This document shows, in pieces, positions 1 to 51,396 of a stretch of 51,396 nucleotides of DNA. Positions within the stretch are counted from its first letter, which is position 1. Each line of letters starts with the position of its first letter. The DNA comes from an uncultured Ruminococcus sp. (GTDB lineage: Bacteria > Bacillota > Clostridia > Oscillospirales > Ruminococcaceae), in contig CAMWYX010000014.1 in assembly GCA_947178575.1 (NCBI GenBank), positions 1 to 51,396 of the forward strand, read 5' to 3'. The translations under genes and the position numbers were made by a program. The notes under the pieces were generated by a model. That model saw nothing but the letters and a program-made list of their open reading frames with translations. It had not been told where the DNA came from and made no database searches.

Positions 1-53
1 CTCAAAATTTTATCTGAAATTATGTTAAAATATCACAAATATCAATTGATTCA

Positions 54-98
54 TCAAAAAACAGTTCACGGAAAATATTCAGACTTTCCATGAACTGC
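54..98 (-). terminator. Rho-independent terminator after the NYN gene
   Basis: On the minus strand, arms at 85-97 and 61-73 form a stem of about 13 bp (CAGTTCATGGAAA with TTTCCGTGAACTG, one G-U pair). A run of T follows. It lies just downstream of the NYN stop codon. Confidence 0.75.
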
Positions 99-104
99 TT
101 TATA

Positions 105-1031
105 TTATTTTTTCTTTTTAGTTTCGGGCTTCACAATAAGCACGGTATTATTACTTATATTAAATCCTGATAAATTTTCCACAAACCGGCTGAACTTTGA
201 ATAGCCATAAGTTTTTACATCAAAATCAGGAATCTTTGCACACAGCTGTTTTTTTAATTCTCCGAGATTATAACCCTTTGAACCGTTAGACGAGACAATC
301 GCCGTGAGAATCCCAGTAACTTTTTTCAAATCGGTTTCTTCTGATTTCTGTGATACAAAAATACTGCTTCCGCACTGCCGGAATTTAAGGCAGTCAAAAT
401 CTTTCAGAAACTGCGAGAATTTAGAATACCCATAATTTCTCACATCAAAATCGGGATATCTTCCCTGCAAACGGCTTCCGAGTTCGCCTATATTTATTTC
501 TTCCTGCAAATTGGCGTTTTCCGCTATAATACGTATGATTGCTGATTCAAGCGTTTTCAGTTCAACTTTATCCACATCGTTTGACTGGACTTCTTCTTCC
601 GCAAGAATTTCAAGATATTTAAAAGCATTGCACGCCGCACTGAACGGTTTCGGAGTTTTTTTCTCTCCCATTCCTATGACGTGTTTTCCGGATTCTCTTA
701 AGCGTATTGCAAGGCGTGTGAAATCGCTGTCACTTGAAACAAGACAGAATCCGTCAACATTGTTTGAATAAAGAATATCCATCGCATCGATTATCATAGC
801 CGAATCGGTAGAATTTTTACCCGTGGTATAGCTGTACTGCTGAACGGGCGTGATAGCGTTATCAAGAGCCATATTTTTCCAGCCGGCAAGATTGGAACGT
901 GACCAGTCGCCGTAAACTCTTTTATACGTAACGATTCCGTAATTTGAAAGTTCGTCGAGAATATTTTTTATATATTTTGCCGCCACGTTATCTGCATCAA
1001 TCAGGACGGCGTATTTCATTTCTGTTTCCAT
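105..1031 (-). CDS. NYN domain ribonuclease-like protein with two OST-HTH (LOTUS) domains
   Basis: 308 residues. Residues 6-145 are a NYN/LabA-like PIN-fold domain: the strand YAVLIDADN carries D12 and D14, and STDSAMIIDAMDIL and SSDSDF supply further acidic residues expected of a metal-dependent RNase site. Two similar modules follow at about 160-230 and 238-300, both with the pattern GELxxxL, (D/P)FDVxxYGYSKFSxF, typical of OST-HTH/LOTUS RNA-binding domains. The family therefore suggests RNA binding and cleavage. The target is unknown. The start has AGAGGTGAGTT before ATG. The gene begins 3 nt after the TfoX-like gene stops, so the two are probably one transcript. Confidence 0.85.
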   Translation of the reverse strand: METEMKYAVLIDADNVAAKYIKNILDELSNYGIVTYKRVYGDWSRSNLAGWKNMALDNAITPVQQYSYTTGKNSTDSAMIIDAMDILYSNNVDGFCLVSSDSDFTRLAIRLRESGKHVIGMGEKKTPKPFSAACNAFKYLEILAEEEVQSNDVDKVELKTLESAIIRIIAENANLQEEINIGELGSRLQGRYPDFDVRNYGYSKFSQFLKDFDCLKFRQCGSSIFVSQKSEETDLKKVTGILTAIVSSNGSKGYNLGELKKQLCAKIPDFDVKTYGYSKFSRFVENLSGFNISNNTVLIVKPETKKKK

Positions 1032-1034
1032 AAC

Positions 1035-1346
1035 TCACCTCTTTTTCCTTATCTCAGGCAATTCATCATACATTGCTTCAAAAAGTTCATATAGAAATTG
1101 TATATCATCAATATTTTCAACTTCAAGCATTTCCTTTGCGCCCTTATACGGAATAACTTTCAGCACGTCCTGCATATGCGAAACTGCTGAATCAATAGAT
1201 TTCACAAGAAATCTGTTATCATATATACCTCCGATAACTTTTCCCCTGTAATATAGGACATACTCACCCATCATTTTTCGGCTCGATACTTCCAATGATG
1301 AAAGACTATCCATTATAAAATCGTGATATTCTCTGCTTGAAGCCAT
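1035..1346 (-). CDS. TfoX N-terminal domain protein
   Basis: 103 residues from the ATG at 1346, chosen because CAGGAGAATTTT precedes it. The longer frame upstream only reads through a tRNA terminator. The central stretch (MGEYVLYYRGKVIGG, then IYDNRFLVK) matches the TfoX N-terminal domain, a small fold also found in competence regulator TfoX. Stand-alone copies are common in Firmicutes and their function is not established. There is no C-terminal helical TfoX domain. It sits directly downstream of the tRNA terminator and 3 nt before the NYN gene. A possible extended -10 (TGGTATTAT, near 1412-1420) lies upstream of the terminator hairpin. Confidence 0.8.
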   Translation of the reverse strand: MASSREYHDFIMDSLSSLEVSSRKMMGEYVLYYRGKVIGGIYDNRFLVKSIDSAVSHMQDVLKVIPYKGAKEMLEVENIDDIQFLYELFEAMYDELPEIRKKR

Positions 1347-1373
1347 AAAATTCTCCTGAAATCTACTGAATAT

Positions 1374-1408
1374 AAAGAAAAAAATCCCGAAACATATGCT
1401 TCGGGATT
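1374..1408 (-). terminator. Terminator of the tRNA operon
   Basis: AATCCCGAA (1408-1400) pairs with TTCGGGATT (1392-1384) on the minus strand around a short loop. About seven T follow. It ends the four-tRNA transcript. Confidence 0.85.
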
Positions 1409-1441
1409 CAAATAATACCAAGGTTATTACCCCAGTACTCA

Positions 1442-1517
1442 TGGAGCGGATTACGAGGCTCGAACTCGCTACCTCCACCTTGGCAAGGTGGCGCTCTACC
1501 AGATGAGCTAAATCCGC
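1442..1517 (-). tRNA. tRNA-Gly (GCC)
   Basis: 76 nt cloverleaf. The acceptor GCGGATT pairs with AATCCGC, followed by T and an encoded CCA. The anticodon loop TTGCCAA gives anticodon GCC. The T arm contains GTTCGAGCC. Last gene of the tRNA operon. Confidence 0.97.
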
Positions 1518-1524
1518 AGTAAAG

Positions 1525-1597
1525 TGCCTCCGGTCGGAATCGAACCAACGACACGGGGATTTTCAGTCCCCTGCTCTACCGACTGAGCTACAGAGGC
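1525..1597 (-). tRNA. tRNA-Phe (GAA)
   Basis: 73 nt cloverleaf. The acceptor GCCTCTG pairs with CGGAGGC, with discriminator A. The anticodon stem GGGGA/TCCCC encloses CTGAAAA, giving anticodon GAA. No CCA is encoded, unlike the other three tRNAs here. Confidence 0.97.
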
Positions 1598-1603
1598 ATA
1601 AAA

Positions 1604-1680
1604 TGGCGACCCGGATGAGGCTCGAACTCACGACCTCTAGCGTGACAGGCTAGCGTTCTAACCAACTGAACTACCGGGCC
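1604..1680 (-). tRNA. tRNA-Asp (GTC)
   Basis: 77 nt cloverleaf. The acceptor GGCCCGG pairs with CCGGGTC, followed by G and an encoded CCA. The anticodon loop CTGTCAC gives anticodon GTC. Confidence 0.97.
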
Positions 1681-1684
1681 ATTA

Positions 1685-1760
1685 TGGTGGGGACTACAGG
1701 GCTCGAACCTGTGACCCTCTGCTTGTAAGGCAGATGCTCTCCCAGCTGAGCTAAACCCCC
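1685..1760 (-). tRNA. tRNA-Val (TAC)
   Basis: 76 nt cloverleaf. The acceptor GGGGGTT pairs with AGTCCCC, followed by A and an encoded CCA. The anticodon loop CTTACAA gives anticodon TAC. First gene of the operon. Confidence 0.97.
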
Positions 1761-1816
1761 ACATAGCCATTTTATTCATGTCGTTCGGTTTTGTTCTGTC
1801 CCCCGACGACTATTAT

Positions 1817-1845
1817 ATTATATCACAACTTTTTCGATTTGTCAA
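1817..1845 (-). promoter_or_regulatory. Promoter of the tRNA operon
   Basis: Consensus TTGACA (1845-1840) and TATAAT (1822-1817) are separated by 17 nt, about 57 nt upstream of tRNA-Val. This is a perfect sigma-A promoter, as expected for stable RNA. Confidence 0.9.
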
Positions 1846-1890
1846 GGCTTTTTTGAAAATTTTTCAAAAAAATTTTTAGACCTGATTTTT

Positions 1891-1932
1891 CCCAAAAAAT
1901 CGGCATTATCTGATATTGAGATTGCCGATTTT
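1891..1932 (-). terminator. Terminator after the SMI1/KNR4 gene
   Basis: AAAATCGGCA (1932-1923) pairs with TGCCGATTTT (1905-1896) on the minus strand with a 17-nt loop. The 3' arm runs into TTTTTT. It ends the transcript arriving from 1959. Confidence 0.7.
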
Positions 1933-1958
1933 CGAGAAAATAATATTATTTTTTATAT

Positions 1959-2555
1959 TTAACTAAAAATTTCTGCTTCTTCAAATATAATCGACTCATA
2001 AATCTCATTAAGTTCGTCAGCATTTTTGCCCACAATCATGCTTTTATATTCAGGAAGTAGAAAATCAATATTATTTTTCCACTGTTCACTCTCAATTTCC
2101 TCGTCATACATTATAGAAAGTAAAACAGTATACAGAAACTCATCAAAATTCCTGCCGATAATATCGGGATTGTCATAGCAGTCATTGAAATACAGTACAA
2201 CAGACGGCTCGCTTATATTATCTTCATACAAAAAGCAGTACTTATCGCCGTTTCCCCATATTCCAAACGGGATAAGCCTATATTTTCCGTCAAGTTCCTC
2301 ATTATTGTACTCTTTTCTGTACTTCAAATACTCGTTCAGTTCCTCAATTGCGTTCGGAATATCCTCAAAGAAAAGCGGTTCGCAGTCGCATGAAAGCATC
2401 AGAAATGCTTTTGGGTCATTGAGATAACGCTCCCTATTTTCATTGAATTTCTTATTTCCGGCTTCTATCCATTCCATAGCACCTGTTTCATAGATTTCAT
2501 GAAACTTTTCCGGAAATTTCACATCAAGATTTTTTTCAAGTTCAGATAAAGTCAT
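1959..2555 (-). CDS. SMI1/KNR4 (SUKH superfamily) protein
   Basis: 198 residues from the ATG at 2555, preceded by AAAGGAGAATTGT. A longer frame could begin at a TTG at 2618 but lacks a good ribosome binding site. The N-terminal stretch LSELEKNLDVKFPEKFHEIY, the middle LIPFGIWGNGDKYCF and VLYFNDCYD fit the SMI1/KNR4 fold. In bacteria this fold often serves as immunity protein against polymorphic toxins, but many stand-alone copies have no known partner. No toxin lies beside it. It follows the acyl-CoA synthetase by about 63 nt on the same strand and may be cotranscribed with it. Confidence 0.75.
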   Translation of the reverse strand: MTLSELEKNLDVKFPEKFHEIYETGAMEWIEAGNKKFNENRERYLNDPKAFLMLSCDCEPLFFEDIPNAIEELNEYLKYRKEYNNEELDGKYRLIPFGIWGNGDKYCFLYEDNISEPSVVLYFNDCYDNPDIIGRNFDEFLYTVLLSIMYDEEIESEQWKNNIDFLLPEYKSMIVGKNADELNEIYESIIFEEAEIFS

Positions 2556-2618
2556 ACAATTCTCCTTTATATAATAATCAGCCGCAGACTTCTCCACGGC
2601 TGAATAAATTTTAATCAA

Positions 2619-4922
2619 TTAACCTTTAAGTTCAACACGACGGATTTTACCGCTGATAGTCTTTGGCAGTTCGTCACGGAACTCAACAATACGGGGGTAT
2701 TTGTAAGGAGCAGTATGCTTCTTGACATACTCCTGAATTTCCTTTTTAAGTTCTTCCGTACCCTCAGTACCCTTTACAAGCACAATAGAAGCCTTTACAA
2801 CCTGACCACGAACAGGGTCGGGAGCAGCACTTACACCGCATTCCAGAACATATGGCAGTTCCATGATAACGCTTTCAATCTCGAATGGTCCTATACGATA
2901 GCCGGAAGATTTTATAACATCGTCAACACGTCCGACATACCAGTAATAACCGTCCTCGTCTTTCCACGCCGTATCACCTGTATGATAAATTCCGTCGCTC
3001 CATGCCTCTTTTGTTTTTTCCTCGTCTTTATAGTATCCGAGGAAAAGTCCGGGAGGAGTATTTTTATCCGTGCGGATAATGATTTCACCTGTTTCGCCCG
3101 GCTTCACGGAATTGCCGTCAGAATCAACAATATCAACATCATACTGAACATTAGGCTTACCCATTGAACCAGGTCGAGCCGTCATTCCGACGAAATTTCC
3201 GATAACAAGAGTTGTTTCGGTCTGACCGAATCCCTCCATAAGCTTTACGCCTGTGGCTTTCAGGAACTGATTATAAACTTCCGGATTAAGAGCCTCGCCG
3301 GCAACGGTAGCGTATTTTATACTGCTGAGGTCGTATTTTGACAAATCCTCTTTAATAAAAAATCTGAACATAGTCGGCGGAGCACAGAATGTAGTAATTC
3401 CGTACTTCTTGAACATCGGCAGAATCTTATCGGCGTGGAAACGCTCAAAATCGTACACGAAAATACAGGTTTCGCTGAGCCACTGACCATACAGTTTACC
3501 CCAGAGAGCCTTTCCCCAGCCGGTATCGGAAATTGTAAGATGAATGCCGTTCGGGTCAACATTGTGCCAGTAACGTGCGGTAACAAAATGTCCGAGGGCA
3601 TACAGATGACTGTGTGATGCAATTTTCGGATATCCGGTTGTACCTGATGTAAAATACATCAGATTTGTTTCATGACCGCATGAAAGCTCTTTCGGGTCTG
3701 TAGGACGTTCAAACACATCACTACAGCCCTTTATGCCCTCATCGAAATTGAACCAGCCGTCACGTTCACCCTTAACAATCATTTTAGTGATGTTCATACC
3801 GCTTTCTTCGACGGCAAGGTCAACCTGATGTGCAACATCGCCGTCGGCGGTGCAGACGATAGCCTTGACATCGGCGGCTTTGAATCTGTAAGTAAAATCG
3901 TGCTGTACAAGCTGATTAGTCGCAGGAATAACAATTGCTCCGATTTTATGCAGGGCAAGGATAGAGAACCAGAACTGATAATGTCTTTTAAGAACAAGCA
4001 TTACCTTGTCTCCTTTTCTGATTCCCATAGAACGGAAATAATTCGCTGTCATATTTGAATATTTCTTTATATCTGCAAATGTGAACTTTTTATCGTTCAT
4101 ATCATTATCTACATATATGAGAGCGGTCTTGTCCGGATTTTTGGAAGCAAGAACATCAACGACATCGAAGCCGAAATTGAACGTTTCCACATTCTTGAAA
4201 CGGATATTTTTCATTGCGCCGTTTTCATCTGTTTCGACTTCAACGAACTTGTCCGCAACGGGATTTTCGACTTTTGCGAGGTCGAAGTTTGTAACTCCGG
4301 GGAGTATAACCGGTTCTATATGCTGAATAACTCTCTGAGGCTGATTTGTTCCAAAAACAACGGCATAGAATTTACATTCCTTACCGCCGACAGCCCATTC
4401 GTCGTGTTTTTCGGAGCTGTCGTAATAAATCGAATCGCCCTCGTTGAGTATTTCTACATTATCGCCGACCTGAACTTTAAGCTGACCGCTTACGACGATA
4501 TCCATTTCCTGACCCTCATGTGTATGCGGGTGAGGAACTCTGTATTTTTCGTCTACATAAGGTATGGTAACGAGGAACGGCTCGCCTATTTTGTTCCGGA
4601 AATTCGGTGCAAGACGCATATAACTAACGCCCTTTCTTCTTGCGATTGGCAGACCGTCACCTGCTCTTGTCAGGTCGTAACTATTGATATGCGGTGATTC
4701 ACCGTCCATGAGGTCTGTAATATCAACACCGCAGATATTTGCGAACTTATAAATAAAAGTGAAGCTGAAATCCTTTGCTCCTCCCTCGTATGCAAGGTAT
4801 TCATAAGTGGAAACACCGCATTTTTCAGCCATTTCTTCGGGAGTGAAGCCCACTGATTCACGGGTCAGTCTGATTCGCTCTGCCACCTCTTTTATTTTAA
4901 ATTCGGGATTCATATTATTCAT
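2619..4922 (-). CDS. Acyl-CoA synthetase (AMP-binding) with N-terminal HTH and cupin domains
   Basis: 767 residues from the ATG at 4922 (AAAGGAGAAAGCTGACA before it). Order: XRE-type helix-turn-helix (about 8-70), cupin (about 110-200, with HPHTHEGQEMD as metal-binding His/Glu), then an adenylate-forming ligase. The ligase shows the P-loop YFTSGTTGYPK, GQTETT, YHTGD, and the C-terminal catalytic lysine in KTISGKIRR, all intact. Family knowledge says it makes an acyl-CoA from a carboxylic acid, ATP and CoA through an acyl-AMP. The sequence resembles medium-chain or acetyl-CoA-type ligases but the substrate is not identifiable. The HTH-cupin part is normally a separate regulator, so this enzyme may sense its own substrate or bind DNA. 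A structured leader and a strong promoter lie upstream. Confidence 0.88.
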   Translation of the reverse strand: MNNMNPEFKIKEVAERIRLTRESVGFTPEEMAEKCGVSTYEYLAYEGGAKDFSFTFIYKFANICGVDITDLMDGESPHINSYDLTRAGDGLPIARRKGVSYMRLAPNFRNKIGEPFLVTIPYVDEKYRVPHPHTHEGQEMDIVVSGQLKVQVGDNVEILNEGDSIYYDSSEKHDEWAVGGKECKFYAVVFGTNQPQRVIQHIEPVILPGVTNFDLAKVENPVADKFVEVETDENGAMKNIRFKNVETFNFGFDVVDVLASKNPDKTALIYVDNDMNDKKFTFADIKKYSNMTANYFRSMGIRKGDKVMLVLKRHYQFWFSILALHKIGAIVIPATNQLVQHDFTYRFKAADVKAIVCTADGDVAHQVDLAVEESGMNITKMIVKGERDGWFNFDEGIKGCSDVFERPTDPKELSCGHETNLMYFTSGTTGYPKIASHSHLYALGHFVTARYWHNVDPNGIHLTISDTGWGKALWGKLYGQWLSETCIFVYDFERFHADKILPMFKKYGITTFCAPPTMFRFFIKEDLSKYDLSSIKYATVAGEALNPEVYNQFLKATGVKLMEGFGQTETTLVIGNFVGMTARPGSMGKPNVQYDVDIVDSDGNSVKPGETGEIIIRTDKNTPPGLFLGYYKDEEKTKEAWSDGIYHTGDTAWKDEDGYYWYVGRVDDVIKSSGYRIGPFEIESVIMELPYVLECGVSAAPDPVRGQVVKASIVLVKGTEGTEELKKEIQEYVKKHTAPYKYPRIVEFRDELPKTISGKIRRVELKG

Positions 4923-4942
4923 TGTCAGCTTTCTCCTTTCTC

Positions 4943-5046
4943 CTCCGGCAAGGAAAACCGACATCAATGGCGTTCTTACCGCAGGTCACTAAAACGGTAG
5001 AATCTTTGACCCGGCACATCAAGTGCAGAAGTCACCGTTTTCAGCT
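4943..5046 (-). ncRNA. Structured 5' leader, candidate cis-regulatory RNA of the acyl-CoA synthetase gene
   Basis: The leader runs about 130 nt from the inferred start near 5052 to the ATG. In the RNA, ACCGTTTT on the plus strand (5034-5041) and AAAACGGT (4991-4998) close an 8-bp outer stem. Inside it, GAC/GTC (5031-5033 with 5008-5010) and GCAC/GTGC (5023-5026 with 5014-5017, 5-nt loop) stack. Further down, UUUUCCUU near 4940-4950 could pair with the AAGGAGAAA that holds the ribosome binding site. I recognise no known riboswitch class, so this is structural inference. Confidence 0.45.
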
Positions 5047-5058
5047 TATACAAGGTTA

Positions 5059-5087
5059 ATTATATCATGTCTGCACTATTTTGTCAA
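5059..5087 (-). promoter_or_regulatory. Promoter of the acyl-CoA synthetase gene
   Basis: TTGACA (5087-5082) and TATAAT (5064-5059) are separated by 17 nt. This is a perfect sigma-A promoter on the minus strand, 137 nt upstream of the chosen ATG. Confidence 0.9.
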
Positions 5088-5209
5088 TAACTGTTAAAAA
5101 AATTTCAGTAAAGACTAATATATAAAAAATCAATATATATTCTTAAATAAACAACTCAATTACATTAGTGTTACAGAATCATTTTTAATACTTAATGTAT
5201 AATTTACTT

Positions 5210-5241
5210 TTGTGCAAAATGTAGAAAAATGTTGTGCAAAA
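5210..5241 (+). repeat. Direct repeat TTGTGCAAAA x2, 22 bp apart
   Basis: Identical 10-mers at 5210-5219 and 5232-5241 lie upstream of the first CAP-dockerin promoter. Their spacing is about two helical turns, as expected for tandem operator half-sites on one DNA face. No regulator is identified. The rest of the gene-free stretch 5100-5373 is AT-rich and shows nothing else beyond the promoter and a small 5'-UTR hairpin (AACCG/CGGTT near 5310-5330). Confidence 0.4.
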
Positions 5242-5263
5242 CGCTGAAACTAATAAAAAACAC

Positions 5264-5292
5264 TTTATTTTTCAGTTAAAATATGGTAAAAT
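5264..5292 (+). promoter_or_regulatory. Extended -10 promoter of the first CAP-dockerin gene
   Basis: TGGTAAAAT (TGn plus TAAAAT at 5287-5292) with a weak -35 TTTATT (5264-5269), 17 nt spacer. The TGn extension would compensate for the poor -35. Confidence 0.5.
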
Positions 5293-5373
5293 TAAGACAA
5301 CTTAAGAGAACCGTTTGAATATCGGTTTAACCGTGTGTATATTAACTTTATCGCAATACGGAGGTGTTGCTTT

Positions 5374-6159
5374 ATGATGAACTGTATCAAAAATACATTA
5401 AAAAAAATTATGAGCTTTATGACTGCTGCCACTATGATATTCGCAATCTCAGCATTTCCGCAGAATACTTCCGAAGCGGCACAGATTCCGGAAACAAATC
5501 TCAAGGAAATGGCAAACGAACTCGCTTTTCTTGTAAATGAGTTCCGTGCCGAGAACGGTCTCAATCCGATATATGTTGTTCCGTATATGAGCGATATGGC
5601 TGCTGTACGTGCAAGGGAATGTATTGCCGATTTCAGCCATTTAAGACCGGACGGCTCAAAGTTCTCCACAATAATTGACCGTTCAATCGTTCCGTACAGC
5701 GTGGCTTTTGAAAATATCGCAGCCGGTCTGGAAACACCGGCAGAAACACTTGAACAATGGAAAAGTTCAGAAAAACACGTCGGTGTTCTCCTCAGACCCG
5801 ATGTCACACATATGGGTGTCGGTGTGGGATATGAAGAAAACAGCATATATGAGTGGTACTGGGAACAGAATTTCGTTATATGCGAAGAAGATATTCAGGG
5901 TCAGTATATTCCCACCAGATACGATATAACTCCGCAGGCGGAGGGCGATATTACAGGCGATGCGGTTGTTGATTCTTACGATTATATCGCACTTGCCGAT
6001 TATATTTATAAGAAAAAAAATAATATACCGGTTTACCTCAATGATGCCCAGCTTGAAACAGCTGACTGTTTCCGTGACGGTTTAATCACAGAATCCGATG
6101 CAAAAGTAATGGTCAGGTATATTCTCGGCGAATACACTACATTGCCTTTCGTATTCTGA
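5374..6159 (+). CDS. Secreted CAP-domain protein with C-terminal type I dockerin
   Basis: 261 residues from the ATG at 5374, preceded by GGAGGTGTTGCTTT. It has an N-terminal signal peptide (hydrophobic to about residue 35), a CAP/SCP-like domain at about 45-165 with the family's His (FSHLRPDG) and Glu (FENIAAG), and a dockerin at about 190-255. The dockerin has two Ca-binding loops, the first beginning GDITGDAVVDSYDY and the second ADCFRDGLITESDA. Dockerins bind cohesins, so the protein is likely docked on a cellulosome-like scaffold or the cell wall. The role of bacterial CAP domains is unsettled. It is a paralogue of the next gene, and both end in PFVF. Confidence 0.9.
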   Translation: MMNCIKNTLKKIMSFMTAATMIFAISAFPQNTSEAAQIPETNLKEMANELAFLVNEFRAENGLNPIYVVPYMSDMAAVRARECIADFSHLRPDGSKFSTIIDRSIVPYSVAFENIAAGLETPAETLEQWKSSEKHVGVLLRPDVTHMGVGVGYEENSIYEWYWEQNFVICEEDIQGQYIPTRYDITPQAEGDITGDAVVDSYDYIALADYIYKKKNNIPVYLNDAQLETADCFRDGLITESDAKVMVRYILGEYTTLPFVF

Positions 6160-6205
6160 TTTATTTAATGTCAACTCCTCTTTCATATTTTACCTCTTTT
6201 TCAAG

Positions 6206-6250
6206 AAAAAGCACTGCCTGTAAATGAATACAAGCAGTGCTTTTTTATTT
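6206..6250 (+). terminator. Terminator after the first CAP-dockerin gene
   Basis: AAAAAGCACTGC (ending 6217) pairs with GCAGTGCTTTTTT (from 6234) around a 16-nt loop. A T-rich tail follows. Confidence 0.85.
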
Positions 6251-6301
6251 TAATGATTAAGAAATATTTCATCATATTAAACTTAAAGTATAAACAATCC
6301 T

Positions 6302-6360
6302 GATTTATCCCACAGAAAAAACATTGAAAATATACATGACGTATTTTTAAGGGATAAATC
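6302..6360. promoter_or_regulatory. 10-bp inverted repeat GATTTATCCC...GGGATAAATC upstream of the second CAP-dockerin gene
   Basis: Perfect 10-bp arms at 6302-6311 and 6351-6360 flank 39 bp. They lie 37-95 bp upstream of the -10 of the next gene. This suits a paired operator or DNA-looping site rather than a compact hairpin. The rest of the gene-free stretch 6160-6476 holds only the terminator and this promoter region. Confidence 0.4.
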
Positions 6361-6373
6361 TTGTTTTTTAGGG

Positions 6374-6402
6374 TGTAAAACGCCTGAAATAAATGCTATA
6401 AT
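6374..6402 (+). promoter_or_regulatory. Extended -10 promoter of the second CAP-dockerin gene
   Basis: TGCTATAAT (6394-6402) is a full extended -10. The -35 position (TGTAAA, 6374-6379) is weak, with a 17-nt spacer. The layout mirrors that of the first CAP gene. Confidence 0.55.
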
Positions 6403-6476
6403 CTAATCATAGAAAAGAACATAACACGATTGAAATAAATCTTGAATAAAACGTGAAATTCTCAGAGGTGCTTAAT

Positions 6477-7250
6477 ATGATGACTGATACAATGAACATG
6501 ATAAAGAAAATATTCAGTTTTGCAACTGCAATGATGCTTGCTTTAATTGCTGTTTGTATTCCAAGTTCCAATGCTTCCGAGGAACTCAATGTTGAGGCTT
6601 CAATCAATGAAATGGCAGAACTTATCAACGATGCAAGAAAAGCAAACGGTCTCAACGAAGTTTATGTTCTTCCGTATCTTAATGAAGTTGCTGAAATCAG
6701 AGCTATCGAAACAGCAATCGATTACAATCATATCCGCAGAGACGGATTTAATTTTGCTTCAGCTATCGACACTTCAGTTGTTGATTTCAAATTCGCAGCA
6801 GAAAACATCTCCGCAGGAAGTGAAACAGCAGAAGAAACATTCGCAGTATGGCAGTCAGATGAAAACAGCATCGCAAAAATCATGAATGAGAATGCTACAC
6901 ATATCGGAGTAGGCGTTGTTTATGATGAAGAATCAGAATACGGCTACTACTGGCAGACCACAATCATCGCAACAGAACAGCACTTCGCAGATGAATATAT
7001 TCCCGGCACATCAGAAGAAACATCTCTTACTGAGGGTGACATTACAGGCGACGGAATCGTAGATACATATGACTACATCGCACTTGCAGGCTACATCACA
7101 AAGACTTCACGTGGAATTTCTGTAAACTTCACACAGGAACAGCTTAAAAAAGCTGACTGCTTCAGTGACGGAATGATTACAGAAGCTGACGCAAAGATAA
7201 TGGCAGGATTCCTCCTCGGGGAATATACATCACTCCCGTTTGTATTCTGA
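6477..7250 (+). CDS. Secreted CAP-domain protein with C-terminal type I dockerin (paralogue)
   Basis: 257 residues from the ATG at 6477 (AGAGGTGCTTAAT before it). Signal peptide to about residue 34, CAP domain at about 40-160 with YNHIRRDG and AENISAG, and a dockerin whose loops begin GDITGDGIVDTYDY and ADCFSDGMITEADA. Architecture and C-terminus match the preceding gene, so a local duplication is likely. Each copy has its own promoter and terminator, suggesting separate control. As with the first copy, anchoring through a cohesin is inferred from the dockerin. The substrate or partner of the CAP domain is unknown. Confidence 0.9.
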   Translation: MMTDTMNMIKKIFSFATAMMLALIAVCIPSSNASEELNVEASINEMAELINDARKANGLNEVYVLPYLNEVAEIRAIETAIDYNHIRRDGFNFASAIDTSVVDFKFAAENISAGSETAEETFAVWQSDENSIAKIMNENATHIGVGVVYDEESEYGYYWQTTIIATEQHFADEYIPGTSEETSLTEGDITGDGIVDTYDYIALAGYITKTSRGISVNFTQEQLKKADCFSDGMITEADAKIMAGFLLGEYTSLPFVF

Positions 7251-7302
7251 TACAGCGTTATTAAAAATTGATAACTTACCACCTACCTTTAATATACACA
7301 CC

Positions 7303-7331
7303 AGAAAGTCCGCCAGTCAGGCGGACTTTCT
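7303..7331. terminator. Perfect 12-bp hairpin between convergent genes
   Basis: AGAAAGTCCGCC (7303-7314), loop AGTCA, GGCGGACTTTCT (7320-7331). It lacks a clean T-run on either side but sits between the convergent CAP-dockerin and YitT genes, so it probably ends or protects both transcripts. Confidence 0.6.
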
Positions 7332-7361
7332 GACGTTCAGGAAAAAATAATCCTGAAAATA

Positions 7362-8231
7362 TTATTTATTAAGATTATAAGAATTGCTCTTGATATGCTT
7401 TCCGATTATCTCAGATACATCACTGATTGCCATAAATGCAGAGTAGTCATCATTGCTTACAATCTTGCGTAGAGTAGGTATCTCGATACGGGTTACCACA
7501 CAGTAAAGAACTATCTTTTCGCCGGAAATAAGTCCGCTTCCCTCCATAAGCGTAACAGTTCTGCCAAGCGTATTATAAATATCGCCGGCTATTTCCCTGC
7601 CCTGATTGGTGATTATCATTACTGCTTTTCCCTGCTGCATACCGGTATTGACAAAATCCTCTATTTTTGAAACAATAAAATAAGTCAGCAGACTGTACAA
7701 CGCACGGTCAAGACCGAAAAGCGTTCCTGCTGTAAGATAAATCAGAACATTGCAGAACAGAACAATCTGTCCTACCGAAAAGTTAAATTTCCGGCTTACC
7801 ATAACGGCAACGGCTTCTGTTCCGTCAAGACAACCGCCGTTAAGCAGAACCAATCCTACGCCGAATCCGAGCAGAACACCTCCGAACACAGTAGCAAGAA
7901 GTTTATCGTCAGTGACATGATATTCTGTTTTCCCGAAAAATGTCAGTGCAGCAGAAAACACCGCCATAGCGGTAAGTGAACGGAATACAAAAGCACGTGC
8001 AAGTTTTTTTCCACCGATAAATACAAGCGGAAGATTAAGAACAAGTGTCATAACACTAAGAGGAACAGGCGTTTTTGCACTGACTATCATTGCAATACCT
8101 ACCATGCCCCCGTCCATAATAAGTGCAGGAATAAGTATTTGTTCCAGAGCAAAAGCAGCCACAACTGCACCCACTATAATCATCAGATAGTTCATAATCT
8201 GATGTGTTACTTTATTCTGTAATTTTTTCAA
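7362..8231 (-). CDS. YitT family membrane protein (DUF2179)
   Basis: 289 residues. It starts at a TTG (8231-8229), chosen because a near-perfect AGAAGGAGGTAAAGAA precedes it. The N-terminal 180 residues hold five or so hydrophobic helices with the family motif VLLNGGCLDGTEAVAV. The C-terminal 90 residues form the soluble DUF2179 domain (QGKAVMIITNQGREIAGDIY through RKIVSNDDYSAFM). Family members are common in Firmicutes and their transport role is unproven. A perfect promoter lies upstream. It is a single-gene unit convergent with the CAP-dockerin genes. Confidence 0.88.
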   Translation of the reverse strand: MKKLQNKVTHQIMNYLMIIVGAVVAAFALEQILIPALIMDGGMVGIAMIVSAKTPVPLSVMTLVLNLPLVFIGGKKLARAFVFRSLTAMAVFSAALTFFGKTEYHVTDDKLLATVFGGVLLGFGVGLVLLNGGCLDGTEAVAVMVSRKFNFSVGQIVLFCNVLIYLTAGTLFGLDRALYSLLTYFIVSKIEDFVNTGMQQGKAVMIITNQGREIAGDIYNTLGRTVTLMEGSGLISGEKIVLYCVVTRIEIPTLRKIVSNDDYSAFMAISDVSEIIGKHIKSNSYNLNK

Positions 8232-8286
8232 TTTCTTTACCTCCTTCTTAAATTTTAACGATATTATAAATATTCTTATTATATTG

Positions 8287-8315
8287 ATTATATCAGAATA
8301 TTTTTAATTTGTCAA
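8287..8315 (-). promoter_or_regulatory. Promoter of the yitT-type gene
   Basis: TTGACA (8315-8310) and TATAAT (8292-8287) with a 17-nt spacer on the minus strand. Confidence 0.9.
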
Positions 8316-8369
8316 TCATTACTCCCCAAAACGACAGAAATATAACTTAAGCATTAATTTTTTTTAGTA

Positions 8370-8398
8370 TTGCAGTTTCAGAAATAATGTGGTATAAT
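8370..8398 (+). promoter_or_regulatory. Promoter of prfB
   Basis: TTGCAG (8370-8375), 17-nt spacer, TATAAT (8393-8398). The prfB ATG lies 42 nt further on. Confidence 0.8.
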
Positions 8399-8440
8399 AT
8401 GCATATTGATATATCAAATATAAGACAAAGGAGATTTTTT

Positions 8441-9556
8441 ATGATAATTCTTGATGAATTAAGAGTTGAAATGACCGGCTACCGCAAAGAAATTGAGGAG
8501 CTTTCCGATGTTCTCAGCATAAATGAGGCAAAAGAACGCATTGAAGCCCTCAGTGCGGAAACCGCAAAGGACGGATTCTGGGACGACCTTGAAAATTCCC
8601 AGAAAGTTTTACAGGAAACAAAGGCTCTTGAGCGGAAAATAGAAAAATTCAACAAGCTCCGTGACAAACTGGAGGATATAATAACGCTTATCGAACTTTC
8701 CATTGAGGAAGATGATGAAAGTTCGGTTGAGGAAATAACAGCCGAAGCCGATGATTTCAAGAAAAAACTTGAAGAGGAAAAACTTTCCACACTTCTTAAC
8801 GGTGAATATGACAATTCAAACGCTATTCTCACGTTTCATGCCGGAGCAGGCGGAACAGAGGCTCAGGACTGGGCTGAAATGCTTTACCGTATGTATAACC
8901 GCTGGGCTGAACGCCATGATTACAAAGTAACGCTGATTGACTACCTCGACGGCGACGAAGCCGGAATGAAATCCGCATCACTTCTTATTGAGGGCGAAAA
9001 TGCATACGGCTATATGAAATCTGAATCGGGAGTTCACAGACTTGTGCGTATATCGCCGTTTGATTCATCGGGTCGCCGTCACACATCATTTGCGGCACTC
9101 GAAGTAATGCCGGAAATCGATGATTCAATCGAGGTTGAAATCCGTGACGAAGATATTGAAATGGAAGTTTACCGTTCAAGCGGTGCAGGCGGTCAGAAAG
9201 TAAATAAAACAAGTTCGGCTGTACGTCTGATTCACAAGCCAACCGGAATAGTCGTATCATGCCAGACACAGCGAAGCCAGTATCAGAACAAGGATTATGC
9301 GATGAAAATGCTCCGTTCCAAACTGGTGGAAATAAAAGAACGTGAACATCTTGAAAAAATCGAGGACATAAAAGGCATACAGCGTGAAATTGCATGGGGT
9401 TCACAGATACGCTCATATGTTTTCATGCCGTACACTCTTGTAAAAGATACACGCACCGGATTTGAAAACGGCAATATTCAGGCTGTCATGGACGGCGATA
9501 TAGACGGATTCATCAATGCATATCTTAAATCGCTGTCTCACGGAACGCTGAAATAA
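8441..9556 (+). CDS. prfB: Peptide chain release factor 2
   Basis: 371 residues from the ATG at 8441 (AAAGGAGATTTTTT before it). RF2 recognises UGA and UAA and triggers peptidyl-tRNA hydrolysis. The stop-recognition tripeptide SPF appears in RISPFDSSGRRH and the catalytic GGQ in SGAGGQKVNKTSS. Unlike most bacterial prfB genes it is a single uninterrupted frame. The place of the usual CTTTGA frameshift, around codons 25-26, reads CTC AGC, so autoregulation by programmed frameshifting is absent. Downstream genes (a lipoprotein and uvrC) follow closely and are probably cotranscribed. Confidence 0.97.
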   Translation: MIILDELRVEMTGYRKEIEELSDVLSINEAKERIEALSAETAKDGFWDDLENSQKVLQETKALERKIEKFNKLRDKLEDIITLIELSIEEDDESSVEEITAEADDFKKKLEEEKLSTLLNGEYDNSNAILTFHAGAGGTEAQDWAEMLYRMYNRWAERHDYKVTLIDYLDGDEAGMKSASLLIEGENAYGYMKSESGVHRLVRISPFDSSGRRHTSFAALEVMPEIDDSIEVEIRDEDIEMEVYRSSGAGGQKVNKTSSAVRLIHKPTGIVVSCQTQRSQYQNKDYAMKMLRSKLVEIKEREHLEKIEDIKGIQREIAWGSQIRSYVFMPYTLVKDTRTGFENGNIQAVMDGDIDGFINAYLKSLSHGTLK

Positions 9557-9587
9557 TCAGATTATTAAAAAATAACGGTGATATGAT

Positions 9588-10169
9588 ATGAAAAGAATAA
9601 TTTCATTTATATTCGCACTTACAATCGTTTCGGGAGTATTGACCGGCTGTGCTGATTTTGAATTTGATTTATACGACGCATCTCCCGAACAGTCATATAA
9701 TTCATATTCCGGAGAAAATACGGAATCTCCGGAATCCCAGCCGGAAACCGAAATTCAGACGGAAAACAATTCAGAAATCACATCTGAAGAAATACCGGAA
9801 GAAACTTCCGGTATTGTATCTGAAAATGTACCGGAGGAAAATTCGGAAAAATCATCGGCTTTCAATGACTATGACGATGAGACTTACGTCGAATACTATT
9901 TCCGCACCGAATCACAGCTTGACCAGCATTTCAGCAAGCACGGCGGTGAATTTGAGGACTGGTTCGGATATGATACTGCAGAGGATTATGAAAAAGGTGC
10001 AAGCGATGTTATAAATAATCCTGACGCACTTTATAAAACCGAAGCCGAGGACGGCGACGGTGTGTATTATCTCGAAGATACAAACGAGTTCGTAATACTT
10101 TCGACTGACGGATATATCAGGACGTATTTCCGCCCGACCGCCGGAATAGACTATTTTAACAGGCAGTAA
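9588..10169 (+). CDS. Lipoprotein with a BECR-type (toxin nuclease-like) C-terminal domain
   Basis: 193 residues. The signal ends in lipobox LTGC with the lipidated Cys at 21. Residues 25-95 are an acidic Glu/Ser/Pro linker. Residues 100-193 contain LDQHFSKHGGEF (H114, H118), AEDYEKGA, EDTNEFVI, the IRTYFRP motif (178-183) and IDYFNRQ. This pattern resembles the nuclease-like domain at the C-termini of many Rhs/polymorphic toxins (barnase-EndoU-colicin-RelE fold), which I recognise from memory and could not search. It would be an extracytoplasmic, membrane-anchored domain with no adjacent immunity gene. It lies 31 nt after prfB and 22 nt before uvrC. The function is unproven. Confidence 0.7.
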   Translation: MKRIISFIFALTIVSGVLTGCADFEFDLYDASPEQSYNSYSGENTESPESQPETEIQTENNSEITSEEIPEETSGIVSENVPEENSEKSSAFNDYDDETYVEYYFRTESQLDQHFSKHGGEFEDWFGYDTAEDYEKGASDVINNPDALYKTEAEDGDGVYYLEDTNEFVILSTDGYIRTYFRPTAGIDYFNRQ

Positions 10170-10191
10170 AATATCAACGGAGGATTTTTTT

Positions 10192-12015
10192 ATGAATAAT
10201 CGTCTGCCATATCTTCGGGAGAAAACGTCAAGACTTACATCTTCCTCCGGAGTCTATATCATGAAAAACAAAGAATCCGATATTATATATATCGGCAAGG
10301 CAAAGAATCTTAAAAGACGTGTTTCAGGCTATTTCCGTGAGAATCCGAATCATCTGCCGAAAGTCGCCGCAATGGTATCAAATGTATATGATTATGATTT
10401 CATAGTCACCGACAGCGAATTTGAAGCCCTTGTGCTTGAATGCAGTCTGATAAAACAGCATAAACCGAAGTATAATATTCTGCTGAAAGATGATAAAGGA
10501 TATTCGTATATACGCATATCAGATGACGAATATCCACGTATTACTGCGGAAAATACAAACACGGCAGGCGGAAGATACCTCGGACCTTATACAAGTTCAT
10601 ATATCACAAGGGAAGCCGTAAACGAAACAAACCGTGTATTTATGCTACCGACGTGCCGGAAATGTTTCCCCCGTGATTTCGGGCGTGAACGTCCGTGTCT
10701 GAATTATCACATAAAAAACTGTATGGGCGTATGCCGTGGAAAAATAAGTTCCGCAGAATATGGCAGAATCATAAATGATGCCGTTGATTTTATCCGCTCC
10801 GGAAGTGCATCGTCAGTTGAACGCATGGAAAAGGAAATGATTGAAGCTTCCGAAAAACTGGATTTTGAAAAGGCGGCGGTTCTGCGTGACAGAATATCGG
10901 CAGTAAAAAAAGCCTCTGAAAAACAAAAAGTAGTCAACAGCGGAGTTGAATCCGCAGATGTCATAGGAACGGCAGAATACAACGGAGGAATATATATTTC
11001 CGTACTGATGTACCGTGGAAACAGACTTTACGACAAGGCGGTATTTGATATTGAAAAATCAGAGCCGGACAAAGATATTCTCAATACTTTTATGGTGCAG
11101 TTCTATCATGGCAGAAAAGATATTCCGAAAATTATAGCGGTTGAATATATTCCCGATGAAATTGAACTTATAGAAAAACTTGTAAATTCAGATACCGGAT
11201 ACAGAGTAAGTATACACCAGCCACAGCGTGGACGATTACTCGAACTCGTAAAGCTCGCAAAAAATAATTCCGCAGAGTACGCCGCACTCCGGAACAGCCG
11301 TACCGGCAAGGAAGTAATTGCACTTGAACAGCTCGGAAAGATTCTCGGACTTCCGAAGCCTCCGGAATATATAGAAGCATATGATATTTCAAATCTGTCA
11401 TCTGAATCAATGGTCGCCGGAATGATTGTATTTGAAAACGGCAGACCGCTGAAAAAAGCATATAAAAAATTCACCATTAAAGAACAGCTTAATCAGAACG
11501 ATTACGGAAGTATGCGTGAAGTGCTTGAACGCCGTCTCCGCCATATTGCGGACAATGACGGAGACGAACACTTCCGGCGCATTCCCGACCTCATACTGCT
11601 TGACGGCGGAACAGGTCATGTTCATGCGGTTCAGCCGGTACTGAAAAAATTCGGGCTTGATATTCCGCTTTTCGGAATGGTAAAGGATAACAGACACCGA
11701 ACACGTGCAATATCGGACGGCGGAAAAGAAATCCAGATAAACAGCGTGCAGTCCGCATTTAATCTTGTAACACGTATTCAGGACGAAGTACACCGATTTT
11801 CAGTAAGTTTCATGCACAGCCGGCACAGGAAAAAAACATACAGTTCCGAACTTATCACGGTAAAGGGAATAGGAGAGAAAAAAGCGGCAAAAATCATGAT
11901 TAAGTACAAGACAAAAGCAAATCTGCTGAACGCATCTCCGGAGGAACTCGCCGTCACGGCAGGAGTAAATATCGAAACCGCCCGTAAACTCTGGGAAGTC
12001 ATACAGTCCATGTGA
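10192..12015 (+). CDS. uvrC: UvrABC excinuclease subunit C
   Basis: 607 residues, the usual family length. UvrC makes both incisions in nucleotide excision repair. It has a GIY-YIG nuclease at the N-terminus (G20-V-Y, Y33-I-G-K-A), a UVR motif near 205-235 (LDFEKAAVLRDRI) that contacts UvrB, the RNase H-like 5' nuclease (YDISNLS, LLDGGTGHV) and a C-terminal helix-hairpin-helix pair (VKGIGEKKAAKIM). The start has AACGGAGGATTTTTTT. It is the last gene of the prfB-lipoprotein-uvrC run. Confidence 0.97.
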   Translation: MNNRLPYLREKTSRLTSSSGVYIMKNKESDIIYIGKAKNLKRRVSGYFRENPNHLPKVAAMVSNVYDYDFIVTDSEFEALVLECSLIKQHKPKYNILLKDDKGYSYIRISDDEYPRITAENTNTAGGRYLGPYTSSYITREAVNETNRVFMLPTCRKCFPRDFGRERPCLNYHIKNCMGVCRGKISSAEYGRIINDAVDFIRSGSASSVERMEKEMIEASEKLDFEKAAVLRDRISAVKKASEKQKVVNSGVESADVIGTAEYNGGIYISVLMYRGNRLYDKAVFDIEKSEPDKDILNTFMVQFYHGRKDIPKIIAVEYIPDEIELIEKLVNSDTGYRVSIHQPQRGRLLELVKLAKNNSAEYAALRNSRTGKEVIALEQLGKILGLPKPPEYIEAYDISNLSSESMVAGMIVFENGRPLKKAYKKFTIKEQLNQNDYGSMREVLERRLRHIADNDGDEHFRRIPDLILLDGGTGHVHAVQPVLKKFGLDIPLFGMVKDNRHRTRAISDGGKEIQINSVQSAFNLVTRIQDEVHRFSVSFMHSRHRKKTYSSELITVKGIGEKKAAKIMIKYKTKANLLNASPEELAVTAGVNIETARKLWEVIQSM

Positions 12016-12022
12016 AAGTGCT

Positions 12023-12053
12023 TATTTATATTCTATAAATATATATTTTTTTG
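12023..12053 (+). terminator. Weak AT-rich terminator after uvrC
   Basis: TATTTATA (12023-12030), loop TTC, TATAAATA (12034-12041), then a T-rich tail ending in seven T. Stem stability is low. Confidence 0.45.
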
Positions 12054-12082
12054 TTCAATCTTCTGAAAATTGCATAAGGTAC

Positions 12083-12110
12083 TTGATTTTACAGAAAAAG
12101 GTGGTAAAAT
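12083..12110 (+). promoter_or_regulatory. Promoter of groESL
   Basis: TTGATT (12083-12088), 16-nt spacer, TAAAAT (12105-12110), immediately upstream of the CIRCE element. Confidence 0.75.
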
Positions 12111-12114
12111 ATAA

Positions 12115-12445
<331 letters not shown>

Positions 12446-12477
12446 GCATAACAAAATTACAATTAAAGGAGATTTGA

Positions 12478-14112
<1,635 letters not shown>

Positions 14113-14145
14113 TGGATTAAATAAAAATCCGTCTGAATAAATTAT

Positions 14146-14175
14146 ATCCCCTTTGGAAACAAAGGGGATTTTTTT
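14146..14175 (+). terminator. Terminator of groESL
   Basis: ATCCCCTTTG (14146-14155), GAAA tetraloop, CAAAGGGGAT (14160-14169), then a run of T. Confidence 0.95.
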
Positions 14176-14219
14176 CATATTGCAACAAATTCCGGCATAT
14201 CATTTCATGAGGTGATATT

Positions 14220-16076
14220 ATGGAAGAATATGTCGTGGCTCTTGCCGGAAATCCCAATGTCGGCAAATCAACAGTTTTCAATGCTCTTACCGGACTGAAA
14301 CAGCATACCGGAAACTGGTCAGGCAAAACTGTGGAATGTGCCGAGGGACATTTTGAATATAACGGAACTAAATTCACACTTGCGGATATTCCCGGAATGT
14401 ATTCATTGACTTCTGCATCGGCAGAGGAAAAGACAGCGGCAGAATTTATAACTTCCCGTAAAGCAGACGGGGCTGTTGTGGTCTGCGATGCCTCATGCCT
14501 TGAAAGAAATCTATATCTTGCATTGCAGATAATAGAATATATGCCGAAAACCATAGTATGTGTCAATCTTATAGACGAAGCCGAAAAAAAGGGAATAACT
14601 ATAAACCGTGATAAATTGTCCGAACTGCTGGGAGTTCCTGTAGTTCTGACTTCCGCACGTAATAATACGGGACTTGATGAACTTTGCAGTACTCTGTCAG
14701 ATGTTATGAATGCAGATATTCCGGAGCAGGATTGTAAATCGGCTGAAAATAATTCCGGTGACAACTGCGGAAACAATACGGAAAAACTCTTGCAGGAAGC
14801 CGGACGTATCGCCGGTGAATCCGTGACATTCAGCAATACAGACCCGCATAAACGTGACAGAAAGCTTGACCATATATTTCTTAAACCCACAACCGGAATA
14901 CCGGTAATGCTGATTCTTTTCGGGCTTATTATGTGGATTACCACTGTGGGGTCAAATTATCCGTCACAGCTTCTGAGTTCTATATTATTTGGTATCGGGG
15001 ATATTCTTTCGGAACGGCTTCTCGATTCCGGTGCACCGGAATGGCTGGAAAGTCTGCTGATACAGGGAATATATAAGGTTCTTGCGTGGGTAGTATCGGT
15101 TATGTTTCCGCCGATGGCGATATTTTTCCCAATGTTCACACTGCTTGAAGATATCGGCTATCTTCCCCGACTTGCATTCAATCTTGACAGATGTTTCAAA
15201 TGTGCCGGAGCGTGCGGAAAACAGGGAATCACTATGGCTATGGGACTCGGCTGTAATGCCTGCGGAGTTACCGGTTGCAGAATAATCAACAGTCCACGGG
15301 AACGTCTTATAGCTGTTATCACAAACTGCTTTGTACCGTGCAACGGACGATTCCCGACTATTATCGCAGTAATTGCCATGTTCTTTGTTGTTTCCGGAGG
15401 ATTTTTCGGTTCGGTTCTTTCCGGAGCTGTTCTGCTTTCGGTAATACTTCTCGGAGTAATTATGACGCTTTTAATATCGTTTCTGCTGTCAAAGACGATT
15501 TTAAGAGGTCAGCCGTCCTCGTACATACTGGAACTACCGCCGTACCGTATGCCTCAAATTGGTAAAATACTTATACGCTCGCTTCTTGACAGAACTATAT
15601 TTGTACTCGGCAGAGCCTGTACAGCTGCTGCTCCATGCGGTCTTCTGATATGGATTGCTGCGAATATAACCATTTCGGGAGAATCAATACTTGCACACAT
15701 ATCCGGATTCTTAGACCCTTTCGGACATCTTATGGGACTGGACGGCGTTATACTCATGGCATTTATATTCGGATTTCCGGCAAATGAAATTGTGATTCCG
15801 ATAATTTTAATGGCATATCTTGCAAAGGGAAGCCTTGTAGAATACAGTAACACACGTGAATTATACGGACTGCTCACCGCAAACGGCTGGACGCTCTGCA
15901 CGGCAATATGTATGGTAATATTCACGCTTTTTCATTTCCCGTGTGCCACAACCTGCATGACGATAAAAAAAGAGACCGGCAGTCTGAAATATACGCTTCT
16001 GAGCATAATTCTTCCGACATCTGTCGGAATTGTACTCTGTATAACTGTCAATCTCTTATTTAATATTTTTACATGA
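14220..16076 (+). CDS. feoB: Ferrous iron transporter FeoB
   Basis: 618 residues. Membrane Fe(II) importer with an N-terminal G domain: G1 GNPNVGKS (10-17), G2 HTGNWSGKT, G3 DIPGMYS, G4-like NLID. The membrane half has the paired gate domains, with MFTLLEDIGYLPRLAF, the Cys-rich CNACGVTGC stretch and the NCFVPCNGRFP motif. The ATG is preceded by GAGGTGATATT. No feoA-like SH3 gene lies on either side, unlike the common feoAB arrangement. No clear promoter was seen between the groESL terminator and the start. It converges on the Na/Pi gene with a 5-nt gap. Confidence 0.95.
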   Translation: MEEYVVALAGNPNVGKSTVFNALTGLKQHTGNWSGKTVECAEGHFEYNGTKFTLADIPGMYSLTSASAEEKTAAEFITSRKADGAVVVCDASCLERNLYLALQIIEYMPKTIVCVNLIDEAEKKGITINRDKLSELLGVPVVLTSARNNTGLDELCSTLSDVMNADIPEQDCKSAENNSGDNCGNNTEKLLQEAGRIAGESVTFSNTDPHKRDRKLDHIFLKPTTGIPVMLILFGLIMWITTVGSNYPSQLLSSILFGIGDILSERLLDSGAPEWLESLLIQGIYKVLAWVVSVMFPPMAIFFPMFTLLEDIGYLPRLAFNLDRCFKCAGACGKQGITMAMGLGCNACGVTGCRIINSPRERLIAVITNCFVPCNGRFPTIIAVIAMFFVVSGGFFGSVLSGAVLLSVILLGVIMTLLISFLLSKTILRGQPSSYILELPPYRMPQIGKILIRSLLDRTIFVLGRACTAAAPCGLLIWIAANITISGESILAHISGFLDPFGHLMGLDGVILMAFIFGFPANEIVIPIILMAYLAKGSLVEYSNTRELYGLLTANGWTLCTAICMVIFTLFHFPCATTCMTIKKETGSLKYTLLSIILPTSVGIVLCITVNLLFNIFT

Positions 16077-16081
16077 TATTT

Positions 16082-17887
16082 TTATGATTTGTCTCCCATA
16101 AGACGGGCAAAATAAAGCTCTGAATATTCTTTGTATTCACGGCGGAAAGTTTCGTCATTCTCTTTGACATCGCTAAGATATGCGTGAATATTTGTTTTCT
16201 CGTCTGTTTCAATAAGACAGCCGGCGATATTTGAACAGTGGTCGGAAATACGTTCAAGATTGGTAAGAATATCCTGAAAGATATATCCCAGTTCGACAGT
16301 ACATTCATCATTCTGCAGACGGCGGATATGACGGTTTTTAAGTTCTGTGCTGAGATTATCGACAACTTCCTCAAGGGGTTCTACACGGTGTGCAGCGGAA
16401 AGGTCATCACGCAGATATGCAACGAATGCGATTTCGATATTTTCCTTTATGGCATCGGTAATGACCAATAATTCGTTGATACATTCATCTGAAAAGCTGA
16501 TTCCTTTTTCTTTCATTTCCTGAACCGATTCAATAATGTTTACTGCATGGTCGGAAATACGTTCAAAATTTCCCACACAGTGCATCATCTTGGAAACTGT
16601 CCGGCTGTCACGTCCGGTGATACTGCTTTTTGACAATCTGACAAGATAGCCGTTTATTTTATCCTCGTACTTGTCAATCAAATCTTCGGCATCAATGACC
16701 GACTGAACGGTTTTTTCATCATATCCGGAAACAAGCAGGGATATAGCATCAATAATAGCGGTTTTGGTAAGGTCAGACATTTCAACGGTAGTGCCCCGGC
16801 AGGTTTCAACGGCTACGGCAGGAGTTTTAAGAAATCTGTCGTCAAGAGCGGCAAAAACATCTGTTTTTTCGTCTCCGCCTTTTTTATCACGGATAATAAA
16901 CTGCGAAAGCTTTACAAGCTGTTTTGAAAACGGCATAAGCATCACGGTAATTGCAAGATTAAAAATAGTGTGCATGAGTGCGATTCCGAAAAATCCGACT
17001 GTATTTCCCATAATATCGCCGAATGCAGTAAATTTTTCAAGAATAATCATAACAGGAAGCAGAATAAGAACTCCTATTATCTTTACTGAAATATGTATGC
17101 ACGCCACACGTTTAGCATCTTTGCTGACGCCTATACTTGAAATAAGTGCGGTAACGCACGTACCGACATTCAGACCCATAATAATCGGCAGAGCCATGCT
17201 GTAAGTCAATCCTCCGGAAGACGAAAATGCCATAAGAATACCTATAGAACCCGCCGAACTCTGAATAATTCCTGTAAATCCTGCTCCCACGAGTACGCCG
17301 AGAACCGGATTTTCAAACGCCGTGAGAATTTTCTTGAACTCGTCAGATTCGGCAAGAGGGTCAACGGAATGCTTCATAAGGTCCATACCGGTCATAAGAA
17401 CAGAAAATCCTACAAGAATACGTCCTATATCCTTATGCTTTGCCTTTTTGCAGGTCATAATCATAATGATTCCGGCAAGAGCAAGCAGAGGCGAGAACGA
17501 TTCCGGCTTAAGAAGTCTGAGAAGAAAGCTTCCGATTCCGCCGTCGTTTCCGCTGTCGATTCCTCCGAGACTGAGAATCCACGCCGTGAATGTAGTGCCT
17601 ATATCCGCACCGAAGCACACGGCAACGGTATCGGCAAGAGCCATAATTCCGGAATTTACAAATCCGACTGCCATAACGGTCATCGCCGATGATGACTGTA
17701 TAGCAATAGTGATTACCATTCCGAGAAGAAGTGCCATAAACGGATTCGCAGTCATTTTTTTGAGTGCGACTTCCATTTTACCGCCGGCGAGCTTTTCAAG
17801 ACCTGTTGACATTACGTTCATTCCGTAGAGGAAAAAAGCAAGTCCGCCGAGCATGGAAAAAATATTGAATATCGAAAATTCTTCCAT
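16082..17887 (-). CDS. Na/Pi cotransporter family protein with PhoU-like domain
   Basis: 601 residues. Membrane domain of the NptA type, with inverted-repeat QSS signatures (VITIAIQSSSAMT near 60-70 and GIIQSSAGSIG near 210). The C-terminal 230 residues form a PhoU-like helical domain with two related segments (VGNFERISDHAVNI and LTNLERISDHCSNI). Family knowledge: sodium-driven phosphate uptake or export, often regulatory in Firmicutes. The start ATG has ATAAGGAGTATTTTTTT. A promoter with a large palindrome just after the -10 precedes it, so local repression is plausible. Confidence 0.92.
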   Translation of the reverse strand: MEEFSIFNIFSMLGGLAFFLYGMNVMSTGLEKLAGGKMEVALKKMTANPFMALLLGMVITIAIQSSSAMTVMAVGFVNSGIMALADTVAVCFGADIGTTFTAWILSLGGIDSGNDGGIGSFLLRLLKPESFSPLLALAGIIMIMTCKKAKHKDIGRILVGFSVLMTGMDLMKHSVDPLAESDEFKKILTAFENPVLGVLVGAGFTGIIQSSAGSIGILMAFSSSGGLTYSMALPIIMGLNVGTCVTALISSIGVSKDAKRVACIHISVKIIGVLILLPVMIILEKFTAFGDIMGNTVGFFGIALMHTIFNLAITVMLMPFSKQLVKLSQFIIRDKKGGDEKTDVFAALDDRFLKTPAVAVETCRGTTVEMSDLTKTAIIDAISLLVSGYDEKTVQSVIDAEDLIDKYEDKINGYLVRLSKSSITGRDSRTVSKMMHCVGNFERISDHAVNIIESVQEMKEKGISFSDECINELLVITDAIKENIEIAFVAYLRDDLSAAHRVEPLEEVVDNLSTELKNRHIRRLQNDECTVELGYIFQDILTNLERISDHCSNIAGCLIETDEKTNIHAYLSDVKENDETFRREYKEYSELYFARLMGDKS

Positions 17888-17907
17888 AAAAAAATACTCC
17901 TTATAAC

Positions 17908-17937
17908 TTAATTGCGGATATGTTGTTCCGCAATTAA
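17908..17937. promoter_or_regulatory. 11-bp inverted repeat at the transcription start of the Na/Pi gene
   Basis: TTAATTGCGGA (17908-17918), 8-nt spacer, TCCGCAATTAA (17927-17937). It is perfect and abuts the -10 box on its downstream side. It could be a repressor operator or a 5'-UTR hairpin. No known regulator consensus is recognised. Confidence 0.6.
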
Positions 17938-17965
17938 ATTATATCACAGTAAAAAAAACAGTCAA
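17938..17965 (-). promoter_or_regulatory. Promoter of the Na/Pi gene
   Basis: TTGACT (17965-17960) and TATAAT (17943-17938) with a 16-nt spacer on the minus strand. Confidence 0.8.
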
Positions 17966-18037
17966 TAGATTCGGGATAAATTTTACACGGATTTTACATA
18001 TTCCCGATGCCGGAAACAAATTTTCAGTAATTCATAT

Positions 18038-18874
18038 TCAATACGGAAGCCTGAATCTGCTGACACGCCATTCTCCGTCATCGTTTTTCACTATGGAAAA
18101 TTCGTTCTCAATTATGGTTATTCCGTTTCCCAGTCCGTCATCGGAATACGTACTTTCGGCAGTAAATACTATTTCATTTTCACTGCGTGATATTATTCCG
18201 GAAAGCACAGTCTGTTCAAAAAAAATATCAGACCCACGCATACCGTTAAGACAGTATACATGACCGTCATCTTCTATGAAAATCTCGCTGAGTGTATCGG
18301 GATATTCCGGACTGAAAATCATATGATAATCAGCCATTACATCTGCAAAAGAATTTATATCCGGTTCGGTAACAAGATAATACCGCCAGCCGTAATCATT
18401 TGTTATATATTGCGATTCGTCCAGTTCATATGGTGAACCCACAGTAAAATTCCATTCTTTCAGGCATGCTTCGCCGAAAAGATACTGTGCTTCCATAATT
18501 ATTTCATCGTCTGACTGTTCCGGAACAAAATCGTAAGATTCCGTGGTTTCCGGCAATTCCGACTGTGATTCTGCCGGCGGTTCTGATGCTGACACCGACT
18601 GTGACACAGATTGCGGTGCTGCCTGCGGTTGAATTACAGAAACAGACGGCACAGATGAAACCGGTTCGGTTTCTGCCGTTTTGGTTTCCGGAACGGTTAC
18701 AGAATCCGTGGCCGCAACCGCTCCGGAGACAGAAAGTTCTGCCGAATCTTCGGACGTGATAAGCGGTACGGAACTTTCGGATATATCTTCCGCTGTTCTG
18801 CTTTCACAACTCCATAATGCACATAAAGCCGGAACAATAACCAATGCAGAAAGTTTTATATATTTTATCTCCAT
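18038..18874 (-). CDS. Putative lipoprotein with Ser/Pro/Thr-rich linker
   Basis: 278 residues. The signal peptide ends in LWSC with the likely lipidated Cys at 23. Residues 24-115 are a low-complexity Ser/Glu/Pro/Thr linker. Residues about 120-278 form a compact domain of unknown identity (QYLFGEACLKEWNF, SEIFIEDDGHVYCLNG, DDGEWRVSRFRLPY). A distant resemblance to IseA-type cell-wall hydrolase inhibitors is possible but not secure. The ATG at 18874 lies 3 nt after the rnr stop codon, so it is translated from the rnr transcript. The linker suggests it reaches into the wall. Confidence 0.75.
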   Translation of the reverse strand: MEIKYIKLSALVIVPALCALWSCESRTAEDISESSVPLITSEDSAELSVSGAVAATDSVTVPETKTAETEPVSSVPSVSVIQPQAAPQSVSQSVSASEPPAESQSELPETTESYDFVPEQSDDEIIMEAQYLFGEACLKEWNFTVGSPYELDESQYITNDYGWRYYLVTEPDINSFADVMADYHMIFSPEYPDTLSEIFIEDDGHVYCLNGMRGSDIFFEQTVLSGIISRSENEIVFTAESTYSDDGLGNGITIIENEFSIVKNDDGEWRVSRFRLPY

Positions 18875-18877
18875 AAT

Positions 18878-21028
18878 TTATCCCTCATCGTCAAGAACAA
18901 AGTCGATAGTTCCCTCGCTTACGTTTACAGATGCACAGAGTACCTGAACTGTATCGCCGAGTTCATACGAAACTCCGCTGAATTTTTCGGTAAGTGAAAC
19001 AGGTTCGGAATAGTCGTACTCTCCCTCCGGAAGTGACCGGATATGAACAAGCCCTTCAACCGAATCGGGAAGCTGTACATAGAATCCAAATTCTGTAACT
19101 CCCGAAATTTTCGCCGTAAAACTTTCGCCGATATGCTGTTTCATATATTCTGCCCTATAGCAGTCCTCGCATTCTCTTTCGGCGGAAACAGCACGGACTT
19201 CGGCTGACGACGACATTTCGGAGGCTTTTGACGCAAATCCGCTGTAGCGTTTTTCAAGCCATATTTCATTATATCCGGCAAGAATATCTGTAATTATCCG
19301 GTGTATTGCAAGGTCGGGGTAACGACGTATCGGAGAAGTAAAATGTGCATAGTCTTTCAGCACAAGTCCGAAATGTCCGAGCGGTTCGTCTGAATATTTC
19401 GCCTTTGCCATGGAACGCAGAACCATCATATTTACTGCTTCAAACTTATCAGTTCCCCGTACATTGTCGAGGATTTCGGCGGCATGAGACGGTGAAAACT
19501 CCTGAAAATGGGGATATTCCACACCGGCTTTCACCAGCATTGCACAGAGTGCTGCGACCTTTTCCTCCGGAGGATTTTCGTGAATCCGATAAACAAACGG
19601 CGATTTATGCCGGCGTGCAAGTTTAGCTGCTGCCTCATTGGCACACAGCATAAATTCTTCTATGATACGTTCCGATTTTCCACGTTCACGAGGGACTATA
19701 CCACAGCATATACCATCATTTCCGATTATCAGACGGCTTTCAACTGTTTCGAGTTCCGGAGCATGACGCATTTTTTTACGGCGGATAAGTATATCTGCCA
19801 GTTCGTTCATAACGGGTATTTCACCGGAAACACATGAATATTTTTCAATTATTCCACTATCTGCTGAATTGTCAAGAATCCGGTTTATTTCGCTGTAGAC
19901 TCCCTTTACTCTTGAACGTATAACCGATTTGCAGAACCTGAAATCCAGCATTTCGCCGTCACTGCTCAAATCCATAAAAGCTGACAGCGTGAGCCTGTCC
20001 TCGTCCGGATTAAGGGAACATATACCGTTTGATAATTCTTTCGGAAGCATAGGCACAACTTTATCCGCATAATATACGCTCGTACCACGACGGAGTGCTT
20101 CTTTGTCGAGCGCACTGTTTCCCCTTACATAGAAAGAAACATCGGCAATATGAACGCCGAGACGGTATCCTTTTTCTGTCCGTTCAACCGATACAGCGTC
20201 ATCAAGGTCTTTTGATTCTGCACTGTCTATGGTGAAAACCGGCATATATCGCAAATCTTCACGGTTATTGAAAGAATATTCCTGAACTCCTCCCTCTGAT
20301 ATTTTACGAGCTTCCTTTAAAACGTCCGGAGGAAATTCGCTGACAATCCCGTGAGAAGCAAGGATTGATTCTGCACAGGCGGAGGCAAGCTCTGAACTTC
20401 CGAAAACAGAAATTATTTTTACTTTATGCTCTGCGTGACGACGGCCTCTGTATACGATTTCGGCAAGAACTTTATCGCCCTCGGAAAACGAAACGTTTCC
20501 GGATTCCATTATTGTCATATAATTTTTAGATGCACTGTCCGGAACAAGAAAAAATCTGTCGTCAGCGTATTCTATTCTGCCTGTAAGCGTTGTACTGCCG
20601 AATTTAAGAATATCCTGAACTTCTCCCTCCGGCTCGCCGGAACGTGACGGAATATCAGAAATAAGCACGACATCATTCGGCATTGCACCGAGCATACATT
20701 TTCCGGGGATAAAATATTCTGTTCCGTCGTCTGTTTCGGCAAATCCGAAAGTACGGCTGAGGCGTGAAATTCTGGCGGTTCTGAATCCGAGTTTTGAACA
20801 CAAAGCAACTTTCATTCCTTTACGCACTGTAATGATTCCCTCATCACGGAGCTGTGAAAAAGCCTCGGCGAAATTTTCGTGTCCGGATTTTTTAGTACGA
20901 CATTTTGTTTCAAGTTCCGAAACCGGCATGAGTTTCTTATTATATCCACGCAGAAAAGTAACTATTTTATTTTTATAGCTTTCCACAGAAATTTCATTAT
21001 TATTATTTTTCTTTTTTTTATCAGACAT
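18878..21028 (-). CDS. rnr: Ribonuclease R
   Basis: 716 residues from the ATG at 21028 (AAAGGAAGG upstream; a GTG at 21040 would sit on top of that site). Processive 3'-5' exoribonuclease. Order: Lys/Asn-rich tail, winged helix (about 12-75), cold-shock-like domains, the RNB catalytic domain with the Asp cluster in DSAESKDLDDAV and HIADVSFYV, and a C-terminal S1 domain (GESFTAKISGVTEFGFYVQL). It lies downstream of secG, with a terminator between them, and upstream of a lipoprotein. smpB, a frequent neighbour in Firmicutes, is absent here. Confidence 0.95.
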   Translation of the reverse strand: MSDKKKKNNNNEISVESYKNKIVTFLRGYNKKLMPVSELETKCRTKKSGHENFAEAFSQLRDEGIITVRKGMKVALCSKLGFRTARISRLSRTFGFAETDDGTEYFIPGKCMLGAMPNDVVLISDIPSRSGEPEGEVQDILKFGSTTLTGRIEYADDRFFLVPDSASKNYMTIMESGNVSFSEGDKVLAEIVYRGRRHAEHKVKIISVFGSSELASACAESILASHGIVSEFPPDVLKEARKISEGGVQEYSFNNREDLRYMPVFTIDSAESKDLDDAVSVERTEKGYRLGVHIADVSFYVRGNSALDKEALRRGTSVYYADKVVPMLPKELSNGICSLNPDEDRLTLSAFMDLSSDGEMLDFRFCKSVIRSRVKGVYSEINRILDNSADSGIIEKYSCVSGEIPVMNELADILIRRKKMRHAPELETVESRLIIGNDGICCGIVPRERGKSERIIEEFMLCANEAAAKLARRHKSPFVYRIHENPPEEKVAALCAMLVKAGVEYPHFQEFSPSHAAEILDNVRGTDKFEAVNMMVLRSMAKAKYSDEPLGHFGLVLKDYAHFTSPIRRYPDLAIHRIITDILAGYNEIWLEKRYSGFASKASEMSSSAEVRAVSAERECEDCYRAEYMKQHIGESFTAKISGVTEFGFYVQLPDSVEGLVHIRSLPEGEYDYSEPVSLTEKFSGVSYELGDTVQVLCASVNVSEGTIDFVLDDEG

Positions 21029-21049
21029 ACTATTATACACCTTCCTTTG

Positions 21050-21084
21050 TAAAAAAGCCCCATGACCTTAAACGGTCACAGGGC
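21050..21084 (-). terminator. Terminator between secG and rnr
   Basis: GCCCTGTGACC (21084-21074) pairs with GGTCATGGGGC (21067-21057) on the minus strand, followed by TTTTTT. rnr translation starts only about 23 nt after the T-run, so rnr needs read-through or a hidden promoter. Confidence 0.85.
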
Positions 21085-21090
21085 GGATAA

Positions 21091-21351
21091 TTACTTATTG
21101 GTAAAAATCGGGATAATATTTACTGCCAGCGTAATCACGAAAAGAATGATTCCGAAGATTCTTGTAACTTTTGCAAGTATTGCTTCACGTGACCTGCCCT
21201 CGTTCTTGCCGTAGAAAGAATCAGTACTTGCACCTGTAAGAGCAGCTGTCATGCCGTCCTGCGATTTTGATTCCTGACAAAGGCAAAGGATAATAATTGC
21301 AACGCAGGAAACGAGCAGGAGTGCACCGCCGATGATTTCGAGAATACTCAT
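21091..21351 (-). CDS. secG: Preprotein translocase subunit SecG
   Basis: 86 residues. Two transmembrane helices (about 2-25 and 62-82) flank a cytoplasmic loop with DGMTAALTGASTDSFYGKN, the recognisable SecG signature. It is an accessory subunit of SecYEG. The ATG is preceded by GGAGGTTGTTTT. It has its own promoter and terminator, so rnr expression may be partly uncoupled. Confidence 0.95.
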   Translation of the reverse strand: MSILEIIGGALLLVSCVAIIILCLCQESKSQDGMTAALTGASTDSFYGKNEGRSREAILAKVTRIFGIILFVITLAVNIIPIFTNK

Positions 21352-21420
21352 AAAACAACCTCCATAATTTTAAATTTAAAATAAAAAACGGCACAGCCGA
21401 ATATTTCAAATAACTTCTTA

Positions 21421-21449
21421 ATTATATCACATTCTGCCTGATTTTGCAA
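21421..21449 (-). promoter_or_regulatory. Promoter of secG
   Basis: TTGCAA (21449-21444) and TATAAT (21426-21421) with a 17-nt spacer on the minus strand. Confidence 0.85.
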
Positions 21450-21595
21450 TAGTTCTTCAAAAAAATTCATAGAAATTTATGGAACTCTTTTTGTGCATTT
21501 TTAACAAATAGTTTTTTGTTCTGAAAAGTTCCGGCTTCGCATATAAATAAATCAGAAAGCACAAAACCGCAATAAAATAACAAAGGAGTAAATAT

Positions 21596-21874
21596 ATGAC
21601 GGACAAACCTTTAACAAAATCACATGGAATTATACTCGAAAACCGGCACACTATGCAGATTTCAGGAATCACCGATGTGGACAGCTTTGACGAACGTGTG
21701 ATATGTGTATATACTCAGCTCGGAGAACTGACAATAAAGGGCAGAGAACTGCATATCGACAATATGAGTATAGAAACAGGCGATATGACTATAAGCGGTG
21801 ATATATGGTCGGCTGTATACGGTGACAAGGAGAAAAAACACCCCGTTTCGGCTCTCGGGAGACTTTTTAAATGA
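21596..21874 (+). CDS. yabP: Sporulation protein YabP
   Basis: 92 residues. YabP family: short, beta-rich, with LENRHTMQISGITDVDSFDE, GELTIKGRELHI and the SGDIWSAVYGD end. In Bacillus it is expressed in the mother cell and needed for sporulation. The ATG has AAAGGAGTAAATAT. Upstream, CATATAAAT (21540-21548) resembles a sigma-E -10, but no convincing -35 was found. It overlaps yabQ by 4 nt (ATGA). The window therefore carries sporulation genes, though this does not prove the strain sporulates. Confidence 0.93.
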   Translation: MTDKPLTKSHGIILENRHTMQISGITDVDSFDERVICVYTQLGELTIKGRELHIDNMSIETGDMTISGDIWSAVYGDKEKKHPVSALGRLFK

Positions 21875-22326
21875 ATGTTCCCGAAACTTTCTTTACTATT
21901 CAGGAAGAACTTACACTTTTCGGATTATCATGCCTGTTCGGCGCTGTTCTCGGTGTATATTATGATATTTTCCGCTGTCTCAGGCTGATATTTCCGCACA
22001 ACCGCATAATGACCGCATCAGAAGATATACTTTTTCTCATGGGCTATGGAATATTTCTGACTGCATTTGCATCGGCAGCAGCACGGGGAGAACTCAGATT
22101 TTACTTCATAGTCGGAAATTCACTGGGATTTATTGTATATCTTCTGACAGTCGGAAGTCTGATAACACGCATACTTAAAAAAATTCTGAATCTAATAAAA
22201 ATGATAGTCGGCATAATATTCAAGCCGTTTAAAAGGTTATATGTGAAATTTGTGGGAGATTCCAAAAATAAAGTTAAAAACGTTAAAAATTACGAAATTG
22301 ACTTGCAAAATGATGCTGAATTGTAG
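21871..22326 (+). CDS. yabQ: Spore cortex biosynthesis protein YabQ
   Basis: 151 residues, integral membrane. Four or so hydrophobic segments with the family signature LFGAVLGVYYDIFRCLR near 27-43, and a basic C-terminal tail after residue 110. In Bacillus, YabQ is needed for cortex formation at the forespore membrane. Start codon and yabP stop share ATGA, so translation is coupled. The divIC promoter lies in the last 25 nt of this gene. Confidence 0.92.
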   Translation: MNVPETFFTIQEELTLFGLSCLFGAVLGVYYDIFRCLRLIFPHNRIMTASEDILFLMGYGIFLTAFASAAARGELRFYFIVGNSLGFIVYLLTVGSLITRILKKILNLIKMIVGIIFKPFKRLYVKFVGDSKNKVKNVKNYEIDLQNDAEL

Positions 22327-22332
22327 TATAAT
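22303..22332 (+). promoter_or_regulatory. Promoter of the divIC-type gene within yabQ
   Basis: TTGCAA (22303-22308), 18-nt spacer, TATAAT (22327-22332). A second TATAAT overlaps at 22332-22337. This would give the division gene vegetative expression independent of the sporulation genes. Confidence 0.65.
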
Positions 22333-22366
22333 ATAATGAAATAATAAATAAGGGAATGAGATTGTC

Positions 22367-22714
22367 TTGCCGGAAAAAAAGAGAAAAAAATCAAAGACAA
22401 ATCAGCATAAGGGCAGAAAAAGAAGAAAAAACAAAAAGGGTCTTTTTAACCGTGGGCTTTTCAAAATCGCAGCCGCAGCAGCAGTAATCGGCTGTGCAGT
22501 GGTACTTATCACCACCGAAGGAGAATGCATGGACAAGGAAAAAGAACTCGCCGAACTTCAGGCCAAAATAGATTCGTATAACCTCGAAAACGCCGAATTG
22601 CAAAGAACTCTTGACAGCAACGACCTCTCGGAATATATGGAACGTATAGCCCTTGAAGAACGAGGATACGCCTATCCGGACGAACGCAGATTCTATGATA
22701 CATCAAGGGATTAA
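22367..22714 (+). CDS. divIC: Septum formation initiator (DivIC/FtsB family)
   Basis: 115 residues from a TTG at 22367. No ATG or GTG in frame suits the length, and AAGGGAATGAG supplies a modest ribosome binding site. Very basic N-terminus (about 1-28), one transmembrane helix (33-49), then a coiled coil with the heptads ELAELQAKIDSYNLENAELQ. The C-terminus EYMERIALEERGYAYPDE matches DivIC/FtsB. It works with FtsL and DivIB in the divisome. yabP-yabQ-divIC-S1 is the standard Firmicutes order. Confidence 0.92.
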   Translation: MPEKKRKKSKTNQHKGRKRRKNKKGLFNRGLFKIAAAAAVIGCAVVLITTEGECMDKEKELAELQAKIDSYNLENAELQRTLDSNDLSEYMERIALEERGYAYPDERRFYDTSRD

Positions 22715-22817
22715 TAATGCGCTGACACTTCTTTCGGGAGTCCGTGCTATATCCATTTACTCCCGTACATCGTCGGCATAAATCAGACTATATTTTTATA
22801 AGGAGTTTTAAATACAT

Positions 22818-23267
22818 ATGCAGCAGCTGGAAATTGGAAAAATCTACACAGGCAAAGTCAAGGGAATCGCTCAGTACGGTGCGTTTATCGATATTGACGG
22901 CGGCGGAACGGGAATGGTGCATATTTCCGAAATTGCCAACACTTTCGTCAACGAAATACGTGACCACCTCACAGAAGGTCAGGAAGTCCGTGTAAAAGTC
23001 ATCGGCATAAACGAACAGGGTAAAGTCAGTCTGTCCATAAAAAAAGCCTCCGATGATAACGGCGAAAAAGAAAAAAGACCTTTCAGACGTGACGGAGGAA
23101 AAGAAAGAGAACGCCGTAAGCCTAACGTATACGAACCCAAACGCTCTATTCCACAATCAGAAATGACATTCGAGGATATGATGTCACACTTCAAACAGTC
23201 AAGCGAGGAGAAAATAGGAGACCTCAAAAGAAATAACGACCGCAAGAACGGAGCAAGAAGAAAATAA
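22818..23267 (+). CDS. S1 domain RNA-binding protein (YabR-like)
   Basis: 149 residues. An N-terminal S1/OB fold (3-75: GKIYTGKVKGIAQYGAFIDI, GMVHISEIA, GKVSLSIKKA) is followed by a basic, disordered region (80-115) and a short conserved C-terminal stretch (MTFEDMMSHFKQSSEEKIGDL). It corresponds to B. subtilis YabR by context and domain. The RNA target is unknown. Its ATG has AAGGAGTTTTAAATACAT. A 7-bp inverted repeat (CGGGAGT/ACTCCCG, 22735-22765) lies in the gap after divIC. Confidence 0.9.
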   Translation: MQQLEIGKIYTGKVKGIAQYGAFIDIDGGGTGMVHISEIANTFVNEIRDHLTEGQEVRVKVIGINEQGKVSLSIKKASDDNGEKEKRPFRRDGGKERERRKPNVYEPKRSIPQSEMTFEDMMSHFKQSSEEKIGDLKRNNDRKNGARRK

Positions 23268-23284
23268 TCAAATTAATAAAATAT

Positions 23285-23334
23285 GCACCTGAATTTCCGA
23301 TATATACTTTCGGAAATTCGGGTGCATTGCTTTT
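23285..23334 (+). terminator. Terminator of the yabP-divIC-S1 cluster
   Basis: GCACCTGAATTTCCGA (23285-23300) pairs with TCGGAAATTCGGGTGC (23310-23325): 16 bp with one G-U. A short T-rich tail follows. Confidence 0.85.
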
Positions 23335-23412
23335 ACGTGTACAGATAATACCGTTTTTTTGTGCATTACGCCGGTTTTCAGCGTATAATGTTTTAATTCG
23401 CTCGTTTTTCTA

Positions 23413-23441
23413 TTGACATAATTTTCCGTGTTTGGTATAAT
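23413..23441 (+). promoter_or_regulatory. Promoter of the glycan operon
   Basis: TTGACA (23413-23418), 17-nt spacer, TATAAT (23436-23441). A leader hairpin follows at 23460-23489 (AATCGGTGATT with AATCACGGATT, one mismatch). Confidence 0.9.
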
Positions 23442-23508
23442 TGTTTTATGTGTACTAAGAATCGGTGATTATCAGTACAATCACGGATTCCGGAAGGATT
23501 AAAATTTT

Positions 23509-24887
23509 ATGAAAAGAGATAAATTCAAAAGGCTTATTTCCTTTGCACTTGCTCTGATTATGCTTGCTGTGCTGACAGGAAGCTTTGCCTTAATCTGGTA
23601 CATCTACTACAGCGAAACAATCGTACTCCCCTACTACCGGCGTGGAAACTGGGTTCTTATCGGCATATACTGCATTCTTGTCTGGATATTTTTCAAGGCA
23701 TACGGCGGATTCAAACTGGGTTATCTCAAAAAAACAGATATGCTCTACTCTCAGCTTATCTCAATGGTATGTGTAAATTTTATAGCATATTTTCTTATAA
23801 GCCTTATCGGAAGAGATTTTATGAAACCGTTTCCGATAGTTATGCTAACAATGGCAGATTTCGGATTTCTCGCCATATGGACACTCGCAACAGGCAGAAT
23901 AAATTTTCTGATATACCCTCCTCGGAAACTGATAATATTGTATGGCAGTCATCAGGCGGCTTCACTTGTACAAAAAATGAGCAGCCGTGTGGACAAGTAT
24001 ATGATATGCGAATCAATAAGCATAAACGAAGAACCCGAAAAAGTACGTGGACTTATACTGAAGTATGAAGGTGTGATTATCTGCGATGTACCGTCGGATA
24101 TGCGGAATAAATATGTAAAATTCTGTTATCAAAATTCCATAAGAGCGTATATCGCGCCTAAAATCTCCGATATTATCATAAGAGGTGCGGACGATATACG
24201 GCTTTTTGATACTCCGCTGCTTCTCAGCCGGAATTACGGCCTTGACTTTGAACAGCGTATTCTGAAACGTATATTCGATATTGTTTTTTCGCTGATACTG
24301 CTGATACTTCTGTCGCCGATAATGGCAGTCACCGCAGTTGCAATAAAGCTCACGGACGGCGGACCGATATTCTTCAAACAAAAACGCCTTACCATAAACG
24401 GCAGAGAATTTGAAATATACAAGTTCCGAAGCATGATTGTAAACGCCGAAAAAAAAGGCGGTGTACAGCTTGCTTCCGAAGACGACCCCCGTATAACGCC
24501 GGTAGGAAGATTTATACGAAAAGTCCGGCTGGACGAAGTTCCGCAGATACTCAATATCCTGAAAGGTGAAATGTCAGTGGTCGGACCGAGACCGGAACGT
24601 CCGGAACTTTCCGAGGAATATAAAAAATCAATGCCGGAATTTGAATACCGCCTTAAAGTAAAAGCAGGTCTTACAGGCTATGCACAGGTAACCGGAGTAT
24701 ACGACACAACACCTTATGACAAGCTGAAAATGGATTTGATGTATATTGAAAACTATTCATTCCGCATGGATTTGCAGATAGTTCTGATGACTATAAAAAT
24801 AATGCTGTTTCCGCCGAAAAGCAACGAAGCGGAACATATCGGCGCAGCAAATATAATTTCACAGAATAACAGAAAAGAGGATAAAAA

Positions 24888-24891
<4 letters not shown>
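23509..24891 (+). CDS. Polyprenyl-phosphate sugar-1-phosphate transferase (initiating glycosyltransferase)
   Basis: 460 residues. Four N-terminal membrane helices (about 10-145), a central nucleotide/CoA-binding-like domain (145-240), another membrane helix (about 255-280), and the catalytic bacterial sugar transferase domain with DGGPIFFKQKRL, EIYKFRSM, RKVRLDEVPQILNILKGEMS and VVGPRPERP. The family (WbaP/WcaJ/CpsE) moves a sugar-1-phosphate from a nucleotide sugar onto undecaprenyl phosphate, starting a surface polysaccharide. The sugar is not predictable. First gene of the operon. It overlaps manC by 4 nt. Confidence 0.93.
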
Positions 24892-27001
<2,110 letters not shown>

Positions 27002-27026
27002 ATAAATCAATCAAGGGGATTTATCT

Positions 27027-27623
27027 ATGGAAGATACAATACTCCGTACATCTTTCTTGGGGTACAAAAAAGAAGATGTGCTTAACTGCATCGACAGACT
27101 GAATCTGCTTGTTTTAGCATATGAAACAGGAAATATATCCAAAGAATACGCCGAAAAAATAATAGACACAATAATGTTAATCAATATGCACACAGCTTTT
27201 AACGGATTCAACAAAAATGATACAGATAAATATCTCAGTGAACTTATAAGCATAATAACCGGCAAGGAATATAAGCCCGATTATATAAAAATGGCAAAAC
27301 AATTTTTTAAAGATACATGGAAGGTACTGCTTGCAATATTTATTGTTACAGCTTCGCTTTTATACGCACTTATCTTTGACGGAAGTGAGATGCCATTTGT
27401 GGTAAGTTTCATGGCTTCTATCATTATTCTTACGTTAAAAGCTGTTAAATCATGGGCAAATACGATAAAAGATTTTATCAATCTGAAAAAAACAAACAGT
27501 ATTCCTGATAAAGACAAAAAAGAAATATCAAGAGGAAAATTCATGGTACAAACAGCAATACTTGCTTTTGCAGTATGGTTTCTTGTTGAACTTATATATG
27601 CAATATCCGGAGGATATATATAA
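27027..27623 (+). CDS. Unknown membrane protein with two DivIVA-like N-terminal motifs
   Basis: 198 residues. I do not recognise the family as a whole. The N-terminus (TSFLGYKKEDVLNCIDRLN, about 8-26) has the F-x-GY-x-(K/R)-x-DV-x-x-x-(I/L)-x-x-L pattern of the DivIVA lipid-binding domain. A second similar motif (TAFNGFNKNDTDKYLSEL) lies at about 57-74. About three transmembrane segments follow (roughly 95-115, 118-135, 172-192). The long coiled coil of true DivIVA is missing. It lies between gmd and the first glycosyltransferase, so it may localise or organise polysaccharide assembly. This is inference. Confidence 0.6.
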   Translation: MEDTILRTSFLGYKKEDVLNCIDRLNLLVLAYETGNISKEYAEKIIDTIMLINMHTAFNGFNKNDTDKYLSELISIITGKEYKPDYIKMAKQFFKDTWKVLLAIFIVTASLLYALIFDGSEMPFVVSFMASIIILTLKAVKSWANTIKDFINLKKTNSIPDKDKKEISRGKFMVQTAILAFAVWFLVELIYAISGGYI

Positions 27624-27645
27624 ATATAATGTTGGAGGTGATTGG

Positions 27646-28797
27646 TTGAATATAGCATTTGACGCACTGCCCCTGATAGGCGGTAATATGACCGGAATAG
27701 GCTGGTGCGAAGCCGGTCAGACTACGGCTATGGCTCGGATACACCCAGAAAATAACTACTATTACAGCTTCTTCTCCCGAAAATCAAGTGAGGACTATAT
27801 AAAAATAGAACGTATGCAACAGTTCATGCAGGATATAAAACCGAAAGCCGGACATTTTTCGGGTCTTGCATACAGAACTGTAAGCAATTTTATCCCCGTG
27901 CCTTATAAGCTCTTTTTCGGAAAAGATATTGACATCACACATTTTTTTAATTATATCGCTCCGCCCGGAGTACACGGAAAAACAGTAATTACAGTTCACG
28001 ATATGGTATACAAGGCATTTCCCGAAACAGTCCGAAGCCGTACAAAAATGATGCTTAATACCGGATTGAAGCGTTCCATGAAGCAGGCTGATATTATCGT
28101 TACGGATTCGGAATTTTCAAAATCCGAAATAATAAAATATTTTCCGCAGTATCAGGACAAAATAAGAGTGGTGCTGTGCGGTGTGGATTTGCAGAAATTC
28201 AGACCGTGCCAAAATCCTGAACGCATACCCGAAGTAAAAAAATCGCTCGGAATCGAGGGAGAATATTTCCTGTACTTAGGCACTATCGAACCACGTAAAA
28301 ATCTTGAACGCCTTATATCAGCATATCATATTTTCGCTCAGCACGTGAAAGATGCTCCTAAACTCGTGCTTGCAGGCGGAAAAGGCTGGCTGTATGACAG
28401 CATTTTTCAGAAAGTCACTGACCTGAAACTTACAGATAAAGTAATTTTCACGAAATACGTCCCCTCTGAAGATATGAATCCGCTTATGTGCGGTGCTATA
28501 GCATTCGTTTTTCCGTCAATATATGAGGGTTTTGGTATGCCTCCTCTTGAAGCTATGGCTTGCGGAGTTCCGGTTCTTGCATCTGATTCGGCATCTCTGC
28601 CGGAAGTTACCGGCGATTGTGCGGTTGTCTGCGACGCATATTCCGAGGAAAGCATAGCCGATGGTCTGAACAGACTGTATTCAGATACGGAACTCCGCTC
28701 TGAACTCAGTCGCCGTGGAATCAGACGTGCAGAAAATTTTACGTGGGAAAATTCTGCGGAACAACTCTACAGTGTCTATAAGGAACTGGTAAAATGA
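27646..28797 (+). CDS. GT4 family glycosyltransferase
   Basis: 383 residues from a TTG at 27646, chosen for the strong GGAGGTGATTGG directly before it. The longer frame upstream overlaps the previous gene. GT-B fold: N-terminal GGNMTGIGWC, then the C-terminal nucleotide-sugar domain with YLGTIEPRKNLERLI, LVLAGGKGW and the EGFGMPPLEAMACGVPVLAS motif of GT4 enzymes. It resembles mannosyl/rhamnosyl transferases that use GDP-sugars. Using GDP-D-rhamnose or GDP-mannose is inferred from the neighbours. It overlaps the next gene by 4 nt. Confidence 0.9.
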   Translation: MNIAFDALPLIGGNMTGIGWCEAGQTTAMARIHPENNYYYSFFSRKSSEDYIKIERMQQFMQDIKPKAGHFSGLAYRTVSNFIPVPYKLFFGKDIDITHFFNYIAPPGVHGKTVITVHDMVYKAFPETVRSRTKMMLNTGLKRSMKQADIIVTDSEFSKSEIIKYFPQYQDKIRVVLCGVDLQKFRPCQNPERIPEVKKSLGIEGEYFLYLGTIEPRKNLERLISAYHIFAQHVKDAPKLVLAGGKGWLYDSIFQKVTDLKLTDKVIFTKYVPSEDMNPLMCGAIAFVFPSIYEGFGMPPLEAMACGVPVLASDSASLPEVTGDCAVVCDAYSEESIADGLNRLYSDTELRSELSRRGIRRAENFTWENSAEQLYSVYKELVK

Positions 28798-29942
28798 AAA
28801 AAGCTCAAAAATCAGAAAAATTGAAAATCCTAGAAGTGAACAAGGCATATTTTCCACATACCGGCGGAATTGAAACCCTTGTAAAACAATATTCGGAAGA
28901 ACTCCCTAAATGCGGTGCTGTTGTGAGAACGCTCGTATGCCGTGATGATTTCGGCGGTACATTGCGTGAAAGAATCAACGGCGTGCGTGTTATACGTTCC
29001 GGAAGTTTCGGAACATTCTTTTCATGTCCGCTTTCTCTGTCGTTTATTCTGCATTTCCGCAGACTTGCGGAATCAGCCGATATTATTCATATAAACGTAC
29101 CTTTTCCGCTGGCGGACGTTGCCCTGCTTCTTTCGGGATATAAGGGAAAAGTTGCGGTTTCATGGCACAGCGACATCGTAAAGCAGAAAAAATTAATGAT
29201 TATTTACAGACCGTTTATGAAATATCTTCTCAAGCGTGCCGATGTGATATTCACTGCAACAGAGGGTCATATAAACGGTTCGGACTTTCTGCCGGAATAC
29301 CGGAAAAAATGCCGTATTATTCCCTATGGAATAACAATCGGCGACTATCTTAATATTCAGTACGTACCGTTTTTAACGGAAAAACTCACCGACCGGAAAA
29401 ATATAAAAATATTTTTCACGGGACGGCTTGTGTATTACAAAGGCGTTGACGTTCTGATAAAAGCATTTTCAAAAATACACGGCTGTGAACTCTTTATCGC
29501 CGGCACAGGTGAACTCGAATCCGAACTGAAAAATTTATCCGAATCTCTCAGACTTGAAAAATATATCCACTTTCTCGGATTCCTCCCCGATATTCAGCTT
29601 AAACAGGCATTCGCCGACTGCGATATTTTCGTGCTTCCGTCAGTAAAAAAAAGCGAGGCTTTCGGAATAGTTCAGCTTGAAGCGATGGTTTACGGAAAAC
29701 CCGTTGTAAATACATCATTGCCGTCAGGAGTTCCGTATGTAAGCATACACGGTGAAACCGGTCTGACCGTTCCGCCTGCCGATTCCGATGCACTTGCTCA
29801 GGCTCTGAATCTTCTCGCATCAGACGGCACGCTGAGGGAAAAACTCGGGAAAAACGCCTCTGAACGAATAAAAAAATACTTCAATGAAAAAGATGTTATC
29901 AAAAAATTATATCATTGTCTTAGTGAGGTGACACAAAAATGA
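28794..29942 (+). CDS. GT4 family glycosyltransferase
   Basis: 382 residues. GT-B fold with N-terminal YFPHTGGIETLVKQYSEEL and C-terminal FTGRLVYYKGVDVLIKAF, ELFIAGTGELE and SEAFGIVQLEAMVYGKPVV, typical of GT4. Donor and acceptor are not predictable from sequence. It overlaps both neighbours by 4 nt (ATGA), so it is translationally coupled within the glycan operon. Confidence 0.9.
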   Translation: MKKAQKSEKLKILEVNKAYFPHTGGIETLVKQYSEELPKCGAVVRTLVCRDDFGGTLRERINGVRVIRSGSFGTFFSCPLSLSFILHFRRLAESADIIHINVPFPLADVALLLSGYKGKVAVSWHSDIVKQKKLMIIYRPFMKYLLKRADVIFTATEGHINGSDFLPEYRKKCRIIPYGITIGDYLNIQYVPFLTEKLTDRKNIKIFFTGRLVYYKGVDVLIKAFSKIHGCELFIAGTGELESELKNLSESLRLEKYIHFLGFLPDIQLKQAFADCDIFVLPSVKKSEAFGIVQLEAMVYGKPVVNTSLPSGVPYVSIHGETGLTVPPADSDALAQALNLLASDGTLREKLGKNASERIKKYFNEKDVIKKLYHCLSEVTQK

Positions 29943-30868
29943 AAGCTCTGATAATCGGCGGAGGAGGATTTGTAGGAGGATACCTTATACGTGAACTTTC
30001 CGCACATGGATATGAAGTCCACGCAACACATCTTCCGGACGAAAATATTTCAGCCTGCTGTGAAAAACACGTCCTAAATATACTTGAAAAGAGCGATATA
30101 TCGGCTCTTATCACCAGTATTGAACCTGATGTTATTTATCATCTTGCCGCACAGAGTTCTGTATCGGTATCATGGAAAAATCCGCAGATGACCGCAGAAA
30201 TAAACGTCATCGGCACAATAAATATACTCGAAGCTCTGCGTGAATCTGCAAAAAATAAAAGACTTATAGTAATAGGTTCGGGAGAAGAATACGGCTATAT
30301 CCGCAACGATGCGTGTCCTCTCAAAGAATCAGAACCCCTTAATCCCGGAAATATCTACGCCGCAACAAAGGCGTGTCAGGAAATGCTTGGAAAAATTTAT
30401 TCCCGTGCATACGATATGGATATTGTCATGGTCAGAGCTTTTAACCATTCCGGCCCTGAACAAAGTCCGGTATTTGTTATATCCGATTTCTGCAAACAGA
30501 TAGCCGAAATAGAAAAAGGTATCAAACCGCCCGAAATATGCGTCGGAAATCTTTCTGCAATGCGTGATTTCACAGATGTACGTGATGTTGTGCGTGCATA
30601 CCGGCTTCTTGCAGAAAAAGGAAAATCAGGCGGAATATATAACGTCGGACGGGGAAAAGCTGTAAGTATACAATTTATCCTCGATACGGCACTTTCAATG
30701 TCATCTGCTGTAATTACGGTAAAAACAGATGTTTCACGTCTCCGTGCGTCCGATATACCCGTAATAGAACCGGATATAACCGGAATACAAAGCGATACCG
30801 GCTGGACCGCTGAAATATCAGTCCCACAGACAATAAAAGATACTCTTGATTACTGGCGTAATAACTGA
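29939..30868 (+). CDS. rmd: GDP-6-deoxy-D-mannose (GDP-D-rhamnose) reductase
   Basis: 309 residues, extended SDR fold. NAD(P)-binding GGGGFVGGYL at the N-terminus, catalytic YAATK (IYAATKACQE), and the stretch VRAFNHSGPEQSPVFVISDF followed by VGNLSAMRDFTDVRDVVRAY, the pattern I associate with Rmd. It reduces GDP-4-keto-6-deoxymannose to GDP-D-rhamnose, completing the ManC-Gmd route. A related 4-epimerising reductase (GDP-fucose synthase) or other NAD-dependent epimerase is a less likely alternative. It overlaps the preceding GT by 4 nt. Confidence 0.85.
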   Translation: MKALIIGGGGFVGGYLIRELSAHGYEVHATHLPDENISACCEKHVLNILEKSDISALITSIEPDVIYHLAAQSSVSVSWKNPQMTAEINVIGTINILEALRESAKNKRLIVIGSGEEYGYIRNDACPLKESEPLNPGNIYAATKACQEMLGKIYSRAYDMDIVMVRAFNHSGPEQSPVFVISDFCKQIAEIEKGIKPPEICVGNLSAMRDFTDVRDVVRAYRLLAEKGKSGGIYNVGRGKAVSIQFILDTALSMSSAVITVKTDVSRLRASDIPVIEPDITGIQSDTGWTAEISVPQTIKDTLDYWRNN

Positions 30869-30887
30869 AAGGGAGATGATTATAAAA

Positions 30888-31238
30888 ATGGATATGAAAC
30901 TGACAAACGAAAAAATGAGAACATTTGACGGCCATGAAAAAATAGGAGTATTCAAATCCGGAGAAAAACTCACAGACTTCGGCGAAAAACAAAACTCCGC
31001 AAATGAAATTCTTGCCGCCAATATCAATGACCTCATTAAACGTGTATGCGCTCTCGAAGACAAATCCGAACGCTATGAGGAAGCAATCAAAAAAATAGCC
31101 TCGGAACTTTCGGCTCTTAAAAAAGATGTCGACCGCCTCAGACTTTCCGATAAGCTTAATTCCGGAGCTATAGAACGCATAAACCGGGCTGTAATGCTTG
31201 CCGGCTCTGTTTCAGAATCAGAAACAGAAACAAAATAA
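30888..31238 (+). CDS. Small protein of unknown function with coiled coil
   Basis: 117 residues from the ATG at 30888 (AAAGGGAGATGATT upstream). An earlier in-frame ATG would overlap that site. I do not recognise the family. Residues 40-105 are strongly helical with a coiled-coil pattern (IKKIASELSALKKDVDRL). It has no signal peptide or membrane segment. It follows rmd by 19 nt and is the last gene before the atp promoter, so it is probably the tail of the glycan operon. A 7-bp inverted repeat (TTTGTCA/TGACAAA, 31243-31260) follows. Confidence 0.65.
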   Translation: MDMKLTNEKMRTFDGHEKIGVFKSGEKLTDFGEKQNSANEILAANINDLIKRVCALEDKSERYEEAIKKIASELSALKKDVDRLRLSDKLNSGAIERINRAVMLAGSVSESETETK

Positions 31239-31315
31239 TAAATTTGTCAAATCTGACAAAATTATTATATCCCTGTATGATTAAAATTTTCGGTATCTTA
31301 CACAACGTTAAACTC

Positions 31316-31344
31316 TTGACAAACTTTGGAATTTGTTGTATTAT
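31316..31344 (+). promoter_or_regulatory. Promoter of the ATP synthase operon
   Basis: TTGACA (31316-31321), 17-nt spacer, TATTAT (31339-31344). Confidence 0.9.
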
Positions 31345-31367
31345 ATAGTTATCGACAAATACAGCTT

Positions 31368-31405
31368 AAACGGAGATTCAGGTGCATTTGCCGTCTCCGT
31401 TTTTC
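31368..31405 (+). terminator. Terminator-like hairpin in the atp leader (candidate attenuator)
   Basis: AAACGGAGA (31368-31376) pairs with TCTCCGTTT (31394-31402), followed by TTC. It lies about 20 nt after the expected transcription start and 85 nt before atpB. Confidence 0.6.
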
Positions 31406-31414
31406 TGTATTCTG

Positions 31415-31460
31415 CCGGGAATCTGTATCCGCAGATTCTCGGGACATATAAATATGTCCC
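31415..31460 (+). ncRNA. Further hairpins in the atp leader
   Basis: CCGGGAATCTG (31415-31425) pairs with CAGATTCTCGG (31432-31442) with one mismatch. A palindrome then runs from 31441 to 31460 (GGGACATAT/ATATGTCCC). The two share two bases and may be mutually exclusive. Confidence 0.45.
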
Positions 31461-31489
31461 GAAATTCCAGACAGAAGGAAGGTGTTGTT

Positions 31490-32176
31490 ATGGACGGTCT
31501 TTCTGAAAGACTTATGGAAGAAATGGAAAACAAAACCGCATTTACTATCCCTTTGTTCGGTGGAATACCCGTTCCCGATTCATGCGTCGTGACATGGATA
31601 ATCATGGGCGTGCTTGTTATACTCTCGATTATCCTTACTCATAACATGAAAAAAGTTCCCACCGGCAAGCAGTGCCTGCTGGAAATCGGTATGGAATGGA
31701 TGAATAAATTTTTCCTCGATGCTCTCGGACCTAAAGGGAAAAAATATCTGCCGGTTCTTGAAACTTTCCTGATTTATATCGGATTTTCAAATATAATCGG
31801 TATTTTCGGATTCGTTCCGCCAACTAAGGATATAAATGTAACCGCAGCTCTCGCTGTAATGGCTTCCATATTGATTCAGGTCACGGCAATTATCGAAAAA
31901 GGAGGCAAGGGCTGGCTCAAGGGCTTTGCGCACCCTATGGCGGTAATGATTCCCATGAATCTTCTGGAACTTATAACCCGACCTCTTTCAATGTGTATGC
32001 GTCTTTTCGGAAACGTACTCGGAGCATTCGTCGTTATGGAACTCATAAAGATGCTTATACCGGGCGGTCTGCCTGTACCGTTCAGCCTATATTTCGATAT
32101 ATTCGATGGCTGTATACAGGCTTATGTATTTGTTTTCCTTACATCTCTCTTTATGTCGGAAGCACTTGAGGACTAA
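31490..32176 (+). CDS. atpB: ATP synthase F0 subunit a
   Basis: 228 residues from the ATG at 31490, preceded by GAAGGAAGGTGTTGTT. The longer frame upstream lies in the structured leader. Membrane subunit forming the ion half-channels against the c-ring. About five helices, with the essential arginine R171 in MCMRLFGNVLGAF, and the C-terminal helix IQAYVFVFLTSLFM. First gene of the operon. No atpI homologue precedes it. Confidence 0.95.
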   Translation: MDGLSERLMEEMENKTAFTIPLFGGIPVPDSCVVTWIIMGVLVILSIILTHNMKKVPTGKQCLLEIGMEWMNKFFLDALGPKGKKYLPVLETFLIYIGFSNIIGIFGFVPPTKDINVTAALAVMASILIQVTAIIEKGGKGWLKGFAHPMAVMIPMNLLELITRPLSMCMRLFGNVLGAFVVMELIKMLIPGGLPVPFSLYFDIFDGCIQAYVFVFLTSLFMSEALED

Positions 32177-32177
32177 A

Positions 32178-32198
32178 AGCCGGCTTTATTTCACGCCG
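32178..32198 (+). repeat. Intercistronic hairpin between atpB and atpE
   Basis: CCGGC and GCCGG arms flank a 10-nt loop just after the atpB stop. This fits an mRNA-processing or stability element. Confidence 0.4.
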
Positions 32199-32240
32199 GA
32201 AAAAATCAATTTTCGTAACTAAAATATGGAGGTTTTTATC

Positions 32241-32468
32241 ATGGGTTCAGTCGCTTTAGGAGCAGCTATCGCCGTACTTACAGGAGCAGGCGCAGGTGTC
32301 GGAATAGGAGTAGCAACAGCAAAGGCTACAGAGGCTATCGCCCGTCAGCCGGAAGCAAAGGGTGATATAAGAGGTGCGATGCTTCTCGGCTGTGTACTTG
32401 CCGAGGCTACCGCTATCTACGGATTTGTTATCGCTCTGCTTATAATTCTTTTCCTCGGCGGAAAATGA
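32241..32468 (+). CDS. atpE: ATP synthase F0 subunit c
   Basis: 75 residues from the ATG at 32241 (TGGAGGTTTTTATC before it). Hairpin of two hydrophobic helices with the loop [10 protein letters not shown]. The ion-binding carboxylate is E55 in LAEATAIYG. Compared with Na-type c subunits, the helix-1 Gln is replaced by I22 and the Ser after the Glu by A56, so proton rather than sodium coupling is more likely. Predicted hairpins on both sides of the gene may raise its mRNA level relative to its neighbours. Confidence 0.95.
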
Positions 32469-32478
32469 GAAAAGTATA

Positions 32479-32534
32479 CCGGAGCATCAACGACAGCAGA
32501 TATACTAATATATCCACTGCCGTAAACGCTCCGG
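32479..32534 (+). repeat. Large intercistronic stem-loop between atpE and atpF
   Basis: Nested pairing: CCGGAGC (32479-32485) with GCTCCGG (32528-32534), GCAG (32496-32499) with CTGC (32517-32520), and GATATA (32499-32504) with TATATC (32509-32514), the last two overlapping by one base. It precedes the atpF ribosome binding site. Confidence 0.55.
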
Positions 32535-32562
32535 AACAAATTATTATCCGGAGGATTTTAAA

Positions 32563-33045
32563 ATGCTTGATTTTGAATTCTGGAGTATTTTCTGGACAGT
32601 ATTGAATGTCATTATACTTTTTGTACTGCTTAAAATATTCCTGTTTAAACCAATTAATAAAATGCTTGACGACAGAACACAATCTGTTCAGAAAGATATT
32701 GATGACGCCGAAAAGGCAAGGAAAGAAGCGGAGGAACTCAGACAGCAGTATTCCGATTCAATAAGCAATGCCAAGGAGGAAGCCGGTCAGATACTCCGAA
32801 AAGCTCACGAAACAGCTGAGGAGGAACACACCGCTATTATTCAGAAATCACACGATGAGGCAGATAAAATAATCAGCGCAGCCGGCGAAACCATAGAAAA
32901 CGAACGCAGACGCATTATACAGCAGGCACATTCACAGATTGCCGACCTCGCAATTGAAGCAGCTTCAAAGGTAGTCGGTGCTAATCTTGATGACGAAAAG
33001 AACCGCCGTCTCGTTGACGAGTTCCTTGCCGACAAGGAGGCGTAA
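32563..33045 (+). CDS. atpF: ATP synthase F0 subunit b
   Basis: 160 residues. One N-terminal membrane helix (about 5-28: [19 protein letters not shown]) with [10 protein letters not shown] after it, then a long charged coiled coil that forms the peripheral stalk, ending [24 protein letters not shown]. The start has ATCCGGAGGATTTTAAA. It ends 2 nt before the next gene, the delta-alpha fusion. Confidence 0.94.
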
Positions 33046-33047
33046 CG

Positions 33048-35072
33048 ATGAACAGTAAAAATAAATCGTTCCTCAGCGAACTCGTCCGGCTCAATATAAA
33101 AAAAGAAGACATCGAAACCACAAAAGGTATATTTTCCGCCTGTCCCGATGTCAGACTGACATTGGAAAATCCACTCGTTACTTCTGACGAAAAAAGAAAT
33201 ATCATAAAACAGATTTTCCCGAAAAGCCTTGAACGTCCTATAATTAATGCTGTCAAATCCGGTATTGCAGATTCTCTCGACGAAATATTCGAGGCTTATG
33301 AAGATATTCTGCTTGAAAAAGAAGGAAGTATCAAAGCTGTTGTCCGCTATGTCACTCCTCTTACAGAATCACAGCAGGCTGAACTGCGAAAGTTTATAAA
33401 AGAAAAATTCAACAAGGACGACGTTGAAATCGAATACCGCAAAGACCCCGATATTATAGGCGGATTCATACTCAATGCCGGCGATGTCGAATTTGACCGG
33501 AGTTTCCGTTCAAGTCTCAGGTCAATGCATACAACACTTAAACAAAAAGCAGTTGAGGCTGTCGGAACAAAAGACGGTAACGTAAAGTCCGGAGATATTA
33601 TATCAATACTCAAAACAGAAGTACGTGATTTCGATGTGAAATCAGGCGTTTCCGAAACAGGATTCATTACACGTCTCGGCGACGGAATCGCAAGCGTTCA
33701 TGGTATGAACGGCGTTATGTACGGCGAACTCGTTGAATTTGAAACCGGTATCCGTGGAATTGTCCAGAATCTTGAAGATGATTCCGTCGGCGTGGTTCTT
33801 CTCGGCGATGACCACGGTCTCACGGAAGGCTCGTCTGCTGTGCGTACCGGAAAACGTGCCGGAATCGGTGTGAGCAGTAAACTCCTCGGACGTGTTGTAG
33901 ATGCCCTCGGAACACCTATCGACGGACTCGGACAGATAACTCCCGAAGATTATTTTCCTATCGAGCGTGAAGCCCCCGGAGTTATTGAACGTAAATCCGT
34001 AAGCGTTCCGCTCCAGACAGGTATTCTCGCTATAGATTCAATGTTCCCAATAGGTCGTGGACAGCGTGAACTCATAATCGGCGACAGACAGACCGGTAAA
34101 ACATCAATCGCCGTTGATACTATCATAAATCAAAAGGGTCAGGACGTTATATGCGTATATGTCGCTATAGGTCAGAAATCCTCAACAGTCGCACAGGTTG
34201 TGAATACACTTAAAAAATACGGTGCTATGGAGTATTCAGTCGTGCTTTCGGCTTCCGCAAGCGAACCGGCTCCGTTTCAGTATATCGCACCGTATTCCGG
34301 AACGGCAATCGCCGAATACTTCATGTCAAAGGGAAAAGATGTTCTTATTGTATACGACGATTTGTCTAAACATGCCGTTGCATACCGTGCGATGTCTCTC
34401 CTGCTCCACCGTCCTCCCGGACGTGAAGCTTATCCTGGTGATGTTTTCTATCTTCATTCACGTCTGCTCGAACGTTCAAGCCGTCTCGATGATGAACACG
34501 GCGGAGGTTCACTCACCGCACTGCCGATAATCGAAACCCTTGCCGGCGATATATCAGCGTATATCCCTACCAATGTAATATCTATCACGGACGGTCAGAT
34601 TTTTCTCGAAAGCGAACTGTTCAATTCCGGTCAGCGTCCGGCGGTGAACTTCGGACTTTCCGTATCACGAGTAGGCGGAGCGGCTCAGACAAAGGCAATG
34701 AAAAAAGCCGCCGGAAATCTTCGTATCGACCTTGCACAATTCAAGGAAATGGAAATCTTCACGCAGTTCTCGTCAGAACTCGATACCGCAACTGCCGAAC
34801 TTCTCGAACACGGTCATATGCTTACGGAACTCTTAAAACAACCGCTTTATAATCCACGTCCGCACTATGAACAGGTAATACTTCTGTATGCCGCACAGCA
34901 CGGACTTTTCCGCCATGTAAAGCCGTCAGAAATGCAGGAGTATATAAGCGAACTTATGAGCTATATCAACAGTTACGGCACGGATATTATAGCAGAACTG
35001 GAAGAAAATCACGTACTGACTGACGAACTTGCCAAACGTATAGAACATATCGTTTCGGCATTCGAGGAATAG
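33048..35072 (+). CDS. atpA: ATP synthase F1 delta-alpha fusion protein (AtpH + AtpA in one frame)
   Basis: 674 residues with no stop between two complete subunits. Residues 1-168 are a full OSCP/delta subunit ([43 protein letters not shown], ending LKQKAVEA). After a short junction (172-180), residues about 181-674 are a full-length alpha subunit. It has an N-terminal helix ([12 protein letters not shown]), [31 protein letters not shown], Walker [10 protein letters not shown] (345-353), VYDDLSK and SVSRVGG. Between V179 and V197 no ATG, GTG or TTG lies in frame. A GGAG at 33591-33594 precedes ATT/ATA codons and may be a relic of the lost alpha start. Three alphas per F1 would carry three deltas unless cleaved. 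A sequencing error at the junction seems unlikely because both parts read cleanly. Confidence 0.93.
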
Positions 35073-35081
35073 GGTGAGATT

Positions 35082-35984
35082 ATGCCTAATATAAGAGAAA
35101 TACGTGAACGAATCGACAGTATACAGCAGATACTCAAAATAACAAATGCTATGTATCTCATATCATCATCAAAACTTAAAAAGGCCCGCAATGCACTTGA
35201 TTCCACAGAACCGTATTTTTACAAACTTCAGGAAACGATTGACAGCGTTCTTGAACATACTCCGCATATCAGGCAGATGTATTTCGACAGGCGTTTAGAT
35301 ATTCCGCCCGAAAAAAGGAAAAGAGGATATATTGTAATCACCGGCGACAAAGGTCTGTGCGGAAGCTATAATCAGACTATTCTGAAATATACGGATAAAG
35401 CACTCGATGAAGCCCCTGAACTCGATAACTGCTATCTTTTTGTTATGGGTCAGGTAGGGCGTATGTACTTCCAGAGACGTATAAAATCCGGAAAACAGGC
35501 TTATGTTGACGGCGAATTTCTGTATACTACACAGAATCCCACGCTTTACCGTGCAGCTGAAATCGCCGATATAGTTCTTGATAAATTCAAGAAAAAAGAA
35601 CTCGATGAAGTATGGCTGTTATATACAAATATGGTTTCGTCAAATGTTCAGGAAGCACGTAAACTACAGCTTCTTCCGTTTGAACGCCGTCATCTTGGAA
35701 AATCAGAAGATGGAACGCTGAAAAAACTCCCTAAAGCTTCATTTGTTCCGTCGCCTGAAAAAGTTATGGATTACCTTATTCCGCAGTACGCAAAAGGAAT
35801 CATATACGGTGCAATGGTAGAAGCGTTCTGTTGTGAACAGCAATCACGCATGACCGCTATGGACGCAGCCACCAACAGCGCAAAGGATATGATTAAAGAA
35901 TTGTCGCTTCTTTACAACAGAGCAAGACAATCGGCTATAACTCAGGAAATAACCGAAGTCTGCGGAGGTGCAGTATCACTCTGA
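35082..35984 (+). CDS. atpG: ATP synthase F1 subunit gamma
   Basis: 300 residues. Central rotor shaft: N-terminal helix PNIREIRERIDSIQQILKIT, the GDKGLCGSYN motif in the middle, and C-terminal helix ending ITQEITEVCGGAVSL, which reaches into the alpha3-beta3 core. Length is normal. The ATG is preceded by AATAGGGTGAGATT, 9 nt after the fusion gene. An 84-nt gap with its own ribosome binding site separates it from atpD. Confidence 0.96.
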   Translation: MPNIREIRERIDSIQQILKITNAMYLISSSKLKKARNALDSTEPYFYKLQETIDSVLEHTPHIRQMYFDRRLDIPPEKRKRGYIVITGDKGLCGSYNQTILKYTDKALDEAPELDNCYLFVMGQVGRMYFQRRIKSGKQAYVDGEFLYTTQNPTLYRAAEIADIVLDKFKKKELDEVWLLYTNMVSSNVQEARKLQLLPFERRHLGKSEDGTLKKLPKASFVPSPEKVMDYLIPQYAKGIIYGAMVEAFCCEQQSRMTAMDAATNSAKDMIKELSLLYNRARQSAITQEITEVCGGAVSL

Positions 35985-36068
35985 GAATAATTTATTATAT
36001 ACAATAAACTCCGTCCGCTGTAATTTTCTCAGAAACCGGCTATTATGTTAATATCAGGAGATAAATAA

Positions 36069-37466
<1,398 letters not shown>

Positions 37467-37470
37467 TATT

Positions 37471-37881
37471 ATGAGCAGAACTTTTCATCTGGAAATAATT
37501 GCCTCAGACCGTATATTCTTTCAGGGCGAATGCGAACATCTTGTTATAACAGCTATTGACGGACTTCTCGGAATCCTTGCCGGTCATGAACCACTTGTAA
37601 CTTCTCTCCCGACCGGTGAACTTAAATATATGACTGACGGCGAATGGCATTACGCCGCAATTTCAGAGGGTTTTATCGAAGTAATGCCCGACAGGGCGGT
37701 TATTCTTGCCGATTCGTGCGAGCTTCCCGAGGAAATCGATATTAAACGTGCGGAAGAAGCCAGAGAACGGGCTGAGGAAATGCTCCGCCAAAAGCAGGGC
37801 ATACGGGAATACTATGAAACACAGGCTGCACTCAACCGTGCAATCAACAGACTTAAAATCTCACAGAAAAAATTCAGGTGA
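37471..37881 (+). CDS. atpC: ATP synthase F1 subunit epsilon
   Basis: 136 residues. N-terminal beta-sandwich (FHLEIIASDRIFFQGECEHL, GLLGILAGHEPLVTSLPTG, AISEGFIEVMPDRAVILAD) and C-terminal two-helix domain (IDIKRAEEARERAEEM). It lies on the rotor and can inhibit hydrolysis. It starts 4 nt after atpD and ends 4 nt before the unknown gene. Confidence 0.95.
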   Translation: MSRTFHLEIIASDRIFFQGECEHLVITAIDGLLGILAGHEPLVTSLPTGELKYMTDGEWHYAAISEGFIEVMPDRAVILADSCELPEEIDIKRAEEARERAEEMLRQKQGIREYYETQAALNRAINRLKISQKKFR

Positions 37882-37885
37882 TGTT

Positions 37886-38530
37886 ATGATAAAAATTAAA
37901 TTTGTTGACGGAAAAGCCATTGTAAGCGGTGAATTTAATTTTGGATATATGGGTATTTACAAAGACGGACAGATAGATATATATGACGATATTGATGAAA
38001 TAAGAGAGTGGGACATTGTTGAGGAACACTTTGACGGTGATTTCACGGACGAACAGCTTGCGGATTTCCTGACAGATTATTTCAATAACTTTGAAGATAA
38101 AATTCAGGCAAATATAAAGCAGGTAAACGACAATTTCCTGATTAATGCTTATGAATGGGCAGAGGGTACGGATACTGCTTTCTGGGGAGTCCCTGAAATT
38201 ACAAATCAAGAATATCTCCCCGAAAACATGAACGATTTTGACCCTTATACTTTCTGTGAAGAAACATTGAAAATACGGGAGGAATACGAAGATACCCCGA
38301 ACAACGGCAGTATGCAGAAAACCGACGTTGAAAAGTTTATCCGTGAAAAAATTCCGCTGCTCAATCTTGACGCATTTTTAGCAGGAATAGTCCCTGAAGG
38401 TATGTCATTCAGCGACGGCAGTGTATCATTTCAGTGTTCAGACAGCATAGACTTTGAAAACAAAATATTATGCAGTGCCTATGACGAGCTTGACGAAAAC
38501 CTTACTTTCTGCGACTGGCATAATTTCTGA
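37886..38530 (+). CDS. Unknown cytoplasmic acidic protein at the end of the atp operon
   Basis: 214 residues from the ATG at 37886 (CAGGTGATGTT before it). I do not recognise the family. It is strongly acidic, with no signal peptide or membrane helix. Features are an N-terminal strand-rich part (MIKIKFVDGKAIVSGEFNF), the FTDEQLADFLTDYFNNF helix, and a C-terminal part ending TFCDWHNF. It follows atpC by 4 nt and shares its transcript, but is not part of canonical atp operons. No terminator was clearly seen after it. Confidence 0.65.
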   Translation: MIKIKFVDGKAIVSGEFNFGYMGIYKDGQIDIYDDIDEIREWDIVEEHFDGDFTDEQLADFLTDYFNNFEDKIQANIKQVNDNFLINAYEWAEGTDTAFWGVPEITNQEYLPENMNDFDPYTFCEETLKIREEYEDTPNNGSMQKTDVEKFIREKIPLLNLDAFLAGIVPEGMSFSDGSVSFQCSDSIDFENKILCSAYDELDENLTFCDWHNF

Positions 38531-38600
38531 TTATATAACCAAAAAATCAGCGTTGAATTTGTGCATATCATCTAATTGACAATATTTATTGCAGATATGC

Positions 38601-38629
38601 TTGACTTTTCGGCAAAAATATTGTAAAAT
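38601..38629 (+). promoter_or_regulatory. Promoter of secDF
   Basis: TTGACT (38601-38606), 17-nt spacer, TAAAAT (38624-38629). It gives a leader of about 135 nt. Confidence 0.8.
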
Positions 38630-38668
38630 AATAGTAATTGTCACAGACAAAAAAATAACAGGAATTTT

Positions 38669-38737
38669 ATGCCTTTACCTGTTCTCAGAAGCAGTACTTA
38701 TTACGGATTTTCCGGCTGCCGTTACGAATCGGTATGA
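38669..38737 (+). CDS. Possible 22-codon leader ORF upstream of secD
   Basis: ATG at 38669 preceded by CAGGAATTTT, then 22 codons to TGA (38735-38737). The peptide has Tyr-Tyr, Pro and Cys residues (MPLPVLRSSTYYGF at the start). It lies in the secDF leader and could be a regulatory leader peptide or chance. It is much shorter than known Sec-monitoring arrest peptides. Confidence 0.25.
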   Translation: MPLPVLRSSTYYGFSGCRYESV

Positions 38738-38770
38738 GAGCATATATTCCGGATTCAGGAGGCAAAAGAC

Positions 38771-40180
38771 GTGAAAAAGATTCACAAATCCACTTTCTTC
38801 ATTGTCGCTGCTATTATTGCGTTGTTCGCAGTCTCCACTATCACAGGATTGGACTATATGTACGGCGACAATACCACCACTGTTGTCAAGGGCGTTGACG
38901 ATATACGTCTCGGCATTGATATTCAGGGCGGTGTCGATGTTACATTCGCTCCTGCGGACGACTACGATGCTACCGATGAACAGCTCGATGCCGCTACCGA
39001 AACCATCAAGACACGTCTCGGTGCACTCGGTATCAATGACAACGAAATCTACAGCGACTACAAATCAGACCGTATTATCGTCCGTTTCCCTTGGCAGGCC
39101 GGCGAAAGCGAATACGATGCCGAATCCGCCGTCAAAGAACTCGGCGAAATGGCTGAACTTACTTTCAGACGTGGCGAAGATTACGATACCGACGATGACG
39201 GCAATATAATCCCGACCGGAGAAATAGTTCTCAATGGTTCGGATATCGCTTCTGCTGACTATATGCAGCAGCCTGACAGCAACGGAAATCTTGAATGGGT
39301 AGTTACTCTTGCTCTCAATGATTCAGGCAAGGACGCATTTGCAGAAGCTACTGCCGAGCTTGCCGGAACAGGTACTCCTATCTCAATATGGATGGACAAC
39401 ACTAAGATTTCCGCACCGTCTGTAAATTCAGCTATTACTGACGGAAATGCAGTCATCAGCGGAAGATTTGACAGCGAATCTTCAAAGAAACTCGCCGACC
39501 AGATAAATTCCGGCGCTCTTCCGTTCAAAATGGTAACAAAAAGCTTCAAGACTATTTCTTCAACTATGGGCGAAGGTTCTCTTGACGCAATAATTCTTGC
39601 CGCACTTATTGCATTTGTATTCATTGCGATTTATATGATAGTTCTTTACCGTCTCCCCGGATTCGTTGCCGTAATCGCCGTAATCGGACAGATTGCAGGT
39701 ACTCTTGCGGCTGTTACCGGCTGGTTCGGATTTATGCCGGGTTCGACTCTTACTATCCCCGGTATCGCAGGTATCATACTTGCCGTCGGTATGGGCGTTG
39801 ATGCAAATATCATCACAGGCGAACGTATTAAAGAAGAACTCCGTTCCGGAAAATCTCTCGATTCTGCAATAAGAGTGGCGTATAAGCGTGCATTTTCCGC
39901 TATTCTTGACGGTAATATCACAAACGTTATTATCGCAGTAATACTCATGGGTGCTTTCGGAGTTCCTACAAGCTTCTTCTCTAAAATTCTCAACAATACA
40001 GTATTCTTCATGTTCGGTGCAACCACTGAGGGCGTTGTATACTCTTTCGGCTTCACACTCCTTGTAGGCGTTATCTGCAACTTCGTTTTCGGCGTTTTCG
40101 CCACAAGACTTATGGTTACAGCTCTCTCCAAATTCAAGGCATTCAAAAACAGAAAGCTTTATGGAGGTGATGTCAAGTGA
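38771..40180 (+). CDS. secD: Protein translocase subunit SecD
   Basis: 469 residues from a GTG at 38771 (TCAGGAGGCAAAAGAC before it). Uses the proton gradient to pull proteins through SecYEG. Transmembrane helix 1, then a periplasmic-type P1 domain (LGIDIQGGVDVTF, TIKTRLGALG, then SSKKLADQINSGALPF), and five C-terminal helices with LTIPGIAGIILAVGMGVDANI. The motif GVDANI and the RND fold are intact. Overlaps secF by 4 nt (GTGA). Confidence 0.95.
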   Translation: MKKIHKSTFFIVAAIIALFAVSTITGLDYMYGDNTTTVVKGVDDIRLGIDIQGGVDVTFAPADDYDATDEQLDAATETIKTRLGALGINDNEIYSDYKSDRIIVRFPWQAGESEYDAESAVKELGEMAELTFRRGEDYDTDDDGNIIPTGEIVLNGSDIASADYMQQPDSNGNLEWVVTLALNDSGKDAFAEATAELAGTGTPISIWMDNTKISAPSVNSAITDGNAVISGRFDSESSKKLADQINSGALPFKMVTKSFKTISSTMGEGSLDAIILAALIAFVFIAIYMIVLYRLPGFVAVIAVIGQIAGTLAAVTGWFGFMPGSTLTIPGIAGIILAVGMGVDANIITGERIKEELRSGKSLDSAIRVAYKRAFSAILDGNITNVIIAVILMGAFGVPTSFFSKILNNTVFFMFGATTEGVVYSFGFTLLVGVICNFVFGVFATRLMVTALSKFKAFKNRKLYGGDVK

Positions 40181-41157
40181 GTAAAGTTAATAAAAATAAA
40201 CAATCAACACAGACCGCCGCTTCACCGGCAACTAATGTATTTGATTTCTGCTCCAAAAAAAGAATGATTCTCATTATAGCAATATGTGTGGTAGCTGCTC
40301 TGCTCCTCGGTATCATAATAAGAGGCGTAAAGCTCGCCATTGAATTCAAAGGCGGTACAATGCTTACCTATTCATATGACGGAACTCTTGATGTTGATGC
40401 TATAGCAGATACAGCTGAAAGTATCGTCGGCGTATCTGTGACAGCTCGTACAGGCGAAAGTCTCGCCGATGACAGCCGTCAGATAACACTCTCATTTACA
40501 TCGGAGGAAGGTCTGAACGCTGACAGACAGTTTGAACTTACAGAAGCTCTTACATCGGAATTTCCCGATAATCAGCTTGTTCTCTTTGATTCAAACGATG
40601 TAAGCCCAGCATCAGGACGTGAATTTCTCCTGAAATGTCTCCTTGCCGTCATAGTTGCAGCGATTCTTGTAATCATCTATATCGCTATCCGGTTCTCGAA
40701 AATCGGAGGCTGGTCTGCCGGTGTATGTTCAATCTTCGCTCTCTGCCATGACCTCGCAGCGGCACTTGCCGTGTCAATTCTTGTCGGCTTTGAGTTCAAC
40801 GCAAATATTGTTGCGGTTATTCTTACGATTCTCGGATATTCAATCAACAATACAATCGTAATCTATGACCGAATCCGTGAAGACCGTACACTTTATCCCA
40901 AAGCTACTTTAAATGAACTTATCAATATGGGCTGTTCGCAGTCCCTCAGACGTTCCATAAGAACATCTATAACCACTATCGGAACAATGGTTATAGTATC
41001 AGTAGTAGTTCTGGTAAGCGGTTATACTTCACTGCTCAGTTTCTCAGTTCCGCTTATAGCCGGTCTTATTTCGGGTACGTATTCTTCAATATTCGTTGCT
41101 CCTGTAACATGGTCATGGTGGAAATCGAGAGAAAATTCCAAAAAATCTGCCGAATAA
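40177..41157 (+). CDS. secF: Protein translocase subunit SecF
   Basis: 326 residues from a GTG at 40177, overlapping the secD stop (GTGA). Membrane partner of SecD: helix 1 after a basic N-terminus, EFKGGTMLTYSYD at the start of the periplasmic-type domain, then five helices with VAVILTILGYSINNTIVIYDRIRE, the classic SecF motif, and LRRSIRTSITT. A bidirectional terminator follows. Confidence 0.95.
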   Translation: MSKVNKNKQSTQTAASPATNVFDFCSKKRMILIIAICVVAALLLGIIIRGVKLAIEFKGGTMLTYSYDGTLDVDAIADTAESIVGVSVTARTGESLADDSRQITLSFTSEEGLNADRQFELTEALTSEFPDNQLVLFDSNDVSPASGREFLLKCLLAVIVAAILVIIYIAIRFSKIGGWSAGVCSIFALCHDLAAALAVSILVGFEFNANIVAVILTILGYSINNTIVIYDRIREDRTLYPKATLNELINMGCSQSLRRSIRTSITTIGTMVIVSVVVLVSGYTSLLSFSVPLIAGLISGTYSSIFVAPVTWSWWKSRENSKKSAE

Positions 41158-41172
41158 ATAATCACACAAAAA

Positions 41173-41213
41173 ATACCCGTGGATTTTAATTTTTCCACGG
41201 GTATCTTTTTATT
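41173..41213. terminator. Bidirectional terminator between secF and the zinc-ribbon gene
   Basis: ATACCCGTGGA (41173-41183) pairs with TCCACGGGTAT (41194-41204). T-runs follow on the plus strand and, as a run of A on the left, on the minus strand. Confidence 0.9.
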
Positions 41214-42414
41214 CTGATTTTTTTGATTTATGTATGATGTATCTACGTATTTTTCTCAGAATATATCCTATGACTACGCTGACACCGCCGATAAATACAA
41301 TATATCCCGCTGTCGGAAGCAGACATGATACACTGACATAAAGAATAAAATTTCCTGTAAGAACATACGCAATAGCCGAAACACAGGATATTCCAATTCC
41401 GGCAATAATCAAAACCGCTCCGCTCCAGAACAAAATATTCCCATACATCGCCAAAAGATAACGCACTCTTTTATCAACTATTATCGCCGTCCATATAAGA
41501 ATTACTAAGAACAACGCCACAAAGATTCCTATAGTCACATACGAAAGCAGAAAATGTATATTTTCAAGACGGAAATTGAGTTTCCAGCCGATTCTGTCTA
41601 CAGACATAGTATCAGATATATTATTCGCCGAAAGACTTTTCCGGATTGCATTGTAATCCGATGTCTGCATACGATAGCCGAATACATCTTTGCCGATATT
41701 ACTGTAATCCGTGAAGAAATCAGCAAGTTCATTTTCCGTAACCGTCGGAGCTTCACCATTACCGTTAAGAATGTAATCAGCATACTTTCCCGTTTTTGAA
41801 GAAATAAACTGCATGAAATCAGTTTCTGAAAGATATACCGCAAATTCAGTCTTATTTGCATATCCCTGCGAAGCATCTCCGAAATTGCAGGCATAATAAA
41901 TTCTGTCTGAAAGACTCATTCCGCCAATATCGGCATTTATTACCGTCCATGTATCCATACGCCGGACACTGTTCTGCAAACCGTCAGCAGTTACGCCAAG
42001 TTTCAGGCTCAGTGCGATACATACAACTATAAATATCATCGACGAAATAACCGACAGAAAAAATGCGGCAGTAATACGTGTTCCTCCTACTTTTATTTTT
42101 GTTATTTTATTATCTTTCGGCGGTTCGGATTCATATATTTCCTCCGGAATATTTTTTTTCAGGCTTATTTTTTCTGATTTTTGTTCGGGAATTTCTTTTT
42201 TAAATTCCGTAATATCTGTTTCTTCTGATATTTCTGTTTCGTCAGACATAATTTCCGAATCCGATACAGGCATTTCTGTTTGCGGATTATTTTCTTCAAC
42301 ATAATTTTCTGTCAGGATTTCTTCTGTCTCCGGATTTCTGCACATAGCTCCGCAATAAATACAGAATGACGAATTACTGTCTCCTATATCCTTTCCGCAT
42401 GATTTGCATTTCAT
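41209..42414 (-). CDS. Zinc-ribbon membrane protein of unknown function
   Basis: 401 residues. N-terminal zinc ribbon with C3/C6 and C18/C21, then a Glu/Ser/Thr-rich acidic linker (30-105). A transmembrane helix follows (about 112-138), then an extracytoplasmic domain (about 140-280) and three further helices (about 285-385) ending in a basic tail. I do not recognise the outer domain. Single zinc-ribbon proteins of this layout are common in Ruminococcaceae. Its promoter overlaps the mscL terminator tail. Confidence 0.75.
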   Translation of the reverse strand: MKCKSCGKDIGDSNSSFCIYCGAMCRNPETEEILTENYVEENNPQTEMPVSDSEIMSDETEISEETDITEFKKEIPEQKSEKISLKKNIPEEIYESEPPKDNKITKIKVGGTRITAAFFLSVISSMIFIVVCIALSLKLGVTADGLQNSVRRMDTWTVINADIGGMSLSDRIYYACNFGDASQGYANKTEFAVYLSETDFMQFISSKTGKYADYILNGNGEAPTVTENELADFFTDYSNIGKDVFGYRMQTSDYNAIRKSLSANNISDTMSVDRIGWKLNFRLENIHFLLSYVTIGIFVALFLVILIWTAIIVDKRVRYLLAMYGNILFWSGAVLIIAGIGISCVSAIAYVLTGNFILYVSVSCLLPTAGYIVFIGGVSVVIGYILRKIRRYIIHKSKKSE

Positions 42415-42466
42415 AAAAAAAATCCTCTCAATATTGATTTCTGTATATCAACAGATTATTATACCT

Positions 42467-42495
42467 ATTATACTATAGAAAACAAAATTTGTCAA
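42467..42495 (-). promoter_or_regulatory. Promoter of the zinc-ribbon membrane protein gene
   Basis: TTGACA (42495-42490) and TATAAT (42472-42467), 17-nt spacer. It abuts the T-run of the mscL terminator. Confidence 0.85.
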
Positions 42496-42526
42496 TAAAA
42501 AAGAACTGCCCTTTCCGGACAGTCCT
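42496..42526 (-). terminator. Terminator of mscL
   Basis: AGGACTGTCC (42526-42517) pairs with GGGCAGTTCT (42511-42502) on the minus strand with two G-U pairs. A T-run follows. Confidence 0.85.
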
Positions 42527-42533
42527 TTATGTA

Positions 42534-42959
42534 TTATTCTTTATTCTGTTTGGATTCTGCATCTGCCTGAACAACATTCTGCGATTTGAGCAGGTCTCTT
42601 ATCTCTGTGAGAAGTGCTTCTTCTTTTGAAAGTTCAACCGGTGCAGATTCTTCATGCTTTCTGAACTTGTCCATTACGGCGTTTACGAACTTCATAATGA
42701 CAAATACAACAAGTGCCATTACAAGAAAGTTCACAACGTCCATAAAGAATGCACCGAAACGAAGTTCAGCGTGCCAGAGAGTCAAAGAAAGTCCGTTTAT
42801 TCCCCCGAAACTGAAAAAACCAAGTATCGGGGAAATAATATTGTCAAGCAGTGATGTTACAAGACCTGAAAATGCTCCGCCTATGATAACACCTATCGCC
42901 ATATCGACAATATTTCCACGCATGACAAACGCTTTAAATTCCTCCAGTAACTTATGCAT
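42534..42959 (-). CDS. mscL: Large-conductance mechanosensitive channel MscL
   Basis: 141 residues, normal length. N-terminal amphipathic part EEFKAFVMRGNIVDMAIGVIIG, helix 1, a loop, helix 2 (VVNFLVMALVVFVIMKFV) and a charged cytoplasmic end with KEEALLTEIRDLL. It opens under membrane tension to release solutes. The ATG is preceded by AAAGGAGGAATAAAAA. It lies 30 nt after the low-complexity zinc-ribbon gene and is probably cotranscribed with it. Confidence 0.97.
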   Translation of the reverse strand: MHKLLEEFKAFVMRGNIVDMAIGVIIGGAFSGLVTSLLDNIISPILGFFSFGGINGLSLTLWHAELRFGAFFMDVVNFLVMALVVFVIMKFVNAVMDKFRKHEESAPVELSKEEALLTEIRDLLKSQNVVQADAESKQNKE

Positions 42960-42989
42960 TTTTTATTCCTCCTTTTTTTATTTTCTATT

Positions 42990-44363
42990 TTAAACCTCCG
43001 GAATTGACGGGATTTCAGCCGTTTCTTCCTTGACGGTTTTTTTAGCCTGCATATATTCGGGTAATTCGATTTTATCAAGCTCGCTTTCATATGGATTTAT
43101 TTTCTTCGGCATTGCTTCCACTGCGTGGTCCGCCTGCGACATGAGAGCTTCATGATGTTTCGGAACATATGCTTCCAGTTCGTCGGCATTGGCTCTGCCG
43201 GCAAATCCCATTGTAACTCTTGAACGCACATTCACAGCCGATGAAAGCATCGAGGCATCAACTTCCTGCGTTTCCGCCATTGAACCGGATTTACGTTCAC
43301 CTGTTCCGGCAATAAGGTCATTTGAAGCATTTCCGGTCTGTCTCATATATATTCTGCTGAGATTGCCTGATTCACGTTTTTCCAGAAGAGAACCGTCAAC
43401 AACCGGAGTATCATTCATATAATCCTGCTGAACCCGCTTCTTCCTGCGGTTGTCAATATCGGCAAACGGGTCGGACGGTATTTCCGGTTCGGTACGTGTT
43501 TTTCCGAAAAAATCTTCCTCGTCCGTATTTTTGTGACCTGTACTGCTTCCGCCGTCAAAGAACGCCCAGAAATCTTCCTGTTGTTGTTTTTCGGTTTTCT
43601 CCGGATTCTGATTCACCGGCGGTACGCTCTGCATTGCCGAAGAATCATTCATATTCGGCATTTTCTGCATTCCCTGAACCGGCGGATTCATCTTCATTGC
43701 CGGCATTCCCTGCATATGATTCGGAATGGCAGACTGCTGAAACATCATCTGCGGAGGCTGACCGTATATCGGCATACCTGACTGGTCATATCCGATTATC
43801 TGTGGCTGATTGTATATCGGCATACCCGATTGGTCATACCCGATTATCTGTGGCGGAATATACGGATTCATTACCTGCACCGGCTGTGGCTGACCGTATA
43901 TCGGCATACCCGACTGGTCATATCCGATTATCTGCGGTGACATATACGGATTCATTCCTTGCATCGGTGTGTACGGATTTATATTCTGCATTGGCTGAAC
44001 TCCCTGCATTCCCTGAATCTGCTGACCTCTCTGCATTGCCGGCATTCCCTGAACAGGAGCTTTAGCAGGAGGAACAGCAGGCTCATCGTATATGCTGAAA
44101 TCAAATTCCTCGCTTGAACTGTTAAGTTCATCGGCGGTATAAAGTTCTTTTTTCTGCGATACCGGTGCGGAATCACGGATTATAAAAGTTCCGGTATTCA
44201 TAGTAAAACCGCCGTTTCCGCTGTTAAATTCTTCTTCAGTGTGATAATTTCCACGGTCAACCTGCTCATAGTTTATATGATTGGGATTTTCGAGATTACT
44301 TCCGCATTTTACGCAGAATCTGAAACCTTTTTCATTTTCTGTTCCGCATGAACTGCAAATCAT
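42990..44363 (-). CDS. Zinc-ribbon protein with Met/Gln/Pro-rich tandem repeats
   Basis: 457 residues. Zinc ribbon with C3/C6 and C17/C20. Residues 100-240 are low complexity, rich in Gln/Met/Pro. Three copies of IIGYDQSGMPIY(G/N)QP lie there, interspersed with MNPY(M/I)(S/P)PQ and MQGM runs. The rest is charged and hydrophilic, without transmembrane segments. Function unknown. The GYDxxGxPIY motif recurs in the truncated protein at the window end. It starts with AAAGGGGATTATGTTCA before ATG and has its own promoter. Confidence 0.8.
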   Translation of the reverse strand: MICSSCGTENEKGFRFCVKCGSNLENPNHINYEQVDRGNYHTEEEFNSGNGGFTMNTGTFIIRDSAPVSQKKELYTADELNSSSEEFDFSIYDEPAVPPAKAPVQGMPAMQRGQQIQGMQGVQPMQNINPYTPMQGMNPYMSPQIIGYDQSGMPIYGQPQPVQVMNPYIPPQIIGYDQSGMPIYNQPQIIGYDQSGMPIYGQPPQMMFQQSAIPNHMQGMPAMKMNPPVQGMQKMPNMNDSSAMQSVPPVNQNPEKTEKQQQEDFWAFFDGGSSTGHKNTDEEDFFGKTRTEPEIPSDPFADIDNRRKKRVQQDYMNDTPVVDGSLLEKRESGNLSRIYMRQTGNASNDLIAGTGERKSGSMAETQEVDASMLSSAVNVRSRVTMGFAGRANADELEAYVPKHHEALMSQADHAVEAMPKKINPYESELDKIELPEYMQAKKTVKEETAEIPSIPEV

Positions 44364-44400
44364 TGAACATAATCCCCTTTCCGAAAATTCTTACGCTTTT

Positions 44401-44429
44401 ATTATAACATTTCCCGTGATTTTTTGCAA
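44401..44429 (-). promoter_or_regulatory. Promoter of the repeat zinc-ribbon gene and mscL
   Basis: TTGCAA (44429-44424) and TATAAT (44406-44401), 17-nt spacer. Confidence 0.85.
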
Positions 44430-44491
44430 TAGTTTTCCGGAAATATTTTTCTGAAATACAAATTGATTCTTTACAAATTTTGAAAAAACAC

Positions 44492-44520
44492 TTGCATTTT
44501 ATTCCTGTGTGTGTTATAAT
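44492..44520 (+). promoter_or_regulatory. Promoter of yajC
   Basis: TTGCAT (44492-44497), 17-nt spacer, TATAAT (44515-44520), 41 nt before the ATG. Confidence 0.85.
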
Positions 44521-44561
44521 TACTTTAAAATATATCTTTGTGTGAAAGGAATTATAATAAC

Positions 44562-45074
44562 ATGAAAAAGAAAATCACCGCAGCTGCCGCTGCCGCATTA
44601 TCAGTCATCACCGCTGCCATTTCGTTTACTATGAACGCATTCGCTGAGGGCGAAACAGCTTCCGGCGATACTGCATCTCAGGGAACAGGCGGAGGTATGA
44701 CATCTCTTATTGTTTCAATGCTTCTTATGCTCGTTCTTCTCTATTTCATGGCTATCAGACCTCAGAAAAAACGTGAAAAAGAAGCCGCCGATATGCAGAA
44801 AGGTCTCCAGATAGGCGACGAAATCGTCACTACCGGCGGTATCGTCGGCATGATTACACGTATCGGCGATGATAACGTCGTTATCGAAACTGGCGGAGAA
44901 CGCAATAAAATCCGTGTCAAAAAATGGGCGGTCGCAGAAAATATCACCGCCAACGAGCGTATAAGAACCGAAAAGGCTAAGGCTGCCAAAAATTCTCCGC
45001 TCGCCGCTGCCGGTGTTTCCGATACCGAAACAGAAAAAAAGAAATCAAAAAAATCTTCTGACGAAAATAAATAA
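44562..45074 (+). CDS. yajC: Preprotein translocase subunit YajC
   Basis: 170 residues from the ATG at 44562 (GAAAGGAATTATAATAAC before it). YajC associates with SecDF. Core helix SLIVSMLLMLVLLYFMAIRPQKKREKE with the RPQKK signature, then GLQIGDEIVTTGGIVGMI. It differs from typical YajC by an added N-terminal signal-peptide-like segment (MKKKITAAAAAALSVITAAI, Ala-X-Ala near 25-28) and a Gly/Ser linker before the core helix, and a Lys/Ser/Glu-rich tail. It is 3.4 kb from secDF, separated by minus-strand genes. Confidence 0.93.
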   Translation: MKKKITAAAAAALSVITAAISFTMNAFAEGETASGDTASQGTGGGMTSLIVSMLLMLVLLYFMAIRPQKKREKEAADMQKGLQIGDEIVTTGGIVGMITRIGDDNVVIETGGERNKIRVKKWAVAENITANERIRTEKAKAAKNSPLAAAGVSDTETEKKKSKKSSDENK

Positions 45075-45125
45075 AAAATATTCAATATGATTTTTAGTGA
45101 TTTGCGAAAATGAGTTCTAAAATAT

Positions 45126-45168
45126 AAACCCTCTGCATAAAATTATTATAATTTATGCGGAGGGTTTT
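45126..45168 (+). terminator. Hairpin after yajC that contains the next gene's ribosome binding site
   Basis: AAACCCTCTGCATAAA (45126-45141) pairs with TTTATGCGGAGGGTTT (45152-45167): 16 bp with one G-U pair, then TTTTCG. It resembles a terminator. Its 3' arm holds GGAGGG, the ribosome binding site for the ATG at 45173, which is therefore sequestered. Confidence 0.75.
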
Positions 45169-45172
45169 CGTT

Positions 45173-45565
45173 ATGAAACGTTATCATAAAAATCTATGGG
45201 AAAATATCGTCTTCGGATTTGCTGTTTCTGTTCTGTTCGGAATTTTCTGCATGATACTGAGCAGTATCGTTTTTTCCGCCTTGTCGCTCTGCCTTATGAA
45301 ATCTATGCAGTTTGTGAATTTCCTCACCGTTGTTTCCCTGATGATTGGCGGTTATTTCAGCGGTTTTGTCTGCGGAAGATACCGCCGGAAACACGGACTT
45401 ATCGACGGCACAGTATGCGGAATTGTAATATACGTCCTCCTTATATCCGGCGGTCTGATATACGGAGTATTTCCCATAAAAGAAAAACTGCTCCTTCTTA
45501 TGATTGCAGGAGCAGTCGGCGGAGTAGTTGGAGTAAACTCCAAAAGACCCGAAAAATTAATGTGA
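45173..45565 (+). CDS. TIGR04086 family membrane protein
   Basis: 130 residues from the ATG at 45173. The GGAGGG for it is inside the hairpin above. Four hydrophobic segments (about 12-36, 42-64, 80-98, 104-122) with GGYFSGFVCGRYRRKHGLIDG in the loop. TIGR04086 proteins are usually found beside yajC in Clostridia and their role is unknown. It converges on the HtrA gene with a 2-nt gap. Confidence 0.8.
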   Translation: MKRYHKNLWENIVFGFAVSVLFGIFCMILSSIVFSALSLCLMKSMQFVNFLTVVSLMIGGYFSGFVCGRYRRKHGLIDGTVCGIVIYVLLISGGLIYGVFPIKEKLLLLMIAGAVGGVVGVNSKRPEKLM

Positions 45566-45567
45566 AA

Positions 45568-46965
45568 TCAATAATTGCCCGATGTATCTTCCATAAGCAT
45601 AAACTCAATATTATATCTCGTTATCGTTCCGTCGGCATCAATATGAGCACATGTGGCAGGTACATAATCACCTGCTCCGTATGAAGCCGTAATTGCATCG
45701 TAAAGTTCATCATATGTCTTTATTGGAATACCATTTATTTCAACAAGAAAATCACCCTTTTGGAGTGCAGTATTCGCAATGTCACTGTCCTCGCTTATAT
45801 CATTGATATATATTCCGCTGAAACCCTCCGGAATATCAAATCCGAGCTCTTCCCTGACAACAGCCATATTCTGAACATTGCTCATATCAATAAGCGTTAT
45901 GCCGATTCTGAAACGTCCGCTTATAAATCCGTTGTTTATGAGTTCCTCAATGATAGGCTTCGCTTCGTTTATCGTAATCGCAAAGCCAAGTCCCTCATAA
46001 TAACCGCTCACGTATTTCGATGAAGTTATGCCGATTACCTGACCGTACATATTTACAAGCGCACCGCCGGAATTTCCAGGAGAAATAGCCGCATTTGTCT
46101 GTAAGCAGTTCATCTCGAATCCTGTTGAATCGCTCCGGATAGAACGATTAACCGCTGAAATTATACCGTTCGTGACTGTTCCTGTAAGTCCTGCCGGATT
46201 TCCGATTGCTATAACCTGTTCGCCTACTACAACCTCATCAGAATTGCCTAAAACAGCAGGATTAAGAGATGACGCTGTAATTTTAAGCACCGCAATATCC
46301 GTTTTTGTATCACGTCCGATTATCTGTGCCGAATATACTTTTTCATCGGCTGTATGAACCTCATGAAAACCTTCGGCTTCCAGAACATGAGCATTCGTGA
46401 CAATATATCCGTCACCTGTCAGAATAACTCCCGAACCCGTGCCGACAAGTTCACTTTTAAATGCATTTTTATAAGTATAAATTTCAACAATCGATTCACG
46501 GACAACTGAAGCGACTCCCTCTGTGGAATATCTTCCGTTTTCGTCAACCGTATTAATTAATCTGTCAGCACCCTCCGGCTTTCCGTTCTGATATATAACT
46601 ACCTGATTCAAATTGCTGACATCTGCTATGCGCTGTGAACTTGTGCGTATATCGTAAACAATTCCGCCTGCTCCGATTATAATTGTAATTATAATCAGCA
46701 GAACAAAAAGCGCAATTATCACTCTTTCACGACGTTTATGTCCACGCCCGTCAAAAAATTCAGCTGCCTGCTGTCCGCTCTTTATATCCGGATTCGGAAA
46801 ACCTATCGGTTCATACATAAAAGGGTCATACTCCGGTGTTTCCGCTGTGGGAGGCGGTAAATCATCTTTATTATATTCTCTCCCGTCCGGTGAATCAAGC
46901 GGTACATCTATTTCTTCATGAAAAAAAATTTCTTTTCCGGAATATGATTTTTTTTTCTCGTCCAT
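45568..46965 (-). CDS. HtrA-like serine protease with PDZ domain
   Basis: 465 residues. Acidic cytoplasmic N-terminus (1-75), one transmembrane helix (about 82-104), then a trypsin-like protease with catalytic H193 (TNAHV), D223 (KTDIAVL) and S299 (GNSGG), and a C-terminal PDZ domain (about 350-450, FSGIYINDISEDSDIANTAL onward). It would degrade or chaperone misfolded exported proteins. It lies 9 nt after the histidine kinase, so a regulatory link to that system is likely. The downstream TIGR04086 gene converges on it. Confidence 0.95.
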   Translation of the reverse strand: MDEKKKSYSGKEIFFHEEIDVPLDSPDGREYNKDDLPPPTAETPEYDPFMYEPIGFPNPDIKSGQQAAEFFDGRGHKRRERVIIALFVLLIIITIIIGAGGIVYDIRTSSQRIADVSNLNQVVIYQNGKPEGADRLINTVDENGRYSTEGVASVVRESIVEIYTYKNAFKSELVGTGSGVILTGDGYIVTNAHVLEAEGFHEVHTADEKVYSAQIIGRDTKTDIAVLKITASSLNPAVLGNSDEVVVGEQVIAIGNPAGLTGTVTNGIISAVNRSIRSDSTGFEMNCLQTNAAISPGNSGGALVNMYGQVIGITSSKYVSGYYEGLGFAITINEAKPIIEELINNGFISGRFRIGITLIDMSNVQNMAVVREELGFDIPEGFSGIYINDISEDSDIANTALQKGDFLVEINGIPIKTYDELYDAITASYGAGDYVPATCAHIDADGTITRYNIEFMLMEDTSGNY

Positions 46966-46974
46966 AGTTGCTCC

Positions 46975-48426
46975 TTATATCTTTTTTATAGACTCACTTT
47001 TTGTCGGGTCAACAGGTATCTGTATCTGAAACTCCGTATATTCTCCGTAAACGCTCTTTACAACAATGTGACCCTTATGCAGATGAACTATCTTACGTGA
47101 TATTGATAATCCCAGTCCAAGACCGGTCTTATCTTTTCCACGTGAGGAATCCGTTTTGTAAAACCGGTCGAAAACCTGCTGTATTTCCGAATCTTTAAGA
47201 CCTTCTCCTGTATTGCGTATTCCGATAATACATATATCGTCTTTTTTGTCAAAGCGAAACGAAAGAGTTCCGCCCTTATTTACGAATTTAACGGCGTTCT
47301 CCACAAGATTATAAACAACCTGCTGCATAAGGTCAGCATCAACAACAGCCATAAGGCGACTGCTGTCAAGCTCCTCGATTTGTAATTCCTTAGCTTCAAT
47401 ATTTTTCTCGAACATAAGCACAACCTTGATAACAAGGTCGGTGATATTTGTTTCCTGAAAATTGGGTTTCATTGTACCGGCTTCAAACCGGCTCATGTTT
47501 AGCATTGATGTTATCAGTATACGCAGACGCTGTATTTCCTGAGATACAAGAACAAGATATTCCTGCTGACGGCTTTTTTTTATAGTTCCGTCAAGTATTC
47601 CGTCAACAAATCCGCCGATAGTCGTCATAGGTGTGCGGAGTTCATGAGAAACATTGGCAATAAATGTACTGCTGGTTTCCTCACTTTTCTCGATGCGTGC
47701 CGCTATGGCGTTCACATGGTCGGAAATAAGCTGAAGATTCTGAGAAAGTTCAGCCGGAACAAGTTTTTCCGAAAAATCTCCTTTAGCATATTGTCCGGTA
47801 ATCTTAAGAAGCTGTGATTCATATTCAATATATCTTCCGGTTTTATATCTGAAAAATACATAACAGACTGCCATTGCCAGAAATGCAAATGCAATATATA
47901 TCAACAACATTACAAAAGTATATGATTCAACATCATCGGTGGTACGGTAAGCCATTATATAATGAGGAACATATTGCTTTTTGGATTTCACAAAAAACTT
48001 TGAGCCGAAAGTAAGTGCCGGTACACTCTGAGATACCACAGATGTATTTAAATCAAGATAATCGGCATTTCCAAGCTGTTCCATCACCTGATTGCTGAGA
48101 GCCGGTGTGCTTTCCGCTTCGCCGTCGGCACATACAAGACATTTTCCGTTTTCGTCATACATAAAAATTCTTATCTGCCATTCCTCAGCGAGTTTTAGAC
48201 AGAGACGTTCCGCTGTTTCAATATACGTATCGGGAGTTTCATGATATGCGTCAGAAATATAACTTCTGAAAAGCTCTCCCGATGCTTTCAGACTGTTGAG
48301 CTGTGACCTCTGATAAATAGCGGAAGAAACGCTGATTATCACTGCACCAAGAATTACAAGAACGCAGAATATAATAATCACTATAAGCCTGAAAATCTTA
48401 TAATATGAGCTTTCTTTATAATTCAA
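46975..48426 (-). CDS. Two-component sensor histidine kinase
   Basis: 483 residues from a TTG at 48426; the upstream ribosome binding site is weak. Two membrane helices (about 12-34 and 170-192) flank an extracytoplasmic sensor (36-168). A HAMP-like linker follows, then the phospho-accepting His H261 (NVSHELRTPMTTIGG), the N box NLVENAVKF, the G1 region NTGEGL and GLGLGLSIS. All catalytic motifs are intact. The ligand is unknown. It pairs with the response regulator 25 nt upstream and precedes an HtrA protease, reminiscent of envelope-stress systems such as CssRS or WalRK-HtrA. Confidence 0.94.
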   Translation of the reverse strand: MNYKESSYYKIFRLIVIIIFCVLVILGAVIISVSSAIYQRSQLNSLKASGELFRSYISDAYHETPDTYIETAERLCLKLAEEWQIRIFMYDENGKCLVCADGEAESTPALSNQVMEQLGNADYLDLNTSVVSQSVPALTFGSKFFVKSKKQYVPHYIMAYRTTDDVESYTFVMLLIYIAFAFLAMAVCYVFFRYKTGRYIEYESQLLKITGQYAKGDFSEKLVPAELSQNLQLISDHVNAIAARIEKSEETSSTFIANVSHELRTPMTTIGGFVDGILDGTIKKSRQQEYLVLVSQEIQRLRILITSMLNMSRFEAGTMKPNFQETNITDLVIKVVLMFEKNIEAKELQIEELDSSRLMAVVDADLMQQVVYNLVENAVKFVNKGGTLSFRFDKKDDICIIGIRNTGEGLKDSEIQQVFDRFYKTDSSRGKDKTGLGLGLSISRKIVHLHKGHIVVKSVYGEYTEFQIQIPVDPTKSESIKKI

Positions 48427-48451
48427 CAGAATCTACCACGCTTATAAAAGT

Positions 48452-49159
48452 TTACTCTTCTTCCTCCGCCTCAAATTTATATCCCACGCCCCAGACAGTT
48501 TTCAATGACCATTTATCCGATACATTCTCTAATTTTTCACGCAGACGCTTGATATGAACATCAATAGTACGTGAATCGCCGTAATATTCAAATCCCCATA
48601 CTTCGTCAAGAAGCTGGTCACGTGTATATACCCTGTTAGGGTTGGAAGCAAGATAGTAAAGCAGTTCAAGTTCTTTCGGCGGAGTATCGACAATCTTTCC
48701 GTTTACTTTGAGTTCATAGCGTGTCATATTTACTGAAAGCCTGTCGTACCGGACTTCCTTGACCTGCGGTTCAGCGTTGATACTTCCTACACGGCGGGTT
48801 ACTGCATTGATTCTGGCAATAACTTCCTTTGCATCAAACGGCTTTACAATATAATCATCAGCTCCGAGTTCAAGACCGATAACCTTATCAATTGTCTCTC
48901 CCTTTGCGGTTATCATGATTATCGGAACATTTGATTTTTTGCGTATTTCCCGGCATACCTGCCATCCGTCCATACCCGGCAACATTATATCAAGAAGTAC
49001 CATATCCGGTTTCAGCGCATTGAATTTTACAACGGCTTCCTCACCATCGTGAGACAGAATAATACTGTATCCGTCTTTTTCGAGATACAGCCTTAACAGG
49101 TCGCAGATATTTTTATCATCGTCAACTATGAGTATCTTTAAACTTTTTTCATTTGCCAT
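48452..49159 (-). CDS. OmpR/PhoB family response regulator
   Basis: 235 residues. Receiver domain with the acidic pair in VDDDK, phospho-acceptor D57 (MVLLDIMLPG), the conserved Thr in MITAKGE and Lys in DYIVKPF, followed by an OmpR winged helix (about 135-230) with the recognition stretch TIDVHIKRLREKLE. First gene of the RR-HK-HtrA operon. A perfect promoter lies upstream. Confidence 0.96.
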   Translation of the reverse strand: MANEKSLKILIVDDDKNICDLLRLYLEKDGYSIILSHDGEEAVVKFNALKPDMVLLDIMLPGMDGWQVCREIRKKSNVPIIMITAKGETIDKVIGLELGADDYIVKPFDAKEVIARINAVTRRVGSINAEPQVKEVRYDRLSVNMTRYELKVNGKIVDTPPKELELLYYLASNPNRVYTRDQLLDEVWGFEYYGDSRTIDVHIKRLREKLENVSDKWSLKTVWGVGYKFEAEEEE

Positions 49160-49234
49160 ATCATTTCCCTCTTTCTGTTTGCCGATATCATTATCTATAA
49201 AAACACATATAATAATCAGCCTGTTCTATTTAAT

Positions 49235-49263
49235 ATTATAACTCACATTCATATAAATGTCAA
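49235..49263 (-). promoter_or_regulatory. Promoter of the RR-HK-HtrA operon
   Basis: TTGACA (49263-49258) and TATAAT (49240-49235), 17-nt spacer. Confidence 0.9.
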
Positions 49264-49299
49264 CAAATTTCCATGCCTTTTTAATTTGTTTTCTGATAA

Positions 49300-49340
49300 A
49301 ACAAAAGCACAGACGTTATAAAATCATCTGTGCTTTTTAT
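49300..49340 (-). terminator. Terminator after the TPR gene
   Basis: AAAAGCACAGA and TCTGTGCTTTT (49303-49313 with 49327-49337) form an 11-bp stem around a 13-nt loop. The minus strand continues into a T-rich tail. Confidence 0.8.
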
Positions 49341-49344
49341 TATA

Positions 49345-50385
49345 TTATTCTTTTTCTTCTTTCGGTCTCAGCATTGGCGAATTCGGGTCAAGCCTGAGGA
49401 TAAGCTTCTTTACTTCCTCGTCAAGCGTAAGATTATACATTATTTTGAGTGCGTTCAGTGCATTCGGAATATCTTTATGTGCAATATAATGCGTTGCAAG
49501 CTGTGCCGCAACCTCGATTACCTTTCTGTCCGGTCCGAACTCAATATCATATTTCTTCATTGTATCAATTATCTGCTTCTGAGTAGGACGGACTATCGGA
49601 CTTCCTTTCAAATCCGCCAGATGTTTCATTTCAAGCGGAATTGCAGGATTAGGTGCAAACATCACACTTGCTGTATAGAAAATCACAGCATCTTCATATT
49701 CTCCGTAATCCACAAGCGTATATCCGATATTTGCATAACAGCGTGCAATTGACACCGGTGATGATGCTATTTTCAGCGTATCCCGTGTAGTTTCAAAGAC
49801 CATTTTCTTATTCCGGATTATCTTATATATTTCTGTAAGCTCAAAGCGTGGCCCTACATCAACCGGATTGTATTCAATCGCCTTTTCAAGAATCGGGATA
49901 GCATCGATATTTGCTCCGGTCTCCACAAGAAGATATGCATATGTCGTGATATATGCCGAAAAATCAAATGGCGTGCGGTTGAGTATCTTATCCTGTTTGA
50001 AAAGCAGCTGACAAAGATTATCCTCAAAAGGATTGCGCAAAGAAACAAATTTTGCCTTTTCTGTAGGTGCATATTCAAGAATTATCTTCTTGTATAGTCT
50101 TTCTGCAACCGGAACAGCTTCTATTATCTGTTTCTTGCTTATCATATCGACAATGCGGTTGTATACCATGTCAAGACGTTCGCCGTCAAGATGTGTAAGA
50201 CGTTCTATTTCCTGTTTGCGTTCTTCCGGCATAAGCTCCATGATAAGCTCCCCAACTGCATTAAAGCTGTCCAGATCACCGGCATGAGCATATTTTTCGG
50301 CTTCGGCTTTAAGTATTTTGTCATTCTCCTCCGCTGAATCTCCGAGTTTTGCACGCAGTTCTTTTATCAATTCGTTTTTTTCCAT
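49345..50385 (-). CDS. TPR-repeat protein of unknown function
   Basis: 346 residues, helical, without signal peptide or membrane segment. Tetratricopeptide-like repeats cover about 145-330 (AIPILEKAIEYNPVDVGPRF, CYANIGYTLVDYGEYEDAVIFY, ATHYIAHKDIPNALNALKIM). TPRs normally mediate protein contacts and the partner is not predictable. It starts 16 nt after the low-complexity gene upstream and is probably cotranscribed, making that protein a candidate partner. Confidence 0.8.
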   Translation of the reverse strand: MEKNELIKELRAKLGDSAEENDKILKAEAEKYAHAGDLDSFNAVGELIMELMPEERKQEIERLTHLDGERLDMVYNRIVDMISKKQIIEAVPVAERLYKKIILEYAPTEKAKFVSLRNPFEDNLCQLLFKQDKILNRTPFDFSAYITTYAYLLVETGANIDAIPILEKAIEYNPVDVGPRFELTEIYKIIRNKKMVFETTRDTLKIASSPVSIARCYANIGYTLVDYGEYEDAVIFYTASVMFAPNPAIPLEMKHLADLKGSPIVRPTQKQIIDTMKKYDIEFGPDRKVIEVAAQLATHYIAHKDIPNALNALKIMYNLTLDEEVKKLILRLDPNSPMLRPKEEKE

Positions 50386-50401
50386 GTTTTACCTCATTAA
50401 T

Positions 50402-51396
50402 TTATTTTCTTTTTGCCATTTCTTTCTGGAATTTGGCATCAATTTTTGCCTGTTTCTTCATTGCCTTTTCCTCTGCCTTAGTAAGCGGACGCTGAGGTGC
50501 AGCAGGTGCTGACGGCATCGGTGAAGAAGATGTTCCGGACTGCGGAGAATACGGTTTTCTTGCAGCTCCCGGACGGTATTCATCATACTGCGGAACAGAT
50601 ACGGAACGTGCTCTTGCTTCGGCTGCTTTCTTTTCTTTCAGAGAACTGTCGCCAAGCTGTGAAAGAACATCTTCAATGGAATCAAGTACAACTGTTCTCT
50701 GTTTAAGTCCCTGTGTTTCGGTAAGGCTTTTGTCGGCGTATTCCTTTGATTCTGAAATCGCACTGATAAATGCCTGTGATGTTGAACGTGCATGAGGATT
50801 TGTGGCAATTTTCGATACATTTGCAGTCGCCGGAGAACCCTTTGCCGCTTCGGCGGCGGCAATTCTCTGTCCCGGTGTCATATCTTTGACAGATGTCGGA
50901 ACTTCCTGAGCGGCTACTATGGCATCACGGAGACGTGTATTCTGGTTAAATGTCTGATTGAATGTAAGCGGAGCATTTGCAGAAGGTATATTCTGTCCGG
51001 AAATCTGTCCGGCAACAGGTACAAGCATAGGCTGACCGTTCATATCATATCCCTGAATCTGCATCTGAATATATGAGTATATCGGCTGACCGGCAGCATC
51101 ATATCCCGTAAGCTGAGGTACAGACATAATCTGACCTATAACACCTGCTGTTTGTACAGGAGATACAGCCTGATACGGAATAGGAGCAGGTGCGACCGGC
51201 TGAACAGGAATCGGCATAGGCGCAACCGGCTGAACCGGAACAGGCGCAGGTGAAACCGGCTGAACAGGAACAGGTGCAGGTGCAACCGGCTGAACCGGAA
51301 CAGGCGCAGGTGCAACCGGCTGAACCGGAACAGGCGCAGGTGCAACCGGCTGAACCGGAACAGGCGCAGGTGAAACCGGCTGAACAGGAACAGGTG
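50402..51396 (-). CDS. Low-complexity Pro/Val/Gln-repeat protein, 5' end outside the window
   Basis: Partial: the frame stays open to the window edge, so the start is not seen and an internal ATG at 51217 is unlikely to be it. The visible N-terminal part is a 10-residue repeat PVPVQPVAPA encoded by the 30-bp minisatellite. Then come two GYDxxGQP(I/M)(Y/L) motifs (QLTGYDAAGQPIY and QIQGYDMNGQPML), a helical middle (MTPGQRIAAAEAAKG, LDSIEDVLSQLGD) and a basic Lys/Ala-rich C-terminus. There is no clear membrane segment. The motif and Pro/Gln richness link it to the zinc-ribbon protein at 43-44 kb. An N-terminal zinc ribbon outside the window is plausible. Confidence 0.75.
   Translation of the reverse strand, partial: PVPVQPVSPAPVPVQPVAPAPVPVQPVAPAPVPVQPVAPAPVPVQPVSPAPVPVQPVAPMPIPVQPVAPAPIPYQAVSPVQTAGVIGQIMSVPQLTGYDAAGQPIYSYIQMQIQGYDMNGQPMLVPVAGQISGQNIPSANAPLTFNQTFNQNTRLRDAIVAAQEVPTSVKDMTPGQRIAAAEAAKGSPATANVSKIATNPHARSTSQAFISAISESKEYADKSLTETQGLKQRTVVLDSIEDVLSQLGDSSLKEKKAAEARARSVSVPQYDEYRPGAARKPYSPQSGTSSSPMPSAPAAPQRPLTKAEEKAMKKQAKIDAKFQKEMAKRK
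51187..51396 (-). repeat. 30-bp tandem repeat (minisatellite) encoding PVPVQPVAPA
   Basis: The core CCGGCTGAA recurs seven times at 30-nt spacing up to the window end, with a few substitutions. The period is a multiple of three, so copy changes would keep the frame. The repeat continues beyond the window. Confidence 0.9.

Follow-up and report, generated by a model that had tools for sequence, protein, structure and literature searches.

The F1 head of ATP synthase contains the delta subunit once and the alpha subunit three times, and F-type enzymes are as a rule taken to have only one peripheral stalk. The locus described here raises the question of what becomes of this arrangement when both subunits are encoded by one gene. 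It lies in the window, that is, the whole 51,396-nucleotide stretch of DNA analysed (contig CAMWYX010000014.1 of an uncultured Ruminococcus sp.), where a frame of 674 codons at positions 33048-35072 of the forward strand encodes delta followed by alpha. An earlier note drew attention to the fusion and to the stoichiometry problem that it creates. Both stand: there is no stop or frameshift at the delta-alpha junction, the two halves have their Pfam and TIGR00962 matches, and with a 1:1 ratio of delta to alpha in the coding, each F1 should receive three deltas if the linker stays intact. Taken as a whole, the best explanation, to which we give about even chances, is that only the fused chain would be made, that each F1 would carry three deltas and that at least part of the enzyme population would have more than one stalk. 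If this is true, extra side stalks could change the ion flow needed per ATP. The matter bears on whether the delta N-terminal domain (NTD) really restricts stalk number and on whether the stator, in addition to the c-ring, serves to tune the ion/ATP ratio, and the full-length fusion provides the missing comparison between unfused and NTD-less designs. As Ruminococcus, with cultured members such as R. flavefaciens, encodes three deltas per F1 head, the natural use of several stalks is directly testable.

The fused frame and its operon

The operon lies on the forward strand, has the order a, c, b, fused delta-alpha, gamma, beta, epsilon and is ordinary apart from the fusion. Upstream of the fused gene (atpHA) are atpB for subunit a (31490-32176, 228 aa, with the ATG at 31490 picked by eye; NF004486, run on the residues from 31499, 311.4 bits, cut-off 272), atpE for subunit c (32226-32468, 80 aa; TIGR01260, 60.3 bits, cut-off 43.95) and atpF for subunit b (32563-33045, 160 aa; TIGR01144, 105 bits, cut-off 65.5). 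Downstream are atpG for gamma (35082-35984, 300 aa; TIGR01146, 267.8 bits), atpD for beta (36069-37466, 465 aa; TIGR01039, 806.4 bits) and atpC for epsilon (37471-37881, 136 aa; TIGR01216, 95.5 bits). The ATG of the fused frame lies seven bases past a Shine-Dalgarno (SD) sequence, AAGGAGG (33034-33040), and two bases past the stop codon of b.

The delta part comprises the NTD (residues 1-91, 33048-33320) and the C-terminal domain (CTD) with the last helix (residues 92-174, 33321-33569). It is followed by a linker of residues 175-180 (33570-33587) and by alpha (residues 181-674, 33588-35069), whose N-terminal helix is kept. The Pfam OSCP/delta profile PF00213 matches residues 19-164 (profile positions 23-172 of 172, 95.6 bits against a cut-off of 22.3); its first 22 positions are unaligned, yet a helix is modelled at residues 3-14. 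Pfam alpha domains fall on residues 201-268, 325-540 and 547-672, and TIGR00962 (atpA) covers residues 179-673 with 747.6 bits against a cut-off of 484.45 (profile positions 2-498 of 503). In the second of two AF2 models, which is of moderate quality and weaker in the NTD (mean pLDDT 71.8, pTM 0.63), six helices occupy residues 3-91, the CTD with its last helix residues 95-174 and the alpha N-terminal helix residues 181-194, with a gap between the two helices at 175-180. The bounds given in the earlier note (delta 1-168, alpha about 181-674, a linker of about ten residues) were thus right to within a few residues. The delta NTD has a pLDDT of 52-73 in this model and of about 80 in the first, which was built from 54 similar sequences and is poor outside the NTD (mean pLDDT 52.4). 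The second model carries no information on assembly.

Fusion of delta to another subunit of ATP synthase is known from mycobacteria. There the partner is b, whereas in Ruminococcus b has its own gene at 32563-33045 (recognised by TIGR01144), so that a b-delta fusion is rejected; the NCBIfam profile NF009961, 'subunit B/delta', matches this b weakly. An alternate (N-type) F1F0 ATPase is likewise rejected, as TIGR03324 (606.7 against 750.5) and TIGR03305 (586.1 against 752) both stay below their cut-offs. The source genome, which is 90.9% complete, has one PF00213 match and four matches to PF00006, namely the fused alpha, the beta of the same operon and a second pair. This pair (L053 and L055 on contig C16 of G000; frames of 599 and 465 aa) looks like the A and B subunits of an A/V-type ATPase, judged from identities of 27-30% to the beta and alpha of F-type enzymes.

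Conservation of the fusion

The delta-alpha fusion is a genuine and conserved coding feature. With residues 1-200 as the query, a protein search returned 798 relatives; among the 120 listed, all have delta and alpha Pfam domains and 118 are 671-674 aa long, the other two being shorter. The best 80 of 112 relatives found in a scan of genome contigs comprise 77 records titled Ruminococcus, R. flavefaciens FD-1, 007c, ATCC 19208 and MA2007 among them, two titled Alistipes and one titled Clostridiales. All 80 of these named loci read through from delta into alpha, with an early end at 577 aa in L096 and with L098 and L139 running off their contigs. Since they had been picked by likeness to the fused form, a sample of 120 genomes of the genus was drawn as a less biased set. 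A delta match is present in 115 of these genomes and the fused frame in 111 of the 115. The frame is at least 670 aa long in 108 of the 111; it measures 577 aa in G888, 420 aa in G916 and 545 aa in G891, where it stands at a contig edge with only the end of delta present. A separate delta alone (180-183 aa) occurs in four of the 115 genomes and a separate delta together with the fused one in nine, all 13 being known from delta matches alone. One member of the genus combines an ordinary delta with a fused delta-alpha and has yet another delta match, a weak one (G921:C19:34967-35251), in a 758-aa frame that is possibly a b'-delta-alpha chain.

In ten isolate genomes of R. flavefaciens the fused frame supplies the only delta and the only F-type alpha found. 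Besides this alpha, PF00006 gives a single beta per genome and a pair that looks A/V-type from frame length and place. The FD-1 strain has the fused gene on two contigs. Pairwise omega values (NG86, 203 pairs of fused loci) are 0.171 for the delta NTD, 0.062 for the delta CTD (residues 91-165), 0.260 for the linker and 0.041 for both the alpha N-terminal helix and the rest of alpha. Both delta domains and the alpha N-terminal helix, which normally binds delta, are therefore under purifying selection and not kept by chance. Nothing at the source frame points to an assembly error, the one MAG contig judged chimeric being L201 (see below), and an artefact is ruled out by the 80 of 80 loci, the ten isolates and the 111 of 115 genomes of the genus. 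With purifying selection added, the chance that the frame is an assembly error or a pseudogene is negligible.

One chain, a cut chain or a second start

A permanent fusion in the protein is quite probable. The ribosome would then make the fused chain only, and each F1, with its three alphas, would carry three deltas. The earlier note saw three ways around this outcome, namely cleavage, internal initiation and a remodelled stator. The last has gained outside support from an engineered enzyme described below, internal initiation finds no support in the DNA, and cleavage is left as an improbable alternative.

Ribosomes starting inside the frame could supply free alpha on top of the fused chain, and an in-frame ATG does lie within the last delta helix at many loci. 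A canonical start codon is not conserved near the junction, however. In 16 of 74 loci (the source frame and 73 named ones) there is no ATG, GTG or TTG in the 34 codons from 25 before to 8 after the start of the alpha N-terminal helix. An SD tetramer stands at the right distance from three of the 92 internal candidates near that helix; before the delta-alpha start itself it is present in 75 of 76 loci. Left out of the set used here and for omega were L121, L126, L141 and L150, which had no start by the rule applied, and the short L096, L127 and L139. Internal initiation is thus rejected as the main route and has become very improbable, the counts covering canonical start codons. Rather less far-fetched, though still improbable, is a cut in the linker after translation that would release alpha and delta, with the surplus delta degraded. 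The linker is short, lies between two helices in the AF2 model and varies in sequence and length among the aligned loci, and cleavage of the alpha subunit does occur in Euglenozoa. Against this, no outstanding linker motif is seen by eye in the alignments, two of every three deltas would be wasted, and in the NTD-less and b'-deltaCTD-alpha relatives a cut would leave odd pieces.

Comparison with engineered and natural delta-alpha fusions

The earlier note knew of no described delta-alpha fusion, and here it is out of date. According to Ueno et al. (Nat Commun 2025, PMC12229609), FoF1 of Bacillus PS3 was engineered by removing the delta NTD and fusing the delta CTD to alpha. This enzyme takes up to three b2 stalks and three a subunits and reaches an H+/ATP ratio of 5.8; triple-stalk particles are rare, and SDS-PAGE gives two stalks on average even in this NTD-less enzyme. 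The delta NTD, on the symmetry axis, is said to restrict the number of stalks to one. The same authors name natural NTD-less delta-alpha fusions from Acidaminococcus fermentans and under UniProt G4Q3K6 and A0A1I2C5T3. The PS3 construct (PDB 9JC1) and the Ruminococcus protein are alike in that the C-terminus of delta is joined through a short linker to the N-terminus of alpha (without its Met in 9JC1). Residues 2-571 of chain 9jc1_I align with residues 93-667 of the Ruminococcus protein in one stretch across the junction, and 9jc1 chains hold ranks 1-3 in a Foldseek search with the AF2 model. VIA-align aligned mostly residues 200-674 and hardly tested residues 1-199, and 9jc1 is absent among the 50 rows listed; the placement of delta relative to alpha in the model is therefore given no weight as evidence.

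The two proteins differ in that delta residues 2-104 and the C-terminal domain of epsilon are missing from the construct, whereas Ruminococcus keeps the whole delta and an epsilon of 136 aa. The natural fusions named by Ueno et al. share with Ruminococcus a delta-alpha gene fusion in the atp operon and, as described, are set apart by the absence of their NTD. Of the traits of an NTD-less multi-stalk F-ATPase, the Ruminococcus frame has the in-frame fusion of CTD and alpha. The NTD is present at residues 1-91, and the protein is for that reason not classed as an NTD-less delta-alpha member. The absence of a separate delta, a trait of the engineered enzyme, is seen in the source genome and in the ten isolates, while nine of the 115 genomes of the genus carry both forms. 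A literature search of partial coverage turned up one paper on delta-alpha fusion, PMC12229609, which describes the only demonstrated multi-stalk F-type enzyme found in that search, the engineered one, and no description of a full-length delta-alpha fusion was found; b'-delta-alpha chains and tandem delta CTDs were not found with the weak terms used. In a tblastn search of plasmids (557 records), the matches listed reach at most 66% identity, and delta and alpha are separate genes wherever both are annotated. The delta-alpha fusion as such is thus already published (2025, NTD-less), and what appears to be new is the full-length form.

Number of stator stalks

The Ruminococcus frame can be read as a version of the multi-stalk design in which delta has its full length, since it has the same delta-alpha fusion with the NTD kept. 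By analogy with the engineered homologue, each alpha N-terminus would hold its own delta CTD as a docking site for a b dimer, and as many as three b2 stalks, every one with its a subunit, could attach. The central axis would have room for a single delta NTD, and its two counterparts would be displaced. Several stalks would raise the ion/ATP ratio, an advantage for a fermenting organism whose ion-motive force is low. The number of stalks is the part of this explanation held with least confidence, and the chance of more than one stalk, taken by itself, appears to be somewhat short of even or at best even. The fuller proposal is that Ruminococcus builds an F-type ATP synthase in which all three deltas are tethered and two or three stalks are functional, every stalk having an a subunit of its own, even though the NTDs are retained. 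Its frame would be the middle step of a path from separate genes through full fusion to NTD loss that recurs in gut Clostridia, other lineages having taken the way of a tandem CTD or of b'-delta-alpha. This we regard as a tentative proposal, with perhaps one chance in three of holding as it stands.

The main rival keeps the three deltas and has one stalk. All three alphas would carry delta, the single axial NTD would let just one delta take the b dimer, and the fusion would be an assembly aid or a tolerated accident. The six-helix NTD in the model, held under purifying selection (omega 0.171), speaks for this arrangement, as does the restriction of stalks to one that Ueno et al. ascribe to the NTD (PMC12229609), which counts equally against several stalks. 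So does the finding that E. coli delta touches three alpha N-termini in distinct orientations (PMC5214741). Several stalks are further counted against by the separate delta, found alone in four and beside the fused one in nine of the 115 genus members, and present in full length in 10 of the 13 genomes of another fusion-bearing genus, that of L034. The rarity of triple-stalk particles in the engineered enzyme also weighs against them, and a cut in the linker would take away the argument for them. On the other side, the CTD is more constrained than the NTD in Ruminococcus, and related lineages arrive at several delta CTDs by other routes, namely an NTD-less fusion, a b'-deltaCTD-alpha chain or a tandem CTD. 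These forms count for several stalks, and NTD-less fusions or two-CTD forms are harder to explain if the extra CTDs are idle. On balance we think a single stalk beside three tethered deltas rather unlikely, though not by far.

The rates of divergence bear on the same point. The NTD/CTD divergence ratio is 3.98 in the Ruminococcus fusions (2.2-5.0 by bin), against 1.20 in their unfused relatives (1.38-1.39 in bins) and 1.28 in the other genus with full fusions. A deeper unfused set gives 1.13 and 1.02 (fused 2.94), values that are near saturation, so that the comparison of 3.98 with 1.20 is the fairer one. This signal fits NTDs that are displaced and partly idle or a CTD that has gained importance, in Ruminococcus only.

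Evolution of the fusion within the order

In a midpoint-rooted tree of the alpha domain (81 rows, with L007, L025 and L046 left out as short or weak), the 17 Ruminococcus fusions form one clade (100/100) that joins the unfused L047 and L048 at 100/94. The full fusions L035 and L036 lie within another, otherwise unfused clade, and the pair L034 and L037 lies elsewhere, as does a group of L056, L057 and other NTD-less fusions. The fusion appears to be of repeated origin in the order, with about five events (the b' clade included) if there were no reversals; fission is also possible, and there are 10 label changes in all.

The sister genus is unfused, with no delta frame longer than 268 aa in 16 genomes. 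The earlier note had taken separate atpH and atpA genes in close relatives, with an indel at the junction, as grounds to doubt the fusion. Unfused relatives do occur here, but with a stop present and alpha in a frame of its own, and their state looks ancestral. In six of the 16 genomes (L209-L213, 259-268 aa, and G450) the delta frame has a second CTD match, and the GGF motif is kept in both CTD copies of the five tandem frames read directly. A tandem-CTD delta beside a separate alpha is possibly a two-stalk delta. L073, from another family, has two delta CTD profile matches and blast matches, and the motif sought did not match it.

Full-length and NTD-less fusions stand side by side in the genus of L034, where seven of 13 genomes have full-length frames (652-679 aa) and six have NTD-less ones (606-620 aa); in G462, one of the latter, the profile match extends into a TAG as well. 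The NTD-less rows group together (98/94) within a larger clade (100/100) that also holds six full-length rows, and by eye some of their N-termini resemble remnants of the last NTD helix. This fits an order of fusion first and NTD loss second, the full-length rows standing at the base without firm branching. One of the seven full-length frames, L201 (G463:C163, a MAG contig of 4392 bp), has a delta like that of L199 and an alpha like that of Ruminococcus and is likely a chimera. It was kept in the tree just described and is not counted as a lineage.

Wider distribution and other delta architectures

Delta-bearing frames of at least 560 aa occur in 15 of 148 genomes sampled from the family and in at least 39 of 295 from the order, and 14 of 14 order frames that were fetched hold delta and alpha parts in a single frame. 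Across the phylum, at least 13 of 398 genomes, the source genome included, have a junction-crossing frame of at least 560 aa without a stop. Two from outside the order were read, one full-length (L219) and one NTD-less (L220). Most of the other phylum rows listed as crossing the junction do so with at least one stop in the way, which is what unfused genes should show.

Eight frames of 737-784 aa (L045, L060, L063, L065, L066, L067, L069 and L071) encode b'-deltaCTD-alpha chains, carried by other families of the order and by one member of the same family (listed with P0121). The delta CTD is fused to alpha as in Ruminococcus, with an extra b-like stretch at the N-terminus and no NTD seen, and on the alpha tree these chains form one clade (100/100) apart from Ruminococcus. 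In L067, Pfam finds PF00430, PF00213 and alpha; a protein search with it gave at least 204 relatives from 7,994 candidates, and among the 120 listed 116 are 731-765 aa long. The frame L045:4897-7146, which adjoins a separate b gene, exemplifies the layout of a membrane-helix-like and b-like N-terminus, a delta CTD and a whole alpha; the alpha of such chains is predicted to be membrane-anchored. Epsilon is encoded by frames of 86-110 aa in the b'-delta-alpha operons of L060, L063, L066, L069 and L071, which suggests loss of its C-terminal domain there, and by one of 131 aa in that of L067.

Two further layouts were seen. A 681-aa frame (L061:4523-6565) joins two tandem delta CTDs to one alpha. 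Stand-alone delta CTD frames of 73-76 aa lie between b and alpha at L058:4649-4867, which was checked with Pfam, L070:4502-4723 and L072:5175-5402, and a few more such frames of 74-78 aa occur in the order sample.
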